A stretch of 64,000 nucleotides of DNA. Source: Hydractinia symbiolongicarpus. Taxonomy: Eukaryota; Cnidaria; Hydrozoa; Anthoathecata; Hydractiniidae. Shown piece by piece: positions 1-64,000 of this stretch; the first letter of the stretch is position 1, and each line of letters opens with the position of its first letter. The notes beneath the pieces are model-generated. The model was not told the DNA's origin and ran no database searches. It saw nothing but the letters and a program-made list of their open reading frames with translations. The position numbers and the translations under genes are program-made. The DNA is taken from positions 18,152,851 through 18,216,850 of the forward strand of contig NC_079877.1 of assembly GCF_029227915.1 (NCBI RefSeq), in the 5' to 3' direction.

Positions 1-1668
1 ATCACTTTCTATTTTTTGGTTTCTGCTGGAAATTTTTATCTTAATTTTGATGCCAATTAAAAACTGCCAACCTCATTCCCAGGGTCCTGTGAAGCTGCCA
101 AATTTGAAGCTGTCACTATTTTAATAAATCTGAATAGCAGTTATTTGTCGACGCTAAAAATGGTGAATTATCAGAGTTTCGTTGGACATTGTATGATGTA
201 TGCTTTTTAAATCAAAAAGGGAATTCGGCGTTCAATTCGCTTTGTGAAAATCCCCCTTTAGAGAGAATACCTGTCTCTCTTTTCTGCTTTCGCACTTTGA
301 TGTCTGTCCTGCTTTTGTAACCCTGCTTATTCTAGCGCGCTATCGCAAAAGAGAAAAAATGATGAGTTTAGTTAACTAGACTACATATCGAAAGAATATC
401 ATGAAAATAAACTTTAGACAGTAAATTGTGGCTCTTTCTGTATTGTGGGATGAATTAAAGTAGTATTCTTTTCTATTGATTTTTTAATATAATCTGTTAT
501 TATAATACCAGTGTACGTCTGTCCCTCTGTCACGCAAAATGGTGGCTTAGCTGTGCAAGTAGCGAGACGTGCAAAAAAAGACGGGCGAACGGGCGAACCA
601 GTGTTTTTTTTCACGGGCTAACGACTACTTTTTGAATAAAAAATATATCCATCTACTCAGTAACTTAGGCAACCTCTTCCACAAGGATTGTTGAGAACAA
701 GGTTGGTAATACTCAATTGAGCATCATACCCCGCCAAGGTCGACAGGTTATAGATCATTAATTTCTACAACTTGTTTGTTAAAATAAATTCTTTTAAATT
801 TGAAATAAAAAAAATCATGCACACACCTGCTGCTAAAATATTATTTTTTTTTGTTTTATTGCTTAGACAGCTAGTATATCATGTTGAATTATTTTTTTTA
901 CAAAAACAAAACATTTGTACAGAGATTGATGTGGAAAGTACGTTGAATTTTTTAACTTTGTTGTGACAGTTATTAATTGTTTTTGGCTATGAAAGTCATT
1001 AATAATAGTGAGTAAAAGTCATTGATTTGTGAGCGCTACTGAAATACTACATAATAGGGTCACATGCCACTAAAAACGACTGGAGCTAGCCTGAAGTTTT
1101 TAACGAACAAGAAGATCGAAGCGGCCTACAAGGCGGCAAGAAAAACAAATATTTAAAAAACGATATCTGCGGTTACATGAACTTTTAATAAAAAGTGAAT
1201 ATGTCATTGGGAATTTCTTGTGAAAATCTTTCAGGTAAGTCCAACTTGTAAAAGTACCTCTGTATCCCTAAGGCATACGTTGGTTAAAGACCTGGAACAA
1301 ATGAACGAACAAATCCACACAACAATGCTTAAAGTGTTCCATACTTTGAAAATTAGGTATTTACCTAAAAGCAGTTTCTTTAGAATGGAGAAAATGCTTG
1401 CTGGTACACAACTCGTGATTCTTGATCACAATCATAATTGCAACCGAGAACAGGTCAGTAAGGTGTGATCGAGGTTGTCAGGAAATTATTGGAAACAGGT
1501 CTGATTATCACATTAATTTAAACCCTATTTTCCCTTGTAAAAAGTTCAAATAGACTAGCAAGGCGCTATAAAACCATTATTTTCTGTGTTATTTAAAACC
1601 GACGAAGCCATTAAAAAGATCATTGTATGTGCGTCAAGTGGAAAGAAAGCTTTCGGTCACAAAAGTAG
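1..1668. other. Left flank without recognisable gene
   Basis: AT-rich sequence with short scattered ORFs in several frames. I see no domain, splice-consistent exon chain, RNA gene or terminal repeat that I can name. The one ORF with protein-like composition is listed separately (1220-1468). Confidence 0.5.
1220..1468 (+). CDS. Unrecognised 82-codon ORF, possibly a transposon-derived fragment
   Basis: This is an open frame with a balanced, protein-like composition, unlike the low-complexity ORFs around it. The C-terminal stretch contains a hydrophobic segment followed by HNHNCNRE. I do not recognise the family. There is no upstream acceptor or downstream donor that I can defend, so it may be an isolated exon or a relic. 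It lies about 200 bases outside the pogo element that starts at 1671, so it is not part of that element. Confidence 0.2.
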   Translation: MKIFQVSPTCKSTSVSLRHTLVKDLEQMNEQIHTTMLKVFHTLKIRYLPKSSFFRMEKMLAGTQLVILDHNHNCNREQVSKV

Positions 1669-1670
1669 TA

Positions 1671-1696
1671 TAGTCAGATGAGGTAATCGTTACGCA
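1671..1696 (+). repeat. Left terminal inverted repeat of the pogo element
   Basis: These 26 bp match the reverse complement of 5578-5603 perfectly. The repeat is flanked on the outside by TA. Confidence 0.92.
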
Positions 1697-2431
1697 TTTA
1701 TATTCATTACGCATTTTTAAGTTTGTTAATTTCGCAATTAAAACAAGGTTTAAAATAAAATTAAAGAATGAAAAAACTAACTGAAATGATTCCTCCGCTA
1801 TATTAACCAATTAAATTATTCCATACGACGACTCTTTCAGAGAAATCTTGATGTTTCCAACACCACTCCAAAAAAGTCCAATATCAACTTTCCGAATCAC
1901 TTCACTAACTTTCCTCTACCATTTTCGTTAGCACGGTCCACTGGTAAAAAACTGTGTTAAATTACAGACCCGAACCTCGTCCATTGATTCTCGGAGGCCT
2001 TTTTATGTAAAAATCACGCCCGGGGCAAAAAAACGATGCGCAATGATTAAATCAAGAAATCATTGGGCATAATATTATCATTACGCACAAAGCAAAGTTA
2101 GAGAGACTACTAGAAATCTTGTTTAACGTCTTTAGTTAAGAACTTTATGCCTTTTTATAATTGCCAGGAAGGGGTAAACATTCCTTATATGGTATTTTGT
2201 GAAGGTCTTTGGCGCCAATTGGTCAATAATTCCTTAACAAGACAAGATTCTAGTAACAAACTCTTTTGCAGATCAATTCGTACTGGGAGAAGGTAGAATT
2301 TTGTTTTGCTATGTTTGTTTTTAATTTCTAAACACTTGTTTTACCATATTCTTGGATGAGAGACCACAGTGAGTATTTTTGGGAATGTATACTGTGTTTT
2401 ATCGTGTTTAGTTTGTCTAGACGGCTTAACA

Positions 2432-5121
2432 ATGAAAACAAAAAAACGTGCATCAAAGAGTGGTCGAAGAAAAAAGCAGGGTAGCAGAAAAGTTGCGAAG
2501 AAAGTTGTGGGCGCGTGGACAGAAGAGCACCTCCAGGAAGCGCTTCAAGAGTTCGATTCTATGCCGAATGCATCAGTCAGAGGCATAGCAAAACGTCATG
2601 GTATCAACGAATCTACGCTGCGATTTCGTTTAAAAAAACGCAAGGAAGGAGCCAAATTAGGAAAGTCTGGTCGGAAATGTGTTTTCGATGCAGAAACGGA
2701 GGCCCGGCTAGCTAAGTGCATTGGTGTTGTATGTAACCTTGGTTTTAGTCCTACGTTGGATGAAATTTTGGTAAGCTAATAGCTGTTTTTGTAAGGGTTT
2801 AAAACTGAATGTTGGAAATTCTGTCACTATTTATATTTGTATCATCATTTAATTTATTATTTAGGATCTTGTTGCCGAATACATCAAAGTCACAGGGACG
2901 ATTTCACTCCAGTTTAAAAATGGAAGGCCTGGTTTGGTGTGGATAAAGAGCTTTATGAAAAGAAACGGACTGAGTCACAAGAAGGCTGAGATGATTAGTA
3001 CTGCCCGTAAAGCAAACACATCCAATCCATTTATAATTTTTGATTTCTACGATCAATTGGAACAGGTAACATATGCGTCATTGACGGTACGCTTTTATAG
3101 GAAACAGCGTTTATAATTTGACCGTGCATGATGTATTGTAAAATGATATTTTTAGATCTTCGAGAAATACCCTAATCTGGATGCACAACGGATCTGGAAC
3201 TGTGACGAAAGTTCTTTCCCAACTGATCCATCAAAAGGGAAAGTTGTCTCCGTGAAGGGACAGCGTGCCCTTAAATTACGGTATGGCGCTGGGAGAGAAA
3301 ACATCACTGTACTCGGTGTTTGTAATGCAGCTGGAGTGGCACTTGACCCTCTTATTATATTCACTGGAAAAAATATGCAAAGTACGTGGTACGGGGACAA
3401 GGCTCTACCCAACACGTTTTACGCCAAGTCTGAAAACGGTTGGATGGACACGGAAGTTTTTTCCACGTGGTTCGCCAAATTCACTGAGGACGTAACAGAA
3501 AGACCATTGTTACTGGTGTTTGATGGGCACCTTACCCATATCAGCATATCTGTCATTAAAAAAGCATTGGAAGACGATAAATTATAATGAAATTCCCTCC
3601 ACATGTTACGGATGTCATGCAACCCCTAGATGTTGCATGTTTTGGACCCTTAAAACGTGCTTGGGAGAAGCGCCTCCATTTAGGCGTGACAACACATGGT
3701 GCTAAAAGCCAATTGACAAAGTCTGAGTTTGTCAATGAACTCTGTTCCATTTGGAAAGATGGCATGAAAAAAGAAAGCGTTATCAATGGATTTAGGAGTA
3801 CTGGAATATGGCCAATTGACAGAACCATGTATCCAAAGGAACGCTTGGACCCAAGATTGTTAGCGAAATATTATACGTGGAAACAAAGTGGTAAAGCTCT
3901 TGATTGGTCTAAATTGTCAGACGGGTACGTTATTTTCTTTTGTGACTGATAAAAATGGCTAAACCTGTTGAATAAACATCTTGACTGAACATTTTTGTAC
4001 TTTCAGACAAATCGATGAAGCTGCGGGTCTTGCGCAAAATCAAGTCTCGACATCATTACCACTGCCCGAATTGCAAAACCAAGCAGAATCTCCTTTATTA
4101 ATATCTAATACCACACCTACAACCACCCCTAATGTAAATATAACTCCATCATCTCTGCCAGGCGGAAGTCGTGATGAAACTAATGAGATGAATATCTTGT
4201 TAAAGCGGCTTGGACCATATCCATATACAGCATCTACAGGCTTCTGCTGGATTCCAAATGGTTGGAAGTTGTCACCAATTAACCAGTCCACCCCAAAATC
4301 GACTGAGGTATTTGAAGAGCTGTTCCTCAATAAAGTAAAAGGTTCAGTAGATCAGCCTAAGAAAAGAAGACAAAAGTTAGATCTTCGCGGAAAGGTAAAA
4401 TATTATTTAAGAATAAGTACATTAATGATTTTGCATTTCACATTAAAAATAACTAATTGATTGTCCATGTTGTAGGTTATTACGCAGAAAGAGCTGCTAG
4501 AAGAGCTTGAACGAAAAGCCCGAGAGAGAGAAGAAAGGGAAGCAAAGGCGTTGCAAAAAAAAGAAGAAAGAGAAAGGAAGAAACAACAAATTGCAATTGC
4601 GAGCAAAAAGGGAAAGCAGAAAATTACAATAAACAAGGAAGACGACGATGAATCAACAGATACACTGTTGTCAATGGAAAAAACGTGGAAGTTTTTAAAT
4701 TCGCCAACAAAAGAATGCGATGTGGTTGGTAAATGGTACGCATGCATTTACGACACCAAGAGAGGTCCTAGTTTGTACATAGGAAAAGCCCTCAAGCGAT
4801 TTTTGTATGATGAAAACGGTGTTGCTGCAGGATTAGAGATAGAATGTCTGCAAAAAAAGTTGGGGACAGCTGACAACATCCTTCGGGAAATAAAAAAAAA
4901 CAAGCGAGTTCGGAACAGCTGTAGGGGAAGATATCAACACCTTCGCTGTCCAAAATGTTATCTGTGGGCCGTTAACTGCAACTTTTTTGGGTGGTGACAA
5001 ATGGGAGTTCCCACAGTATCCTCAGGTTCGAGAATTATTCGAAAGGATAAAAAAGAAGAACAGAGAGGCAATGCATGTTTCGGAAAGATGCAAATGGGAG
5101 AGTAATTTAAATGAAATGTAG
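2432..5121 (+). pseudogene. Pogo/jerky-like transposase (CENP-B type HTH plus DDE), five exons, frameshifted
   Basis: Exons are 2432-2770, 2875-3065, 3156-3924, 4007-4394 and 4476-5121, with GT..AG junctions. The N-terminus is a basic, psq-type helix-turn-helix (IAKRHGINESTLRFRLKKR). A CENP-B-like second DNA-binding region follows across the exon 1/2 junction (GRPGLVWIKSFMKRNGLS). The DDE_1 endonuclease core is in exon 3: WNCDESS supplies the first Asp, LLVFDGHLTHIS the second, and PHVTDVMQPLDV is the conserved block after it. Exon 5 has a Glu/Lys coiled coil and an acidic segment. Two one-base frameshifts break it: one near 3575-3587, just before the PPHVTDVMQPLD block, and one in the A-run near 4893-4901, after which the frame resumes with GEDINTFAVQNV and ends at 5121. 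It was the source protein for the element defined by the 26-bp TIRs. An earlier in-frame non-ATG start is possible but ATG 2432 precedes the basic region directly. Confidence 0.85.
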
Positions 5122-5577
5122 TTGTTGTATAACTGCCGGTATTTTCCCTGTTTAAAATAAAAGCCGAAGTTTCAAGGTCATTTTCGCCACACTACACGTT
5201 GTATTGATTCAATTCCCTGTTATATTTTATTAGTTATTTCCATTGCACCTCTTTGAAATTATTGACGGTTGTAGTTCTAATATTCGAAAAGATAAAAAAG
5301 GCACAAATAGACTAATCCAGACTACACCGCTACGTAAATAGCGTGCGTAACCATTAGATCTTAGGTGCGTAACAAACTATTTTATTAATTGCGCAGGGTG
5401 TTATAATCATTACGCACCTGCGTAAAAAATTGTTTTATGTGAAAAAGTGCATGATAGCGCTTCCATATGGTCCTCATATTTGGTGAATATGTTAAAAGAA
5501 ACTAATTTTGCATGAATAAAACAAAAGAACTGCGTAACGATTAGAACAGCAACTGTAGTTCATGATTATTTAAAAAG

Positions 5578-5603
5578 TGCGTAACGATTACCTCATCTGA
5601 CTA
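5578..5603 (-). repeat. Right terminal inverted repeat of the pogo element
   Basis: This is the reverse complement of 1671-1696, followed directly by TA, the duplicated target. Confidence 0.92.
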
Positions 5604-5985
5604 TATGACCACTGACGTCAAACACATTACGCATATTAAATTTTAACAGCGCAAACATTCAGAACGAACAAAGCTATGCTTCCACATGGCCACATGAAAT
5701 AAAGTTTTCTTTATGTTTGTTTTTATCAAAGATTGATGGGAAGGCAGCAGATTTCTTTATCAGTGTCCTATTATGAGTTGATACAGCCATTAAAAGTTTA
5801 AAGCAGTCACTACCTTTAAAGTTCGCATCATTTTCTTCATATGATAAAAAACTTCGTTTAAGTTTGTACCATGTTTTAAAAAAGTTCCTATGAACTTTGT
5901 TTGTTTGTTTTATTTTAAACTAAGCACTTCGTACTTTATTTAACAAAACAAAATATTTCGTAGCGTTCGCATAATGATATATACT

Positions 5986-6075
5986 CCCCATCTAAGCCAT
6001 GGTCCCTCCTGGAAATAAGACAGGTTATATCCCTCAATATTTGCTAGGCTAGTAAAATATGCACATCTATATATC
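5986..6075 (+). repeat. 3' fragment of the tRNA-derived SINE
   Basis: This matches the 3' part of the full-length SINE at 25910-26275 (shared GCCATGG..CCCTCCTGGAAATAA, ATATCCCTC, AATATGCACATCTAT). It lacks the tRNA-like head and ends in a short AT/CT-rich tail. It is a 5'-truncated copy, as expected for LINE-mobilised SINEs. Confidence 0.7.
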
Positions 6076-6163
6076 TATCATAGCTGTTAACAAGTTGCAA
6101 AGGTAAATGTAAACACTGATTGTATAACTACATGAATTCCATTGTTTACATCTTCAGTGGTAA

Positions 6164-6580
6164 GGCCACTGTCAAAAATATGTTACGTTTGCGTCCTGAA
6201 GACCCTGCAAAAATGAGTCAGTCGGTCTGGCGTATTTTTTTCCAGGATTTATAGGTCAGAGAATGTAAATTCATTTCCAGGGCCATATTTTTGATGGCAG
6301 CCTAAACTCTTTCAGCTCTGGCATCTGTGTGACAGGAAAAAAGATAACGACGCTAGGTGAAGTAAAGATATTTGCAGTCCATTTCATCGTATAGGACTTT
6401 AAATAAATTAGGACTTATGAGTTAGGACCTTAAATGAATTCAAAAAAATCAGAAAGCATCAATCTAGCTACACACAGTAAGTTTAAAACCACAAACAATG
6501 TTTCCATGAGAAGCAATTTACAGAAAAAAGAGCTTCACCAAATCCTAGCATCTTTTTTCCTGCCATTCAGATGTCAGAGC
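6164..6580. repeat. Two foldback repeats, possibly a decayed MITE
   Basis: Arm pair one: 6164-6182 (GGCCACTGTCAAAAATATG) against 6284-6302, imperfect. Arm pair two: 6314-6362 against 6532-6580, sharing an inverted copy of GACAGGAAAAAAGAT, GCTAGG and the GGTGAAG block. The two hairpins lie side by side without coding content, which suggests non-autonomous foldback DNA. I could not define a target duplication. Confidence 0.55.
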
Positions 6581-7346
6581 CTAAGAGCTTACTGCTGAAA
6601 AATAAGCCAATACTGTCATGCAGGAATTCATCTATATGGGCAAACCCACTCTAGCCTCTTATTATCATTGACTTACCTCAGTGTCTTTATCTTTATTTTT
6701 AAATAACTTTTGTCTTTCAGATGGCTTTACTGGGGTAGACATTTTACTTCTTCTTTTGTCAGAAATTGATAACAACTGCTATAACTGACCTAAATAAAAT
6801 AAAACACGTAGCTATATATTTGTTTGTAATTTGTTTTGTTACCAAGATAGCTAGCTCGCTCCCCCATTAGGTAATTCATCCCACTAAAATTGCCAAACAC
6901 TTTTATTCTTGTATAACTTAGTATACGTGATTATTCAATCAAAGTACGTATGTACCTGAAATTACAGATTTAATGTCTATTGGAAGTTGCTGTATGTCCT
7001 TTCGCTTTTCGCTTCCTTTTTCTCACGCTGTAACAAATTTTCGAATCATCATGTATGGAGGGCAGAGCGACACAATATCTAGTTTGTTATATGGCGGGGA
7101 ATTTAAACCCTTCACACACACACAGGGGACATGGAGCCCTGGGGGTGAAAATATGTACAGGAGAGAGGCGAGGCTTTTTCATGAGGTAAAGAAAGTGCAA
7201 AATACCCTGACATAACTGGCGGCGTCCTTTAATTTAAAATGCCACTATTTATGCGTAGCTAAAGTTTTATTCTGTATAAATATTCTTTTAATAATAATAA
7301 ATAATCAAATTGTATTGCATTTAGCATATATAGATTCACTGCAGTA

Positions 7347-7538
7347 TTGCAAAATGATTTGCAACTTAACAAAAAGGATACTTGCAAAGAACTTATTTTA
7401 ATTTTAAATGATGTGTTTAGTGATATTGATGTTGTTAGTGGCAAAGGAGTGGTTGAAAGCATTGACACCGCAGAAGTCATTAATTTAAAGTTACCAGTAA
7501 TTTCTGATGTTGAGAATGACAGTGATTTTGAAGTATAG
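7347..7538 (+). CDS. Orphan acidic-tail ORF, possible terminal exon
   Basis: An acceptor-like sequence (TTCACTGCAG) lies just upstream, and the frame runs about 63 residues to a TAG with an acidic, valine-rich end (SDVENDSDFEV). The composition is protein-like and could be the last exon of a gene or transposon ORF. I found no phase-matched upstream exon between 5.6 and 7.3 kb. Treat it as unassigned. Confidence 0.25.
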   Translation: MQNDLQLNKKDTCKELILILNDVFSDIDVVSGKGVVESIDTAEVINLKLPVISDVENDSDFEV

Positions 7539-7595
7539 GCCTTGTTTTTTATTGATTTTTTTACTGTTAAACTATATATAAATATAACTCAAATA

Positions 7596-7672
7596 TATAT
7601 ATATATGTTGTGTTAACCCTATTTGGTCCGGGGGGAGGGCGGTTTCCGCCCCCCGCCCCCTGACGGTTTTTT
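7596..7672. repeat. G/C-run block in AT-rich DNA
   Basis: An AT dinucleotide run (7596-7606) is followed by a short block with G6AGGGCGG and C6GC5 runs that can pair with each other, then a T8 run. It is compositionally unlike its surroundings and has no coding sign. Confidence 0.4.
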
Positions 7673-7966
7673 TTTTATTAACTCCTTAATATTATGTTGC
7701 ATAGCTACGATACTTACCGAGTTTCGATAATTATCTATTAGACATCTGCATGCCAAATTTTTACGTCCCATGCCTCTCAGAGCCTTTGCTATTGGCTATT
7801 ACTCGAAACTACCCCTAAAAATCTGTATGAAACCCTTATAATGGGGAAAATATAAAACTCTTGTTAGGATTATCCTTAGAACTTGAAACTTACAACACAA
7901 CCTTGTTTCATCAAGATGTGCAGCAAAGCCTTCAATAAGAACCATGAGATGATTTGATTTATTCCG

Positions 7967-8078
7967 AAACAATTCAAGACACAAGACATGTACAGCGAAT
8001 CCGTTGAATATCATGCTTGTATGCTAAGGCTTGTGATAAGCAAGTTCAAGACGCAAGACATGTGCAACAACATGTGTC
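7967..8078 (+). repeat. Imperfect tandem duplication upstream of the first Polinton relic
   Basis: Two copies of a segment with AATTCAAGACACAAGACATGT and AGTTCAAGACGCAAGACATGT lie about 65 bp apart. A GGTTCAAGACAAAAGCC segment also precedes the second Polinton relic near 60,620, so the motif may belong to the element's upstream region. Confidence 0.4.
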
Positions 8079-8105
8079 CGATATGTAGGTGAAATCCTCT
8101 GGAAT

Positions 8106-8117
8106 GTATATATAAAA
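8106..8117 (+). promoter_or_regulatory. TATA-like box directly before a Polinton-relic ORF
   Basis: GTATATATAAAA ends at the base before ATG 8118. A comparable GTGTATATAAGA lies at 60,597-60,608 before the second relic. The spacing implies a very short leader if it is functional. Confidence 0.35.
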
Positions 8118-8446
8118 ATGGTACTCTGTTACTGGTGCTCTGTAGAACTGTGCGATAAAATAGGCCTCAGGTGCCCCATGAGATACAACCCTCCACAGGT
8201 GAGTACAAAACATACAACGAAATCAGGCTTTTTTCATGCCAAAAAAAAATCTTGCTGCCTATATGGACGTCTGTGGTGAGTACGTGTACGAGGGCTACTT
8301 TTGTGGAGATGCGTGCTGCTTGGCTTACGTGGAAGAGCAAAAGGTGTATGATAGTGTGTACGAAATGTCGCTGTGGTTGTTGAAACGGCGCTACAAAGGA
8401 AGGCCTGCTCCAGACTGGAGACGCCTCAGAAGATTTGGGGTGACTT
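8118..8446 (+). pseudogene. Cysteine-rich FCS-type zinc protein of the Polinton relic, frameshifted
   Basis: The reading begins at ATG 8118 with a CYWC..C..RCP cluster, then needs two frame changes. One is near 8175-8200; the other is in the A9 run near 8240-8248. It then ends with GYFCGDACCLAYVEEQ, a Cys pattern like FCS/MYM zinc knuckles, and a basic RRYKGRPAPDWRR tail. The CxxC...FCxxxC layout is that of a small zinc-binding protein of the kind found in large DNA viruses and Polintons. I cannot name a specific family with certainty. It is the first of the plus-strand genes in the relic. Confidence 0.45.
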
Positions 8447-8563
8447 GACGCAAAAGGGATTTTGGGGGTTGGTTTAAAACCAAGGTTATCTTACAACAAG
8501 GTTGTAAGATAAAAAAATACTATTAATATATCAAAATTCGATATATTTGGAACTGCAGTAGTC

Positions 8564-8623
8564 ATGATCTTCCTAGCTGGCGTTGGTCTCTCCCTCCCAC
8601 TTATGGCCTTAGCATTAGTATAA
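8564..8623 (+). pseudogene. Small membrane-type peptide of the Polinton relic, prematurely stopped
   Basis: ATG 8564 opens a short hydrophobic peptide (FLAGVGLSLPLMALALV) ended by TAA 8621. In the second relic the homologous ORF (60,714-60,842) has a sense CAA at this place and continues into a charged ESEKEKxNExRIQDLE tail. That tail is still readable here downstream of the stop. The upstream 40 bases (TCAAAATTCGATAT...GGAACTGCA) are also conserved between the copies. The function is unknown; hydrophobic segment plus charged tail suggests a small membrane or virion peptide. Confidence 0.55.
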
Positions 8624-8695
8624 GAATCAGAGAAGGAGAAGGACAATGAGCAAAGGATTCAAGACCTAGAGGGTGATGTTTATAACTGTAAATAA

Positions 8696-8881
8696 ATGGA
8701 ACAATGTAGGGACTGCGAAAGTATGTTGGATGAGAATGATAGATGTACCTGCGGACGTAGGTTTGTGGTAAAGGGTAAAATGCTGTGTTGGTACTGTTAT
8801 CAGGAATATATTACGTATAACGAGGGTAGTTGTGTGTGTACAACGAGAAGCAATCCTCTGAAGTCGTTTGAAATTCAATAA
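8696..8881 (+). CDS. Small zinc-ribbon-like protein of the Polinton relic
   Basis: A 61-codon ORF with eight or more cysteines in CxxC-type pairs (CRDC, CTC, CWYC, CVC) is consistent with a small zinc-binding protein. It lies between the hydrophobic peptide and the 159-codon ORF on the same strand. The frame is intact. I know of no exact family; the setting makes it a Polinton accessory gene. Confidence 0.5.
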   Translation: MEQCRDCESMLDENDRCTCGRRFVVKGKMLCWYCYQEYITYNEGSCVCTTRSNPLKSFEIQ

Positions 8882-8984
8882 AGGAGGATGCTAAAACTTG
8901 AAAAAGAAATTTTCAACCCTAAATTTTATACTCATTTGCTGCTACCTTTACTGACATCAACGATATAAACTGAACTATCTGACA

Positions 8985-9464
8985 GTGTCAGATCCTATTC
9001 CTGCCAATGGAGGTAAGGATCAACGGTACATCGTAGGGTATCATACACGAGACCTTGTGGTATCCCTTAGGGTAAAAACACCTAAGATCTGGTCCGCGCA
9101 TGGGGTCAGCCGATGCAACGCTAGCGCCGTACCAACGATGGGCCTTGATTTTGAAGAGTATCCTGACTGGGTTCAAAAGTATCAACAAATCTGGGCTAAA
9201 ATTGAAGAGTTAATCTCTCAGAACTTGACGATGGAGCCTGTGAAAAAGGACCGTTATATCAATGGCAAGCTTAAGTACTACAAGGACGCAATCACAACTA
9301 AATTCCACGGTATGCTAGTACCCTATGATGAACCCTGCCAAGTCGGTGCCATCCTGGCACTATCATCGGTGTATGTGCAAGGTAAAAACCACTACCCTCA
9401 GGTATATGTTGTGGAATGTCGGTACAAGGACTTTAAAGTTGAATGGCTGCTAAGTGAGGATTAA
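8985..9464 (+). CDS. Polinton-associated 159-codon protein of unknown function
   Basis: An intact ORF ends with a block (KYYKDAITTKFHGM, then QVGAILALSSVYVQGKNHY, then QVYVVECRYKDF) that resembles proteins repeatedly seen beside Polinton polymerase genes in cnidarian genomes, as I remember them. No catalytic motif is visible. The same C-terminal block, degraded, occurs at about 60,910-61,010 in the second relic, again just before the convergent minus-strand gene. Role unknown; a structural or DNA-binding virion protein is possible. The N-terminus lacks an obvious ATG context, so the true start may differ. Confidence 0.55.
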   Translation: MSDPIPANGGKDQRYIVGYHTRDLVVSLRVKTPKIWSAHGVSRCNASAVPTMGLDFEEYPDWVQKYQQIWAKIEELISQNLTMEPVKKDRYINGKLKYYKDAITTKFHGMLVPYDEPCQVGAILALSSVYVQGKNHYPQVYVVECRYKDFKVEWLLSED

Positions 9465-9583
9465 AAAAAACACATATTTTATAGGCCCTACAAGGCCTAT
9501 AAAATATACAAATTTAAGGTTTGTAAACAGGTGGAGAATCTAAATACCGCTGGCATATTGTACAAACATCGTTCCTTCCTTCT

Positions 9584-10465
9584 TCACGCCCTTTCGCAAC
9601 TAGCTGGGCACGCTCCTGTTCGTTTATCGCATTGACAATACTGGCTCGTCAACCACTCGTATGGAAACACAAGCTTTTGGAGCCTACATTCCAACGACTT
9701 ACACCAACCGTCATAGCTAAGGCCAGGAGCAAGGAAATTCTTGTTGTCCAAAAATTTAAACTTTGAGGTGGTTAGGAACATGTAGTCATTATCTTTCTTC
9801 GCCACCTTGATCTTACTACCCCCTTGTGCAAGTTCTTCGACAAAATACCGCTTGATCAGGTTAATATCATACTTTCCACTGTTAAACCCTGTTACACTTA
9901 CTTGGCTTACCCACTCATCCCACAACTCGCTGTTCTTTTTGGAGAGCATCTCGAAGTTGTCAGGCTTCGGGTACATTCTCTCAACCTCCTTTACAATGAG
10001 GGCTTGCCTCTTTCCAGCTCTTCCACAAACTGTTTGACCAGTTTTGTGGTAATCAGACACACCACCTCCACCCTTGTAAATAACACAGCTAAAGCTGTAC
10101 ACAACCTTAACGCGCATGACTATATGTGGCGTAATTTTTTGCATAATCGCGTCCTTCAGAGGTTGGTTCAAATCCTTATTGAACCGCCATGTTTTGATCC
10201 TATTTCCATCTTCCAACATTTGGATATCGCCCTCAGAACCTTGATATTCAATATCCTCTGTGTCGTGGTAGTCTTCCCGTGCTTCCTGTTCGACCTCATC
10301 GTGAAGCATTATCACTCCCAAAATTTGTTCCTTTGCTCTATTGTAGTAGAAGGCAACGGTATCCCGCGCACTCTGTAGTCGATCGGCAAGAGCGTCGCGA
10401 GTTGCTGCCACTGGTGCCGACAAGGTGCTATATAGTTTGTTGATTGCATTCTTAAACCAGCTCAT
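9584..10465 (-). pseudogene. Truncated Polinton-type DNA polymerase B, N-terminal/exonuclease-side region
   Basis: ATG 10465 gives the amphipathic N-terminus MSWFKNAINKLYSTL that I associate with the large proteins carrying DNA_pol_B_2 (protein-primed) domains in cnidarian Polintons. Later blocks KRYFVEELAQGGSK, DYMFLTTSKFKFLD and NFLAPGLSYDGWCKS..RLQKLVFPYEWL match the conserved stretch around the polymerase's exonuclease/linker region. The palm motifs are absent: right after FPYEWL the frame switches to a short tail. The DNA of that tail (about 9,585-9,640) matches the 3' end of a different Polinton gene in the second relic. It is therefore a deletion fusion, not a full polymerase. An in-frame upstream ATG at 10516 exists, but conservation starts at 10465. 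Confidence 0.7.
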
Positions 10466-11585
10466 CTTTATTATATACACAGTTTTTTGAAAAATGGTGC
10501 TCTGGTATTTGCTCAATTTTTTTTGCCGAGCAAGTTGGGAATTTCCCTCTACTCAACTTGCGCATGCGTTGGGGGCTCATTTGTTGTATGTTAGGGAACT
10601 TACCTTGTTAAGTATGACTAAGCACTGATGCTACTGCGCATGTGTTGAATGATAGGGATATTTGCTGATGGTCAGCGGTATTTTGTGCCATGGCGCGTGA
10701 TGAAAAGTTGTGACGTCACAAACGTTTTGTGTATGATATTTTTTATGAGAGTTTGACCGTAAGAATTGGGAAAGTGTGGTTATAAACCCTCCCTAGAACT
10801 ACTACTATAAGTGTGCTAAATTTGATTCAATTTGGACAAGCCTGTGGAAAGTTGTTGAGGGGGGCGGATTTTCTTAACATCTCCAAAGAAAGAAGGTACA
10901 TTCCGGCTTCCTTTGTTGAAGCCTATTTGTAAACTTTGTTCTAATAAATAGGAATATATTAGTGTTTTATGTTAGATACTATCAATGTGGTAATACTTTG
11001 ATTAAACAAATTTGCGACTACACACATTTTTATTGAAATCGTGAAAACCTTCATGGTGGAATTAAAGATGGCCAAAAAGTAAGCACGAATAGTTGCAGGA
11101 AAATTGCAAACAAGCAGGAAATAAAGAGAAAAGAAATGTAATATTGCGAATACCCGTTCTTGTTTAAAAAATTCGGAATTATTTTCCCCGTCCGGTTCCG
11201 GCACCCTGGCAAGAATCCATATGAGATCGGCCGCCCCCCCCCCCCCCCCAAATATCCTCTGACTTGTTCTTCCGAAACTGTTGAGTGCAACATCAGCCAT
11301 TATAAAGGTGTTTGAAAAAGTTTTACAGTCTGATGAGGGGAAAAAGCCCTTGAATTCGAAGGATATTGTCATGAATTGTCTTGATGCAATAACATTACTC
11401 GGTTCAGTCAATACAGACCCAAATAATAAAAAAACAAAATGTTCGCACCACTCTGAACCCTCAATAGCGAGCTTAAGAAATAACGACGGCGGTATTCTAA
11501 GACGGCATTCCGAAATAGTTTACCCTTCAGGGGAAGTCCCTCATAATCACCATCCATTAGTTGCCGTCCATGCTGAAACTCCAAA

Positions 11586-12534
11586 ATGGCTGCTGAATCG
11601 TGCTCCAAGAAATCGTAAGTTTATTCTTTTGTGCATTATTGGGTAGGAAAATAATGATAAATATAGCAACGAGAATGAATAACCAATACAATATAAATAG
11701 ATGGATGGATGGATGGATGGATGGATGGATGGATATGCATATTTTACATGGCTAGCCTCACAAATATCGGGGGATATATACTGCAAGCAGCAAATAAAAG
11801 CTAGCTAGGTATATTTTTGAAAATTTGTCTTTCTTTATACAGTAGCTTAATGGAAGCTTTTTATATATTAAGTAGTCCAATGGTATGGAATGGTGAGAAG
11901 GATGTGTTGCTATGTAGGGAGATGCTGGTAGTAGAGCCATACAAATTCAAGGAAAAAACAAGAGAAAGAGGACAAGCATGGACTAAAATTAGTGATAACA
12001 TTAACCTTATACCTGGATTCAGTACTAACATGAGAGCTGTAAGAGAACCTTTCAAGTTGCTAGAAACCCGATATAAAAAAAAGAATAATGCTGAACTGAA
12101 AGCCACAGGAATAAGTCCTGAAATATCTGAGCTAGATACATTGTTAGAAGAAATAATATCTCGGATGAAAGATCCTTTGAGTATGGTAATAAAAAAAAGA
12201 ACAGGATGAGAAAAGATTAGGGGAGGATATACGCCTACAGGCTTTGGAAACATTTGCCGAAACACCCTCGAGAAAACCGGAAGATTTACCTTGTAAAAAG
12301 AGACAAAGAACTTCAGGTAGTGAAATAGTTTCTTTTCTGAGAGAAAGAATGGCAAACGAAGAAGCCATCCGGGAAAGAGAATTGCAGTTAAAGAAAAAGG
12401 AGCTAGAAAATCAGAAAAAGTTACAAGAAAGTGTAAATCAAAACCAAAATAACATGATGGCAATGATGAACAATTTTATGCAACAATTGCAGCAAATTAC
12501 AGCTGGATTTATGCAAGCCCAGTCTGCATAAAAA
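11586..12534 (+). pseudogene. Harbinger Myb/SANT-like accessory protein, two exons, frameshifted
   Basis: Exon 1 runs from ATG 11586 to 11614 (MAAESCSKKS, donor GTAAGT). Exon 2 starts at 11876 with matching phase. Residues after WNGEKDVLLCREMLVVEP form a SANT/Myb-like domain with WTKISDNIN and VREPFKLLETRYKKK, the DNA-binding partner that brings Harbinger transposase to the TIRs. A one-base slip in the A8 run at 12,191-12,198 breaks the frame, after which a Lys/Glu-rich coiled coil and Met/Gln-rich tail continue to the stop at 12,532. The intron holds a reverse-oriented fragment of the SINE and an ATGG microsatellite. Confidence 0.75.
11640..11795 (-). repeat. Reverse SINE 3' fragment with (GGAT)n microsatellite tail
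   Basis: ATGCATATTTTACATGGCTAGCCTCACAAATATCG is the reverse complement of the 3' region of the SINE at 26,200-26,240. A GATG tetranucleotide run (11,700-11,731) marks its 3' tail side. It lies inside the intron of the Harbinger Myb gene, so it is younger than that element. Confidence 0.65.
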
Positions 12535-13074
12535 CAAGCTTTGTATTCCCTTTTAGAAAAAAAATTTAAGTGAAAACTATCAACTTTTATAAAGAGAAAG
12601 AGATGTTTATTTTGGTTTTTAGTTTAATTATGTTGTATTTTGGCACTGGCTGCTGAAAAGATTTATTAAAAAAGAGAGATTTATTTTGTTTTTAAAATGT
12701 ATTTTGTTTCTAAGTATGTCAACACTGGCTGTTGAAAAATAATTTTTTTGAGTAGTATATATTATTGTTTTGTTTTAAACTGTTACTTGTTACTTTTCTC
12801 CTTTTGTCCCCCAAGACAACAGTATTTTTTCCAACGAATTGCATTCTTCTGTATAATAATTTATTTTTAGTTGTAATTTATCACTTATACTAGATCAGAG
12901 AAGGGAAAAATTCAAGCTTGTTTCTAAGAAAAATATTCTTCAAGGCTAGGAGGATCTACATTAAAAAACAATGAAGTGTTATTTTTATACAGACATGCAC
13001 GAAAATTATGTGATAAACCACAAACTACATACATCTTGCCAACAGCAACAACAAAGACCTAGCTTCAAATTATT
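12535..13074. other. Spacer between the two convergent Harbinger genes
   Basis: AT-rich, with imperfectly duplicated blocks (GGCACTGGCTGCTGAAAAG near 12,641 and AACACTGGCTGTTGAAAAA near 12,720). It probably holds the 3' untranslated parts of both genes. No ORF. Confidence 0.5.
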
Positions 13075-13764
13075 CTAGAAGTTAACAATAGCAAAGTAGT
13101 TTATTATGTCTCCAAAAAACCACTCCACTGAAATTCGAACTTTACTCATAGATTTGTTAAATTCCTTTTGATCGTTAGTTACATTAGCCCCTTTAAATGG
13201 ACCCAATAGTTGAGGTCTGATAGGATATGCCGGATCGCCATATATACAAAGATTGTGACCATTATGAGTAGCAGCTTTGATAAATTGCATCAGCATATTC
13301 AGCTAGTCTATTGGGAGCTAACCAATTTTGATTGAAATCACGAAGTTTGTGAGCAAAATTATTATAAATCCAGTCTAAAATATAATTACTGATCAAGCTT
13401 AATTCAGGAACTGAGCGACCAAAACGTGGTATCATGTCTCCATATCTGCAAGGATAGGCTAATCTCTTCAAAAATATGCATAGTGCTTCGATATTGCTTA
13501 CTTTTGTTCCATTGTAGCACACAACATCAATTGGAATATTCAACAGTTAAGCTAATCTAAGTATATCGTTTTTGAAAAACCTGATTCGGCCAGACACTCT
13601 GCATCACTCATTGAACTTAAAAAAAATGGTTCGTAGTTCCAATATGGAAAGTCAGGATTTGTAGATACATTTAAATCATACAATAATTGAAATTCTATTT
13701 CATCAATGAGTCCTTCGCATAAAGATAACAAAAGCATTTCTCTTACTTCTCTTAGAGCAGCCAT
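13075..13764 (-). pseudogene. HARBI1-type Harbinger transposase (DDE_4), internally deleted
   Basis: The start at 13764 reads MAALREVREMLLLSLCEG and SMSDAECLAESGFSK. The frame then shifts and meets a stop near 13,548, and resumes with a block ending RLAYPCRYGDMIPRFGRSVPEL, the N-terminal region of cnidarian HARBI1-like transposases. It then jumps to IYGDPAYPIRPQLLGPFKG and VRISVEWFFGDI, which hold the third catalytic region (GDPAY plus the later Glu). The segment with the first two catalytic aspartates is missing between about 13,275 and 13,290. The protein would cut and join the TIRs together with the Myb partner at 11586-12534; this copy cannot. Confidence 0.8.
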
Positions 13765-14215
13765 ATTTGTTTACGTTTTCATGAAAAATCTTAACTCAAA
13801 AAAAATAATACGTGAACGTGGACTTCGACGTGTGGAATTTAATTGGGAACGCCGTCCTAGATAATGCCGTCATCTTTTCTTAAGCTCTCTAATACAGGGA
13901 TCTATGTAACCCGAGTAGACCATGCAACGAATTTCTGCTTGGGGATTATTTACAAAAGGGTATGAGAGAAGCCCAGGAAGCCTCAAAGCTTGCCTTGTCC
14001 TCATCCAGTACTTATAGCTACAACAATAGCAGGAAATATCAATCATATCCTTATGTTGGGAGGTTTAGTAAAATCCCTAGCTCAACGATAACATCCAGGA
14101 AAGATAACCGGAATTTTTTAGAGAAGGGGAAGAAACCACAACAAAGTCATCGAAAGCCCTTCAACAGAAGCAGGAAATAACTGCAGCCCTCAATGTAAGT
14201 ACCTATATATTAAAC

Positions 14216-16142
14216 CTTAAAACTAAGCTGGCTGAAAATGTTAAAAATTTTCAGGCTGGTGATATTTCTAGATGTTTGCCTGAATGGAAAGAATTGACAT
14301 CAGACCATGAGGTGTTTTCAACCGTTTCTGGTCTAAAATAGAATTTGAGGAACCACCAGAACCTGGTAATGTTGAAAGCATGAACTGTTCTTTCTCTGCT
14401 GATGAAAACAAATTTATCAAATCAGAGATCACCAGGTTTCTTAAAAAAGGAGTAAGCATACAAAGTTTTCATGTAGCTGGAGAGTTTATCTCCTATTTTT
14501 CTCACTCCAAAGCCTGGTGGTTCATTCAGACTCATTTTGAATTTAAAAAAGCTTAATAGTTATATGCCATATATACATTTTAAAATAGACACAATTTCTT
14601 CAGTTTTGAAATTAGTTACAAAAAACTGCTTTATAGCAAAAATTGATCAAAGATGCTTATTACTCTGTTCATATAGATGACGAATATCAAAAATTCTTAA
14701 AGTTTTATTATGATGGTGTGTTATACCAGTTCACTTGTCTCCCTAATGGTTTGTGTTCTGGACCACGAAAATTTACGAGGCTTCCTAAACCACCTCTTGC
14801 TGTCTTAAGATCACCCCAGTGCTTGGTTTCAGGTTATATTGATGACCTTATCACCATGCACACATGTGACAATGGCTGCTTTGTAAACATAAAGAGAATT
14901 GTATCTTTATTAGGAGAATTTGGATTTTCTGTACATCCCGATAAATCACATTTTCTCCCCACTCAAACCTTAGAATACCTTGGTTCAATCATCGATTCAG
15001 TCAATACGAGAGTGTATTTAACTGACTCAAAAAAGAAAAGCACCAAGTAATATTGTCAAAACTTGTCTGCTACTAACAAAGTTAGTCTAAGGCAAATTGC
15101 CCAGCTTCTTGGTATCTTCAGCTATAGTTTTCATGCTGTGTTATTTGGAAAACTTCGTTATAGAGATTTCGAACGTCTGAAGATAGACTCATTAAGAAAA
15201 AACTACGGCAATTTTGATTCATACACTACTTTGTCTGCTAATGCAATAGGAGATATACAGTGCTGGTGTGACAATATTACCTCATCATACAATCCTATGT
15301 CATTTGGTAACCCCACAATGACTATTTCCACTGATGCTTCTAAGCTTGGGTTGGGTGCAGTATGTTCTAACTCACAAACTGGTGGCTTATTCTCAGAAGT
15401 TGAGTCTGAGCAGCATATAAATGTATTAGAGCTGAAAGCTATTCTTTCTGGACTGAGGTCATTATGTGACTCAGTTTTCAACACCCACATCAAAGTATTG
15501 TGTGATAATACAACAGCTGTACATTGCATAACCAACATGGGTAGTTGTCGTTCTATCCCTTGTGACATTGTTGTCAAGCACATTTGGGATTGGGCCATTA
15601 GATATGACAATTGGCTTAATATCTCACACATTCCAGGGCTTCCTAATGTAGAAGCTGATGTAGAATCTAGGAAGCATGAAATTAAAACAGAATGGAAATT
15701 GAGTGAAAAGATCTTTCTGGACTTTGTTTCACACTTTCAATTTTTCCCTGATATTGATTTATTTACCAGTAGAATCAATACTCAATTGGCTACATTTGTT
15801 TCATATAGACCACACCCTTGTGCTACACTTGTAAATGCTTTCACTTTTAATTGGCATGGTCAAAAAGTCTTATTGCTTTCCGCCTTTCGTCTGTGTAGGT
15901 GCGTTCAAAAAGCAATTCAGGACAAAATTGAAGGCTTGATTGTTGTACCAAATTGGCCAAATCAAATATGGTATCCATTACTTCTCCAGGTTGCTGTTAC
16001 AAATCCTTATGTAATTTTACCTTCTAGGGAGCAGCTATTTCTTCCAAATCAACCGTCGTTACTTCATCCACTACACAAGAACCTGGAGCTTCTTGCAGTG
16101 TTTATTCGAACCTCATTGTTCAATTTGATGTTTCTAACAAGG
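14216..16142 (+). pseudogene. DIRS reverse transcriptase and RNase H, frameshifted
   Basis: Starting after GDISRCLPEWKELT (14,250s), the DIRS RT blocks appear in changing frames. They are EFISPIFLTPKPGG-type motifs near 14,480-14,530, then DAYYSVHIDDEYQKFLKF, CLPNGL..GPRKFT and the catalytic SGYIDDL (about 14,832-14,852). After a break near 15,050 an intact 360-codon stretch (15,063-16,142) contains the RNase H domain: STDASKLGLGAV supplies the first Asp, NVLELKAI the Glu, LCDNTTAV the next Asp, and HIPG..NVEAD the last. A connection domain (DLFTSRINTQL, VPNWPNQIW) typical of DIRS follows. YIDD in place of YADD is normal for DIRS. Confidence 0.85.
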
Positions 16143-16857
16143 TAAAGTCTTTTCTTATTAAATCATGGACTTCTGGAACAAGGAAGCAATATGCACCTTA
16201 TATCAAGAAATGACTTGAATATTGCAGCACCAAAAACCTTGATCCAACCTCAGCTCCTACAGTTGCAGGTGCAGATTTTTTAGCTCAGTTATTTTACTCC
16301 ACCAAGTTAGAATACTCTGCTTTGAATACAGCCAGATTTGCTCTATCATCTATACTCAAACCTGACCATGGGATAACGTTTAGCAAACAAACTATAATCA
16401 AACGTTTATTGCGTGGCATTTTCAAGGAACGAATAACTCTTCCTCGATATACAATCACTTTTGATGTGGATGTCGAGTTGAGGTACCTTGACTCTTTGCC
16501 ATCACCAGAAGAGTTATCTTTACAATGATTAACGCAACTTTTAGCTGTCTTGATGTGTGTTCTTAGTGGTCAACGATCACACTCAGTGTTTTATCTTTAG
16601 ATAGTTTGCATCAGAAAAATGAAAAATGTGTTTTCTTTATTCACAGTTTACTTAAACAAAGTAGACCGACAAATCACCAGAAACCATTGGAATTTCTTGC
16701 ATATCCCACTAACAGGAAAGCCTGTGTTGTGCAAAACCTTACAGAATACCTTGCTAGAACTAATGGTCTACGCAACAATGAGAAAAGGCTTTTCATAAGT
16801 TATGTTTCACCCCACAAAGGTGTACTGTGCTTGTTTAATTTAGTGAATTTTTGTTAA
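16142..16857 (+). pseudogene. DIRS tyrosine recombinase, truncated
   Basis: The SAM-like N-terminal core reads SWTSGTRKQYAPYIKK, FLAQLFYSTKLEYSALNTA and HPLVxRLLRG-like KRLLRGIFKE. Then comes the first catalytic Arg in LSGQRSHS (about 16,565-16,590), where DIRS usually has TGQR. The following strand segment (PLEFLAYP, VVQNLTEYLARTNGLR, LFISYVSPHKG) is present, but the sequence ends before the HxxR and Tyr motifs. At least two in-frame stops or shifts occur (16,211 and 16,527-16,605). This enzyme would integrate circular cDNA. Confidence 0.75.
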
Positions 16858-16903
16858 CGAATGATTTCACGTAATTTCATCGTCGCTTAGGTTTCTTGTC
16901 TGT

Positions 16904-17427
16904 TACTCTTTTGTGCTTAATTGTAGGGGAGGGTCGAATAAGCAGGGGGGGGGGGGGGGTGGTGGGTACTCCGGGGAAAATTTCTTAAAGTGGGGGGGGG
17001 GTCATAATATAATGATGATGGGGGTATTACGAAATTTTCTGTAAAATGGGGGAGGGAGGGGGATAAAACGACTAACTTTAAATAAACTAACAGTAGTGAA
17101 ACAACTAAAAATAAAGATAACAATGCTTTTGACATGTATAAAGATTAAACTGTGCTGACCTTTTGTTGATATTTGTTTTTTTAAACCTGTAAATAGTATT
17201 TGTTCTTGAGATTTGTTCCAAAGAGAGTTGTGTTTTGTTTATAAGAAAAGATGCTGCTTTGTGATATCCAAAAAACTTATTATGGGGGGGGGGGGTGATA
17301 ATAAAATGAGGTGGGTCTCATTCTCAAATTTCAATAAAATGGGGGGTCATTATAAAATGATTTTAGGGGTGAAAAATTCGAAAAAGTGCAACTTGACCCC
17401 CCCCCTACAATTAAGCACAAAAGAGTA
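16904..17427. mobile_element. Foldback element with 24-bp or longer TIRs and long G-runs
   Basis: TACTCTTTTGTGCTTAATTG plus TAGGGG at 16904-16929 is matched inverted at 17402-17427. The interior has no gene but carries runs of 8 to 14 G on the plus strand (16947-16960, 16992-17000, 17284-17297 and others) next to ATAATAAAATG-like repeats, and a C9 run at the right end. The structure is that of a short non-autonomous inverted-repeat element; G-quadruplex formation is plausible. It directly follows the truncated DIRS. Confidence 0.75.
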
Positions 17428-17568
17428 TTTGTCGTTGATTTCAAAGACACTGAACTTTTATGATAATACAACACAACATCCAGTAAGAAAATAAAAATGC
17501 GAATAATAATTAATTTTATATTTCACTCGGCAACACCGCAAAACAAAACGCAATAAACTGAGCGTAGC

Positions 17569-20500
17569 CTATGTTTTAACCTTTAAAAACAGTTTCGTTA
17601 CATGCTGATCAAATTCATTAATAGCTGAGTTGATTTGCGCGTCCAGTTTTTCTTCGTACTCCATTTCGTTGTGCAAAAAATTAGACATGTAATAAGGATA
17701 CTTCTTCATCTAAATAAGTGATAGATAATAGTTAAATGAAATAAGTACTAAACAATTTGCATAATAATCTTACACAGGTAAACAATGACTAAAAAATTCT
17801 TGGAGGGGAGGAGGGGGACTTTTTTCCCCCTAGTAGGTAAACAATGTTTGAGAAAAAGTGCAAAAAAATCAATTGCTTATAAAAAAAAACGTAAATTCTT
17901 GCCAGTTGTCACATTTATATCGGAAATACATGATCAGTTTCGACTGACAGTTTCATTATATTTTATAATGATTTTCTTTCACGCTGGAGAACGTGCTGGC
18001 ATAAGTAGAAGGTTCACAAAAAGGAAGAATGATAAAAGAAACGTGCACACAAAAAAACTTCAAGAATGAAAATTTTTCTTACATTGTGGGAAGACGGTGC
18101 CATATTTTCAAAGTTGTCGTTTTGAATCAAATTGTCTGCTTCTGTGAAAAAAAAATGATCAGTTTTCATTGTAATTTTTGATTAAAAAAAAACAGAATTG
18201 GTTAATACAACTACTAACCCGACAGGTTACAAGTGTGTGAAACTTTATCACTATCAATATCGTTATCGTCAGGACCTATATCGTACACGCTGTTGTAAAC
18301 CTTAAAGATTAAAATTACGAGTTGGTTAAATTCAGCCATCCCGTAACAGCATTTTGTTGAAAGATAATTTTGTGTTAAGAGCTACTTACATATTTTTGTT
18401 TATGGTAAAGGAGGCTTCGCAAATGATCATTTTCCAGCCGCAATGCTTCCATTTGTGCGTCAAAAATCTGGATCATGAAATGTAAAATATTATATAATGA
18501 ACATATAAGAATTCAGTGATTGCAGATTGTTATAAGTAAAGCTTAATAAAAGATATTCAAAAATCACATACTTTCCTTTCAATATTATTTATTTCATTTG
18601 CCTTTTTGCTGTCCATTTTTTCCAGTAGTTTTGTTTTTTTATTTAATTGCATCTGATAATTCAGCAGTTGTTGCTAAAAGTAATAAGAAAACCATCCGGT
18701 TTGATCACACATTCGTATTGTATACATACTTTATACTTAAATATTGTATTGATTATGTTTATATATCTTGTATCTATGACAACATTGTTTTAATTTGTAC
18801 ACATACACATGGATGTCCAAGTTTTACCATAATATATTGTCAATCGAATTTCTAATGTCTTATGTAAAAATAACAAGAACTGAAGCGGTTCAAACACTCA
18901 CACAACACTATGATGATAAATAATTAAAATGTATTTATTAAAATATAAAATATACAATGATAAAATTTGGTATAAAATATTAAGGCACAAACTTAGAGAA
19001 AGAGATGATGGTAAATTGAATCATATTAAAAGTTGTGAATATTTTTCGATAACTGAGATATGGCTGGAGAGCACACAACGCAATTTCGAACATCATAACA
19101 TTGTCATCATACAGTAAATCAAAACAATCATTTCAAGACAATGGACACCTTATTTCATGCGAGATTTCTCGAAATTCGAATAGAATATATATCTACCAGT
19201 TTTATTATTTTGGTATACTATATAAAGCTACACGATCAATATAGCGCGCTATTTGTGGTGGCTTTGATTTTGATACTATTCGCGCCCCTTTTAACTTTTC
19301 GTTACCACTATGAGAGAACGCAGCCCATACCAAATCACAAATTTCTACGAATGTGTGAAAAAAAAATCAAATAACTTTTCTGTTAACTAGGTTTTTCTAA
19401 CTACCTGACATGAAATTTAAGAAAGTATGAAAAAGTCACGGATTTTCTAGGTTTACTCGAAACTCTGCATGATCAAATGAAACCAAAAAAATGTTTTCTA
19501 AAAATAGTATTTAAAAAAGGTACCCAGTTCAAAATCGAAAAGAAGTTAAAAGTCATAACTTAAAGCATAAATTTGTACAGGTTTCAAAACTATAAAACTA
19601 CAAAAGCTATAACTATAAGGTTTTATAAAAAGGTGGAAAGAAAAACAAAAATCACGAAAATTTAGAAGCTGAATATTTTTAACTAGTCGTCAACCTGTGG
19701 AAAAATCAGGTTTTGTGATAAGATAATATGTTTATACACTATTTAGCTTAAACAATAAACCTTGTCAACTGTTATATTTGTCGCTTCCATTACTCCTTTC
19801 GTCTAGTCACTTTACATTGTATTTCTTCCAATTTCTCTGAGCCGGATAAAGCAATCAGTCGCAAACCTATCTTACGTTTTATTTAGACTTTTGCTTTGTT
19901 TTTTGCGAACAAATCTTGTCAAAATTTATAATCTGTTGAAAATGATTTATCGGTGCCTTTAAAAACAGCTAAATTCAGGAAGATAAAAACTGATTATAAA
20001 TAAAAAAATAATTTTTTCACTTATTATCTAACAAGTTTAAAAACCTAATATAACAATTGCTCTGCGATTCTTGTTTTAACATTTACGCTGTAGGGAGGAT
20101 TAAACCAAATTATATTTATTTTTCTGTTTTTTTTCTGTTAATGTTTTTTCATTCCAGGCTATTGGAACTTGTTTAATAATTAAATGTAATTGGTTTCGTC
20201 ATTAGGTTTACGGTAACATTTATAGGTTCCGTTGTTTAAGTTGAAAGTACAGTCCAAATAATTTACTATTTTCATGTTACTCTAAATTATTGATAATACA
20301 GTCTTTAAATGTTTTTTGGTTGTCTTTTTTTCCACTTTTCTGCTCAAAAAAACAATAACAATATCGCTTTTTTTGTATTTCCTTGCTACATTAGTATGTA
20401 CGTTTCAGCACCATCATATGCGCCAATTGTAACGTCAAATAAACCACTGTGCGATTTTATCCATCTGTCATTACCGTTAAACAGTAAAGATTTTTAATTT

Positions 20501-23500
20501 TTTAAAATATTTTATGATTTCTTTATCCTTTTTAGAGATTTTGGCAATTTTCTTGGCGAATGTTAATGGAAGGATAAAAATCCTTGACATCAAACATTGA
20601 GAATTTATGTTTGTTTTTATTTTCAATTTTGTTAAACCATTCTATAACGTTCTCGGTACTTTTCCATTGATTTAACTGTAAAGCTTTTACCAATTTCTTG
20701 TTAATAGTTTCAAGGATTTCTTTGCTCATAGGTCCAAGTTCGTTTTTTGCCGGATTAATTAACCCTATAGGTGTGTTTTTTCAAAATTCTCTTTGTGATC
20801 TTTTAAAGTGATAAAACAGTTATTTTTAAAATTTATTTGTAATCTGTCGATAACAGTGGCGCATTTTAAAATAATTTAGCCTTTGTTTGTAACCTGTTTG
20901 TAAATATTGCTGTTTGTTTTTTGTAGGCTGATGTAATGGAATTTGTAATAATTTACTGTAGTCTTCCTTGGTAAGACTATACGTGTTTGAACTTTAATAA
21001 TCAAAAAATGTTCCCCGTATAAGCCCAATTCAAAAAACTGTAACCTCTGCATCAACGAAAAATACGAAATTTTAATGTTTAAAGCCAAAAACGAGCTAAA
21101 GCCAGTTTTCCACTAGGCGGATTATTCCGTGTGGAGCGGAGCGGGCATTGTTGTTTTTATGAAAATACGCGCGGAATTAAAAGTTGAACCGGACTCGACT
21201 TTTCCGCCACTGTAAATTCCGCGAGCCAATCAAAATGCTTGATTTCGTGTGTTTTACATAAAAATTAAAATAGCTGAAAGCTGAAAGGAAATAGTGAAGC
21301 AGTGATCATTGTGAACCATTGTGACAAGAAAAAGGGAAATAAGATGTCTTTCGCAGAATCTAGTCAGATTTTGATGTCAAACACGCCAGTAGAGAGTCAA
21401 GTTACAGAATTTGACAAAGAATTGTTTATAGAGGAAGTAAGTAGAGCTTAGCTAGCTAGCTAGTTTATTTTTCTAAAGCTAAACTTGGTTTCTGTTTTTT
21501 TGTTTGCTATAGTCAAATAACTATTTCTAAAACATTTGTAGGTTCGGAAATTTCCATGTCTATGGAACATTTATTCTACTGATTACAAAGACAGAAACAT
21601 CAAAAATAATGCATGGCAAGAATTGGCAATAATATTTCAAAAAGATTGTAAGTAAACCCCTAATATCTCATAGCTACATATATATTTGCTGTTGTTTTTA
21701 TTTTCAGAAAGAAAGTAAAATCAGATAATTTTTGGAATCTGATATTAAATATGTACTGTGTATATATATATGACTTATTATTTGTAGGTGAATTCCTTCA
21801 AAAACAACTAAAATATTAAAAAGACAACCTGAAAAAATGTCTCGACAGAAGAACAAGGATGATAAAACCAGGTGCAGCTGCTTCGTCGTTACCAAAATGT
21901 AACATTTTGAACAGATGTCCTTTCTTTATGAAAGAGCACCTATGAACTTCGCAACTGAAAGCAATGTATGGATACAGAGTAAAGAAAATACAGAACAAAC
22001 GTGTTCAGAGGAAAGCGTTGATCGACCCCCTGATGTAGATTTGTTCACACCGCCACAATCTCCTATGATTTTTAACAAAATTACGGACAGTGGCAGCGCT
22101 ACTGTCACGGCAAAGCGGGAGAAAAAAAAACGTAGTGAGAATGCAGAAGGAAATAGAATTTTGAATTGGATGCAATAGAGAAAGAATTAAAAGCTGATGA
22201 TAAAGAAGAATGTGAAGATAGTCTTTTTTGCCGTAGCCTGGTGCCCACTTTAAGAAAATTATCTGCCAAAAAGAACAAAATGGCAAAAATTAAGATTTCG
22301 CAGCTGTTGTTTGAAATTGAGTTTGATGAGGCATGTGAATAAAACTAATTTTCTCTTTAACATTTTTTATATAACATATCATTTTTTACAGTATTTGTAT
22401 GGATGTACATTTTCTATACATTTTGACATAAATTATTCAGTTTTTATTTTGTCCTGTACTATTGACAATATCCCACTGCCATTCTACTGCTCCTTTATTG
22501 TTAAAATAGCATTTAAATTCATCCCGAATTAAGGCTGCCTGTTTTGAATAATTGTTTGAACTACAATTTGTTAAGTCCTGAATACCACTTATACTTTCAG
22601 AGTCTTTTCTCCATTCACCTGGAATAATATTGTTTTGGCTTCCTCTATCAACATAGTTTTCTGGGCAGTAATTATAAGTATCATTTGCATTGGATTTGCA
22701 TTAAGTAGTTGTGTAATGCCACCACTGCTTTAGTTATTAATACAACTTTGTCGACTTTACTTATGATGGGTCGGCGAAGAATTCGAAAGCGGCTTGCAGC
22801 AATTCCAAATACATTTTCTACTACTCGCCGCGCTCTTGAGAGCCTATAGTTGAATACTCGCTTTTCTTTTGCCAAGTTTTGAAGTGGGTACGGTTTCATC
22901 ATGTGAGGTTTCAGCCCAAAAGCCTCATCACCTATGAAAGTAAAAGGCAACACACGATTCGACTTTGGTAGTTTTGATGCTTTTGAAATATTAAGTAGAT
23001 TATTCTTAATGCTATAGCCAAGATTGCTGTTCCCATACACACTACCATCACTTTGTCTTCCTGTATCTCCAACATCTACCATTAGAAATTTATAAAGTGC
23101 ACTGCACACTGCCATAAGCACAATACTGTGTTGCTTTTTTTAATTAAAAAATGCTGAACCTGATCTTGCTGGGGCCTGCATCACAACATGCTTTCCATCG
23201 ATTGCCCCTAAGCAATTTGGAAAGTTCCATTTTTTGTAAAATTCCTGAGCTACATGTTGCCATTCTTCTGGGGAGTTTGGAGGTTTAAGATAGTTTTTAT
23301 CAGACAGAGCATCCCATATGGTCCTACATGTTTCAGGGATAATCCTTCCTACAACAGTTGAGCTCATTCGAAAGTTTGAGGCAATTGTCACTTGTGCATC
23401 TCCAGTAACTAAGTATCTCATAGTAGCACATAATCTTTTACTTGGTTTGATCGATTCTCGCATTCTTGTTTCTTTCTTTACAACAAGGGGAGCTACCCAA

Positions 23501-26500
23501 GACAGTAACGTTTCCAAATCAGAAGGAGACATACGTATTAAAGTATTGGAAAAACAGTTGATGATCATATAGCTTCAAATCCTGTATCAGTAAATGAAAC
23601 TCCCCCTTCTGCTTTCGTTCTTGGTAAATTTGGCGTATCCAGAATCTTTTTTTATATTTCCTATTATTTATTTCATTTTTTAATGCCAACAATTTCAATA
23701 GTTTAACTTTTTTAAGAAGAACTAATCGGCGACTGAACTTCATGGTGTTGTTTGCATAATGGCGCCGTGCTTAGTGAAAAAATAAAATGCGTTCTGCGAG
23801 ACGGAAAATATCCTCTGCGCTGAACGCTCCGCACGGAATAATCCGCCTAGTGGAAAACCGGCTTAACATCGAAGTGCAAACACCAAAACAAATTCTTGTT
23901 GGCCAATTTCGACGACAAAAGAAGTCATTGTTTATCCGTGACAACATGATATTGAATATTAAACGTTAACTTTGTAAATTTTTAGTCGGTTGGCTGAAGA
24001 TTGTGTTCATAGAACGCATAAAACTTTGAGTTTTAAACAAAGTTGTTGTTTTTATTCGTCACACAATTTTGCTACAAATAAAAAGCCATACCCTTCTGCC
24101 GAAGACGTGTCTCAGTGGTTAATAATTCGTGACACTATAACATAACGATCTTGAGTTTTTCCAAATCGCAACAACAAATCGCAAGCCCGTTCCCATTATC
24201 AGGCGAAGTCGCAATGCATTATGGTAGTTGTAGTAAAAACAAAATAAACATGGCTAGCCCTACAGGCGAAAAAATGGAAAACAAAGAAACATCTCCTCTT
24301 AATGAACCTGAAAACAGTTTTTATCAAAACTTTTTACAACATTCTAACACATCTGTACCCCAAAACGCCCCAAAAACAAGAAAAATCCAGGGTTAAGAGT
24401 ACTGTTGGTGGCTTCACTTGTTGTGTTCCATTATGATACAACAACTTAAAGAAACACAAGGACTTGTCGTTTTATGTAATTCCAAAAACTCCTGAGTTAC
24501 GAAAAATAGGACTAGGCAAGATTAGTCGACAAAATTTTGTACCAACAGATGGACACGGAGTATGCTCTGAACACTTGGAGGGTGGTAAAAACTTATATGA
24601 ATAATATCCTAACAATTGTTCCAAAGACATTAAAACTAAAAGTATACAAACCTAGGACTTCTAATAACAGTCTTGGAATTAAAAGAAAGCTGCCTGAACC
24701 ACAAGAAAATAAAAAAGTGCCAGAGCTTACTACTGAGGAACTACTCATGTAAGAGATTCAGGAGCTTAAAAGCAAAGTGTTACATTTGGAGTCAACAAGT
24801 TCAAAAAAAAGAAAACGAACTACAAAGTCAGATAACCGAATTATCAAACACTTTAAACAAAACAAAGTTTACCTTAGATCGTTATAAGCACAATAAAGCA
24901 CATTTTAAATTTTATACAGGACTTGAATCATATGAACTATTTTGTGTTGCTGTTGAATATTTACAACCTGCTGCTAGCTGACTAAATTTTTGGGGCTCTA
25001 TCACTGTTGAGAATAAAACAGAATCAAATTAAATCAAAAAAGGTCGCTCAAGAAAATTAACACTGGAAGAAGAGTTTTTTTATGATTTTGGTATGCTTGC
25101 GATGTGCTTTTCCTGTGGAAGACTTGGGAGTGAGTTTTAATGTCGCCAAGTAATATTTGCCATATTCTGATAACATGGATTGATTTTTTACACACAAAAT
25201 TAAGCGCTCTGCCAATATGGGCCTCTAAACAAACCGTAATAGATACTATGCCTAAATGTTTTAAGGACTTGTATCCTACAACACGATGCATAATTGACTG
25301 TACAGAAATATTTACTGAGATGCCAACATCTTATCAAAGTATGTCTGCCACCTTTTCTATTTACAAGCATCACATAACTGCTAAAGGATTAGCTGGGATA
25401 GCACCTAGTAGACAAATTACGACTTATATTCAGGAAGATTAAGTGATCAAAAAATAACACAGCATTGTGGGATTGTAAAACTACTAGAACCAGGTGATAC
25501 CCTTATGGTAGACCGAGGCTTTAATATTAACGATGACCTCCCAGAAAATGTATCACTTAATATACCACTATTTATGAAGGGGAAATCACAGTTGTCTTTG
25601 ACTGAAGAGCTGGAAACGAGACGTATAGCTTCACTACGAATACGTGTGGAACGGACGATCGAACGAATAAAGAACTATCGAATACTTTAGTCAATTTTTC
25701 AATTGTCAATGGCACCAGAATTAAACAAAATATGGGTAATATGTTGCTACTTAGTAAACTAAACATCCGTGCAAACATATAATATAAAAGTTAGTTGTAC
25801 ATAATATTTAGTTGTATATAATAATACATATACCACATGTAAAAAACAAAAATGTCTTCATTCAGAAAAAATCTTAGGAGCCAGAAAATCGAAATAAAAT
25901 GTTGTTTGTGGCGCCGTAGATTAGTGGTTATAGCTCTCGTACTCTGTGCGGGAGACCGGGGTTCGATTCCTCTTAACGGCGATTCAACATGGGCGAGTGA
26001 ATGTTACCATAGCCCCGGGTTAACCCAAGCCATGTGAGGGAAATTGGGAAGATGGCACACTGTGTGGGCCGTTGGATGTTGCCGGGAGTTGTCTGGTAGA
26101 GAGCGGGCTCTAATTGGGTCTGCGTAGCTCAAAATGAGCATTAAATACTCTAGGACTCTGCATCTACGCCATGGCCCCTCCTGGAAATAATAGACAGGGT
26201 ATATCCCTCGATATTTGTGAGGCTAGCCATGTAAAATATGCACATCTCTATCTCTCTCTCTCTTAATTTAGGTAGCATTTTTTCTTTCCATAGCTTCTCG
26301 TCGAACTGAATGGTTTACACATATAAATTTTTTCCGGTATAAACAATAAAGTCTAGTTCAGTAAGGTCACAAATGCCCATAACGCCTTGACATTGGTAAA
26401 AATACTGATGCTTCAGTTTAAGTTCTGGTTTACCATTTACCATATGCATAAAAAACTTTTGTCAGTGCAACATTCCTCAATAGTTAATAAACGTTTGGAA

Positions 26501-29500
26501 AAAGGACATTTTACTTCTATTCCTTTTTGTTCAGAAATTATACCATCTGGACTACAGCCCAACCAAGGCCATCTTGAATTAATAATTAAACCACACCTTG
26601 TAATTTTTAAATAACTGTTTTCATATTTTTTTATAGCAATACTTTCGTTCGCCTTTCACCCACTCACAGGCTTTCAAAATAAAGTTTCACTGTCTTAAAA
26701 AACGATTTAAAAACGAACCAGATGGAGTACCAGTTCTACGATTCATAACAATACCAAAATTTGAGGCTGGTAATCGTTTACGTCGGTGCTCAAACCATAA
26801 TTTGCTTTCATTTTGGGTAGTAATATCCATTTCAATTGAACGTTATTCCATTGGAGAACTGGTTAAATTATTAGTTGTACAAATTTCTTGTGAATCTGAA
26901 AGTAAACTAGTATCCACAAAATTATCCATTTTCTGAAAAAATTTTTTTATGCATTCTCTTTCCTCGATATCAGCAACACTTACTACAGCTTCATTTGGTT
27001 GGTTTACTGAAGTCATATAATAGTCAAAAGGTTTAATATTATTCCCTAAAGAGTGGCAGATAATTGTAATGCTTGTCCGAGATCATCCAAGTCCTTGCTG
27101 AGTTTTCTTATTTTTTCTCAGTTCAGGTTTCATGTGCGAATAGTGGCGTGGCACAAAAATTGCGCTTTCCAGAGACAAGTGCTCTCTTTCTTGAACTGTT
27201 CCTGTCTTTTTCAGCATCCGCTTTCTCAAAAGTTAAAGTAGAAAATAGTATTGCTTCATCATTAGCTTTCTCACCAGGAATATGACATTGCTGCAAAATA
27301 TCCGTACAAGTCTTATCACAAGGTACACATTTCCCTGCTAATTCTCTGTAGTCAATTAATTGATACAAAGCTGCAGCTACATGTTTGCAACACCCTTCTG
27401 CTCCCGCTTTGCATGTACATTTGGCATACAAAATGTCTCCAGTATCTTGCCTTAAAGGTGCATAAACTGTATAAATGTTTTGTTTCATAGAAGCAGCTAC
27501 ACAACATTTCATAAGAAGCATGTTTCTTTCTCCACCTACAACATTATCTTTCACAAAAACTTTCTGGATGGGAGATGGCTGGTAAACTTGTCAAACCTTT
27601 TGACCAATTTTTTACCTTCTTTGTGTAGGGAAGATTCCTGATCTTCATTTACCCCCTCGCTTGTGATTTCTCGAAAAACAGGTCTTGGTACCTTGCTATA
27701 GCGTTGAAAAAAGCTAGGATCAATTTCCATGTCTGAATCGTTTAAAAAATATGCAATATTTTCGTTGTTTTCCATAGCTAGCTAAATGTTTTCCTCCTTC
27801 CTAATACTACATTAGCTTTATCAGTCAACGGGTCAGTACTAAATTGTGGAGATATATTCTTTACAATGCTTTATTACGGCACAAAGGATCGACTTTGCAT
27901 ATAAATATTTTTATCTCCATAGTAATGTGCGTGATCTGTTACATGTTACATCTCATCAGACGATATTTCCTTTAATACAAAGACAGGAATGCATTGCAAA
28001 CTCATCTCATTACAGGGTGGCCAACAAGATTTTCAAATGAAATTCCAGGAGTTTTCCAGGAATTTGGAACATATTTAGGCATTTTTCCAGGACAAAATCA
28101 AATTTTTCCAGGTCATTTTTGCTCTCAAAAAACATTTTTACATTAGAACTGATAATGATAACACATTTCTACGTAAAATATAACTGTCGAAACTAAATCG
28201 AACAAATGAAAAAAAATTGATGGGACAAACAAAAATATGAACCAATGTTGAATGTTATGTTTTTAGGAGCAACGATAAAAATTCTCTAACAAAGAAGTTA
28301 CCATTTACTTTTTTAGCACAGTAAACGTCATCATAATCAAAGTCAAATTTTTGTCATTTAGGTGCTCAAACAAAACAAAATAATGAACATAACACAACTC
28401 AAGTGTTGTCTATATAAATCATATTATATATTATAGCTTTTTGTGCTCTTCTTCAAGCGTTTCTATTTGTTTACACACTACTTCCAGCTCCTTTTCTTTT
28501 GCTTTCATGCTGTATACAAAGGAAGCTGCCTTTTTGACGCACGCCATATTTTTGTTTTTTTTTTAGCCAATATGGTTTCACTTATCAATCCTTCTTTCAA
28601 TGATTCTATCGAATCGAGTAATGAGATTTTTAAGTTCTTGGCAGCTTGCAAAAAGTAAGAACATTTGAAAATATTGTTACAGACAAAATGATTTGACATA
28701 TTATAAGTATTGTATATTCTACTAGTGAAAAATTCCAGGACAGTTATCAAAAAACCTTGTTTTTCAAGGATTTTTGACCATAAAGAGTGTTTTTCCAGGT
28801 CTTCAAGGACACCCTTCCATTTTCCAGGAATTTTTTCTAGGATTTTCCAGGTGCTGGCCACCCTGCTTTATGGGAACGGGCTATTATTTAAAACTATTGC
28901 TTTAAAATATATTTCTCCGTGTTTCCAAAAAATATGGAAAACAAGAAAAAAAGGAAATATGTACAATTGTTCTTATTTTATTCTCATTTAATTTTTTAAA
29001 CATTACCACCTTATTGTTCCTACAAAATTGTTTTTTACAAAAAAAAATTGTACTGAAATTTTCACGAATTTCAAATTTTCAAAAAGAAATTCTCACACCT
29101 GCATTAATTCGCTTTTATTGACAATTGTTGTCGTTTGCAAATTCATGCGCATGATTTTGTCTTCATATTTTGAAATTTCTTTTCTACAGTCAATGTGCAG
29201 CATGTCACTGTCCTAAAAAGAAATGCAATGCATACTTGTGAAAAAAATAAATAGACTATAAAATATTAACTTTAAAATACTTTATAATGTCCTTACTTGG
29301 CTTTTCCTGCTCAATTTCTTTAGCAGTTTTTGATAATTTCTTTTTAAACCATTTAACTAAAAAAAAATAATCATTTTTTTTAAATTATTTAATTTATTAC
29401 ACCATTTTGCAAAAAAACTAGATTTGCCTTCCCAAAATTCATTCTTTTTAAATAATATTCACTTCAATGGAATTAAAAATACCCAAATCCTGGATAATTG

Positions 29501-32353
29501 GACATTTTCTCAAGGATTTAATTTCTATGGATGGGCTAATTTCAAATTTTTGATGATTTTGTGGGTGATTTAGCAGAAAAGTACTAATCTTATAATAACT
29601 GTTTACGAGGGCAATACCAGAGAATATTGAATGACATCAAACAATACGTGACAGAGGTATTGCCCGAAATAAACAGTTATTTTATGGATTATTATCCGGG
29701 TACTGCACTCCAGGTACCGGTCAAGTGTATATGTCAAGTGTGCTTGTCAAGTGTGTAGGTCAAGTGTATGGCAAGTGAATATGTCAAGCGTATATGTCAA
29801 GTGCGTATTTGGCATACGCACTTGACAAGTCAAGTGCGTATTTGGCATACGCACTTGACAAGTCAAGTATGTATCCCATGTGTGTATGTCAAGTGTGTAT
29901 GCCAAGCGTATATGTCAAGTGTGTATGTCAAGCAAAATATGTCAAGCGTATATGTCAAGTACATATGTTAAGTGTGTATGTTAAGTGTATATGTCAAGTG
30001 TGTATGTCAAATGTGTATGTTAAGTGTGTATAAAATAAGCAACTCGCTTAAATGATGCAATTTTGAAATATGTAATGGTAGAAGCAAATTAACACATACA
30101 TTACACACCAGAAAAGCCGGATTACAAAAATAACCTAACAACGGGTAAAAATTTTTACGAAAGCATCTTTCTCATGAAAAATATTATTCCAGCTTCCAGC
30201 TTGAAAACTTAGTACAGGTAAATAATGTCATACTCTAAGTCAAGTGCTTACTTTTTTATATAAAATAGGTTGCTTCCTGCAAGGCCGAAGCCACTACCAG
30301 GCAGCAAGCTATATGGAGTTACAAAGACAAAAAAATATGACAATTGACATTATACTTAAAAGCCTGGAGATTGTTTTAAAAGGGAAAACAATTATGTGGT
30401 AGAGAATTCCACAGAAAAGAAGTGCGAGGCTTGACAATTAAAAACTCTTATGACAATTAGGAACCTGAACCATCAAAGCATGAGAGTTGGATGAAAGTCA
30501 AGGGTTCCATGAGAAAACAAAAGCGAAGGTGTCAGTCCTAACTATTTTTGTCCCCATTCAACTATTGTACGAAGAACATCCTCTAACTCTGCAGCCATAT
30601 CGACTCTGTCAAACAAATCATTTAATGGGGACGAGTATTGTTATCAGCGTATACAACAAGTTTACTTAGAAATTCACAAAGGTCATTAACGAAAATAAGA
30701 AAGAGAGTAGGGCCAAAAAAGAGAACCTTGAGGCACACCTGAGTTAATAGAGTAGTAGGTAAGTAATTGACTGTCAAGAACTATTTTGGGATTATTAAGA
30801 GTGGGGTGGTAATTTTTTTCCAAATTGATAGCTGGAGTGGTTGTTAATACAATGAAATGGGTGGATTTCTTATACCTAGGTCTAATATAGGAGGTCAGCA
30901 ATAGCTAGGGAAAGGGCATATATGAAAAGTGAGACCCGATACCATATGTGATACCCGATACCCAATACCTAAGACCCGATACCCTGACACTAATACCCGA
31001 GACCCGAGACCCAATATCCTGATACAGATACCCGAGGAGACCCCAGACCCAATACCCTGATACAGATACCCGAGGAGACCCGATACCCTGATTATTTTTT
31101 TTATTATCATTTTTTTTTTTATTTTCTTTTTAATATAAACGATAATAGAAACACATTTTGATGTGATTTGATTGAATTTTACCTTAATTACTGGTTTAAT
31201 TACTTTTAAGACCTTCTTCGAACACAATGCCTTCCTTTAATTCTGATTTAATACAGCTTTTCGTGGCTTTTGCACACACAAAATATATATACCTCACTTT
31301 TAAGTTGCTTCATTTTGTTATTGTAATTATTTACTATATGAGTTGTATTCTTTTGTGCCGTCACTATATTTTCATGCAAAACCCGAATCTAAAAGCAGAA
31401 TCATTTTTTAAGTAAAATACCTTTTAAAAAGACGTGGTGAGAATAACAAAGTGAGAAATTGGTTTGGTATATCGACTTACACAAAACAACAGCTAAACAA
31501 TGATTAAAACAGCTTCTAAGAAGTAATACATACTTCGTCTTCTTTTTCTTGTAAGGACTTTTGAAGAATCTCATGCACATTATTTTTTTGGTTCACTTCG
31601 TGCTTCAGGTCTTGCATACGTTTTTCCCATTCTACTTGTTTGTCATATATCATAGCATCAATTTGACGCATCAACTAAATAAATACTCCAATATACCATT
31701 ACAATATATCAATAAATAAAGAATTATATAAAAAAATCCTTACCTCTATTAATTCAGGTTCACAGGAGTGATGAGAAGTGTGACTGTAATAGAACAAGTT
31801 ACAGTATACAGCAAGGTAATATACCCCCTCTTTCTATTCCTCTCTTCCTCTTTTTTTCTCTCTCTCTCTCTCTCTCCCTCTCTCTCTTAAAATAGAAAAA
31901 AACTTTGAGAATTTTGATAGGTTATGATAAGAATTGAGAACATAAGTGGTAAATAATGCAGTTACATTGGTATGGCTGACACTTGAATTTGGTTGGTTTG
32001 AAGATCAACCAAAACTGTTACCTACAATTTACTCGTAGAGCAGAGTGATTACAAAGTACAGATTGATTACATGGTACAGAATGATTACATAGAACAGAGT
32101 GATTACAAAATACAGAGTGATTACATAGAACAGAGTGATTACAAAGTACAGAGTGATTACATAGAACAGAGTGATTACATAGTACAGAGTGATTACATAG
32201 TACAGATAATAATTATCTTTCTTTTTGTTGTTGTTTATATGCTAACAATGTCAAGTATTGAAGTACTGATTGACGATAAAAATACAGGTGTCAAAGTAGT
32301 TTGACATACCTATTGTTTCTGTTATGTTGCAGGAGATCACTGAATCTTTCCAT
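17569..32353 (-). CDS. CEP63: CEP63/DEUP1-like centriole-assembly coiled-coil protein, ten exons
   Basis: Exons in order: 32353-32310, 31783-31744, 31674-31534, 29356-29297, 29212-29099, 18673-18572, 18467-18390, 18300-18219, 18141-18083 and 17709-17569. Every junction is GT..AG and all codon phases match, giving 286 residues. The N-terminus (MERFSDLLQ, then SCEPELIELMRQIDAM, EWEKRM) aligns with human CEP63 (SCEAELQELMKQIDIM, SEWEGR). Exon 4 LKRNYQKLLKK resembles LKRSYEKLQKK. The last exon NFLHNEMEYEEKLDAQINS resembles the CEP63 C-terminus (FLEEEE..ILERLDAHIEE). Nearly all of it is predicted coiled coil. CEP63/DEUP1 act with CEP152 at the mother centriole or deuterosome to recruit the duplication machinery. 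The protein is much shorter than the ~700-residue vertebrate form, so either some middle exons in the 10-kb intron were missed or the protein is genuinely reduced. The CEP63 versus DEUP1 split is a vertebrate duplication. Confidence 0.78.
18674..20160. other. CEP63 intron, AT-rich, nothing recognised
   Basis: No ORF with a recognisable domain, no phase-matched exon for the CEP63 frame, and no TIR pair was found here. It includes small inverted AT-rich segments only. Confidence 0.5.
21344..22178 (+). pseudogene. Harbinger MADF-domain accessory protein, frameshifted
   Basis: Exons 21344-21436, 21542-21647 and from 21788 join in phase. After a short leader (MSFAESSQILMS) comes a MADF/Myb-type DNA-binding domain: LFIEEVRKFPCLWNIYSTDY, AWQELAIIF. 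Shortly into exon 3 a small deletion puts a stop at about 21,818. The rest (FLYERAPMNFATES, a Ser/Pro-rich stretch, a KREKKKR basic patch) continues in another frame to 22,178. As in other Harbingers, this protein would recognise the TIRs and bring in the transposase encoded convergently at 22681-23568. Confidence 0.75.
22681..23568 (-). pseudogene. HARBI1-type Harbinger transposase 2, one frame break
   Basis: From 23568: the N-terminal helix region (LSWVAPLVVKKETRMRESI, RYLVTGDAQVTIASNFRMS) is the HTH typical of HARBI1. It is followed by NCLGAIDGKHVVMQAP (first Asp), FLMVDVGDTGRQSDGSVY (second Asp), FTFIGDEAFGLKPHMMKPYP and RVVENVFGI (third Asp and Glu). All catalytic residues are visible. 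The only break is at 23,135-23,145, in a T-run/TAATTAAAA stretch between SAFFN and HSIVLMAVC. This is close to a functional transposase and more recent-looking than the 13-kb copy. Confidence 0.87.
24250..25780 (+). pseudogene. THAP-domain, IS5-like DDE (DDE_Tnp_4) transposase of ISL2EU type, decayed
   Basis: After a leader from about ATG 24250, a THAP C2CH finger is readable with one stop and a shift: CCVPL.YNNLKKHKDLSFY, PKTPELRKIG, then CSEH with the FVPTDGH block. A linker and coiled coil follow (KRKLPEPQENKKVPEL, QEIQELKSKVLHLE). The catalytic domain begins around 25,140 (SNICHILITWIDFLHTKL) and has the first Asp in IIDCTEIFTEMP. The second block SIYKHHITAKGLAGIAPS has lost its usual Asp-containing strand by shift near 25,440. 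The third region is DTLMVDRGFNINDDLP, followed by RIRVERTIERIKNYRIL with the Glu. Several stops make it inactive. THAP domains recognise the element ends in this family. Confidence 0.75.
25910..26275 (+). repeat. Full-length tRNA-derived SINE
   Basis: The head folds like a tRNA. CGCCGT/ACGGCG acceptor-like pairing brackets an A box (TAGATTAGTGG at 25917-25927) and a B box (GGTTCGATTCC at 25960-25970), the internal RNA polymerase III promoter. A unique body follows (GGCGAGTGAATGTTACCATA through CTCCTGGAAATAA). The 3' end is a CT-rich microsatellite (TCTCTCTCTC) instead of poly(A). Truncated copies of the 3' part occur at 5986-6075 and, reversed, at 11640-11795. It sits between the two ISL2EU genes. 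Confidence 0.85.
26260..27775 (-). pseudogene. SWIM zinc finger plus YqaJ-type nuclease protein of ISL2EU element, decayed
   Basis: The start at 27775 gives MENNENIAYFLNDSDMEIDP. After a frame change near 27,555 comes a SWIM finger (CTCKAGAEGCCKHVAAALYQ; CxC..CxH). Then, with further stops, follows the YqaJ nuclease domain: LWFEHRRKRLPASNFGIVMN near 26,770-26,830 and the later block VMGICDLTELDFIVYTGKN, FDEKLW near 26,290-26,385. YqaJ proteins are phage-lambda-exonuclease-like recombination nucleases. In ISL2EU the second ORF has this domain. Pairing with the convergent THAP transposase supports the assignment. It is degraded beyond function. Confidence 0.75.
28013..28865. mobile_element. hAT-like foldback with CAGGGTGGCC termini and TTCCAGG repeats
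   Basis: CAGGGTGGCC (28013-28022) is matched inverted at 28856-28865. Termini starting CAGGG are common in hAT elements. Both flanks are packed with TTTTCCAGG/ATTCCAGGA motifs (28,045-28,115 and 28,730-28,850), probably subterminal binding sites. The 8-bp target duplication expected for hAT was not convincing. An ORF of about 38 codons lies in the middle on the minus strand. Confidence 0.6.
28439..28552 (-). CDS. Small Lys/Glu-rich ORF inside the hAT-like foldback
   Basis: ATG near 28,550 starts MACVKKAASFVYS, then KAKEKELEVVCKQIETLEEE, ending at TAA near 28,440. The heptad pattern suggests a coiled coil. It could be a remnant of the autonomous hAT's ORF or an alternative terminal CEP63 exon. 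The phase of a TATACAG acceptor does not fit the preceding CEP63 exon, so I favour the transposon. Confidence 0.25.
29713..30030 (+). repeat. 13-bp tandem array (GTCAAGTGTGTAT) with two palindromic units
   Basis: About twenty imperfect copies of a 13-bp unit run through this stretch. At 29,797-29,865 two copies of CAAGTGCGTAT-loop-ATACGCACTTG form 11-bp stems with a short loop. It lies in a CEP63 intron. The ORFs across it are a by-product of the repeat. Confidence 0.85.
30420..30901 (-). pseudogene. LINE reverse-transcriptase fragment
   Basis: Minus-strand motifs of a non-LTR RT: YSINSGVPQGS (template-grip motif), a degenerate FVNDL, then YADN in the catalytic position. Stops and shifts separate them. 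It covers only the palm region and lies in a CEP63 intron. Confidence 0.65.
30920..31095 (-). repeat. Tandem repeat of GATACCCGAGACCC-type units
   Basis: Imperfect short repeats (ACCCGATACCCTGATACAGATACCCGAGGAGACCC, repeated at about 31,015 and 31,050) are followed by a T/A-rich run at 31,093-31,135. Confidence 0.8.
31838..31890 (+). repeat. CT microsatellite in CEP63 intron 2
   Basis: A (TC)n run with interruptions, just upstream (in gene sense) of the exon 2 acceptor. The polypyrimidine strand is the opposite one, so it should not act as a splicing tract for this gene. Confidence 0.8.
32036..32208 (+). repeat. 18-bp tandem array (AGAGTGATTACATAGTAC)
   Basis: Roughly nine or ten imperfect copies in CEP63 intron 1. 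A conserved GTGATTACA core sits in each unit. Confidence 0.85.
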
Positions 32354-32908
32354 ATTATTTATTATACTAACTCTTATATCTGTTCTAAAACCTACAAAAA
32401 ATCTGATGTATAGATACTAAACCACCATTTGTTAACGAGATTAAAAGATTTTTAAAAATAAGATGACTAGCACTTAAAGGATTCCAGATCCTGTACAAAA
32501 ATAATTAAAGTGTAGCCGGTGATATTACAACTTTAACACAACCCCACTCCCCAGCATGAAACATTGATTTAGTCACTAGAAGTATAAAGCCTTGAATGGT
32601 GTATTACTTGTTTAACATATTCAGCGTCACAATAACATACCAAAAACACTACACTAGAAAATATGTTACATTTTTAAAACTTGCCAAAATATCCAAAGCT
32701 CTTTAAATATTTTTAGAAAATTACTTTTTAAAAAAACTACATTTTCGAATTATCGCCAATGGGAAAGACTAAAACTCTTAAAAATGTCAACAAAAATCAA
32801 ACCAAAGGAGATTATAAACTTTCAAAACTTCAGACGCCGTATCCAATAATTTTTCTGCATCTTACAACTTTGTTACCTTGATACACTCAAACATGTCATG
32901 AAGGAGGG

Positions 32909-33082
32909 CTGAATGTAATGTTACATGTGCACGATAGTTATCACCTTTACATAAGCTTTCGGTAGCGTCAGAACTTTCGTTTTTATTATATATCCATTGT
33001 TAAATACATGATCTATTTTTGCATGTCAAAAACAATAGAGTTCGTGTCCCACACGTGAAGTTTACATGTAACATTACATTCA
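32909..33082. repeat. Inverted repeat with 19-bp perfect arms upstream of CEP63
   Basis: TGAATGTAATGTTACATGT (about 32,910-32,930) is repeated inverted as ACATGTAACATTACATTCA (about 33,064-33,082). The spacer is AT-rich with no ORF. It may be a small foldback element. It lies about 600 bp upstream of the CEP63 start codon. Confidence 0.75.
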
Positions 33083-33545
33083 GGCGGTACTTTAATGATA
33101 TTTTTTACACAACATTTATTACCATCAATTTTTACACATACTTCACTTTTGAAACTTTAAGAAAATACTTAAATAATGAATACTCATGTATCATATCCAA
33201 GTTTAGCTGTAATAATGGTTATAAGCATTTCTTCAGCACATTAAAGAGGCATACTTTCATACAATTTCAATTATAGCTGAATTCGAAAATTCTTTATTTG
33301 TTAATCTTGTTAATTTTTGAATAAAATGTCCATCCCATTACAATCTTCAGTAAGGATATTTTTATTTGCTTTGAGTTTGCATGTATTACATAATTTTTCA
33401 TCTGCTCTTTTCGGAATTGAAAAGTTGTGATAAAAACAAACTTTTTTAGAGAAGGTCAATGTGTCAAATGTAATAAAGCAAATTGTCTTGTAGTTGTATT
33501 CTGACTTTTTCTGACATTTACTTTCAGGAATGGTAAGCTCCTGGA

Positions 33546-33652
33546 AACATTGCAAATTGTCTTTTATTCCTTGTTGAAACTCAAGTTATATTTGGTGTTG
33601 CATTGCAAATTGTTTTTTATTCCTTGTTGAAACTCAAGTTATACTTGGTGTT
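33546..33652 (+). repeat. Tandem duplication of a ~52-bp unit
   Basis: GCAAATTGTCTTTTATTCC through GAAACTCAAGTTATATTTGG is followed immediately by a near-identical copy. Confidence 0.85.
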
Positions 33653-33744
33653 GCCACCCTTTTTGACACAAATTTGAGGAGATTTGAGGAATATTTTTTA
33701 TATTTTTTCAGGCACATGCTAATTATGGTGCTTTTTTCCATACC

Positions 33745-34068
33745 CTGAGCGTCAGGTGTATGAGAGATGCCCTGAGCATCAGGGGCTTCAACGTGCATTG
33801 AGCGTTAGGCGCGTGTTTCCCATTCACATAATGACTACACTAGAGATACCTTGAGCGTCAGGTGCATCAACATGTCCTGAGCGTCAGGCACATGCTAATT
33901 ACGGTGTTTTCTTCCATACCGTGAGTGTCAGGTGTTTTAGAGATGCCCTGAGCGTCAGGGGCTTCAACATGCCCTGAGCGTCAGGCGCAAGTTTCCTATT
34001 CACAAAATGACTACACTAGAGATGCCCTGAGCGTCAGGTGCATCGTCATGTCCTGAGCATCAGGCACA
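33745..34068 (+). repeat. Array of CCTGAGCGTCAGG palindrome-like units
   Basis: About ten copies of CCTGAGCGTCAGG or one-base variants (GAGCATCAGG, GAGTGTCAGG) recur every ~30 bp. They are arranged in a longer ~170-bp period with GTTTCC-TATTCACA and ATGACTACACTAGAGAT blocks. The core is nearly self-complementary. Confidence 0.8.
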
Positions 34069-34449
34069 TGTTAATTAGTGGTGTTTTTATTCTACAATGT
34101 TTCTACAATGACTTGTATTAACACATTATTTGCCTAAACGGCTGACGAAGGAGGCCCAACACACCCACCAATTAAATTTGAGGCTACCTACAGACTTGTT
34201 GCTTCTACCTCTGGACTAAAACCCTGACATAACATTAGCCAAAAGAAATGCCAGGGAAACCTTGAGGCAGAAGCAATTTGTCTGGTTGTGTTGTTTTGCG
34301 TGCCCCCATGACAGTTGTGATGCAGTTGTCTTTAGTTGCATTGGAGACGTCCATGATATCTCGATGTTTCGATTCGATTCCTTTGCACCACGGTGATAAA
34401 TTGAATCTCACATCCATGTAAGTAGTGTCTGTGGAATTATTAACAACAA

Positions 34450-35330
34450 CGAGAGTAAGTTAGAAAATTGGAAAGAATTTCGAGAAGAATTACTCACATC
34501 TGAAACGATACTCAGCCAGAGATTAACACAGGTGAAGAATATTTACAACGAAATACTTGAATTAGCTATGAACGATGATGATGCGATTGACAGTTTAAAT
34601 GATTGTTATGTATTTGAATTAAAGGTTAAAAAACACTTGAATAATTTAAAGGAAACTTGTAAAAGAACAGTTGAAATTGAGCCTGTTCTAAGAGAGAGAA
34701 GCAACTTGCACAAAGAAACTATTAGATTAACCAAGTTAGAAATTACTGGTGACTGTACAAAATGGTTAGGTTTTTATGAAAGTTTTGAAGCCTCGATTAT
34801 AAGTCACAACTAAGTAACATTGAGAAATTTAATTATTTGAGGTGCTATTTAGAAGGAGACGCTTGAAATTGTATATCTGGATTATCTCTTTCTAATAAAA
34901 ATTACGAGGAAGCATTGAAGCTATTGCCCAACAGATTTGGAAATCCACAAGTAATTATAAACTCACACATGCACGAATTATTGAAGATGAAAAGAGTTTA
35001 CAACGATCGCGACTTAACAGCTTTCGACGACTCTACGATGATATAGAATCTCATGTACGAAGTTTCACCTTGGGTATTGAAGGAAAGGACTATGGCTCTT
35101 TACTCAATCCGATCATTATGGAAAGATTGCCGCACAAATTTAAATTGACTGTTTCTAGGAATCTGAAACAAGAGGTCTGGGATATTGACAAACTCCTCGA
35201 ACTAATAAATACCGAATCCTACCGTTAACTCACACAGAACAGAAAAGGATCTGAGTAACGACATGGGTAAGAAACGTTTTGATTTTTCGCATTCATATGA
35301 GCCCTCTTCTGGCGCGTCTTTGTTATCTGA
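34450..35330 (+). pseudogene. BEL/Pao gag-like protein (DUF1759 type), with stops
   Basis: Helical gag blocks NWKEFREELLTSETILSQRL, VLRERSNLHKETIRLTKLEI, TKWLGFYESFEASI and SNIEKFNYLRCYLEGDAL match the DUF1759 organisation of BEL gag. They are followed by MHELLKMKRVYN, DLTAFRRLYDDIESHVRSF and MERLPHKFKLTVSR. Two or three stops (34,811, 34,866, 35,226) interrupt it. Gag proteins build the virus-like particle. The last part (KKRFDFSHSYEPSSGASLL) is cut by the LINE insertion. Confidence 0.7.
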
Positions 35331-35334
35331 ATCC

Positions 35335-35862
35335 AAACTTCATTTGTTGACTAGCAGAGTCTTGTCAATTGAGTTAAAAGGTAGGTTGTATAAGGCCTGT
35401 GTAAGAAGTGTTATGTTGTACGGTAGTGAGACATGGGCAGTGAAGCAGGAAGATCTTGACAGTTTAGAAAGGAATGATATGAGAATGGTTAGGTGGATGT
35501 GTAACGCCAGTCTGAGAGACAGAAAGAGTTCAGATAAGCTAAGAAGCAGGCTAAGTCTCTGTAGAATTAAAGATGTTATCCAGATAAGAAGATTGAATTG
35601 GCTGGGGCACTTGGAAAGAATGGAGGAGGATAATTGGGTAAGAAAATGTAGAGACTTGATAGTTCCTGGGGCAAAGCCTAGAGGCAGACCGAGAAAGACT
35701 TGGCAGGAGGTTATAAGGACAGACTTGATACAGAGGAAGTTGAGTTTAGATCTAACAGTCTAGATCAGATTGGAAGAGGGTCATTAATATACCCCGTCCA
35801 ACCCATGCTAGCATGGAAAACGAACGTTAAGCCGAGAATGATGAATGGGATGATGATGTTGA
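35335..35862 (+). mobile_element. 5'-truncated LINE insertion (RT C-terminal end) with GATGATG tail
   Basis: An intact C-terminal reading frame contains LYKACVRSVMLYGSETWAVK, MRMVRWMCNASLRDRKSSDK, RLNWLGHLERMEEDNWVRK and KPRGRPRKTWQE. This is the thumb/connection end of a non-LTR RT very common in marine invertebrates. The stop at 35,763 is followed by a short 3' UTR and a GATGATGATG tail. The good frame suggests a fairly recent insertion into the BEL copy. Confidence 0.8.
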
Positions 35863-35863
35863 C

Positions 35864-37605
35864 ATTGGATTGAAGGCGAGTTGGGAGAGCATCTTAAAGG
35901 AGATGGAGAGTTTGGGAGTTGTTGAGGTTGGTCGTAGGATTGAGCATAGTGACGAGGATGATGAAGTTGTGAACAAGGAAATGCAAGGATTTAGTGATGC
36001 CAGTCAGCAGGGATATGGAGCTTGTGTTTACGTTAGGTCTGAATGGAGATCTGGGAAAATTACTGTTAAGTTACTAATTTCTAAATCGAGGGTAGCACCG
36101 TTAAAATCAGTTACTATGCCGCGTTTGGAATTACTAGGAAATTTGTTTTTGGACTGATTCAACTATCACTCTCTCATGGATAAAGGCGACATCAAAGGAG
36201 TTTGTACCGTTTGTTGAAAATCGTTTGAAAGAGATTAGAAATAACAGTGACGCTGGGAACTGGAATTATATTAATGCTGAAAAAAATCCAGCAGATCTTC
36301 TCACTCGATGGGGAATCACCACTTTAAATTTGGCCGAAAGCAATCTTTGGTGGGAGGGGCCAACGTTTTTGTGCGCGAAAGAATACCAGCTGCCACAGAT
36401 AAAAGATCATGATTTATCACTTGAGCATTCAAATGAGCTGAAAAGAAGTAAACAAGTAGTGTTGCATAATTATACCGACATAATTAGTATCAACAATGTA
36501 ATCAATTGTGATAAGTATTCCAAATTCACACGATTGGTAAGAATTACCGCATGGATGTTAAGGTTCATTAAAAACATTAAAAGAAAAAAAGAAGACTGAA
36601 TTTTGGAGCAAATTCTACGATCTTGTGAAATAGTCTCTGCGGAGGAGCTCTTATTAAAGCCAACAAGGAGAAGTTCAAGTTGGCAAATGATAACACAGAA
36701 AAAGATGTTATGTTTTTTATTGAAGAAAAAGGTTTATTACGTTGCAGGGGTCGACTTGTAAACGCACCGTTACCCGTTGAAACGATATCGCCTATACTGA
36801 TTGACCGAGATCACTCGTTAACTAAGCTAATTATCATGGATATTCACTGTAAGCTAAAACACATCTCTCAAAAACAAACACTTACCGAATTCCGACAGAG
36901 TTATTGGACCAAAAGTTCTCGTAGTTTAGTGCGAATTTTGTTACATCAGTGTGTTTTATGTATATAAGCGTTTGAAATCACAACCTTTTCGTTACCCTGA
37001 GATTCCCCCACCATTATCAGGGTACAGACTCAGTGTCGCTAGAGCTTTCGCCGCAGTAGGAATAGACAATTTTGGACCTCTGTACGTTAAAAACATTTAC
37101 AACAATGCCAATGAAAGACCAGTTATGAATAAAATGTGGTTAACCTGGTACACCTGCGCATCGAGCAGAGCTTTGGTGTTAGATCTAGTTCCTAGGCCCG
37201 ATTCGTCATCATTTATTAGTAGCTTTCGAAGATTCATTTGGAGACGTGGTTGTCCAGATCATATCATCGCAGACAATGGTAGTAATTTTGTTTTACGTGA
37301 TACGCAAACTTATATTTCAAATCTAAAAATAAATTGGCATTTTAACCTCCCTCTTGGTCCATGGCACGAAGGTTTTTTTGAAAGACTTGTGCGCAGTACA
37401 AAGAAACTATTAAGAAAGGATTTAAGGTCAACTAAACTCTCATTTGAAGAGATGCAAACAGTTTTGTATGAGATCGAGTGTATATTAAACAATCGTCCAC
37501 TCACGTACGAGTATCCTACCGAGTTTAAGAGTTGTTTGTCTCCAATCCATATGCTTTTTGGACGTAGACTTAACTTGTCTTCTAATTCAACCACCCTTAA
37601 ATCAC
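35864..37605 (+). pseudogene. BEL/Pao RNase H and integrase, frameshifted
   Basis: RNase H: QGFSDASQQGYGACVYVRS (first Asp), SKSRVAPLKSVTMPRLELLG (Glu region), then WTDSTITLSWI and NPADLLTRW. Integrase: an HHCC-type zinc region ending HQCVLC (about 36,945-36,962) and the DDE core with AAVGIDNFGPLYV, CPDHIIADNGSNF and [18 protein letters not shown]-terminal stretch [10 protein letters not shown] follows. Frame breaks occur at about 36,156, 36,599 and 36,965. All three catalytic acidic residues of the integrase are still present. Confidence 0.85.
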
Positions 37606-38982
37606 ACGCAGCATTGATTAGAAGAACAGCCTCAGTATCATCGTTGTCGAAAATGTCATGCATCGCATAGACGGCTGCTTCAACACCAGCATTTTGACCA
37701 GCACAAACTTGTAACGAACCTGCTGCTTTACGTCATTTTTAGATATGTTTATCACAATCTTCCCAACTATTCTACGAAGCACTCCACCAACACCAATTGG
37801 TCGTAAACCAGGATTTTTGTTTAACGGTATTAAATGGCAAGCATCAAAAGCTTCAAGCGGAGATCTATCAGATTCTGGAATAGATTCAATACACAGCTTC
37901 TTCGTTAACTCGGCTATGGCTTTACGTAGATCAGTATTGGTTGTACCAAATGTGGAAGAGCAAAGTATACGTCTCCATCCGTCAGCATCCAAACCTGACG
38001 GACCAGAACCACCTTTGGTATACGTGGCAGCTTTCAATACCATGTCTTCATCAATGATATCAAAAACAATATCATGGATTCGCTGTGACGGTTGATCTAT
38101 TAACGTATCTTCGCTAAGATTCCCCTGATCTGGATGTTTTTGTTCCAATAATAATAATGTCTCGTCGTTAAGTGGAAGGATACCTTGCGTCATGTTGTCA
38201 GTTAATAATCGCAAAGCACTGTTGATATTTCCCTTCTGCATGAACAATCGAAACTTTTTCGAAATAGATGAAATATCACTTTTCGGATTTGGTGGTTGAA
38301 GTCTTTCCTGAATAGCGACAGCTTCATCAAAAAGTTTTAACAATTCGCCATTCTCCCATAGTGTCAAGCGCCGTTCTAAAGCTTTTGTATGGTCTTTTGA
38401 TTTCGACTTCTTGCTGGGTTTTTGTAACAACAGTGAAGGCATTACATGAAGTGCTTTTAACGAAATAGGTTTCATCGGCGAATCGGCGATCCAAAGATTT
38501 ATAAGACGTGTCATTTCTCGAATAAACGATTTTCCAGCCGCACCAGAAGGTAGTAAAAACAAATTCTATTTCCAATAAACTATTCTTTCATATGTATAGT
38601 CTAAATCATGCGTAAATTTTGACCCTGGAATGTTCTTCCAATAAAAATTTTCATTTACTACAGTTGTTGGAATAATTCGTTCGGCAGCTGGTTGGCTTGA
38701 AGAGGTTGTAATTGTCGCTTCATTTGTTTTTCGTAAACATGTTCTAAGATGAATATTCAAACCTTTATATGTGGTAAAAGTTCTCGTATTACAGGAGTTG
38801 CATCTGAATGATGTAGAAGATGTCGCAAATTGAATTGGTTGCGCGGAACTGCCATTTGCGTTTGAATTTCGATTCGATTCGTTATTCACTAGCGGTCGAT
38901 TTAAAGTGGCCATAACAAGTACCAGTAATTTCGCGGCAAAGTTAATCTGCTTAATACGTTTAGTCACGAACAAAAACTTCAC
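37600..38982 (-). pseudogene. Retroelement protein: N-terminal C2H2-like finger and RT N-terminal half
   Basis: Starting near 38,982 and reading on the minus strand, a C2H2-like finger (FRCNSCNTRTFTTYKGLNIH) is followed by YWKNIPGSKFTHDLDYTYER. An in-frame TAG at 38,566 interrupts the protein, which then resumes as LFLLPSGAAGKSFIREMTRL and later LKALHVMPSLLLQKPSKKSK. The RT part has GGSGPSGLDADGWRRIL and HLIPLNKNPGLRPIGVGGVLR, then after a frameshift near 37,690 the AVLLINA block where the first catalytic Asp would be; here Asn occupies the usual Asp place. It stops at the junction with the BEL copy. This RT lineage is abundant in corals and hydrozoans; I cannot place its class with certainty. 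Confidence 0.65.
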
Positions 38983-39049
38983 ATTTACTGCTTTGTTTCA
39001 CATTTCCAATTAACCGTTAGCGGAAAAACGTCCTTACCAACCTTAACTA

Positions 39050-39133
39050 GTATTCTTACTTATTACTTATCTTATTATTACTTATTATTACTTATTATTA
39101 TTATTACTTATTATTATCTTATTATTACTTATC
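39050..39133 (+). repeat. TTATTACTTA-type microsatellite
   Basis: Imperfect TTATTATTACTTA repeats between the two minus-strand retroelement relics. Confidence 0.85.
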
Positions 39134-39291
39134 GGCCTTAAAATTAAGCTGCATGCAACCAAAACAAATCCGTAAAAATCGGGTTCCGAGATATTTTCCG
39201 AAACAAAGCTACGCGCAACCATTTTGAACAGAATCCGGCTATTATTAGCTCAACAATATTCATAAGAGATTTCCCTCTTGTGTGAATGTTT

Positions 39292-40500
39292 AGATACAGA
39301 TACAGATACAGATAATCTTTTCTTGGAATGAAAGTTTACAAAAATTAAACTGAATAAATACAAGGAAGTATTAATAAACTATCACAACCAGCAGGGGACC
39401 TCTCAAAACAGCCCGGAGGCCAGTTAAAAAAGATGCGAGTAGGACCCTGTGAAATCTCTGAACTAGTTCTGGGTTGCATGCAAAAAAAAAAAAAAAAATT
39501 GTATACAAACTTCAACACAGTCCTAAAAAAAAAGAAGAAGAAGAAGAGTGGGAAGAAGAAAAAGAAGGCAAATAGCTGGAGTTGATATACCCATACTAGT
39601 TTAAATGTATTGTTCAAGAAAATAGTTCTTAAGATTAATTTTAAATACATTAAAAGAATGCGAGTTTCGAATTTGAACAGGAAGACTGTTCCAGAGAACT
39701 GGACCAGAAACCCTAAACATATTGCTACCATAGTTTACAAGGTTAGACCCGTTATGATGAAGTGTAAGTAGGTCTGAAACAGTACCTAAATCAAAAATAT
39801 TTTTCCTATTAATCAATCTATCACTGCGACTGCGTGTGTTGTAGTTGTGAATAAAATGAGTTGGTGTAAACCATTCTAGAAAATTGATAGGTGTTTCTTG
39901 TGATAGAGTACAGTAGATAAAATTAACAAAATGCAGTTTGAATACATCTTTAACTTTCAAAACGTGCAGTTTTTTAAAGAGCGGATTAGTTGGAGGTAAT
40001 GGCCCAGGTGTGATGGGATAGTTGTCATTAGATGTTAACATTCTTACTGCCTTTCTTTGTAGAGTAAGAATCTATCTAAGGACAGAATCACAAGCTGACC
40101 CCCAGACTTGAATGCCATAAACAATATGAGAATAAATTAGACTATTATAAACATTTTTAAGCACATTTATGTTCATAAATGGTCTTTATACATTAGACCT
40201 ATGCTTCGACTAATTTTTTTAGACTGTACTGAGATGTGTTGTTTCCAGTTTAAATGTTGATCAACATAAACGCCAAGGTATTTAATACAATCACTTTGAG
40301 TGAATGCACAATCATTAAGTTTTAGAGTAACATTGTGATTAAGAGTTTTGTTGCTGTGAAAGATAACAAAGTTGGTTTTACTTAGATTCAGAGCTAAACG
40401 ATTGATATTTAACCATACATTTTCGAAGAGGTTGTTGATTTTTGGGTGCCATGTCGTTGCTGCCAAGGTATCGTTGATCAAACAAGTTAGAAATAGCTTA
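39292..40500 (-). mobile_element. CR1/L2-like LINE 3' end with (ATCTGT)n tail
   Basis: The minus strand encodes the RT palm-end and thumb in two frames. TLAATTWHP is the remnant just after the catalytic FADDT, followed by INRLALNLSKTNFVIFHSNK, CIKYLGVYVDQHLNWKQHI and ISRSIGLMYK (40,173-40,481). A gap follows, then the connection end ETPINFLEWFTP, HNYNTRSRSD, YGSNMFRVSGPVLWNSLP and NVFKINLKNYFL (39,601-40,041). After the stop, near 39,292-39,312, lies a TCTGTA-type hexamer repeat, the microsatellite tail usual for CR1/L2 LINEs. Confidence 0.78.
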
Positions 40501-40617
40501 ACATCTGGGGAGCTTTAGTCTCCAACAACCTCAGTTCTTTTGTGGCCAAAATTAAACTGACTCGTGTGTCTATATTTATTGACTTGTTTTATTAAGCGAT
40601 GCAAAGCAAGGCGTGTT

Positions 40618-40806
40618 GACATGGGGCAACTGAGACAATACTCTAAGCATATACAATTTAACATGGCTACCTGTTTACTGGATCAAAAGTGCTTAATTCC
40701 CAGACCATATTTGAGGTACATTACTAGGCCTGAACCAGAGTGGTACCTATCATTCTACAGGAAAGCCAGAAGGTGTACTGATGTCATCATAATTAACATG
40801 AGCTAA
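40618..40806 (+). CDS. Unrecognised 62-codon ORF between LINE relic and host gene
   Basis: ATG 40618 starts MGQLRQYSKHIQFNMATCLL, and the frame then has KCLIPRPYLRYITRPEPEWY and ends DVIIINMS before TAA 40804. The composition is protein-like, with no domain I can name. It may be a captured exon, a repeat ORF, or the 5' part of the following gene, but no donor in phase with 41,471 was found. Confidence 0.25.
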   Translation, partial: DMGQLRQYSKHIQFNMATCLLDQKCLIPRPYLRYITRPEPEWYLSFYRKARRCTDVIIINMS

Positions 40807-41470
40807 ATATTCATTTAGCTCCATTTATGTTTCCAAACATTTTTTATTGCAAAAATGCTATAAAATCTGTTGTTGCTTCTTTGGACTCTTAAACCACAAA
40901 AATCCATGTGTGGAAACAAATATGTTAGTATTGTAGTAATGTCAGCAAATATACAGCTAACCTGAGAGAAGGTACTATTTTCTCAAGAAGAAAAAGAAAC
41001 AATGTAAAAATTGGTAAAGATTGTAAAACAGAAATAGTTGTGCAAGCTAGATTGTAGAGCACTACTTTAAATTTGTTGGGGCGAGATGAAGGTGCAATTA
41101 CTGTATAAATTACAAATATTAAAACAAGCTTTTATAATTTAGCATCAGAAAAATTTGGTATAAATTCCGATTATGCTACGAGAAAATTCAACAATCAACT
41201 ACCCACTCCAGGATGTAAAATCTTACGATCCCCTTTTCAAAGGTAACATTTCAGAATATATATAAATAATCTCTCATTGCTTTTTTTACATTTGATATAC
41301 AATGTACAATTTATGATGTGAATTTATCAAAGAAACACTGTCTTAATTATATTTGTGATTGCAATGAGCTTAATCAGTTTAAATCATAAGAAATGTTTTA
41401 CAGTGCAGATTTAATTTATAAGATATTTACATTTCTGCTATGTAATTATTTTAATGTCTTTTCCATTTAG

Positions 41471-44400
41471 TGGAGTCTAGATTACATGAAGCTCATTGGA
41501 AAAATGTTTTTACTGAAGATGAAATAACTCTGGAAGTTCTCTCCATCTGCTGTCAATTAGAATTTCTTTGCAAGAAATGTTACACTGTAAGAAGGAAAAT
41601 ATTATTTCATACCAGATTAACTTTTAAAGCGTTTGATCGTTAAAGAAACAAAGTTTTATGCTAAAACAGCTTTTTATGGTCATTAACGCTTTAATTACAC
41701 GCTAGGAAAAACCTAGAGATATGTTCCTGTGTGGAAAGTTGATTACCTTATTCCATGAAATTAACGAGTCAAGAAATTAACGCGAATTAAAATAACGGTC
41801 ATGAAATTAACGCGGTTCAATGAAACTATTTTGAAAAAGGCATTTAATTAACGCGGTTGAGCAAGGTTTTTTTTAAAAATGCATTTAATTAACGCAAATT
41901 TGAGAATATATGCGATATCACACGAAGCAAAAATTATGGCAACAGTCGAATCCACGGTAGTGAAGCGGTCTTCTTTATTACAACAGGGTTTGGAAATCGA
42001 AATAAAAATTTTCGTTGTTTGGAAAGACAATGTTAAAAATTTTAAAAATTTAAAGAAAAAGTGCTTTCAGTTAATTTTCCACTTGTATCAGGGTATGAAG
42101 ATTATACAAAAGCCATTTTAAAAAAGATCGCTAAAAACAGAACACCGTTGAGCTATCGTCCGATGAGGAGGAAATAGTAGAAATTTGTAAAAGAATTGTA
42201 TTTTTATGTTTTTTAGGCTTTAACATATATTATAAAAAAGTTACCAAATTAATAGTAATTTAATTAACAAGTCATGAAATTGACAGTCTTAACGCGAATT
42301 TTGAAAAACCGCGTTAATTTCATGACTAGTTTAATTTCATGGAATAAGGTAAGTTGTAAATCAATAAACTTTGTGGTTATTTAAGTTTTTTAAAAATATT
42401 TAGAAAGGCAAAGGTGATATTCACGTTGAGCATAAAATGGAATTTTTGAACAAATTCAAACCCCACGGTAAATCTTAACTTTCCTTATTTAAAAGTGACT
42501 TGATTAACTTTACTGGTATCAAAATTAGATAGAAATATATAATCCTTTTATTTCGATCAACTTTATTAAGAAAAATAAATAAATTGAAAGTCAGTGATAT
42601 GCTTGTACAACATCTCTAAAAGTTGATCTCATTGCCTTTTATAGCACGATTTTAATTAGAAAAAAATTCTTTGTTTAAATTTTTTTTAATTTACTTTTTA
42701 TAATTTAGCACGTGTAGAGTTTCAAAAAATAAACGAACAGTTGAAACTATTATCATACCCTCAACCTTCCATTAACGTAAGAAATATTTTTGTGTTTTTT
42801 ACAGGTTCTGTTAAAAAATTTCTATTGGATCCTTTTGTTTTCTTACAAGGAATTTATGAAGAAAAAAGGCTTAGATTTGTTATTTCCCAAGATCTGGACA
42901 TACATCCGAGATCCTGAAAAACCATACTTTCATAACCAAAAATCTTTTTTATCAAGTAAGATTTATTGTATCCTAATATTAAAAATTTCAATATTTTGTT
43001 GCACGTGTGTGTGTAGCGTTTGATGTTATGATTTCAATATGTTTATTTAGACTATTTCGAACGTCTTTCAGCCATGAATCAACTAAAAATGATGAGTCAG
43101 CAAATCAACATGGACTTGCATAATTTGGTTAATCACAAATATATGGCCCACCAGTCTGCTCTGTTATATGTAAGGTTCAGTTCTTGTGATTTGGTTAAAG
43201 TGTTTATTTATTTTCACATCTTTGTAACAATTAGAACAGAAAACACAACAGTGTTGGTGTAATTTGGAATATTGGAATATTGGTATTTGTATGAATGGCG
43301 CATTGCATGGCATCATTTTTGACAAAACAAAATGAAATTTGCAAATTTCTGTGGTTTGCGTAAAATATTTTTATGATAAATAATAAGTTCTAAAGCTCCG
43401 TGTCACCAGTGGAATGTGCCAGACCAATCATAGAGTTGTTTCAAGACGTACACCATTTTTTATTTAAGGGTTACATGTAACTCATTTTAACCATAAAGCA
43501 AAGTTTGTTCAATTCTACTAATACCATAATACCTTAAATGAGTCTTCGTTCTCATGGTATTTTCTACATTCTTGTGCGTATAATGATATCCACTGGGCTG
43601 CTCTGTTCTTTACAGCCATGACACCATCCAAATAGTCTGTTTGCGTTTTTTCTAAATTGTGAAATTTAGTTGAATTGACTTGAGACCTGACTCAAACCCA
43701 ACTTGAGACCTGACTCAAATCCTAAGTTTCTTGGCCGAAATACACTTGAAATTTTTATATTGAAATTTTAATTTCGAAATACGTCTACTAGTATTTCAAG
43801 AATATTTCAAAATACTTTCTTTATTATTTCGAAATAAAGTCTTTCAGCGTTATTTAATCATAGATTAAAAAAAAGTTTCACAATATTTAGAAACTACTCG
43901 ATAAGGCCCGTGGAAAAATCCACTAAGGCAGGATAAAAATTTTGATGACGTCAGCAACTCATCCACTAAAAAAAATTTAGAATTTTGTTTTTACATTGCC
44001 TCTATTAAAGCGCTGATCAGGAAAATGTATATGATCATGTGCTTTTGATGAGCGGTTATTGAGATAGGAGGGTTTAAAAATTTTGCTGACGTCAGGAATG
44101 ACTTGTGAAGACAAAAAAATTTTTTGAGAGATTTTTATTCATGCTGCCTTCATTGTATAGATCTTGAAACGCTGATCAAGAAAATGTATAGGATCAAGTA
44201 CTTTTGACGAACGGTTGCAGAGATATTAGGATTTGAAGGTTTTTGATGACGTCAATAACCCGTCCATTCCGAAACGGATTTGGGGACCCAATGTTTGGGA
44301 AACATACCCAAATTTGTCCTAGGTGGTCCCTAGTTACCCACGCGGTGAAAAATCATTGACGTCACCACCTCGTTTCCAAGTTATTTAGCCTCCAAGTTTT

Positions 44401-47400
44401 AGGTGCGCTGTAATGGCTTCAGTAATTTAGTATAGGATATTAACGTAAGTAGTGTTATTGCATCGCGCCATAACGTCAAAAAATTTAACATATTAGACAT
44501 AAGTTTTTTGGCGACATCAAAGGAAAATGACAATATCCACTTTGCCTGTTACAAACAGACACAGTCGCTGTATTATTATAAAAGATAGTCCATAAAGCCC
44601 GTGGAAAAATCCACTTAGGCAGGATAACAGAGAAAACAACCGTCATTTAAATTTTGCTGACGTCAGCAGAGACCTGTCAGAACACAAAAAATTTTTTTCT
44701 TTTTTTTTTTTCAGAAATGTGTATGCCTGTTGCCTTCATCGTAAAGATCTTGAAACGCTGATTAAGAAAATGTATAGGATCGTGTACTTTTGACAAACGG
44801 ATGCAGAGATATTAGGGTTTAAAGGTTTTTTTATGACGTCATTTACCCGTCCATTCCGAATCGGATTCGGGGACCCAGGTTTGAAAAACTTACCCAAATT
44901 GGTCCCAGGTAGTCCCTAGTTACTCACGCAGGAGATGACGTCAGTTATTTCCACCCGTTTCCAAATTATTTAGCCTTAAATATAAAAGTGCAATGCATTG
45001 GCTTCACTAATCTTAATATACTTTCCTTTGACGTCAATATTGCTTTAACGTCAAAGTTTGCTAATTTACAGAACAAATTTATAGGCGATGTTTTATAGAC
45101 TTTATCAAAGAAATTTTATCCACTTCGCAAAAGTCACAGACAGAAGCTCCGTATTATTATAAGAGACTAGTCGATAAGGCCCGTGGAAAAATCCACTTAG
45201 GCAGGATAACAGAGAAAAACAACCATCATTTAAATTTTGCAGACATCAGCAGAGACCTGTGAAAACCCAAAAAAAAATTTTCAGAAATATGTATACCTGT
45301 TGCCTTCATCGTATAGATCTTGAAATGCTGATCAAGAAAATGTATATGATCATGTATCTTTGACAAACGGTTGCAGAGATATCAAGGTTTAAAGGTTTTT
45401 TGATGACGTCATCAAACCGTCCACTCCGAATCGGATTCGGGGACCCAGGTTTGAAAAACTTACCCAAATTGGTCCCAGGTTGTCCCTAGTTACCCACGCG
45501 GTGAAAAACATTGACGTCACCACCTCGTTTCCAAGTTATTTGGCCTCAAAGTTTTAAGTGCATTGTAATGGCTTCACTAATCTTAATTAACTTTCCTTTG
45601 ACGTCAATACTATTTTATCGGTAAAGTTTGGTAAATTACAGAACAATTTTATAGGCGATGTTTTATAGAATTTGTTAAAGAAAATTTTGAAGAATGTAAT
45701 CCACTTTGCAAAAGTGACAGACAGACACACGGAATTAGCGTATTATTATAGAGACTAGTCGATAAATCCCGTGGAGTAATCCACTTAAGCAGAAGGACAA
45801 TGGAAAAATAGGTTGTTTTAGTTTTTTTGCTGACGTCAGCAGTGCAAATACAAAATAAATATATTTTTTTAGAAATTTGTATACCTGTTGCCTTCATCGT
45901 ATAGATCTTGAAATGCTGATCAAGAAAATGTATATGATCATGTATCTTTGACAAACGGTTGCAAAGATATCAAGGTTTAAAGGTTTTTTGATGACGTCAT
46001 CAAACCGTCCATTCCGAAACGGATTCGGCGACCCAGGTTTGGAAAACTTACCCAAATTGGTCCCAGGTTGTCCCTAGTTACCCACGCGGTGAAAAAACAT
46101 TGACGTCACTACCTCGTTTCCAAGTTATTTGGCCTCAAAGTTTTAAGTGCATTGTAATGGCTTCACTAATCTTAATTAACTTTCCTTTGACGTCAATACT
46201 ATTTTATTGGTAAAGTTTGGTAAATTACAGAACAATTTTATAGGCGATGTTTTATAGAATTTGTTAAAGAAAATTTTGAAGAATGTAATCCACTTTGCAA
46301 AAGTGACAGACAGACACACGGAACTGGCGTATTATTATATAGACTAGTCGATAAGGCCCGTGGAAAAATCCACTTAGGCGAAAGGCCAATGAAAAATAGG
46401 TTGCTTTAGATGTGTTGCTAACGTCAGTAGTGCATATACAAAAAAAAATGTTCTTAAAATCTTACATCAAATGTCAAATCGCATTAAATCCTCCACACAA
46501 ATCTTACACGAAGTAAAAAAGAACAGTTTGCAAGGTGTAAAATATAGTTGATAAAAAGTTACAACAACGACACTCACAACATCGACACTCACAACACCAA
46601 TACTCACAAAACCGACAATAAGAACACAGACAGTTAGATAATAATAATCTCAGAAATAACGCATCTCAAATATGTACATCTTAAGTGATTACGTTGAAAA
46701 CCCTCAGTATTTTATTCTGAAATGTCAAAAAGGAGGCCTGCAAGAGTTAGCGCAAATCAACAAATATATAAGTTATTTTACACATTTTAAATATTGTCTT
46801 TCCCTTAAAAGATTATACAAAAATATGAAAAAGCCATAGTTTTGAAAACATCAAATTTAAATCTAGAAAAATCAGTTATTACGGTTGGATACCATCCTCT
46901 CCCACAAAAATTTACACAAAATGTAAAAATCAACCAGTTAAGAACACAAAAATTTTCCTTTTTAGTTCCGTACTGCCCTTTACCAACAATTTTAAACCTA
47001 AATGTCAAAAAATCAATGAGCAAAGAATAAACTTGAATCAACAAAGATCATTATTTTGGAAACATTGTATATGGTTCGTAAACAAAAGTTTACACAAAAT
47101 GTAAAACAGATCAGTTTTTGAGAAACACATCTAAATCAACAAAAATAAGTTCATTCAGCATGTCGTATATTGCCATTACCCATTAATCTTCTACAAAAAG
47201 GTTATGAAACACATCAAAATTTAAAAAAATCAGTGATTTCAGTGCATACAGTCCTCGCGTTTAGATTACAAAATATAAAAAACAAAAACAGTTTCAGTCA
47301 GAACATTAAGTATATAATTTTTTATTATCAGCAAACATTTATCCCTACAAAATTTTGTAAAATTCTCAAGAAAAACAAAAACGTGAAACCATGGAATTTT

Positions 47401-50400
47401 CTTCCACCAAAAATTACATCACCTACAGTTAGTTCTTCCAAACAATAATTTATAATACGAAATATAAAGACAAAGTTGTTTATATAGTCTGAAGATGTAC
47501 TTAGTGTACGAAAAGCTTAACAAATAAATAACTTTCAAACTCGTTTTATTTTTTCCTAATTAGTAAAATATGGCTGTTATTTTTACCGATAAAGACATCA
47601 GCTTTACAACAGCTTACAGTGAAGTCTGATTCTACAAAGATTTGTTCTTTCAGTATATATATTGCATGTGGTCTATTTCCACAAAAGTTTACACAAAATT
47701 TCAAAAAAACAGCATTTTGCAACACGAACAATATAAACTGACAACCATACCATCCTCTCAAAAATGTTTTTAACCCAAAGTCATAAACCCACGTATATAT
47801 AAATTTCCAATCAAATGTCAAAAACCCTTGTAAAAAAACCTGGCATTTTACATGTAGGCTGACAAAAGTTTAACAGGATGAGGAAACAAAACAATAAAAA
47901 ATAACTTAATACACACACTTTAAATTCTATAAAATTTGTTCCACTTGTCATATTGTGGTCCCCTTGTAAAGTTTACAGGAAATGTGAAAAAATTATTCTC
48001 TATGGGCATAAAAATGTGTCACAGTATCCTAAAAGTTCAAGAAAGATTTTGTAGCTATAGCTTGTTGTTACATCATAATTCGTGTTCAAAAAAGAAGAGA
48101 AGTTTGAGTACTAAGGTAGCTATAAATACCTAAAAAAAGAGGAATAACGACAAAACTCATAGATTAAAGCTAGCTATGGGATGGAGCCTTGAAGCTAACA
48201 TTAGCTAGCCAGCTAACAAAACAGTACCTAAGACACCCAGTTAAATATACTTAAGCTGGGGAGACTTAGCTAAGTCTATAGCTAGCTGTTTATGCTTAGT
48301 AAAACATATATAAAGGAAAACAATAGCAATGTAAAAATTATGACATTTGCAGTTAGTTCAACAAACCAAAACTTTCTATTTCGCTGGCACATTTGTTTGG
48401 TAGCCAGCTAACAGCTTTATGCAGCATTTTGAATTTTAGGACAAATACATTAGTTACGCACCGGGGGATACATTAATTATGCAAAAAACAGTAAATGCTA
48501 GCTTTTTTATAAAAAACGCGGTAAAACATAAAACTTAAAGAATTTGAAGCTTTTAAGTGACTTTTTCCTGGCAAATGCGAGTCTGCCTGACACGTAACTC
48601 TAGCGACATAAAAACATAACGTCTAAAAATATCAAACTTCTTACTATATGTGAATCCAAATCGACTTTAAACCCAAGCTTTTATTTTCTACTTCTAACTT
48701 TTCTTTACTACTTCTAGCTGCACTCTTCACTTTCGAAGTAACTTCTCGTGGCTTCTAACTTTACTTTTGTACTTCTACTTCTCCACTTTTACTTTTCTTG
48801 CTTTTAATATCTGCACTTTTTTGTGACTAAGGGATCGTCGAAAATAAGACATTTTTTAACCGCTTCTTCAGTTCGCCTTTTGTGTCGAGAACTTTGTCGA
48901 GAAATTTTTATGTTTGTTTGTTTTTACGCTAACGGAACTTTTTATTCGAATGCCGTCCCGTTCGAAAGTACGTATTTGAACGAATCATACTGCTTATTTT
49001 CTATCACGTGGTTTCTAACGGCTGCGAGACAAATGTAAACAAAACAAAAAAACTCGAAAAACTCGCGCATTCGGGTGGTAAAAAATATCGTGTTTGCAAA
49101 AGTGACAGACAGACACACTTAGCGTATTATTATAAGAGACTAGTCGATAAAGCCCGTGGAAAAATCCACTGAGGCAGGATAAAAATGAAAAAGAAGCATT
49201 ATTTAAATTTTGATGACGTCAGCAACCCATCCACAAAAAAAACAATTCGGAAGATTGTTTTTACGTTGGCTCTATTGTGTAGAGTTTAAAGCGCTGATCA
49301 AGAAAATGTATGTAATCATGTGCTTTTGATGAATGGTTAATGAGATATAAGGGTTTAAAAATTTTGCTGACGTCAGCAAAGTCTCTTATAAAAGTACAAA
49401 AAATTTTTCTTTTGAAATTTGTATACCCGTTGCCTTCATGTTATAGATCTTGAAACGCTGATCAAGAAAATGTATAGGATCATGTACTTTTGACAAACGG
49501 TTGCAGAGATATTAGGGTTTGAAGGTTTTTGGATGATGCATCAACCCGTCCATTCCGACACGGATTTTGGGACCTAGGTTTGGGAAACGTACCCAAATTG
49601 GTCCCAGGTGGTCCCTAGTTACCCCCGCGGTGAAAAATCATTGACGCCACCACCTCGTTTCCAAGTTATTTGGCCTCAAAGTTTTAAGTGCACTGTAACG
49701 GCTTCATTAATTTAATATACGATATTGACGTTAAGGTGGTATTACTGAAGTCGCGCCGTAACGTCAGAAAATTTAACATAATAGACATGCATTTTTCGGT
49801 TACTTCAGAGAAAATTTCGGTAACATCAAAGGAAAATGAACATATCCACTTTGCCTGTTACAGACACACGGAACTGGCGTATTATTATATAGATTTTTGG
49901 AATAAAAATTTCGGAACAGTTTTGAAATAAAAAATTTCAAGTGTATCTCGGCCTTTATAAAACAAGCATGTACATTCTTCTTACTTACGCGAACTGTTTT
50001 TTGTTTTGTTTTGTATTTTAGCATGCAATTGCTGAATTGGGTTCTCCTTTAAAAACTTATAAAGAACAAGTTGAAGAGATGTTTCCCGATATCAAAAAAG
50101 GATTGAAAGTTGGACAGGGTCAGATACCGCACTTGCCTATGCAAGAAAAAGTCAAGTAATGAGATATTTTCAATCTTTTGTAGTGGCTGCCAAAAAAAGT
50201 AACACGAAACTAAATTCTTCAAAAGAAGTCGTGGTACAAATTGTCAGCTATAAACAGCTGCATGTTTAATGTCACTGTTGATAAAAAGGAAAGACACAAC
50301 AAGTCAAACATAATATATACAGCCCTACTGTATTTGAACTAGTTATATTGGCTGAATTTGTAGCAAGCATGTCCCGGTTTTCTTCTCCTAAGTTTACCCT

Positions 50401-50563
50401 ACACTAAATAATATTGTTAGCTGCGTCTGGTTATCACGCTTCATGTGTTTTTTTTAGGATGGACACATTAACTACTGCCTTAACGGATATGGTCAGCAAT
50501 TTCCACGCAAATGTGTCACAACCACTCACTCCGTTTATTAATTTTATGCAAAATCCGTTGTGA
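41471..50563 (+). CDS. Unrecognised multi-exon host gene, 3' part
   Basis: Seven exons join with GT..AG and matching phases: 41471-41586, 42404-42467, 42709-42776, 42805-42955, 43051-43169, 50022-50155 and 50458-50563 (TGA 50561). They encode about 251 residues, mostly helical, with no signal peptide or membrane segment. Landmarks are ESRLHEAHWKNVFTEDE, HKMEFLNKFKPH, NFYWILLFSYKEFMKKKG, FERLSAMNQLKMMSQQI, LKTYKEQVEEMFPDIKKG and a C-terminus QPLTPFINFMQNPL. I do not recognise the family. The 5' end is unresolved: a protein-like stretch at about 41,136-41,230 (KFGINSDYATRKFNNQLPTP) ends in the wrong phase for the 41,471 exon. The 6.9-kb intron before 50,022 carries the ~585-bp TGACGTCA repeat array. 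A 610-bp TIR element lies in the 41,587-42,403 intron. Confidence 0.7.
41743..42352. mobile_element. TIR foldback element with AATTAACGCG subterminal repeats
   Basis: A perfect 22-bp TIR TTACCTTATTCCATGAAATT(AA) occurs at 41743-41764 and inverted at 42331-42352. Inside, GAAATTAACGCG or AATTAACGC recurs at least six times (near 41,780, 41,806, 41,845, 41,888, 42,287, 42,312). A central stretch (about 41,935-42,165) reads as protein-like on the plus strand (MATVESTVVKRSSLLQQG, KNRTPLSYRPMRR), perhaps the remnant of a transposase ORF. It lies in an intron of the unrecognised host gene. Confidence 0.8.
43897..46450 (+). repeat. Head-to-tail array of ~585-bp units rich in TGACGTCA
   Basis: Unit starts of the form TCGATAAGGCCCGTGGAAAAA (with variants) occur at about 43,900, 44,587, 45,171, 45,756 and 46,346. 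Each unit ends with CAGACAGACACACGGAA and TATTATTATA(N)AGACTAG directly before the next start. Each full unit carries several perfect TGACGTCA octamers, CGTCCATTCCGAA-CGGATT and TGGTCCCAGGT-GTCCCTAGTTA blocks. The CTAG/TC junction is compatible with Helitron-type ends (5' TC, 3' CTRR), but no 3' hairpin is seen. The array lies in an intron of the host gene. Confidence 0.85.
46450..49135. other. Intronic AT-rich sequence with TTTACACAAAATGTAAAA repeats
   Basis: Dispersed copies of TTTACACAAAATGTAAAA-like motifs occur near 46,910, 47,090, 47,690 and 47,970. There are CACTCACAACA short repeats at 46,570-46,610 and GCTAGCTA clusters at 48,160-48,300. No coding exon fits the host-gene phase. It may be an old non-autonomous repeat. 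Confidence 0.5.
49138..49896 (+). repeat. Additional dispersed copy of the ~585-bp TGACGTCA repeat
   Basis: It starts with TCGATAAAGCCCGTGGAAAAA after GAGACTAG and ends in CAGACACACGGAACTGGCG and TATTATTATATAG at 49,895. It is longer than the tandem units because of an extra block like that in the first unit (43,900-44,586). Confidence 0.8.
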
Positions 50564-52939
50564 AAAACCTCGTTACATGCAAAATGTGAAACTAAAGTAA
50601 AGACATTTCATTAAATATTTGGAAAAAATATTCTGTACTTTTTGTTACCGGATTTTTTATACTTGTTATTATACTTTTGTTGTTTGGTTTACTTTAATAT
50701 TTATTTATATTTTACGGGTAAATATTGTAAAAATATGTGTGGATATTTATTTGTATAATTTGTATTTATATGTGTATACAGTTTTTTATTCAGTCTCAGT
50801 ATTTCAGGATATTCTTGCACATTGAAACACAAAATTGTTATAATAGTTAATGTACAGAATCATGTACCAGCAACCACTTTGTAAATTTGCAATCAACTTT
50901 ATTATAAAGTTGACTTTATATGACTTTATACTAGGTTTACAAATACATTATATGCCAAATCAAGGGTAAGGCAAGTTGAAATAGCCCGTTTCCCAAAATA
51001 TAATCGCTTTTTTTCTGTTTTTTAATCTAAATAATTATTTGTTGTGTGAGCATCACGTAAGTTAACATCATCAAATAAAACAATTGTGAGTGAACTCATA
51101 GCAAAATTCTTGATCATGTTTGATATTGTACGATTTTTTTCTACGTAACCGTTATGCAACTTTTCTTTAAGGCATTTTTGTTTTTCAAATAATTAGTTAC
51201 TAAATATTATTTTCAGACTACATATCCATATTTTTTCTGTTATAGCACGCCTGTCACGATTTAATAGCTATAATACTTTTATTTTGACGAAATATATTTA
51301 GCGTCAACAATTCCTCTTTAAATCAAAATGTCGCGAATAATTAATTAATTCTGCTGAATATAGGTTTAGTGCCACGCGCTTGTGAAATTATAGAGAAAGA
51401 AATGACGTAACTATTAAAGAGAAATGTTAAATAAGAACAAAGATGGCGGATAAAGTAAAAATAATCTCCGATCTCCATAGCACCCCGAGAGCTCTAACTT
51501 CGGTTCTCTTTAAAATCTTAACACGAGTTTTACAAATCATACAGCTTCAAAAAGGTGTGCGGAATTTTTTTGGTTTTGAATATTTCTCTTTTGACAGCAG
51601 CTAGAAGCAGCATGATATGCTAATGAGATTTCTTTCAAAACAAACAAAAGGATATTGTAAGAAAAATGCGGAAAAAAAGTTTTCCGCACGCCCTTTTGAT
51701 ACAACCAACCCAAGGTTTGATTTAAATCAGAAGTCAATGAAAAATCGTAAGTTTGTAAAAAGTTGGAGCTCGTGAAAGCTACTATTATTCTTTATTGCAT
51801 ATTTATAAGTGACTATATCTGCTGACTCAGCAATTTAAGAAATTGAACAAAACTGCCACGTGCCTAAAGACCAATATTTTCAGGAATTACCAAAAAAAAT
51901 TCTATAGGTAACACGCTGACTGAAATATCCATCTGTGTGAACGGCTGAAAAAGGGTTACTGCCGCCTACCAGCTCAAAAGTCAGTTTGCTTATAAAAAGT
52001 ACAATCGCCATGTTTTAACATGTTTTTATTGTAATATCGTAAAAATCGGCTTGTTTTTATTCTTCTCTGGACATGTAAAGTATAATACAGTTAGTTATAC
52101 TGCAGTTAGAAAACCTTTAATACAACCGGAAATGTTTTTAGGACTGCAACTGGTTTGTATCAACTAATTTTCTCACTTTCGAAACACCATTTTAATCGGA
52201 ATCAATAGCTTGTTTCTAACGACATAATGAATTCTGAGTATATAAAAAGAAAATCGCATGATATTGGCTTTCAGCTTAATGTTTCGGTTACATTGTTTTG
52301 CATGCTCGATTGAACATTGGATGTTGCTGCAATGGTGTTGAATGAAGGTGAGCTATCAATGCAAGTGTAAACAAATTAATTGGATGCACTTTTGCGAAGA
52401 AAACTATTGGCTGCAAATGTGGTTTATTAAGATAAGTGTGCGATGGAGCGTGGAAGAAATATACTTTTACTGAATAAATTGCCTAAAAAATGATTTTTTC
52501 ATGTAAAACAAAGCTGTAAAAAATATAATTATTACGTATATAATTTTTCCGCTTAATAATTGGAAACCCATATTTTCCTCAAAAAAATTCTTCTTCGCAG
52601 TTTCAAATTAGAAATGGCTGTTTTTGTGACGTAATCTATACATACTATATAATGCACAATCAGAATACAAGGTGAAATTACGATGTTTCTTTTTTTTGAG
52701 TGTTGCTCATTTTGAATGTCGCAATGCGCTTGATTTGAAACTAACATCAAATTCCATTCTGGTTAAAAGAATGAATAAAGCAGTTTGAATGCGCCAAGTG
52801 ATAGACTTGTTATGCTTTTGATTTGCGCATGGTTAACTCAGTAGCGCGTGCAAGATATAGCTGGATGCAGGTTTTGCTGCCTCTCTCAAGTACTTCTCTA
52901 GCTGCAACTTGATTTTCCACCCAAACACACGGCATCACA
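50564..52939. other. Intergenic region between the unrecognised gene and the SNAG gene
   Basis: AT-rich, with only short low-complexity ORFs. It probably contains the 3' UTR of the upstream gene (first few hundred bases) and the promoter of the SNAG gene. I saw no strong TATA box or TIR pair. Confidence 0.5.
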
Positions 52940-55900
52940 ATGCCGAGATCGTTTTTGGTTAAGCGAAGTCCTGGTGGAAACGAAGATAGAGAAAAAAAAG
53001 GTTAGTGAGCTTCCTGAGTGGATATAAACCATTTCCTACCACATTCTTGTATTGTTTTTCTTTTTAGTAGATACACTATCATATGAAATACAAAAAGGTA
53101 GCGAGCTCGAATACCCATCGCAATATCTGGAATACGCTGCAGCTTTGTTAGCTTTGGGTCGAAACAAAGACTGGGGCACAGATTATGAGTTAGAGAAAGC
53201 TTATTGGTTTGACATATCCCCGAATAACGTGTCCAGCATTTTGTTTGAAAACAAGACTTCTTGTATTTCTAACGAAATTGACGTGAAAACAAAAAAAAAA
53301 AGTAAAGGAAAGCCTAAGGAAATTGAAGAACATAAAGACGATGTTGTTAGCGACCAATCCAAGCATGCCCAGTCGAAGCTATCAGAAAACCTGGAGGAGC
53401 GCTTACAGCAAATGTTAAGGTGAGAAACATTCGTACATGATTTTTGTTTCACTTTTATCATGTATTTACCATAATGTGTATGCATATCCTTTTATAGTGA
53501 AGATGAGATTGTGATAACGAAAAATATTTGCCAGTTCTTAGAAAATAATGGAATGGGGTATCACGATATAGCAGATGAGACTGGGTTGAGCAAAGAAGAT
53601 GTTCAAGGGTATATAGAGCTAACGAAAATTTTTACTTCTGACAACAAACGTGAATTATACAGCTGGTATCTTTCGAAGATACTACGACCGTCGAAAAATG
53701 GTAGGTGTTTGTTAACCATGTAATAGCACTAAAATGTGGGTTTTGTGGTTCAAGCATTTCTTATGGTTCTAAAATTTCATCTCTGTCAATTGAAAGAAAA
53801 TTCAGGCTTACTTAGACCTTTGAAGGTTTAGTACTGCCCGCGCTCTTCTAGCTTTCGCATATGCGGATTAACATTTTCTGTTCGTGTTAGCGCCCCTTTC
53901 ACTGTTTTTGTTGTTTTGAACTTCCTCCCTCAACATCGTTTCCATGGGGTTAGTATTTTTACATTGTCATTGTCAACCTCGTTCCCAGGGCATGTTTTCC
54001 AGAATTTTTTTATCACATCGAGAAGTCTAATACAAAATACTAAACAAACCCCGAGGACGTAGTTGTTTACGTTATTTAGTCGCTATAACTTATAACTTAA
54101 ACTTAAGGTTTTTTAGTTCACCAAATTTCTCCTTCTGAGAAATTAATTTCTCTTCGTAAATGTTTCACATTGACTATGTTTGGGCTGACCATTTTAATAC
54201 CTTAACCCTATTTTAAAAGGGGGTCTCTTTTTTATAAAATTAAGGAAATGAGAAATGCTATGAAACTTGGCATGGTATCTAAGCAAAAATGAGAAAGTAA
54301 TTTGACATCAAAGAATCAATGCTGAGATCATTATTTTTACTAATCTCATAATTTTTCCTAAATTGATTTTTTTTTAATTTCCAAAATTTTTCTTACCAAC
54401 TCTGACAAGCACCTAGCTATATCTCGTAAAACTATACCTCTATGGTAAAACAAAGAAAGTGGAACTCAAACTTTTTAGCTTATTCCTTATGTAGAACAAA
54501 AATTATTGAAAATTGATCGATGGGGTCGTAGGATTACCCGTCACAACAAAGAAAAAAATACAGTGGAATCTCTCTCTCTCGACTACTCTTTATCTCGAAC
54601 TTCTCTCTATCTCAAACTAAAGTCTCGGTCCCTTTGTGGTCTAAGGTATTTTCCTTTCTTTATCTCGAACTTTCTCTATCTCGAACAAATTTTTTGGTCC
54701 CTCGCGAGTTCGAGATAGAGAGATTCCACTGTAGGGTTAAAATTTTGTAATTTTTGTAAAAATTCAGGAAGTCAAAATCCTGTAATTTAAGTTGGCAACT
54801 CAAATTTGCGAAATTAAATACTTGCCAAAAAATTGGTGCTCGTAAAATTTTAAGTGATATTAGTTCATCCATTTTGAGTTGGAGTTCATTTTTTTTAGAT
54901 TTGCTAACGCACTAAAAACAGGTACAAAACTTACTTTCAATAATCTTTTTTATTTTCAGCCGACGAAAGTTATACGTGTTACAAATGTGGAAAGATTTTC
55001 ACCTACAAAAGTTACTTGGAACGTCATATCAAATATGTGTGTCCAGATAGCACAGGTCGAACGTGGAAATGCACGTTTTGTGGGAAAGCTTTCCAATATC
55101 CATGTTATCTTCGCCGACACATACGAAGTCACACAGGTTTGTCGCTTAGTTAAACACCCAAACGAAAAGTAAAGCAAATGTGATGCACAGGGAAATTGTA
55201 GCAAAAAAACCTAGATCGAAAGTATTTGCTGCATTGTTCAGAATTGAGAGTTTTTTATCGAAAATGGAGCAAAACGCTGTCACAATGGCAGTATTGTCTG
55301 CAAACTGGGATCGGTGATGGTTCCAGTTTGCAGACGATACGGCATGATGTATTCCCAGCAATTCTATGACGGCTATGGTTGACTTAACCAAACGCGTTTT
55401 TTAAATCTAACAAGGTGATAACACAGATTTTTTACTTTAGTCTTGCTTTCCCAAAATCCTTTTTGGAGATTGGTTCCGATGTAATCATTTTTAGGAACGA
55501 AATGGTAAAATCTATTTCGAATTACTGAAGTGAAGACTTTCGACAGAACAGGTTGTAAGAGTAATTGGACGAACGTTCTCTGTTTTTTTGGGTCACTTTT
55601 TGTAAGCAAGTACAGTTATTCCGGATTCACACACTCTACGGAAAGCCTTTTCTTTCTAAGCGGTTTGGTTAATGTTGCTTAGACGGAAACGCAGAATAAG
55701 AGATTTTTTAAACGCTGTTATACTAACTTGGTCGATTGGACAAGGTGATGCGGAGGACTTCATTATCGTAATAACCTTGGTGATTTCTGTGTAGGTCGGT
55801 GGTTTGATGGCAAATTCTATAATAGGATTTGTGAATGCTTTTATCCATAAAGGATAAAAGCATTCACAAGCATTCGTCAGTTCTTTTTCAGACAGAATCT

Positions 55901-58604
55901 TTTGAAAATAGTTTTTGAAATCACTTTCATTAAATTTAGGCTTAACTTTCTCTATTTCCAGTACTAAAACTCTCTGACAATATTTCCAAAAGTTTTTACA
56001 GTATCTGCCTGCCTGATGGTCAAAATCCTTCTTTGTTCCTTGGCTTCTTGTTGTTATTTTGAGTTACAAGAGTTGCGTTATAATAATAATAATAATAATA
56101 ATTTCTTCATGTTAATTGTACCCATTTAGGAGAATCACCATACAAATGCGATCAATGTGACCGAGCTTTTGTTCGTTCAACAGATTTACAAAGACATATA
56201 CGAAACCATACAGGCGAAAAACCTTACCGATGCTCACAATGCTCCAGAGCGTTCGCTAGGTCTACCGATTTAAAAAGACATATGAGAACGCATACAGGTA
56301 GAAAATTCATATTCACCGCCAGGATTTAATAATCTTTAATTTGAAAATGCAAACTGGCTAGTTTATAGTAATCTACCATATAAACTGCGTATTTGTTGAT
56401 GCTACAGGAAGTATACATTCAGTATTTACACCTGGAATGAGGAATGATGAATGGGGGCGACAGTGTGTGTGTGTGTGGTGTGTGTGTGTGTGTGCGTATG
56501 TTGTCTGGCTATGAACATACGAATTTGTCCGTAAAACTTTATGACTTGTTTTGGTAGCTTCACTGGTACATCCTGTTTCCAACATTAAACCAATATTTTA
56601 CAACGAGTCTTCTGTCCAACATTAAACCAATATTTTACAACGCTCCTCTGTCCCACATGTAACAATATTTTACCACGAGACCTCTGTCCCACATATAACA
56701 ATATTTTACCACGAGTCCTCCGCCCCACATGTAACAATATTTTACCACGAGTCCTCTGTCCCACATATAACAATATTTTACAACAAAAAATCTCTGTCCC
56801 AGATGTAACAATATTTTACCACGAAGAACCTCTGTCCCACATGTAACAATATTTTACCACGAGACCTCTGTCCCACATATAACAATATTTTACAACGCCC
56901 CTCTGTCCCACATATAACAATATTTTACCACGAGACCTCTGTCCCACATATAACAATATTTTACCACGAAAAACCTCTGTCCCACATATAACAATATTTT
57001 ACCACGAGTCCTCTGTCCCACATGTAACAATATTTTACCACGAGTCCTCTGTCCCACATATAACAATATTTTACAACAAAAAATCTCTGTCCCAGATGTA
57101 ACAATATTTTACCACGAAGAACCTCTGTCCCACATGTAACAATATTTTACCACGAGTCCTCTGTCCCACATATAACAATATTTTACAACAAAAAATCTCT
57201 GTCCCAGATGTAACAATATTTTACCACGAAGAACCTCTGTCCCACATATAACAATATTTTACCACGAGACCTCTGTCCCACATATAACAATATTTTACCA
57301 CGAAAAACCTCTGTCCCACATATAACAATATTTTACCACGAGTCCTCTGTCCCACATGTAACAATATTTTACCACGAGTCCTCTGTCCCACATATAACAA
57401 TATTTTACAACAAAAAATCTCTGTCCCAGATGTAACAATATTTTACCACGAAGAACCTCTGTCCCACATGTAACAATATTTTACCACGAGTCCTCTGTCC
57501 CACATATAACAATATTTTACAACAAAAAATCTCTGTCCCAGATGTAACAATATTTTACCACGAAGAACCTCTGTCCCACATGTAACAATATTTTACCACG
57601 AGTTCTCTGTCCCACATATAACAATATTTTACCACGAAAAAACTCTGTCCCACATATAACAATATTTTACCACGAGTCCTCTGTCCCACATGTAACAATA
57701 TTTTACCACGAGTCCTCTGTCCCACATATAACAATATTTTACAACAAAAAATCTCTGTCCCAGATGTAACAATATTTTACCACGAAGAACCTCTGTCCCA
57801 CATGTAACAATATTTTACCACGAGTCCTCTGTCCCACATATAACAATATTTTACAACAAAAAATCTCTGTCCCAGATGTAACAATATTTTACCACGAAGA
57901 ACCTCTGTCCCACATGTAACAATATTTTACCACGAGTTCTCTGTCCCACATATAACAATATTTTACCACGAAAAACCTCTGTCCCACATGTAACAATATT
58001 TTACCACGAGACCTCTGTCCCACATATAACAATATTTTACCACGAGGTACAGAGTGGTGACGACGCCGGTACAACAACTTAAGCTCCCAGATTACTTTAC
58101 ATGATTTTAACTTCGACAAGATTCCATGGCAAGATTGAGCTCTTCGCTATGTGCCTATGCGCTATATGGAGCCTAAAGCTCCGTCATGATATATTGGTTC
58201 GGTAACGTTAGGTACTTTTCAGGTGTAAGATTTATAACAGTTGCATTACTTGCATCATGAAGAGAGAACACAGGGGTAGTTTAGATTAGCGTACAATTGG
58301 GTGGAACGAGGCGATGTTACGTAATTTATCTATTACAAAAAGCATATTACAGTATCGAGCAACTTAATCCCAACCTTTTTTGTATTCTTGCAATCATAAA
58401 GTTCAAAGAGATAATTTTGTTTTATTCCTTAAAGACAAAAAAGTAAGTAATTATTTTTTTTTGATTTTAGGAGAAAAGCCTTACAAATGTTGGCAATGTG
58501 GAAAATCGTTTTCCCAAAGTGGAAGTTTACAGACACATTTACACACGCACAACAAAGAGGCTTCGAGTAACCGGAACATGAAAAAGAGAACAAGTGGTTG
58601 TTAA
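52940..58604 (+). CDS. SNAG / HNF1-type POU-specific / C2H2 zinc-finger transcription factor, six exons
   Basis: Exons 52940-53000, 53068-53419, 53498-53700, 54960-55136, 56130-56297 and 58471-58604 join in phase to 364 residues. Residues 1-9 are MPRSFLVKR, a SNAG motif as in Snail, Gfi1 and Ovo proteins, which recruits LSD1/CoREST-type repressors. Residues ~128-205 match the atypical POU-specific domain of HNF1: [20 protein letters not shown] against HNF1 [28 protein letters not shown] against [23 protein letters not shown] against KRAALYTWYVRK. No HNF1 homeodomain follows. Instead there are five fingers: a C2HC one (C212, C215, H228, C233), then four C2H2 starting at C243, C271, C299 and C327, linked by TGESP/TGEKP. 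Residues 21-127 are a novel segment with a basic-acidic linker ([17 protein letters not shown]). The start fits because SNAG must be N-terminal. It is probably a sequence-specific repressor. Confidence 0.88.
53001..53067 (+). other. Intron 1 of the SNAG gene with tandem TAGTAG acceptor
   Basis: The 67-bp intron ends TTTTTAGTAG. Splicing after either AG (53067 or 53070) keeps the frame and adds or removes a single Val, a NAGNAG-type alternative acceptor. Confidence 0.6.
54561..54731. mobile_element. 171-bp pogo/Tigger-like MITE with TA target duplication
   Basis: CAGTGGAATCTCTCTCTCTC at 54561 is matched inverted by GAGATAGAGAGATTCCACTG ending at 54731, with TA on both sides. Internal TTTATCTCGAACT motifs are repeated. 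The CAGTGGAA..CTCGAA pattern is that of pogo/Tigger-type MITEs. It is in intron 3 of the SNAG gene. Confidence 0.9.
55160..56060 (-). pseudogene. LINE RT fragment in intron 4 of the SNAG gene
   Basis: On the minus strand in several frames: [19 protein letters not shown] (about 55,745-55,800), then [20 protein letters not shown] and LQKGFWES, then LDLKNAFG (about 55,385-55,410) covering RT motifs 1 to 3. Stops are frequent. It lacks the YADD region. Confidence 0.7.
56070..56103 (+). repeat. (AAT)n microsatellite just before exon 5 of the SNAG gene
   Basis: TAATAATAATAATAATAATAA directly precedes the short region leading to the exon 5 acceptor at 56,129. Confidence 0.85.
56463..56497 (+). repeat. 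(GT)n microsatellite
   Basis: Interrupted TG run in intron 5 of the SNAG gene, left of the satellite. Confidence 0.85.
56565..58048 (+). repeat. ~37-bp satellite array with 112-bp and ~332-bp higher-order periods
   Basis: Around forty copies of CTCTGTCCCACATRTAACAATATTTTACCACGAG-like units fill most of intron 5 of the SNAG gene. Variants differ in the last bases (ACCACGAG, ACAACAAAAAAT, ACCACGAAGAA). Three variants form a ~112-bp higher-order unit; pairs of these plus others recur every 332-333 bp (for example starts near 57,056, 57,388, 57,721 and again 57,168, 57,500, 57,833). Minus-strand ORFs through it are only repeat translation. Confidence 0.95.
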
Positions 58605-59380
58605 TACGAGACTGACCGTCATTATATTCTTGTTAAGCAAAAAATTTATAACGGTTATTCTTGTCAATCGATTTGTAAAGACTTCAGTTCTCGAAGGGAA
58701 GCAATATCATTTACCAAAATTACCAAAACTGTACTAGTGACTTACGAAACATCACAGCTTGATCATGCTGTTATTTTTGTGACAACACAAAATATGAAAC
58801 GAAGCTTAAAATCGAGGTTTTTGCATATGATACGTTTACATAAAACGCTATGCGCGTTTAAGGAGTCATATACGGAAATACGGAAGCTGTTCAACAGAAA
58901 GTTTATAAGCTGAGAAGACAGATCTTCTGAATTTTTTGTTCTTAGTAACCAAGAGTACCTAATTTTATTTCTCTTTGTTTATGTAAAAGAAATTTTCTAA
59001 ACATAGCAGACATGGAAACGAGGTGGGTTTGCTGTAGTTTATTTATATATTTTGTATACATTGTATTTATAATTTGCACCCACATTTTTTGTACACAAGA
59101 ACTGTTGTTTTATTTTGTTTTTCCATTTTTCATTTGCGATTCTGCTGTTGTCTTTCGATGACAAATAAGCATTTTAAAAATCGTCATTTATTTTCGAAAT
59201 CGAAATTTTTTTTTCAGAATCGAGTTTGCAAATCAATTTTTGTGGGTCAATTTTGCATATTTGCATGGGCAATTACCCTTGGATGAAAAAAATTAAACAA
59301 CAATTATTTCCTACTATTTTTGTCAAGGATACCCTTACAAAACGTTACTTTAGTTTTCTAAGACCTTATCACTTCATTCA
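58605..59380. other. Downstream region of the SNAG gene
   Basis: Probably its 3' UTR. ATTTAAAAATCG-type AT-rich sequence with short ORFs, no domain. No clear polyadenylation signal was chosen; AATAAA does not appear close to the stop. Confidence 0.45.
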
Positions 59381-59384
59381 TAAC

Positions 59385-59895
59385 AGCTGAAGTACCCTAA
59401 AACGTAGACTTCGAAGGAATGGGTTGAGAAATAATGATGTTTCTTCAACAACTGAAGCAGCATTGATCTCGAAAGTTGTCCCGTCGCACCTATTTCTCCA
59501 ATGAACTAAATGACGTTTGGAATGCCGATGGGTATGATGAGCTCATGCTGTATGGGTTACCGATGCATGGATGACTCACGTGGCATTATTTGGCTCAAAT
59601 TGTTTCGAAAAAAATTAGGAAGTCATCCTCACGTGGAATATGTTTGGTTTGTTTATTGCATTTTTTACAGGCTGAATTAGATCGCGTATCCTTGAAATGA
59701 ATTCCGCATCACATTCGCAACTCCCGGCACACTTTAGTAGCGGGAATACCAAACGAAATGTATTTTCCGCCAGAAAGTTCCAGAAAGTTTTTTATTGCTG
59801 CATATATAGTCCCACAAGCACCACAGTACTCGTCATGTTTACTTTTTGCAGATTCTAAGCGGGATTTCCTACAATCGGAGATAGCCAGAAATCGA
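59385..59895 (+). pseudogene. Integrase-core-domain relic (cnidarian IS-like/Ginger-like protein)
   Basis: Scattered plus-strand blocks in shifting frames: STLKRRLRRNGLR near 59,395-59,435 (the helix that precedes this integrase core), NADGYDELMLYGLPMHG near 59,525-59,575, and HHIRNSRHTLVAGIPNEMYF near 59,710-59,765. These resemble a DDE integrase-core protein frequent in cnidarian and fish genomes (DGxxKLxPYGxxIHG; KIRxSR..PxGIPxxMY). The catalytic middle is deleted. Assignment is from memory of the family pattern. Confidence 0.5.
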
Positions 59896-60713
59896 GTTTC
59901 TTGACGGTTCTAAACGAATGTTCATCGGTTTCGCTGCACATACGCAGTGCACAGCACGCACGCATGCACAATAACTCTCATATCTAAGCCATGCTTCACA
60001 TGCTATACTCCTCGATCTTTCATTTTGCTGGAAAGAACAAGCACCCAATTATCCAGTTTAAAACATGAACTTTGAAGGCGTGATCACCAAAACCATGGAG
60101 AGACTCAGCTAACAATTGCCAAAGCCTGAACACGCTGCACATAAAAAGTCAGAATTGAAAGGAAGCGAATGCTGGAGCGTAGACCATTGCAACAAAAAGG
60201 CAACCAGGAACAATATAATGCTGCAGTAAAAATCCTGGTACCATCGAAGACCCAGAAGAAAACGACTTAAAGACAGCAAAAGAGTGCTTACAAAAAGGTA
60301 GAGATAGGGAAATGTTCCTTCTAGCACAGTTGCTCACGCACATTGCACATACCCACGGTCAACCACTACAAATCCAACACCATGCGGTGTTGAGTCATAG
60401 AATTCAAGGGGTAAGTCCCTAGTAATCCGTGCTTAGTCATGCAAAACGAGGTAAAGTCTCTATCATACAAAAATGAATAAGAAAAGTTCTAGCACACCTA
60501 GAGGGGGAATTCCCTTATAGAGTGATGACATCATCAAAAGTCAACGCATGCGCAGTGCAAACGTGAACAACATTTGACCACCCTTCAAGGTTGAAATGTG
60601 TATATAAGAAAGAAGATGAGCCGGTTCAAGACAAAAGCCTATAAAAAATACTACTAATAAAATGTGCATCAACTGTCAATCAAAATTCGATATAATTTGG
60701 AACTGCAATAGTC

Positions 60714-60842
60714 ATGACTTTTATGGCTGGTATTGGTCTCTCTCTACCAATAATGGCTCTAGCATTATTACAAGAATCAGAGAAGGAGAAGAATAATGAA
60801 CGGAGGATTCAGGACCTAGAGGATTGTTTTGATGCCTTATAG
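60714..60842 (+). CDS. Small hydrophobic-plus-charged peptide of the Polinton relic
   Basis: ATG 60714 gives MTFMAGIGLSLPIMALALL, then ESEKEKNNERRIQDLED, with the stop at 60,840. The first 20 residues could be a membrane segment; the rest is a charged, coiled-coil-like tail. The copy at 8,564 has the same layout but a premature TAA. The last few codons here come from the duplicated 73-bp segment, so the natural C-terminus is uncertain. Confidence 0.55.
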   Translation: MTFMAGIGLSLPIMALALLQESEKEKNNERRIQDLEDCFDAL

Positions 60843-60907
60843 TCTCATGCTTCTTAGATTTCACACCCAGCCTCTTCCTGGCGTTCCGCAGACCAGCCTG
60901 ACCGATT

Positions 60908-61010
60908 TCATCGGTGTATGCGCAAGGTAAAAACTACTACCCCCAGGTACATATTATGGAATGTCAATATAAGAACTTCAAAAAAGAATGGTTCCTGAGT
61001 GAGCATTAAA
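60908..61010 (+). pseudogene. C-terminal fragment of the Polinton 159-codon protein
   Basis: Only the end is left: SSVYAQGKNYYPQVHIMECQ-type sequence then KNFKKEWFLSEH before TAA near 61,008. It is parallel to the end of the intact ORF 8985-9464 and sits at the same place relative to the convergent spacer. Confidence 0.65.
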
Positions 61011-61083
61011 AAACCATACATTTTATAGGTCTACGGGACCTATAAAATATATACAAATTAAGGCCTATACTCAGGTTGAGACT

Positions 61084-61640
61084 CTAGGTAGTGCTTGCAT
61101 ACTGAAGTTTTTTTAGAATGTTGTTTCTTTCCTCTTCCCGGCCTTTCGCAACTAGATGAGCACGCTCCTGTTCATTGATAGCGTTCACGATCTGTTTAAC
61201 ATGTTGACGTATCTGTTCCTTTAACAGCATATACTTTTTATGTTCCTGTGTGATGTGGGTGAACTCATAGTCGCTGACGACTCCGTTCTCAATGGCTTTT
61301 GAGATAAGATTAATGATGGAATTCAGCTTGGTCTCCGCAAGTAACCTTATAGTCTCATGCTTCTTAGATTTCACACCCAGCCTCTTCCTGGCGTTCCGCA
61401 GACCAGCCTGACCGATTCCGACGGCGATCGTGATCCCCCCATGGCTATACATAGGGGATCTCCCAAGCCCGTTGCTAACGCCCCGATCCCAATGCCCGAG
61501 GTGATAATGCTGATCAGCAGTCCATCGTCACAATACCTAACTCAGGTCCCATGCATCTTGAACTTCTTTGCGAGTCTGTTCCGCTCTTTAATCTCATCCC
61601 GCAGGTACTTTTCAATCTCTCCTATGTTCCCAAGTCTATC
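61084..61640 (-). pseudogene. Polinton-associated minus-strand protein (glycine-rich segment plus helical tail)
   Basis: The open part 61,452-61,084 begins GGITIAVGIGQAGLRNARKR, then KKHETIRLLAETKLNSI and VNAINEQERAHLVAKGREEE. A frame change near 61,450-61,530 separates an upstream stretch with IKERNRLAKKFKMHGT. The layout (charged helix, Gly/Ala/Ile-rich hydrophobic segment, long amphipathic helix) matches a protein repeatedly found beside Polinton genes in cnidarian assemblies, of unknown function. Its 3' end is also the tail fused to the truncated polymerase of the first relic. Confidence 0.6.
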
Positions 61641-61811
61641 ATTTTTTCAGTTTTAATTTCTTTGCAATGTGATGACAAAAAAATTACAGCTAAAAAACAT
61701 GGCTAGCCAGCTAGCTAGTACAGTAAATATAAGAAAAATATAAATGAAAATTAAACAGCAAATAGATAGCTATAGCTATCTATTTGTTGTTTTTTTACAC
61801 AAATAATTTTT

Positions 61812-64000
61812 TTAACTACTGTTTGGTAACAACCCAGTGTTCAAAATTATCATTCGTTCTTGATCAGATAGATCAATGTCTCTGTCCATCGTTATCTGTT
61901 TGCACGGTTTTATGTTAGATTTATTTGGAATAAATGCCAAGCACTTAATGTCAGGACAATAACGAAAATTACATTTTACAGCAAATGATTGCCCAATTGG
62001 TGTATAAAGACCTTCGACAACAACATGAAGTTGGTTTTTCCGAATTTCATTCTTGTAGTGCTTGCATTTCGGCGACTTTCCTCGTTGATTTTTCATACGT
62101 CTGACGATCCATATTTGGCTGTCCCTATTGTCGGGATATTTTTTAAATAGTTCATTCTCGCCATCATTACTTTTCACAACAGTATGCTGAACTGGAACTG
62201 CAAAAGAAGAAAGTGTATAAATATAAAAGTTTTTACTCATATCTTCTTTTAAGCACAACCTGAAATGCTTTCAGCTTATCCAACTGTTTTTATAAATTAG
62301 TACACTCTAGTGTATTCCCAAAAAAAATAGAGACATATGCCTACCTGGTTGTGTGGATTCTTGTGAATTGATCATTGTATAAACATGTTTATTTTCAATA
62401 GGTTCTTCCAAGTAACACCTCAGTGTTTTAAATTCACCATCCGTGTAACCAACTTGATGCAAAACTTTACTCTCAGGGCTACATTTGCAAATATTCAGTA
62501 AAATCCAAATCAAATGTTTGCACAATTGATTTCTATGTTGCATGAGAAATGGGCAGTCGCAATTTGGTGTAGTACTCATGATACATTGGTACGTATTCCA
62601 CAAAAAAGCTTTTTGTGTTGATGTGACTTGAAAACTTTTTCGCGACTTTAATTTAACCACATATTAATTTTCCTCCTTTCTGATGTTTTGTACTTTTAAG
62701 CTGTTTATGTCTTTCTTAGCTTTATGACATGGTCTTTTGTTCTGGCTGCTCTCGTTATCAGATGAAGATAATGGGGAACTTTGGTAGGCACTGAGTTGTT
62801 GTTGTTTTGGTCGCCCCTTTTTTCGTTCTTTCTCTGTTGGTGGCCTATGTTTGCAAGAAGGATCTGAAGGTTTCAGAGGATGAAGATGTTATTCCTTGCA
62901 TATCCATTTCCATGCATTATTGTTTTGCTTGATATTTTTGTTGACGAAGTAGAGCTCCGGTCTTATCTTCGTCACTTGGACCATTACCTAAAAAGTTCAG
63001 TGAATCAGCCAATCAGAATTGATTTTTAAATCATTGAAAATAATACACATAAAAATTCTTTCATGATACAATCTTTTTTATAACAGGATATTATTCATAT
63101 TTTAGGTTTACATTAAAACATAATGTTCACATTTTTTTCTATGTAAAACATCAAAATGGATTTTTAAAAACAAAAACACCTACCAAGAGATTCTATACCA
63201 TTTTGATATTACTTGTACATGGATTCCAGTATGATACTATGTGATACATCCTCTTTAGCTGCACTAAGTAAAGTTAAATTGATGCTGTTGTGATGTACAT
63301 GTGAGGCATGTATGACTTCAGCTTGGTTTGTGGTTGGTCCAAACATACTGTCTTATATGTCTTATATATTTTTGAATTTCTGTCGTTGTTTATCTTCAGC
63401 TCCGTTAAAGAGAGAGGACAAATACTAGGTTTATGATGTTATATATACAGTTGCTTCAGCTTTTCAAAAAAATTAAAAATGACTTAACAAAGTATTTTGA
63501 ATGCTTCACTACATTTTCCTTAAAATGAAATTCACAGTTGACAATATTTTTCACAACCTCTTCTGGAAAATGATCCATTGCTGCTTTCCAAAAAGCCCCA
63601 GCTTTGTCTGAGATTAAACCAAATGGATTAAACTTTGTATTATTTCCAAAACTCTCTTCCATCGCTTGATCCAATGTTTGCCAAAATATGTTGATATTGT
63701 GTGTTGACTCTCCTTCACATTCCATGACAGCTATTGGTATCTGTCGTTTTAAAACTCTGTGATATACACTCAGAGTTATTGTGTCATATCCAAAACACCT
63801 TTTAACTTGACCATCTATATGACCATATTCAGTGTTCATCAGTGTTTTTGAGTTACGGTCCATATTTTTCAAAATTTGTAGTTTAAACTTAAATGTTTTC
63901 AAAACGAAAGAAGGATTTTGGTTATACTTTTTGTCGTTGATTTTATATATCAAAAATTTATCTCTTTTATCAGTTTTTGTTTTCAAAATAGCAACTGCTT
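61812..64000 (-). CDS. MULE-type transposase gene with SWIM finger, 5' end beyond the window
   Basis: Minus-strand parts in order: the MULE core from the right edge to about 63,480 (TEYGHIDGQVKRCFGYDTIT, IPIAVMECEGESTHNINIFW, NPFGLISDKAGAFWKAAMDH with the second Asp, NCEFHFKENV). Next is a basic linker (KHRPPTEKERKKGRPKQQQ, 62,900-62,680). A SWIM finger exon follows (CDCPFLMQHRNQLCKHLIW, about 62,655-62,345). A last exon (about 62,197-61,812) has a Cys/His cluster (CKHY, CNFRYCPDIKC). The final intron is phase-consistent (donor GTAGGC after CCAG, acceptor TTTTGCAG). The position of the first catalytic Asp shows MNTEYG, so it may be missing or lie off-window. Stops between blocks (near 62,650 and 63,450) may be introns or decay. 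It could be an active MULE, a relic or a domesticated gene. Confidence 0.6.

Follow-up and report, generated by a model that had tools for sequence, protein, structure and literature searches.

The window analysed here, a 64,000-nt stretch of the Hydractinia symbiolongicarpus genome (NC_079877.1, positions 18,152,851 to 18,216,850), carries at 52940-58604 on the plus strand a predicted gene whose six exons, spliced in silico, yield one open frame of 364 amino acids plus a stop codon, with GT-AG borders at all five introns and phases that agree across all six exons. A frame scan places an in-frame TGA on the same strand at 52910..52912, 30 nt 5′ of the ATG and, by reading, with no ATG in between. 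The pooled exons have a GC content of 0.394 (0.36-0.417 individually) vs. 0.282-0.367 across the five introns. The encoded protein would combine, in this order, a SNAG-like start, a single HNF1-type POU-specific domain (POUs) and five C2H2-type zinc fingers, and the preliminary description of the locus, which had claimed six phase-perfect exons and three clear modules, holds on both counts.

Exon 1 (52940..53000, 61 nt) encodes the SNAG-like MPRSFLVKR and 11 further residues and ends in phase 1. Across an intron of 67 nt it is followed by exon 2 (53068..53419, 352 nt, phase 1 to 2), which comprises an uncharacterised segment, a lysine/acidic linker and, last, the presumed first POUs helix; a second, equally very short intron of 78 nt leads to exon 3 (53498..53700, 203 nt, phase 2 to 1), which encodes POUs helices 2-5 and is the counterpart of HNF1A exon 2. 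The zinc fingers are distributed over the last three exons, preceded by introns of 1,259, 993 and 2,173 nt: fingers 1 (C2HC) and 2 in exon 4 (54960..55136, 177 nt, phase 1 to 1), fingers 3 and 4, each with RSTDLxRH, in exon 5 (56130..56297, 168 nt, phase 1 to 1), and finger 5, a basic tail and the TAA stop in exon 6 (58471..58604, 134 nt). Introns 1, 3, 4 and 5 are in phase 1; the exception is intron 2, which HNF1 shares and which is in phase 2.

Several repeats and open reading frames lie in and around the gene. Intron 5 is mostly minisatellite (56591-58046, 1.46 kb), with a unit of ~37 nt by eye and tool-assigned periods of 74, 112 and 334 nt, and intron 3 contains a probable MITE at 54559-54733, with 24-nt inverted repeats that are 96% complementary and 127 nt apart and with TA at both ends. 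On the minus strand of intron 4, an ORF of 135 aa (55656-56063) resembles by eye a reverse-transcriptase fragment, with no supporting Pfam match, and elsewhere in the window ORFs at 2360-4460, 22681-23574 and 34400-37670 resemble transposase or retroelement remnants by eye only.

The N-Terminal Segment

MPRSFLVKR occupies residues 1-9, starting at the first ATG after the in-frame stop, and the SNAG motif is thus exactly N-terminal. As previously proposed for this N terminus, the assignment stands: a loose SNAG pattern, built on what we take to be the SNAG consensus, finds a single match (1/1) in six frames of the whole window, and that match is MPRSFLVKR. The SNAG of Snail is described as a nine-residue N-terminal motif in which Arg3 and Ser4 are reported to be important for cofactor contacts, and it is reported to work via cofactors such as LSD1 (PMC4507178). 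The predicted protein displays both features of a SNAG repressor, namely the N-terminal motif and a C-terminal C2H2 array, here of five fingers.

Between the SNAG-like start and the POUs, residues ~20-125 lack any convincing match. Residues 1-117 yield no PDB match up to an E-value of 10 and a single, sub-threshold Pfam match (E 0.08). A profile search for the HNF1 dimerisation domain, which a short helical motif could escape, gives no HNF-1_N match in the same residues. Within this region, the exon 2 segment at 53070-53282 (residues 22-92) has no convincing domain match and an 11-residue stretch that looks helix-turn-helix-like by eye; its structural model has a pLDDT of 40 and is uninformative.

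The POU-Specific Domain

Residues ~126-205 match the Pfam HNF-1_N profile. Against a cut-off of 29.7 bits, the 91-aa POUs piece alone scores only just above, at 30.7 bits (E 5.1e-7), over 68 residues corresponding to profile positions 107-174 of 175, whereas residues 1-208 score 31.3 bits (E 3.4e-7) and the full protein, at 29.0 bits (E 1.7e-6), falls below. In absolute terms the 30.7 bits are weak: fragments that we take to represent human HNF1A and HMBOX1 score 154 and 111 bits, respectively. The canonical Pfam Pou profile is absent among the four families that match residues 1-208 (E up to 10, with most matches above E 0.1 filtered), HTH_Mga matches the POUs segment weakly (E 0.008), and four NCBIfam families match residues 1-208, all of them sub-threshold.

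Searches against individual proteins point in the same direction as the HNF-1_N profile. The top three of five PDB matches are HNF1-beta or HNF1-alpha (E 0.002-0.004), with the remaining two unrelated (E 0.45 and 1.2), and the exon-3 part alone retrieves three matches, all of them HNF1 proteins and all weak (E 0.06-0.6). In pairwise BLASTP, the presumed HNF1A DNA-binding fragment aligns ungapped over 66 residues with 14 identities (36.2 bits, E 1e-8), and the likewise presumed HMBOX1 fragment gives no POUs match. The POUs-HNF1A alignment has a BLOSUM score of 82 vs. a shuffle mean of -56, a value reached by none of 100,000 shuffles; here the letters of the 66 HNF1A residues come from the PDB match alignment, and the HNF1A numbering, which we presume to be correct, fits each of the seven contact residues given in PMC11382887.

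Modelled alone, exon 3 forms four helices (residues 140-154, 159-166, 170-182 and 188-198), about where HNF1A helices 2-5 align: the counterparts of Gln130 (α3) and Gln141 (α4) open the second and third model helices, that of Asn149 (α4) lies inside the third, and the fourth starts one residue past the counterpart of Lys158 (α5). Among the matches listed in fold searches HNF1 is absent and other helix-turn-helix proteins are present.

The gene structure provides a further comparison. The introns bounding exon 3 fall at coding nucleotides 413 (phase 2) and 616 (phase 1), the equivalents of HNF1A c.326 and c.529. Introns 1 and 2 of HNF1A are reported after c.326 and c.526 (PMC7054351, PMC12685419), and the HNF1B variants c.344+2, c.345-1 and c.544+1 place introns after c.344 and c.544 (PMC12469521); exon 2 of either human gene is therefore 200 nt long, entered in phase 2 and left in phase 1, vs. 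203 nt and the same phases for exon 3 here. The latter starts exactly where HNF1A codon 109 falls in the alignment and ends 3 nt past the c.526 equivalent. By hand arithmetic, with five introns in 1,095 coding nt, the chance of an exact intron coincidence at one given nucleotide is ~0.5%. Because the sequence match, the shared intron position and phase, and the exon-3 helices all agree, the POUs is homologous to that of HNF1 and not a look-alike, and the HNF1-like assignment made earlier is upheld by an above-cut-off HNF-1_N score for the domain alone, by HNF1 proteins as the best PDB matches, and by the intron in common.

Homology does not extend to the residues that touch DNA. The HNF1A POUs is described as contacting DNA through Gln130, Arg131, Gln141, Ser142, His143, Asn149 and Lys158, with an interface of mainly positively charged residues (PMC11382887). 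The counterparts here are Y159, H160, K170, E171, D172, E178 and N187, respectively, so that none of the seven is kept and three are acidic, and the net charge over the 66 aligned residues is -6 vs. +5 in HNF1A. Identities, by comparison, include HNF1A L123, D135, T137, G138, L139, L162, Y163, W165 and Y166, which we infer are likely core positions. Judged from the letters, the lost contacts and the net charge argue against HNF1-type base reading by this POUs. The loss of all seven contacts is not itself rarer than in random columns at such divergence (P 0.17 and 0.09); we therefore do not claim statistical significance for it, and a changed mode of DNA binding is possible for the same reason.

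Search for a Homeodomain

In the spliced protein, no homeodomain is among the best 25 of 39 Pfam families, the last of these 25 having an E-value of 0.094; the same search detects homeodomains in the HMBOX1 and HNF1A fragments, both taken to be authentic. For HMBOX1, the homeodomain part of the presumed fragment is identical letter for letter to 4j19 over 113 residues. Six ORFs likewise contain no homeodomain: one lies 3′ of the stop codon, one runs antisense within intron 4, and four are drawn from the 11 plus-strand ORFs of at least 30 aa in intron 3.

The Zinc Fingers

The five fingers span residues 212-233, 243-263, 271-291, 299-319 and 327-347, the first being of the C2HC type with Cys as its final ligand. 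Fingers 3 and 4 each present R, T, D and R at helix positions -1, 2, 3 and 6, confirming the shared RSTDLxRH helix noted at the outset. Under the zinc-finger recognition code such residues suggest GCG-like triplets. Against PDB chains the array matches generic finger arrays best, ZNF568 first, with SNAI1 lower (E 7.9e-23) among the best 60 of 282 matches.

Discussion

With modest confidence, we favour as the best overall explanation a SNAG repressor that is aimed by its fingers, arose by shuffling, and carries a POUs that would no longer act as an HNF1-type base reader. The six exons would be transcribed as one unit. Given the cofactors, LSD1 among them, through which Snail's SNAG reportedly works, repression is the natural inference: the free SNAG N terminus would recruit a co-repressor, most likely of the LSD1-CoREST type, CoREST being the partner of LSD1. 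The five fingers would choose the DNA site, with fingers 3 and 4 probably reading two similar G/C-rich triplets in the presumed targets. The POUs, with its helical core retained, would more likely serve to hold partners or further molecules of the same protein, or touch DNA weakly.

The preliminary description had instead proposed a DNA specificity joining a POUs helix and zinc fingers. On such a reading, the POUs would read bases with an altered preference and the protein would recognise a composite of a POUs half-site and a finger site. We consider this unlikely, though far from negligible. It would fit the retained helix-turn-helix core (D135, T137, G138, L139, L162, Y163, W165 and Y166 of HNF1A), an exon-3 model that is helical at roughly the expected places, the lysine (K170) at the position of HNF1A Gln141, and a loss of contacts that is statistically ordinary at this divergence (P 0.17 and 0.09), but none of the seven contacts is kept, three of the replacements are acidic, and a net charge of -6 sits poorly with an HNF1A interface described as mainly positive (PMC11382887). 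Joint specificity is thus unsupported, with the contact count (0/7, P 0.17 vs. random columns) as the result that bears on it. That the segment is an altogether unrelated helix-turn-helix whose likeness to HNF1 is fortuitous is highly improbable: identity to HNF1A is only 21%, HTH_Mga matches weakly (E 0.008) and non-HNF1 helix-turn-helix proteins turn up in fold searches, yet coincidence would have to account for a Pfam E-value of 5e-7 across 68 residues (profile positions 107-174), for three top PDB matches that are all HNF1, and for an intron position and phase common to HNF1A and HNF1B.

The gene model invites two other objections. The 1,259-nt intron 3 stands between exons 1-3 and 4-6, which could belong to two genes or transcripts, exons 1-3 forming the 5′ portion of a gene of SNAG or HNF1-like kind and exons 4-6 a zinc-finger gene of their own; this division is improbable given that both halves share a strand, that the phase-1 match across the junction is exact, that the acceptor (TTTTTTATTTTCAG) is good, and that no homeodomain appears below an E-value of ~0.09 in the spliced protein, nor any in four of the 11 plus-strand intron-3 ORFs (≥30 aa) or in the single ORF searched downstream. 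Exon 4, moreover, encodes no Met in frame and therefore has no in-frame ATG start of its own. We regard it as most improbable that the locus is a decaying or unexpressed copy, a possibility raised by the mobile element-like ORFs seen by eye in the window and by the 1.46-kb minisatellite within intron 5: the six exons are free of stops and frameshifts, 5/5 introns are GT-AG, and the zinc ligands are present in all five fingers.

Returning to the favoured SNAG repressor with a POUs relieved of HNF1-type reading, its origin can be framed in terms of intron phase. All four introns that separate modules or finger blocks are in phase 1, matching the exon-shuffling prediction, and the HNF1A exon after the POUs exon likewise starts in phase 1 (526 mod 3 = 1). 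Since phase-1 introns join exon 1 (SNAG), exons 2 and 3 taken as a unit, and exons 4, 5 and 6, these pieces are swappable without damage to the frame, which would survive whether finger exons took the place of the homeodomain exons or a SNAG-finger gene gained exons 2 and 3 together. Exon shuffling through phase-1 introns may thus have put the gene together, with SNAG on one exon, a POUs module derived from HNF1 on exons 2-3, and the zinc fingers on exons of their own; the earlier suggestion that the HNF1 POUs module was shuffled is a plausible origin, supported by the shared intron position and the phase-1 junctions. More tentatively, and with somewhat less than even confidence, we suggest that the gene represents a family that took the HNF1 POUs exon whole via phase-1 intron recombination and then lost the HNF1-type contacts, leaving a non-reading module in a SNAG zinc-finger repressor. 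If so, an HNF1 POUs exon, with its intron retained, moved between transcription-factor classes via phase-1 introns, and a domain long regarded as DNA-binding was put to another task. The gene offers a natural test of whether a POUs fold can persist without DNA contacts.

Each module is known, and it is their combination that appears new. To our knowledge, no named family has the order SNAG, POUs and five fingers. Among the open-access literature matches listed, titles and abstract openings do not describe this architecture, which is weak evidence of absence, and publicly available gene sets of cnidarians or other animals may include it unnoticed. A pattern search of prokaryote genome contigs gave 35 matches and no relatives, and 52940-54000 has no match in phage records; both collections are devoid of animal genomes and thus silent on spread.

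Among known systems, the closest counterparts of the POUs are in HNF1, the human liver and diabetes regulator. What defines the HNF homeobox class is the pairing of a POU-like domain with an adjoining, highly atypical homeodomain C-terminal to it (PMC2211742); the gene described here has the POU-like N-terminal domain (30.7 bits alone, 31.3 bits in residues 1-208, 29.0 bits in the whole protein), and we place it outside the class, since its spliced protein shows no homeodomain. Like HNF1A, it has a POUs that aligns ungapped over 66 residues, 14 of them identical, and like HNF1A and HNF1B it is interrupted before POUs helix 2 by an intron of identical codon position and phase, with the second intron 3 nt off and in the same phase. 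Unlike both, it has no detected homeodomain and no HNF-1_N match in residues 1-117, and it possesses a SNAG start, five fingers and none of the seven DNA contacts. HMBOX1, of the Hmbox family in the same homeobox class, also has a POUs of the HNF-1_N kind (111 bits for its fragment), but that fragment, whose sequence we presume, keeps at HNF1A positions 130, 141, 142 and 158 the Gln, Gln, Ser and Lys that the Hydractinia POUs lacks. With the SNAG zinc-finger repressors, which we take to include Snail, Scratch, Gfi1 and Ovo, the gene shares the SNAG start and the C-terminal finger array, and we know of none among them with a POUs. Nematostella Snail is reported to have SNAG and five fingers as well (PMC4507178). 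The ZF-class homeobox proteins similarly join zinc fingers to a further DNA-binding domain of helical type, which in their case is described as a homeodomain (PMC1779571) and in the Hydractinia gene is a POUs.
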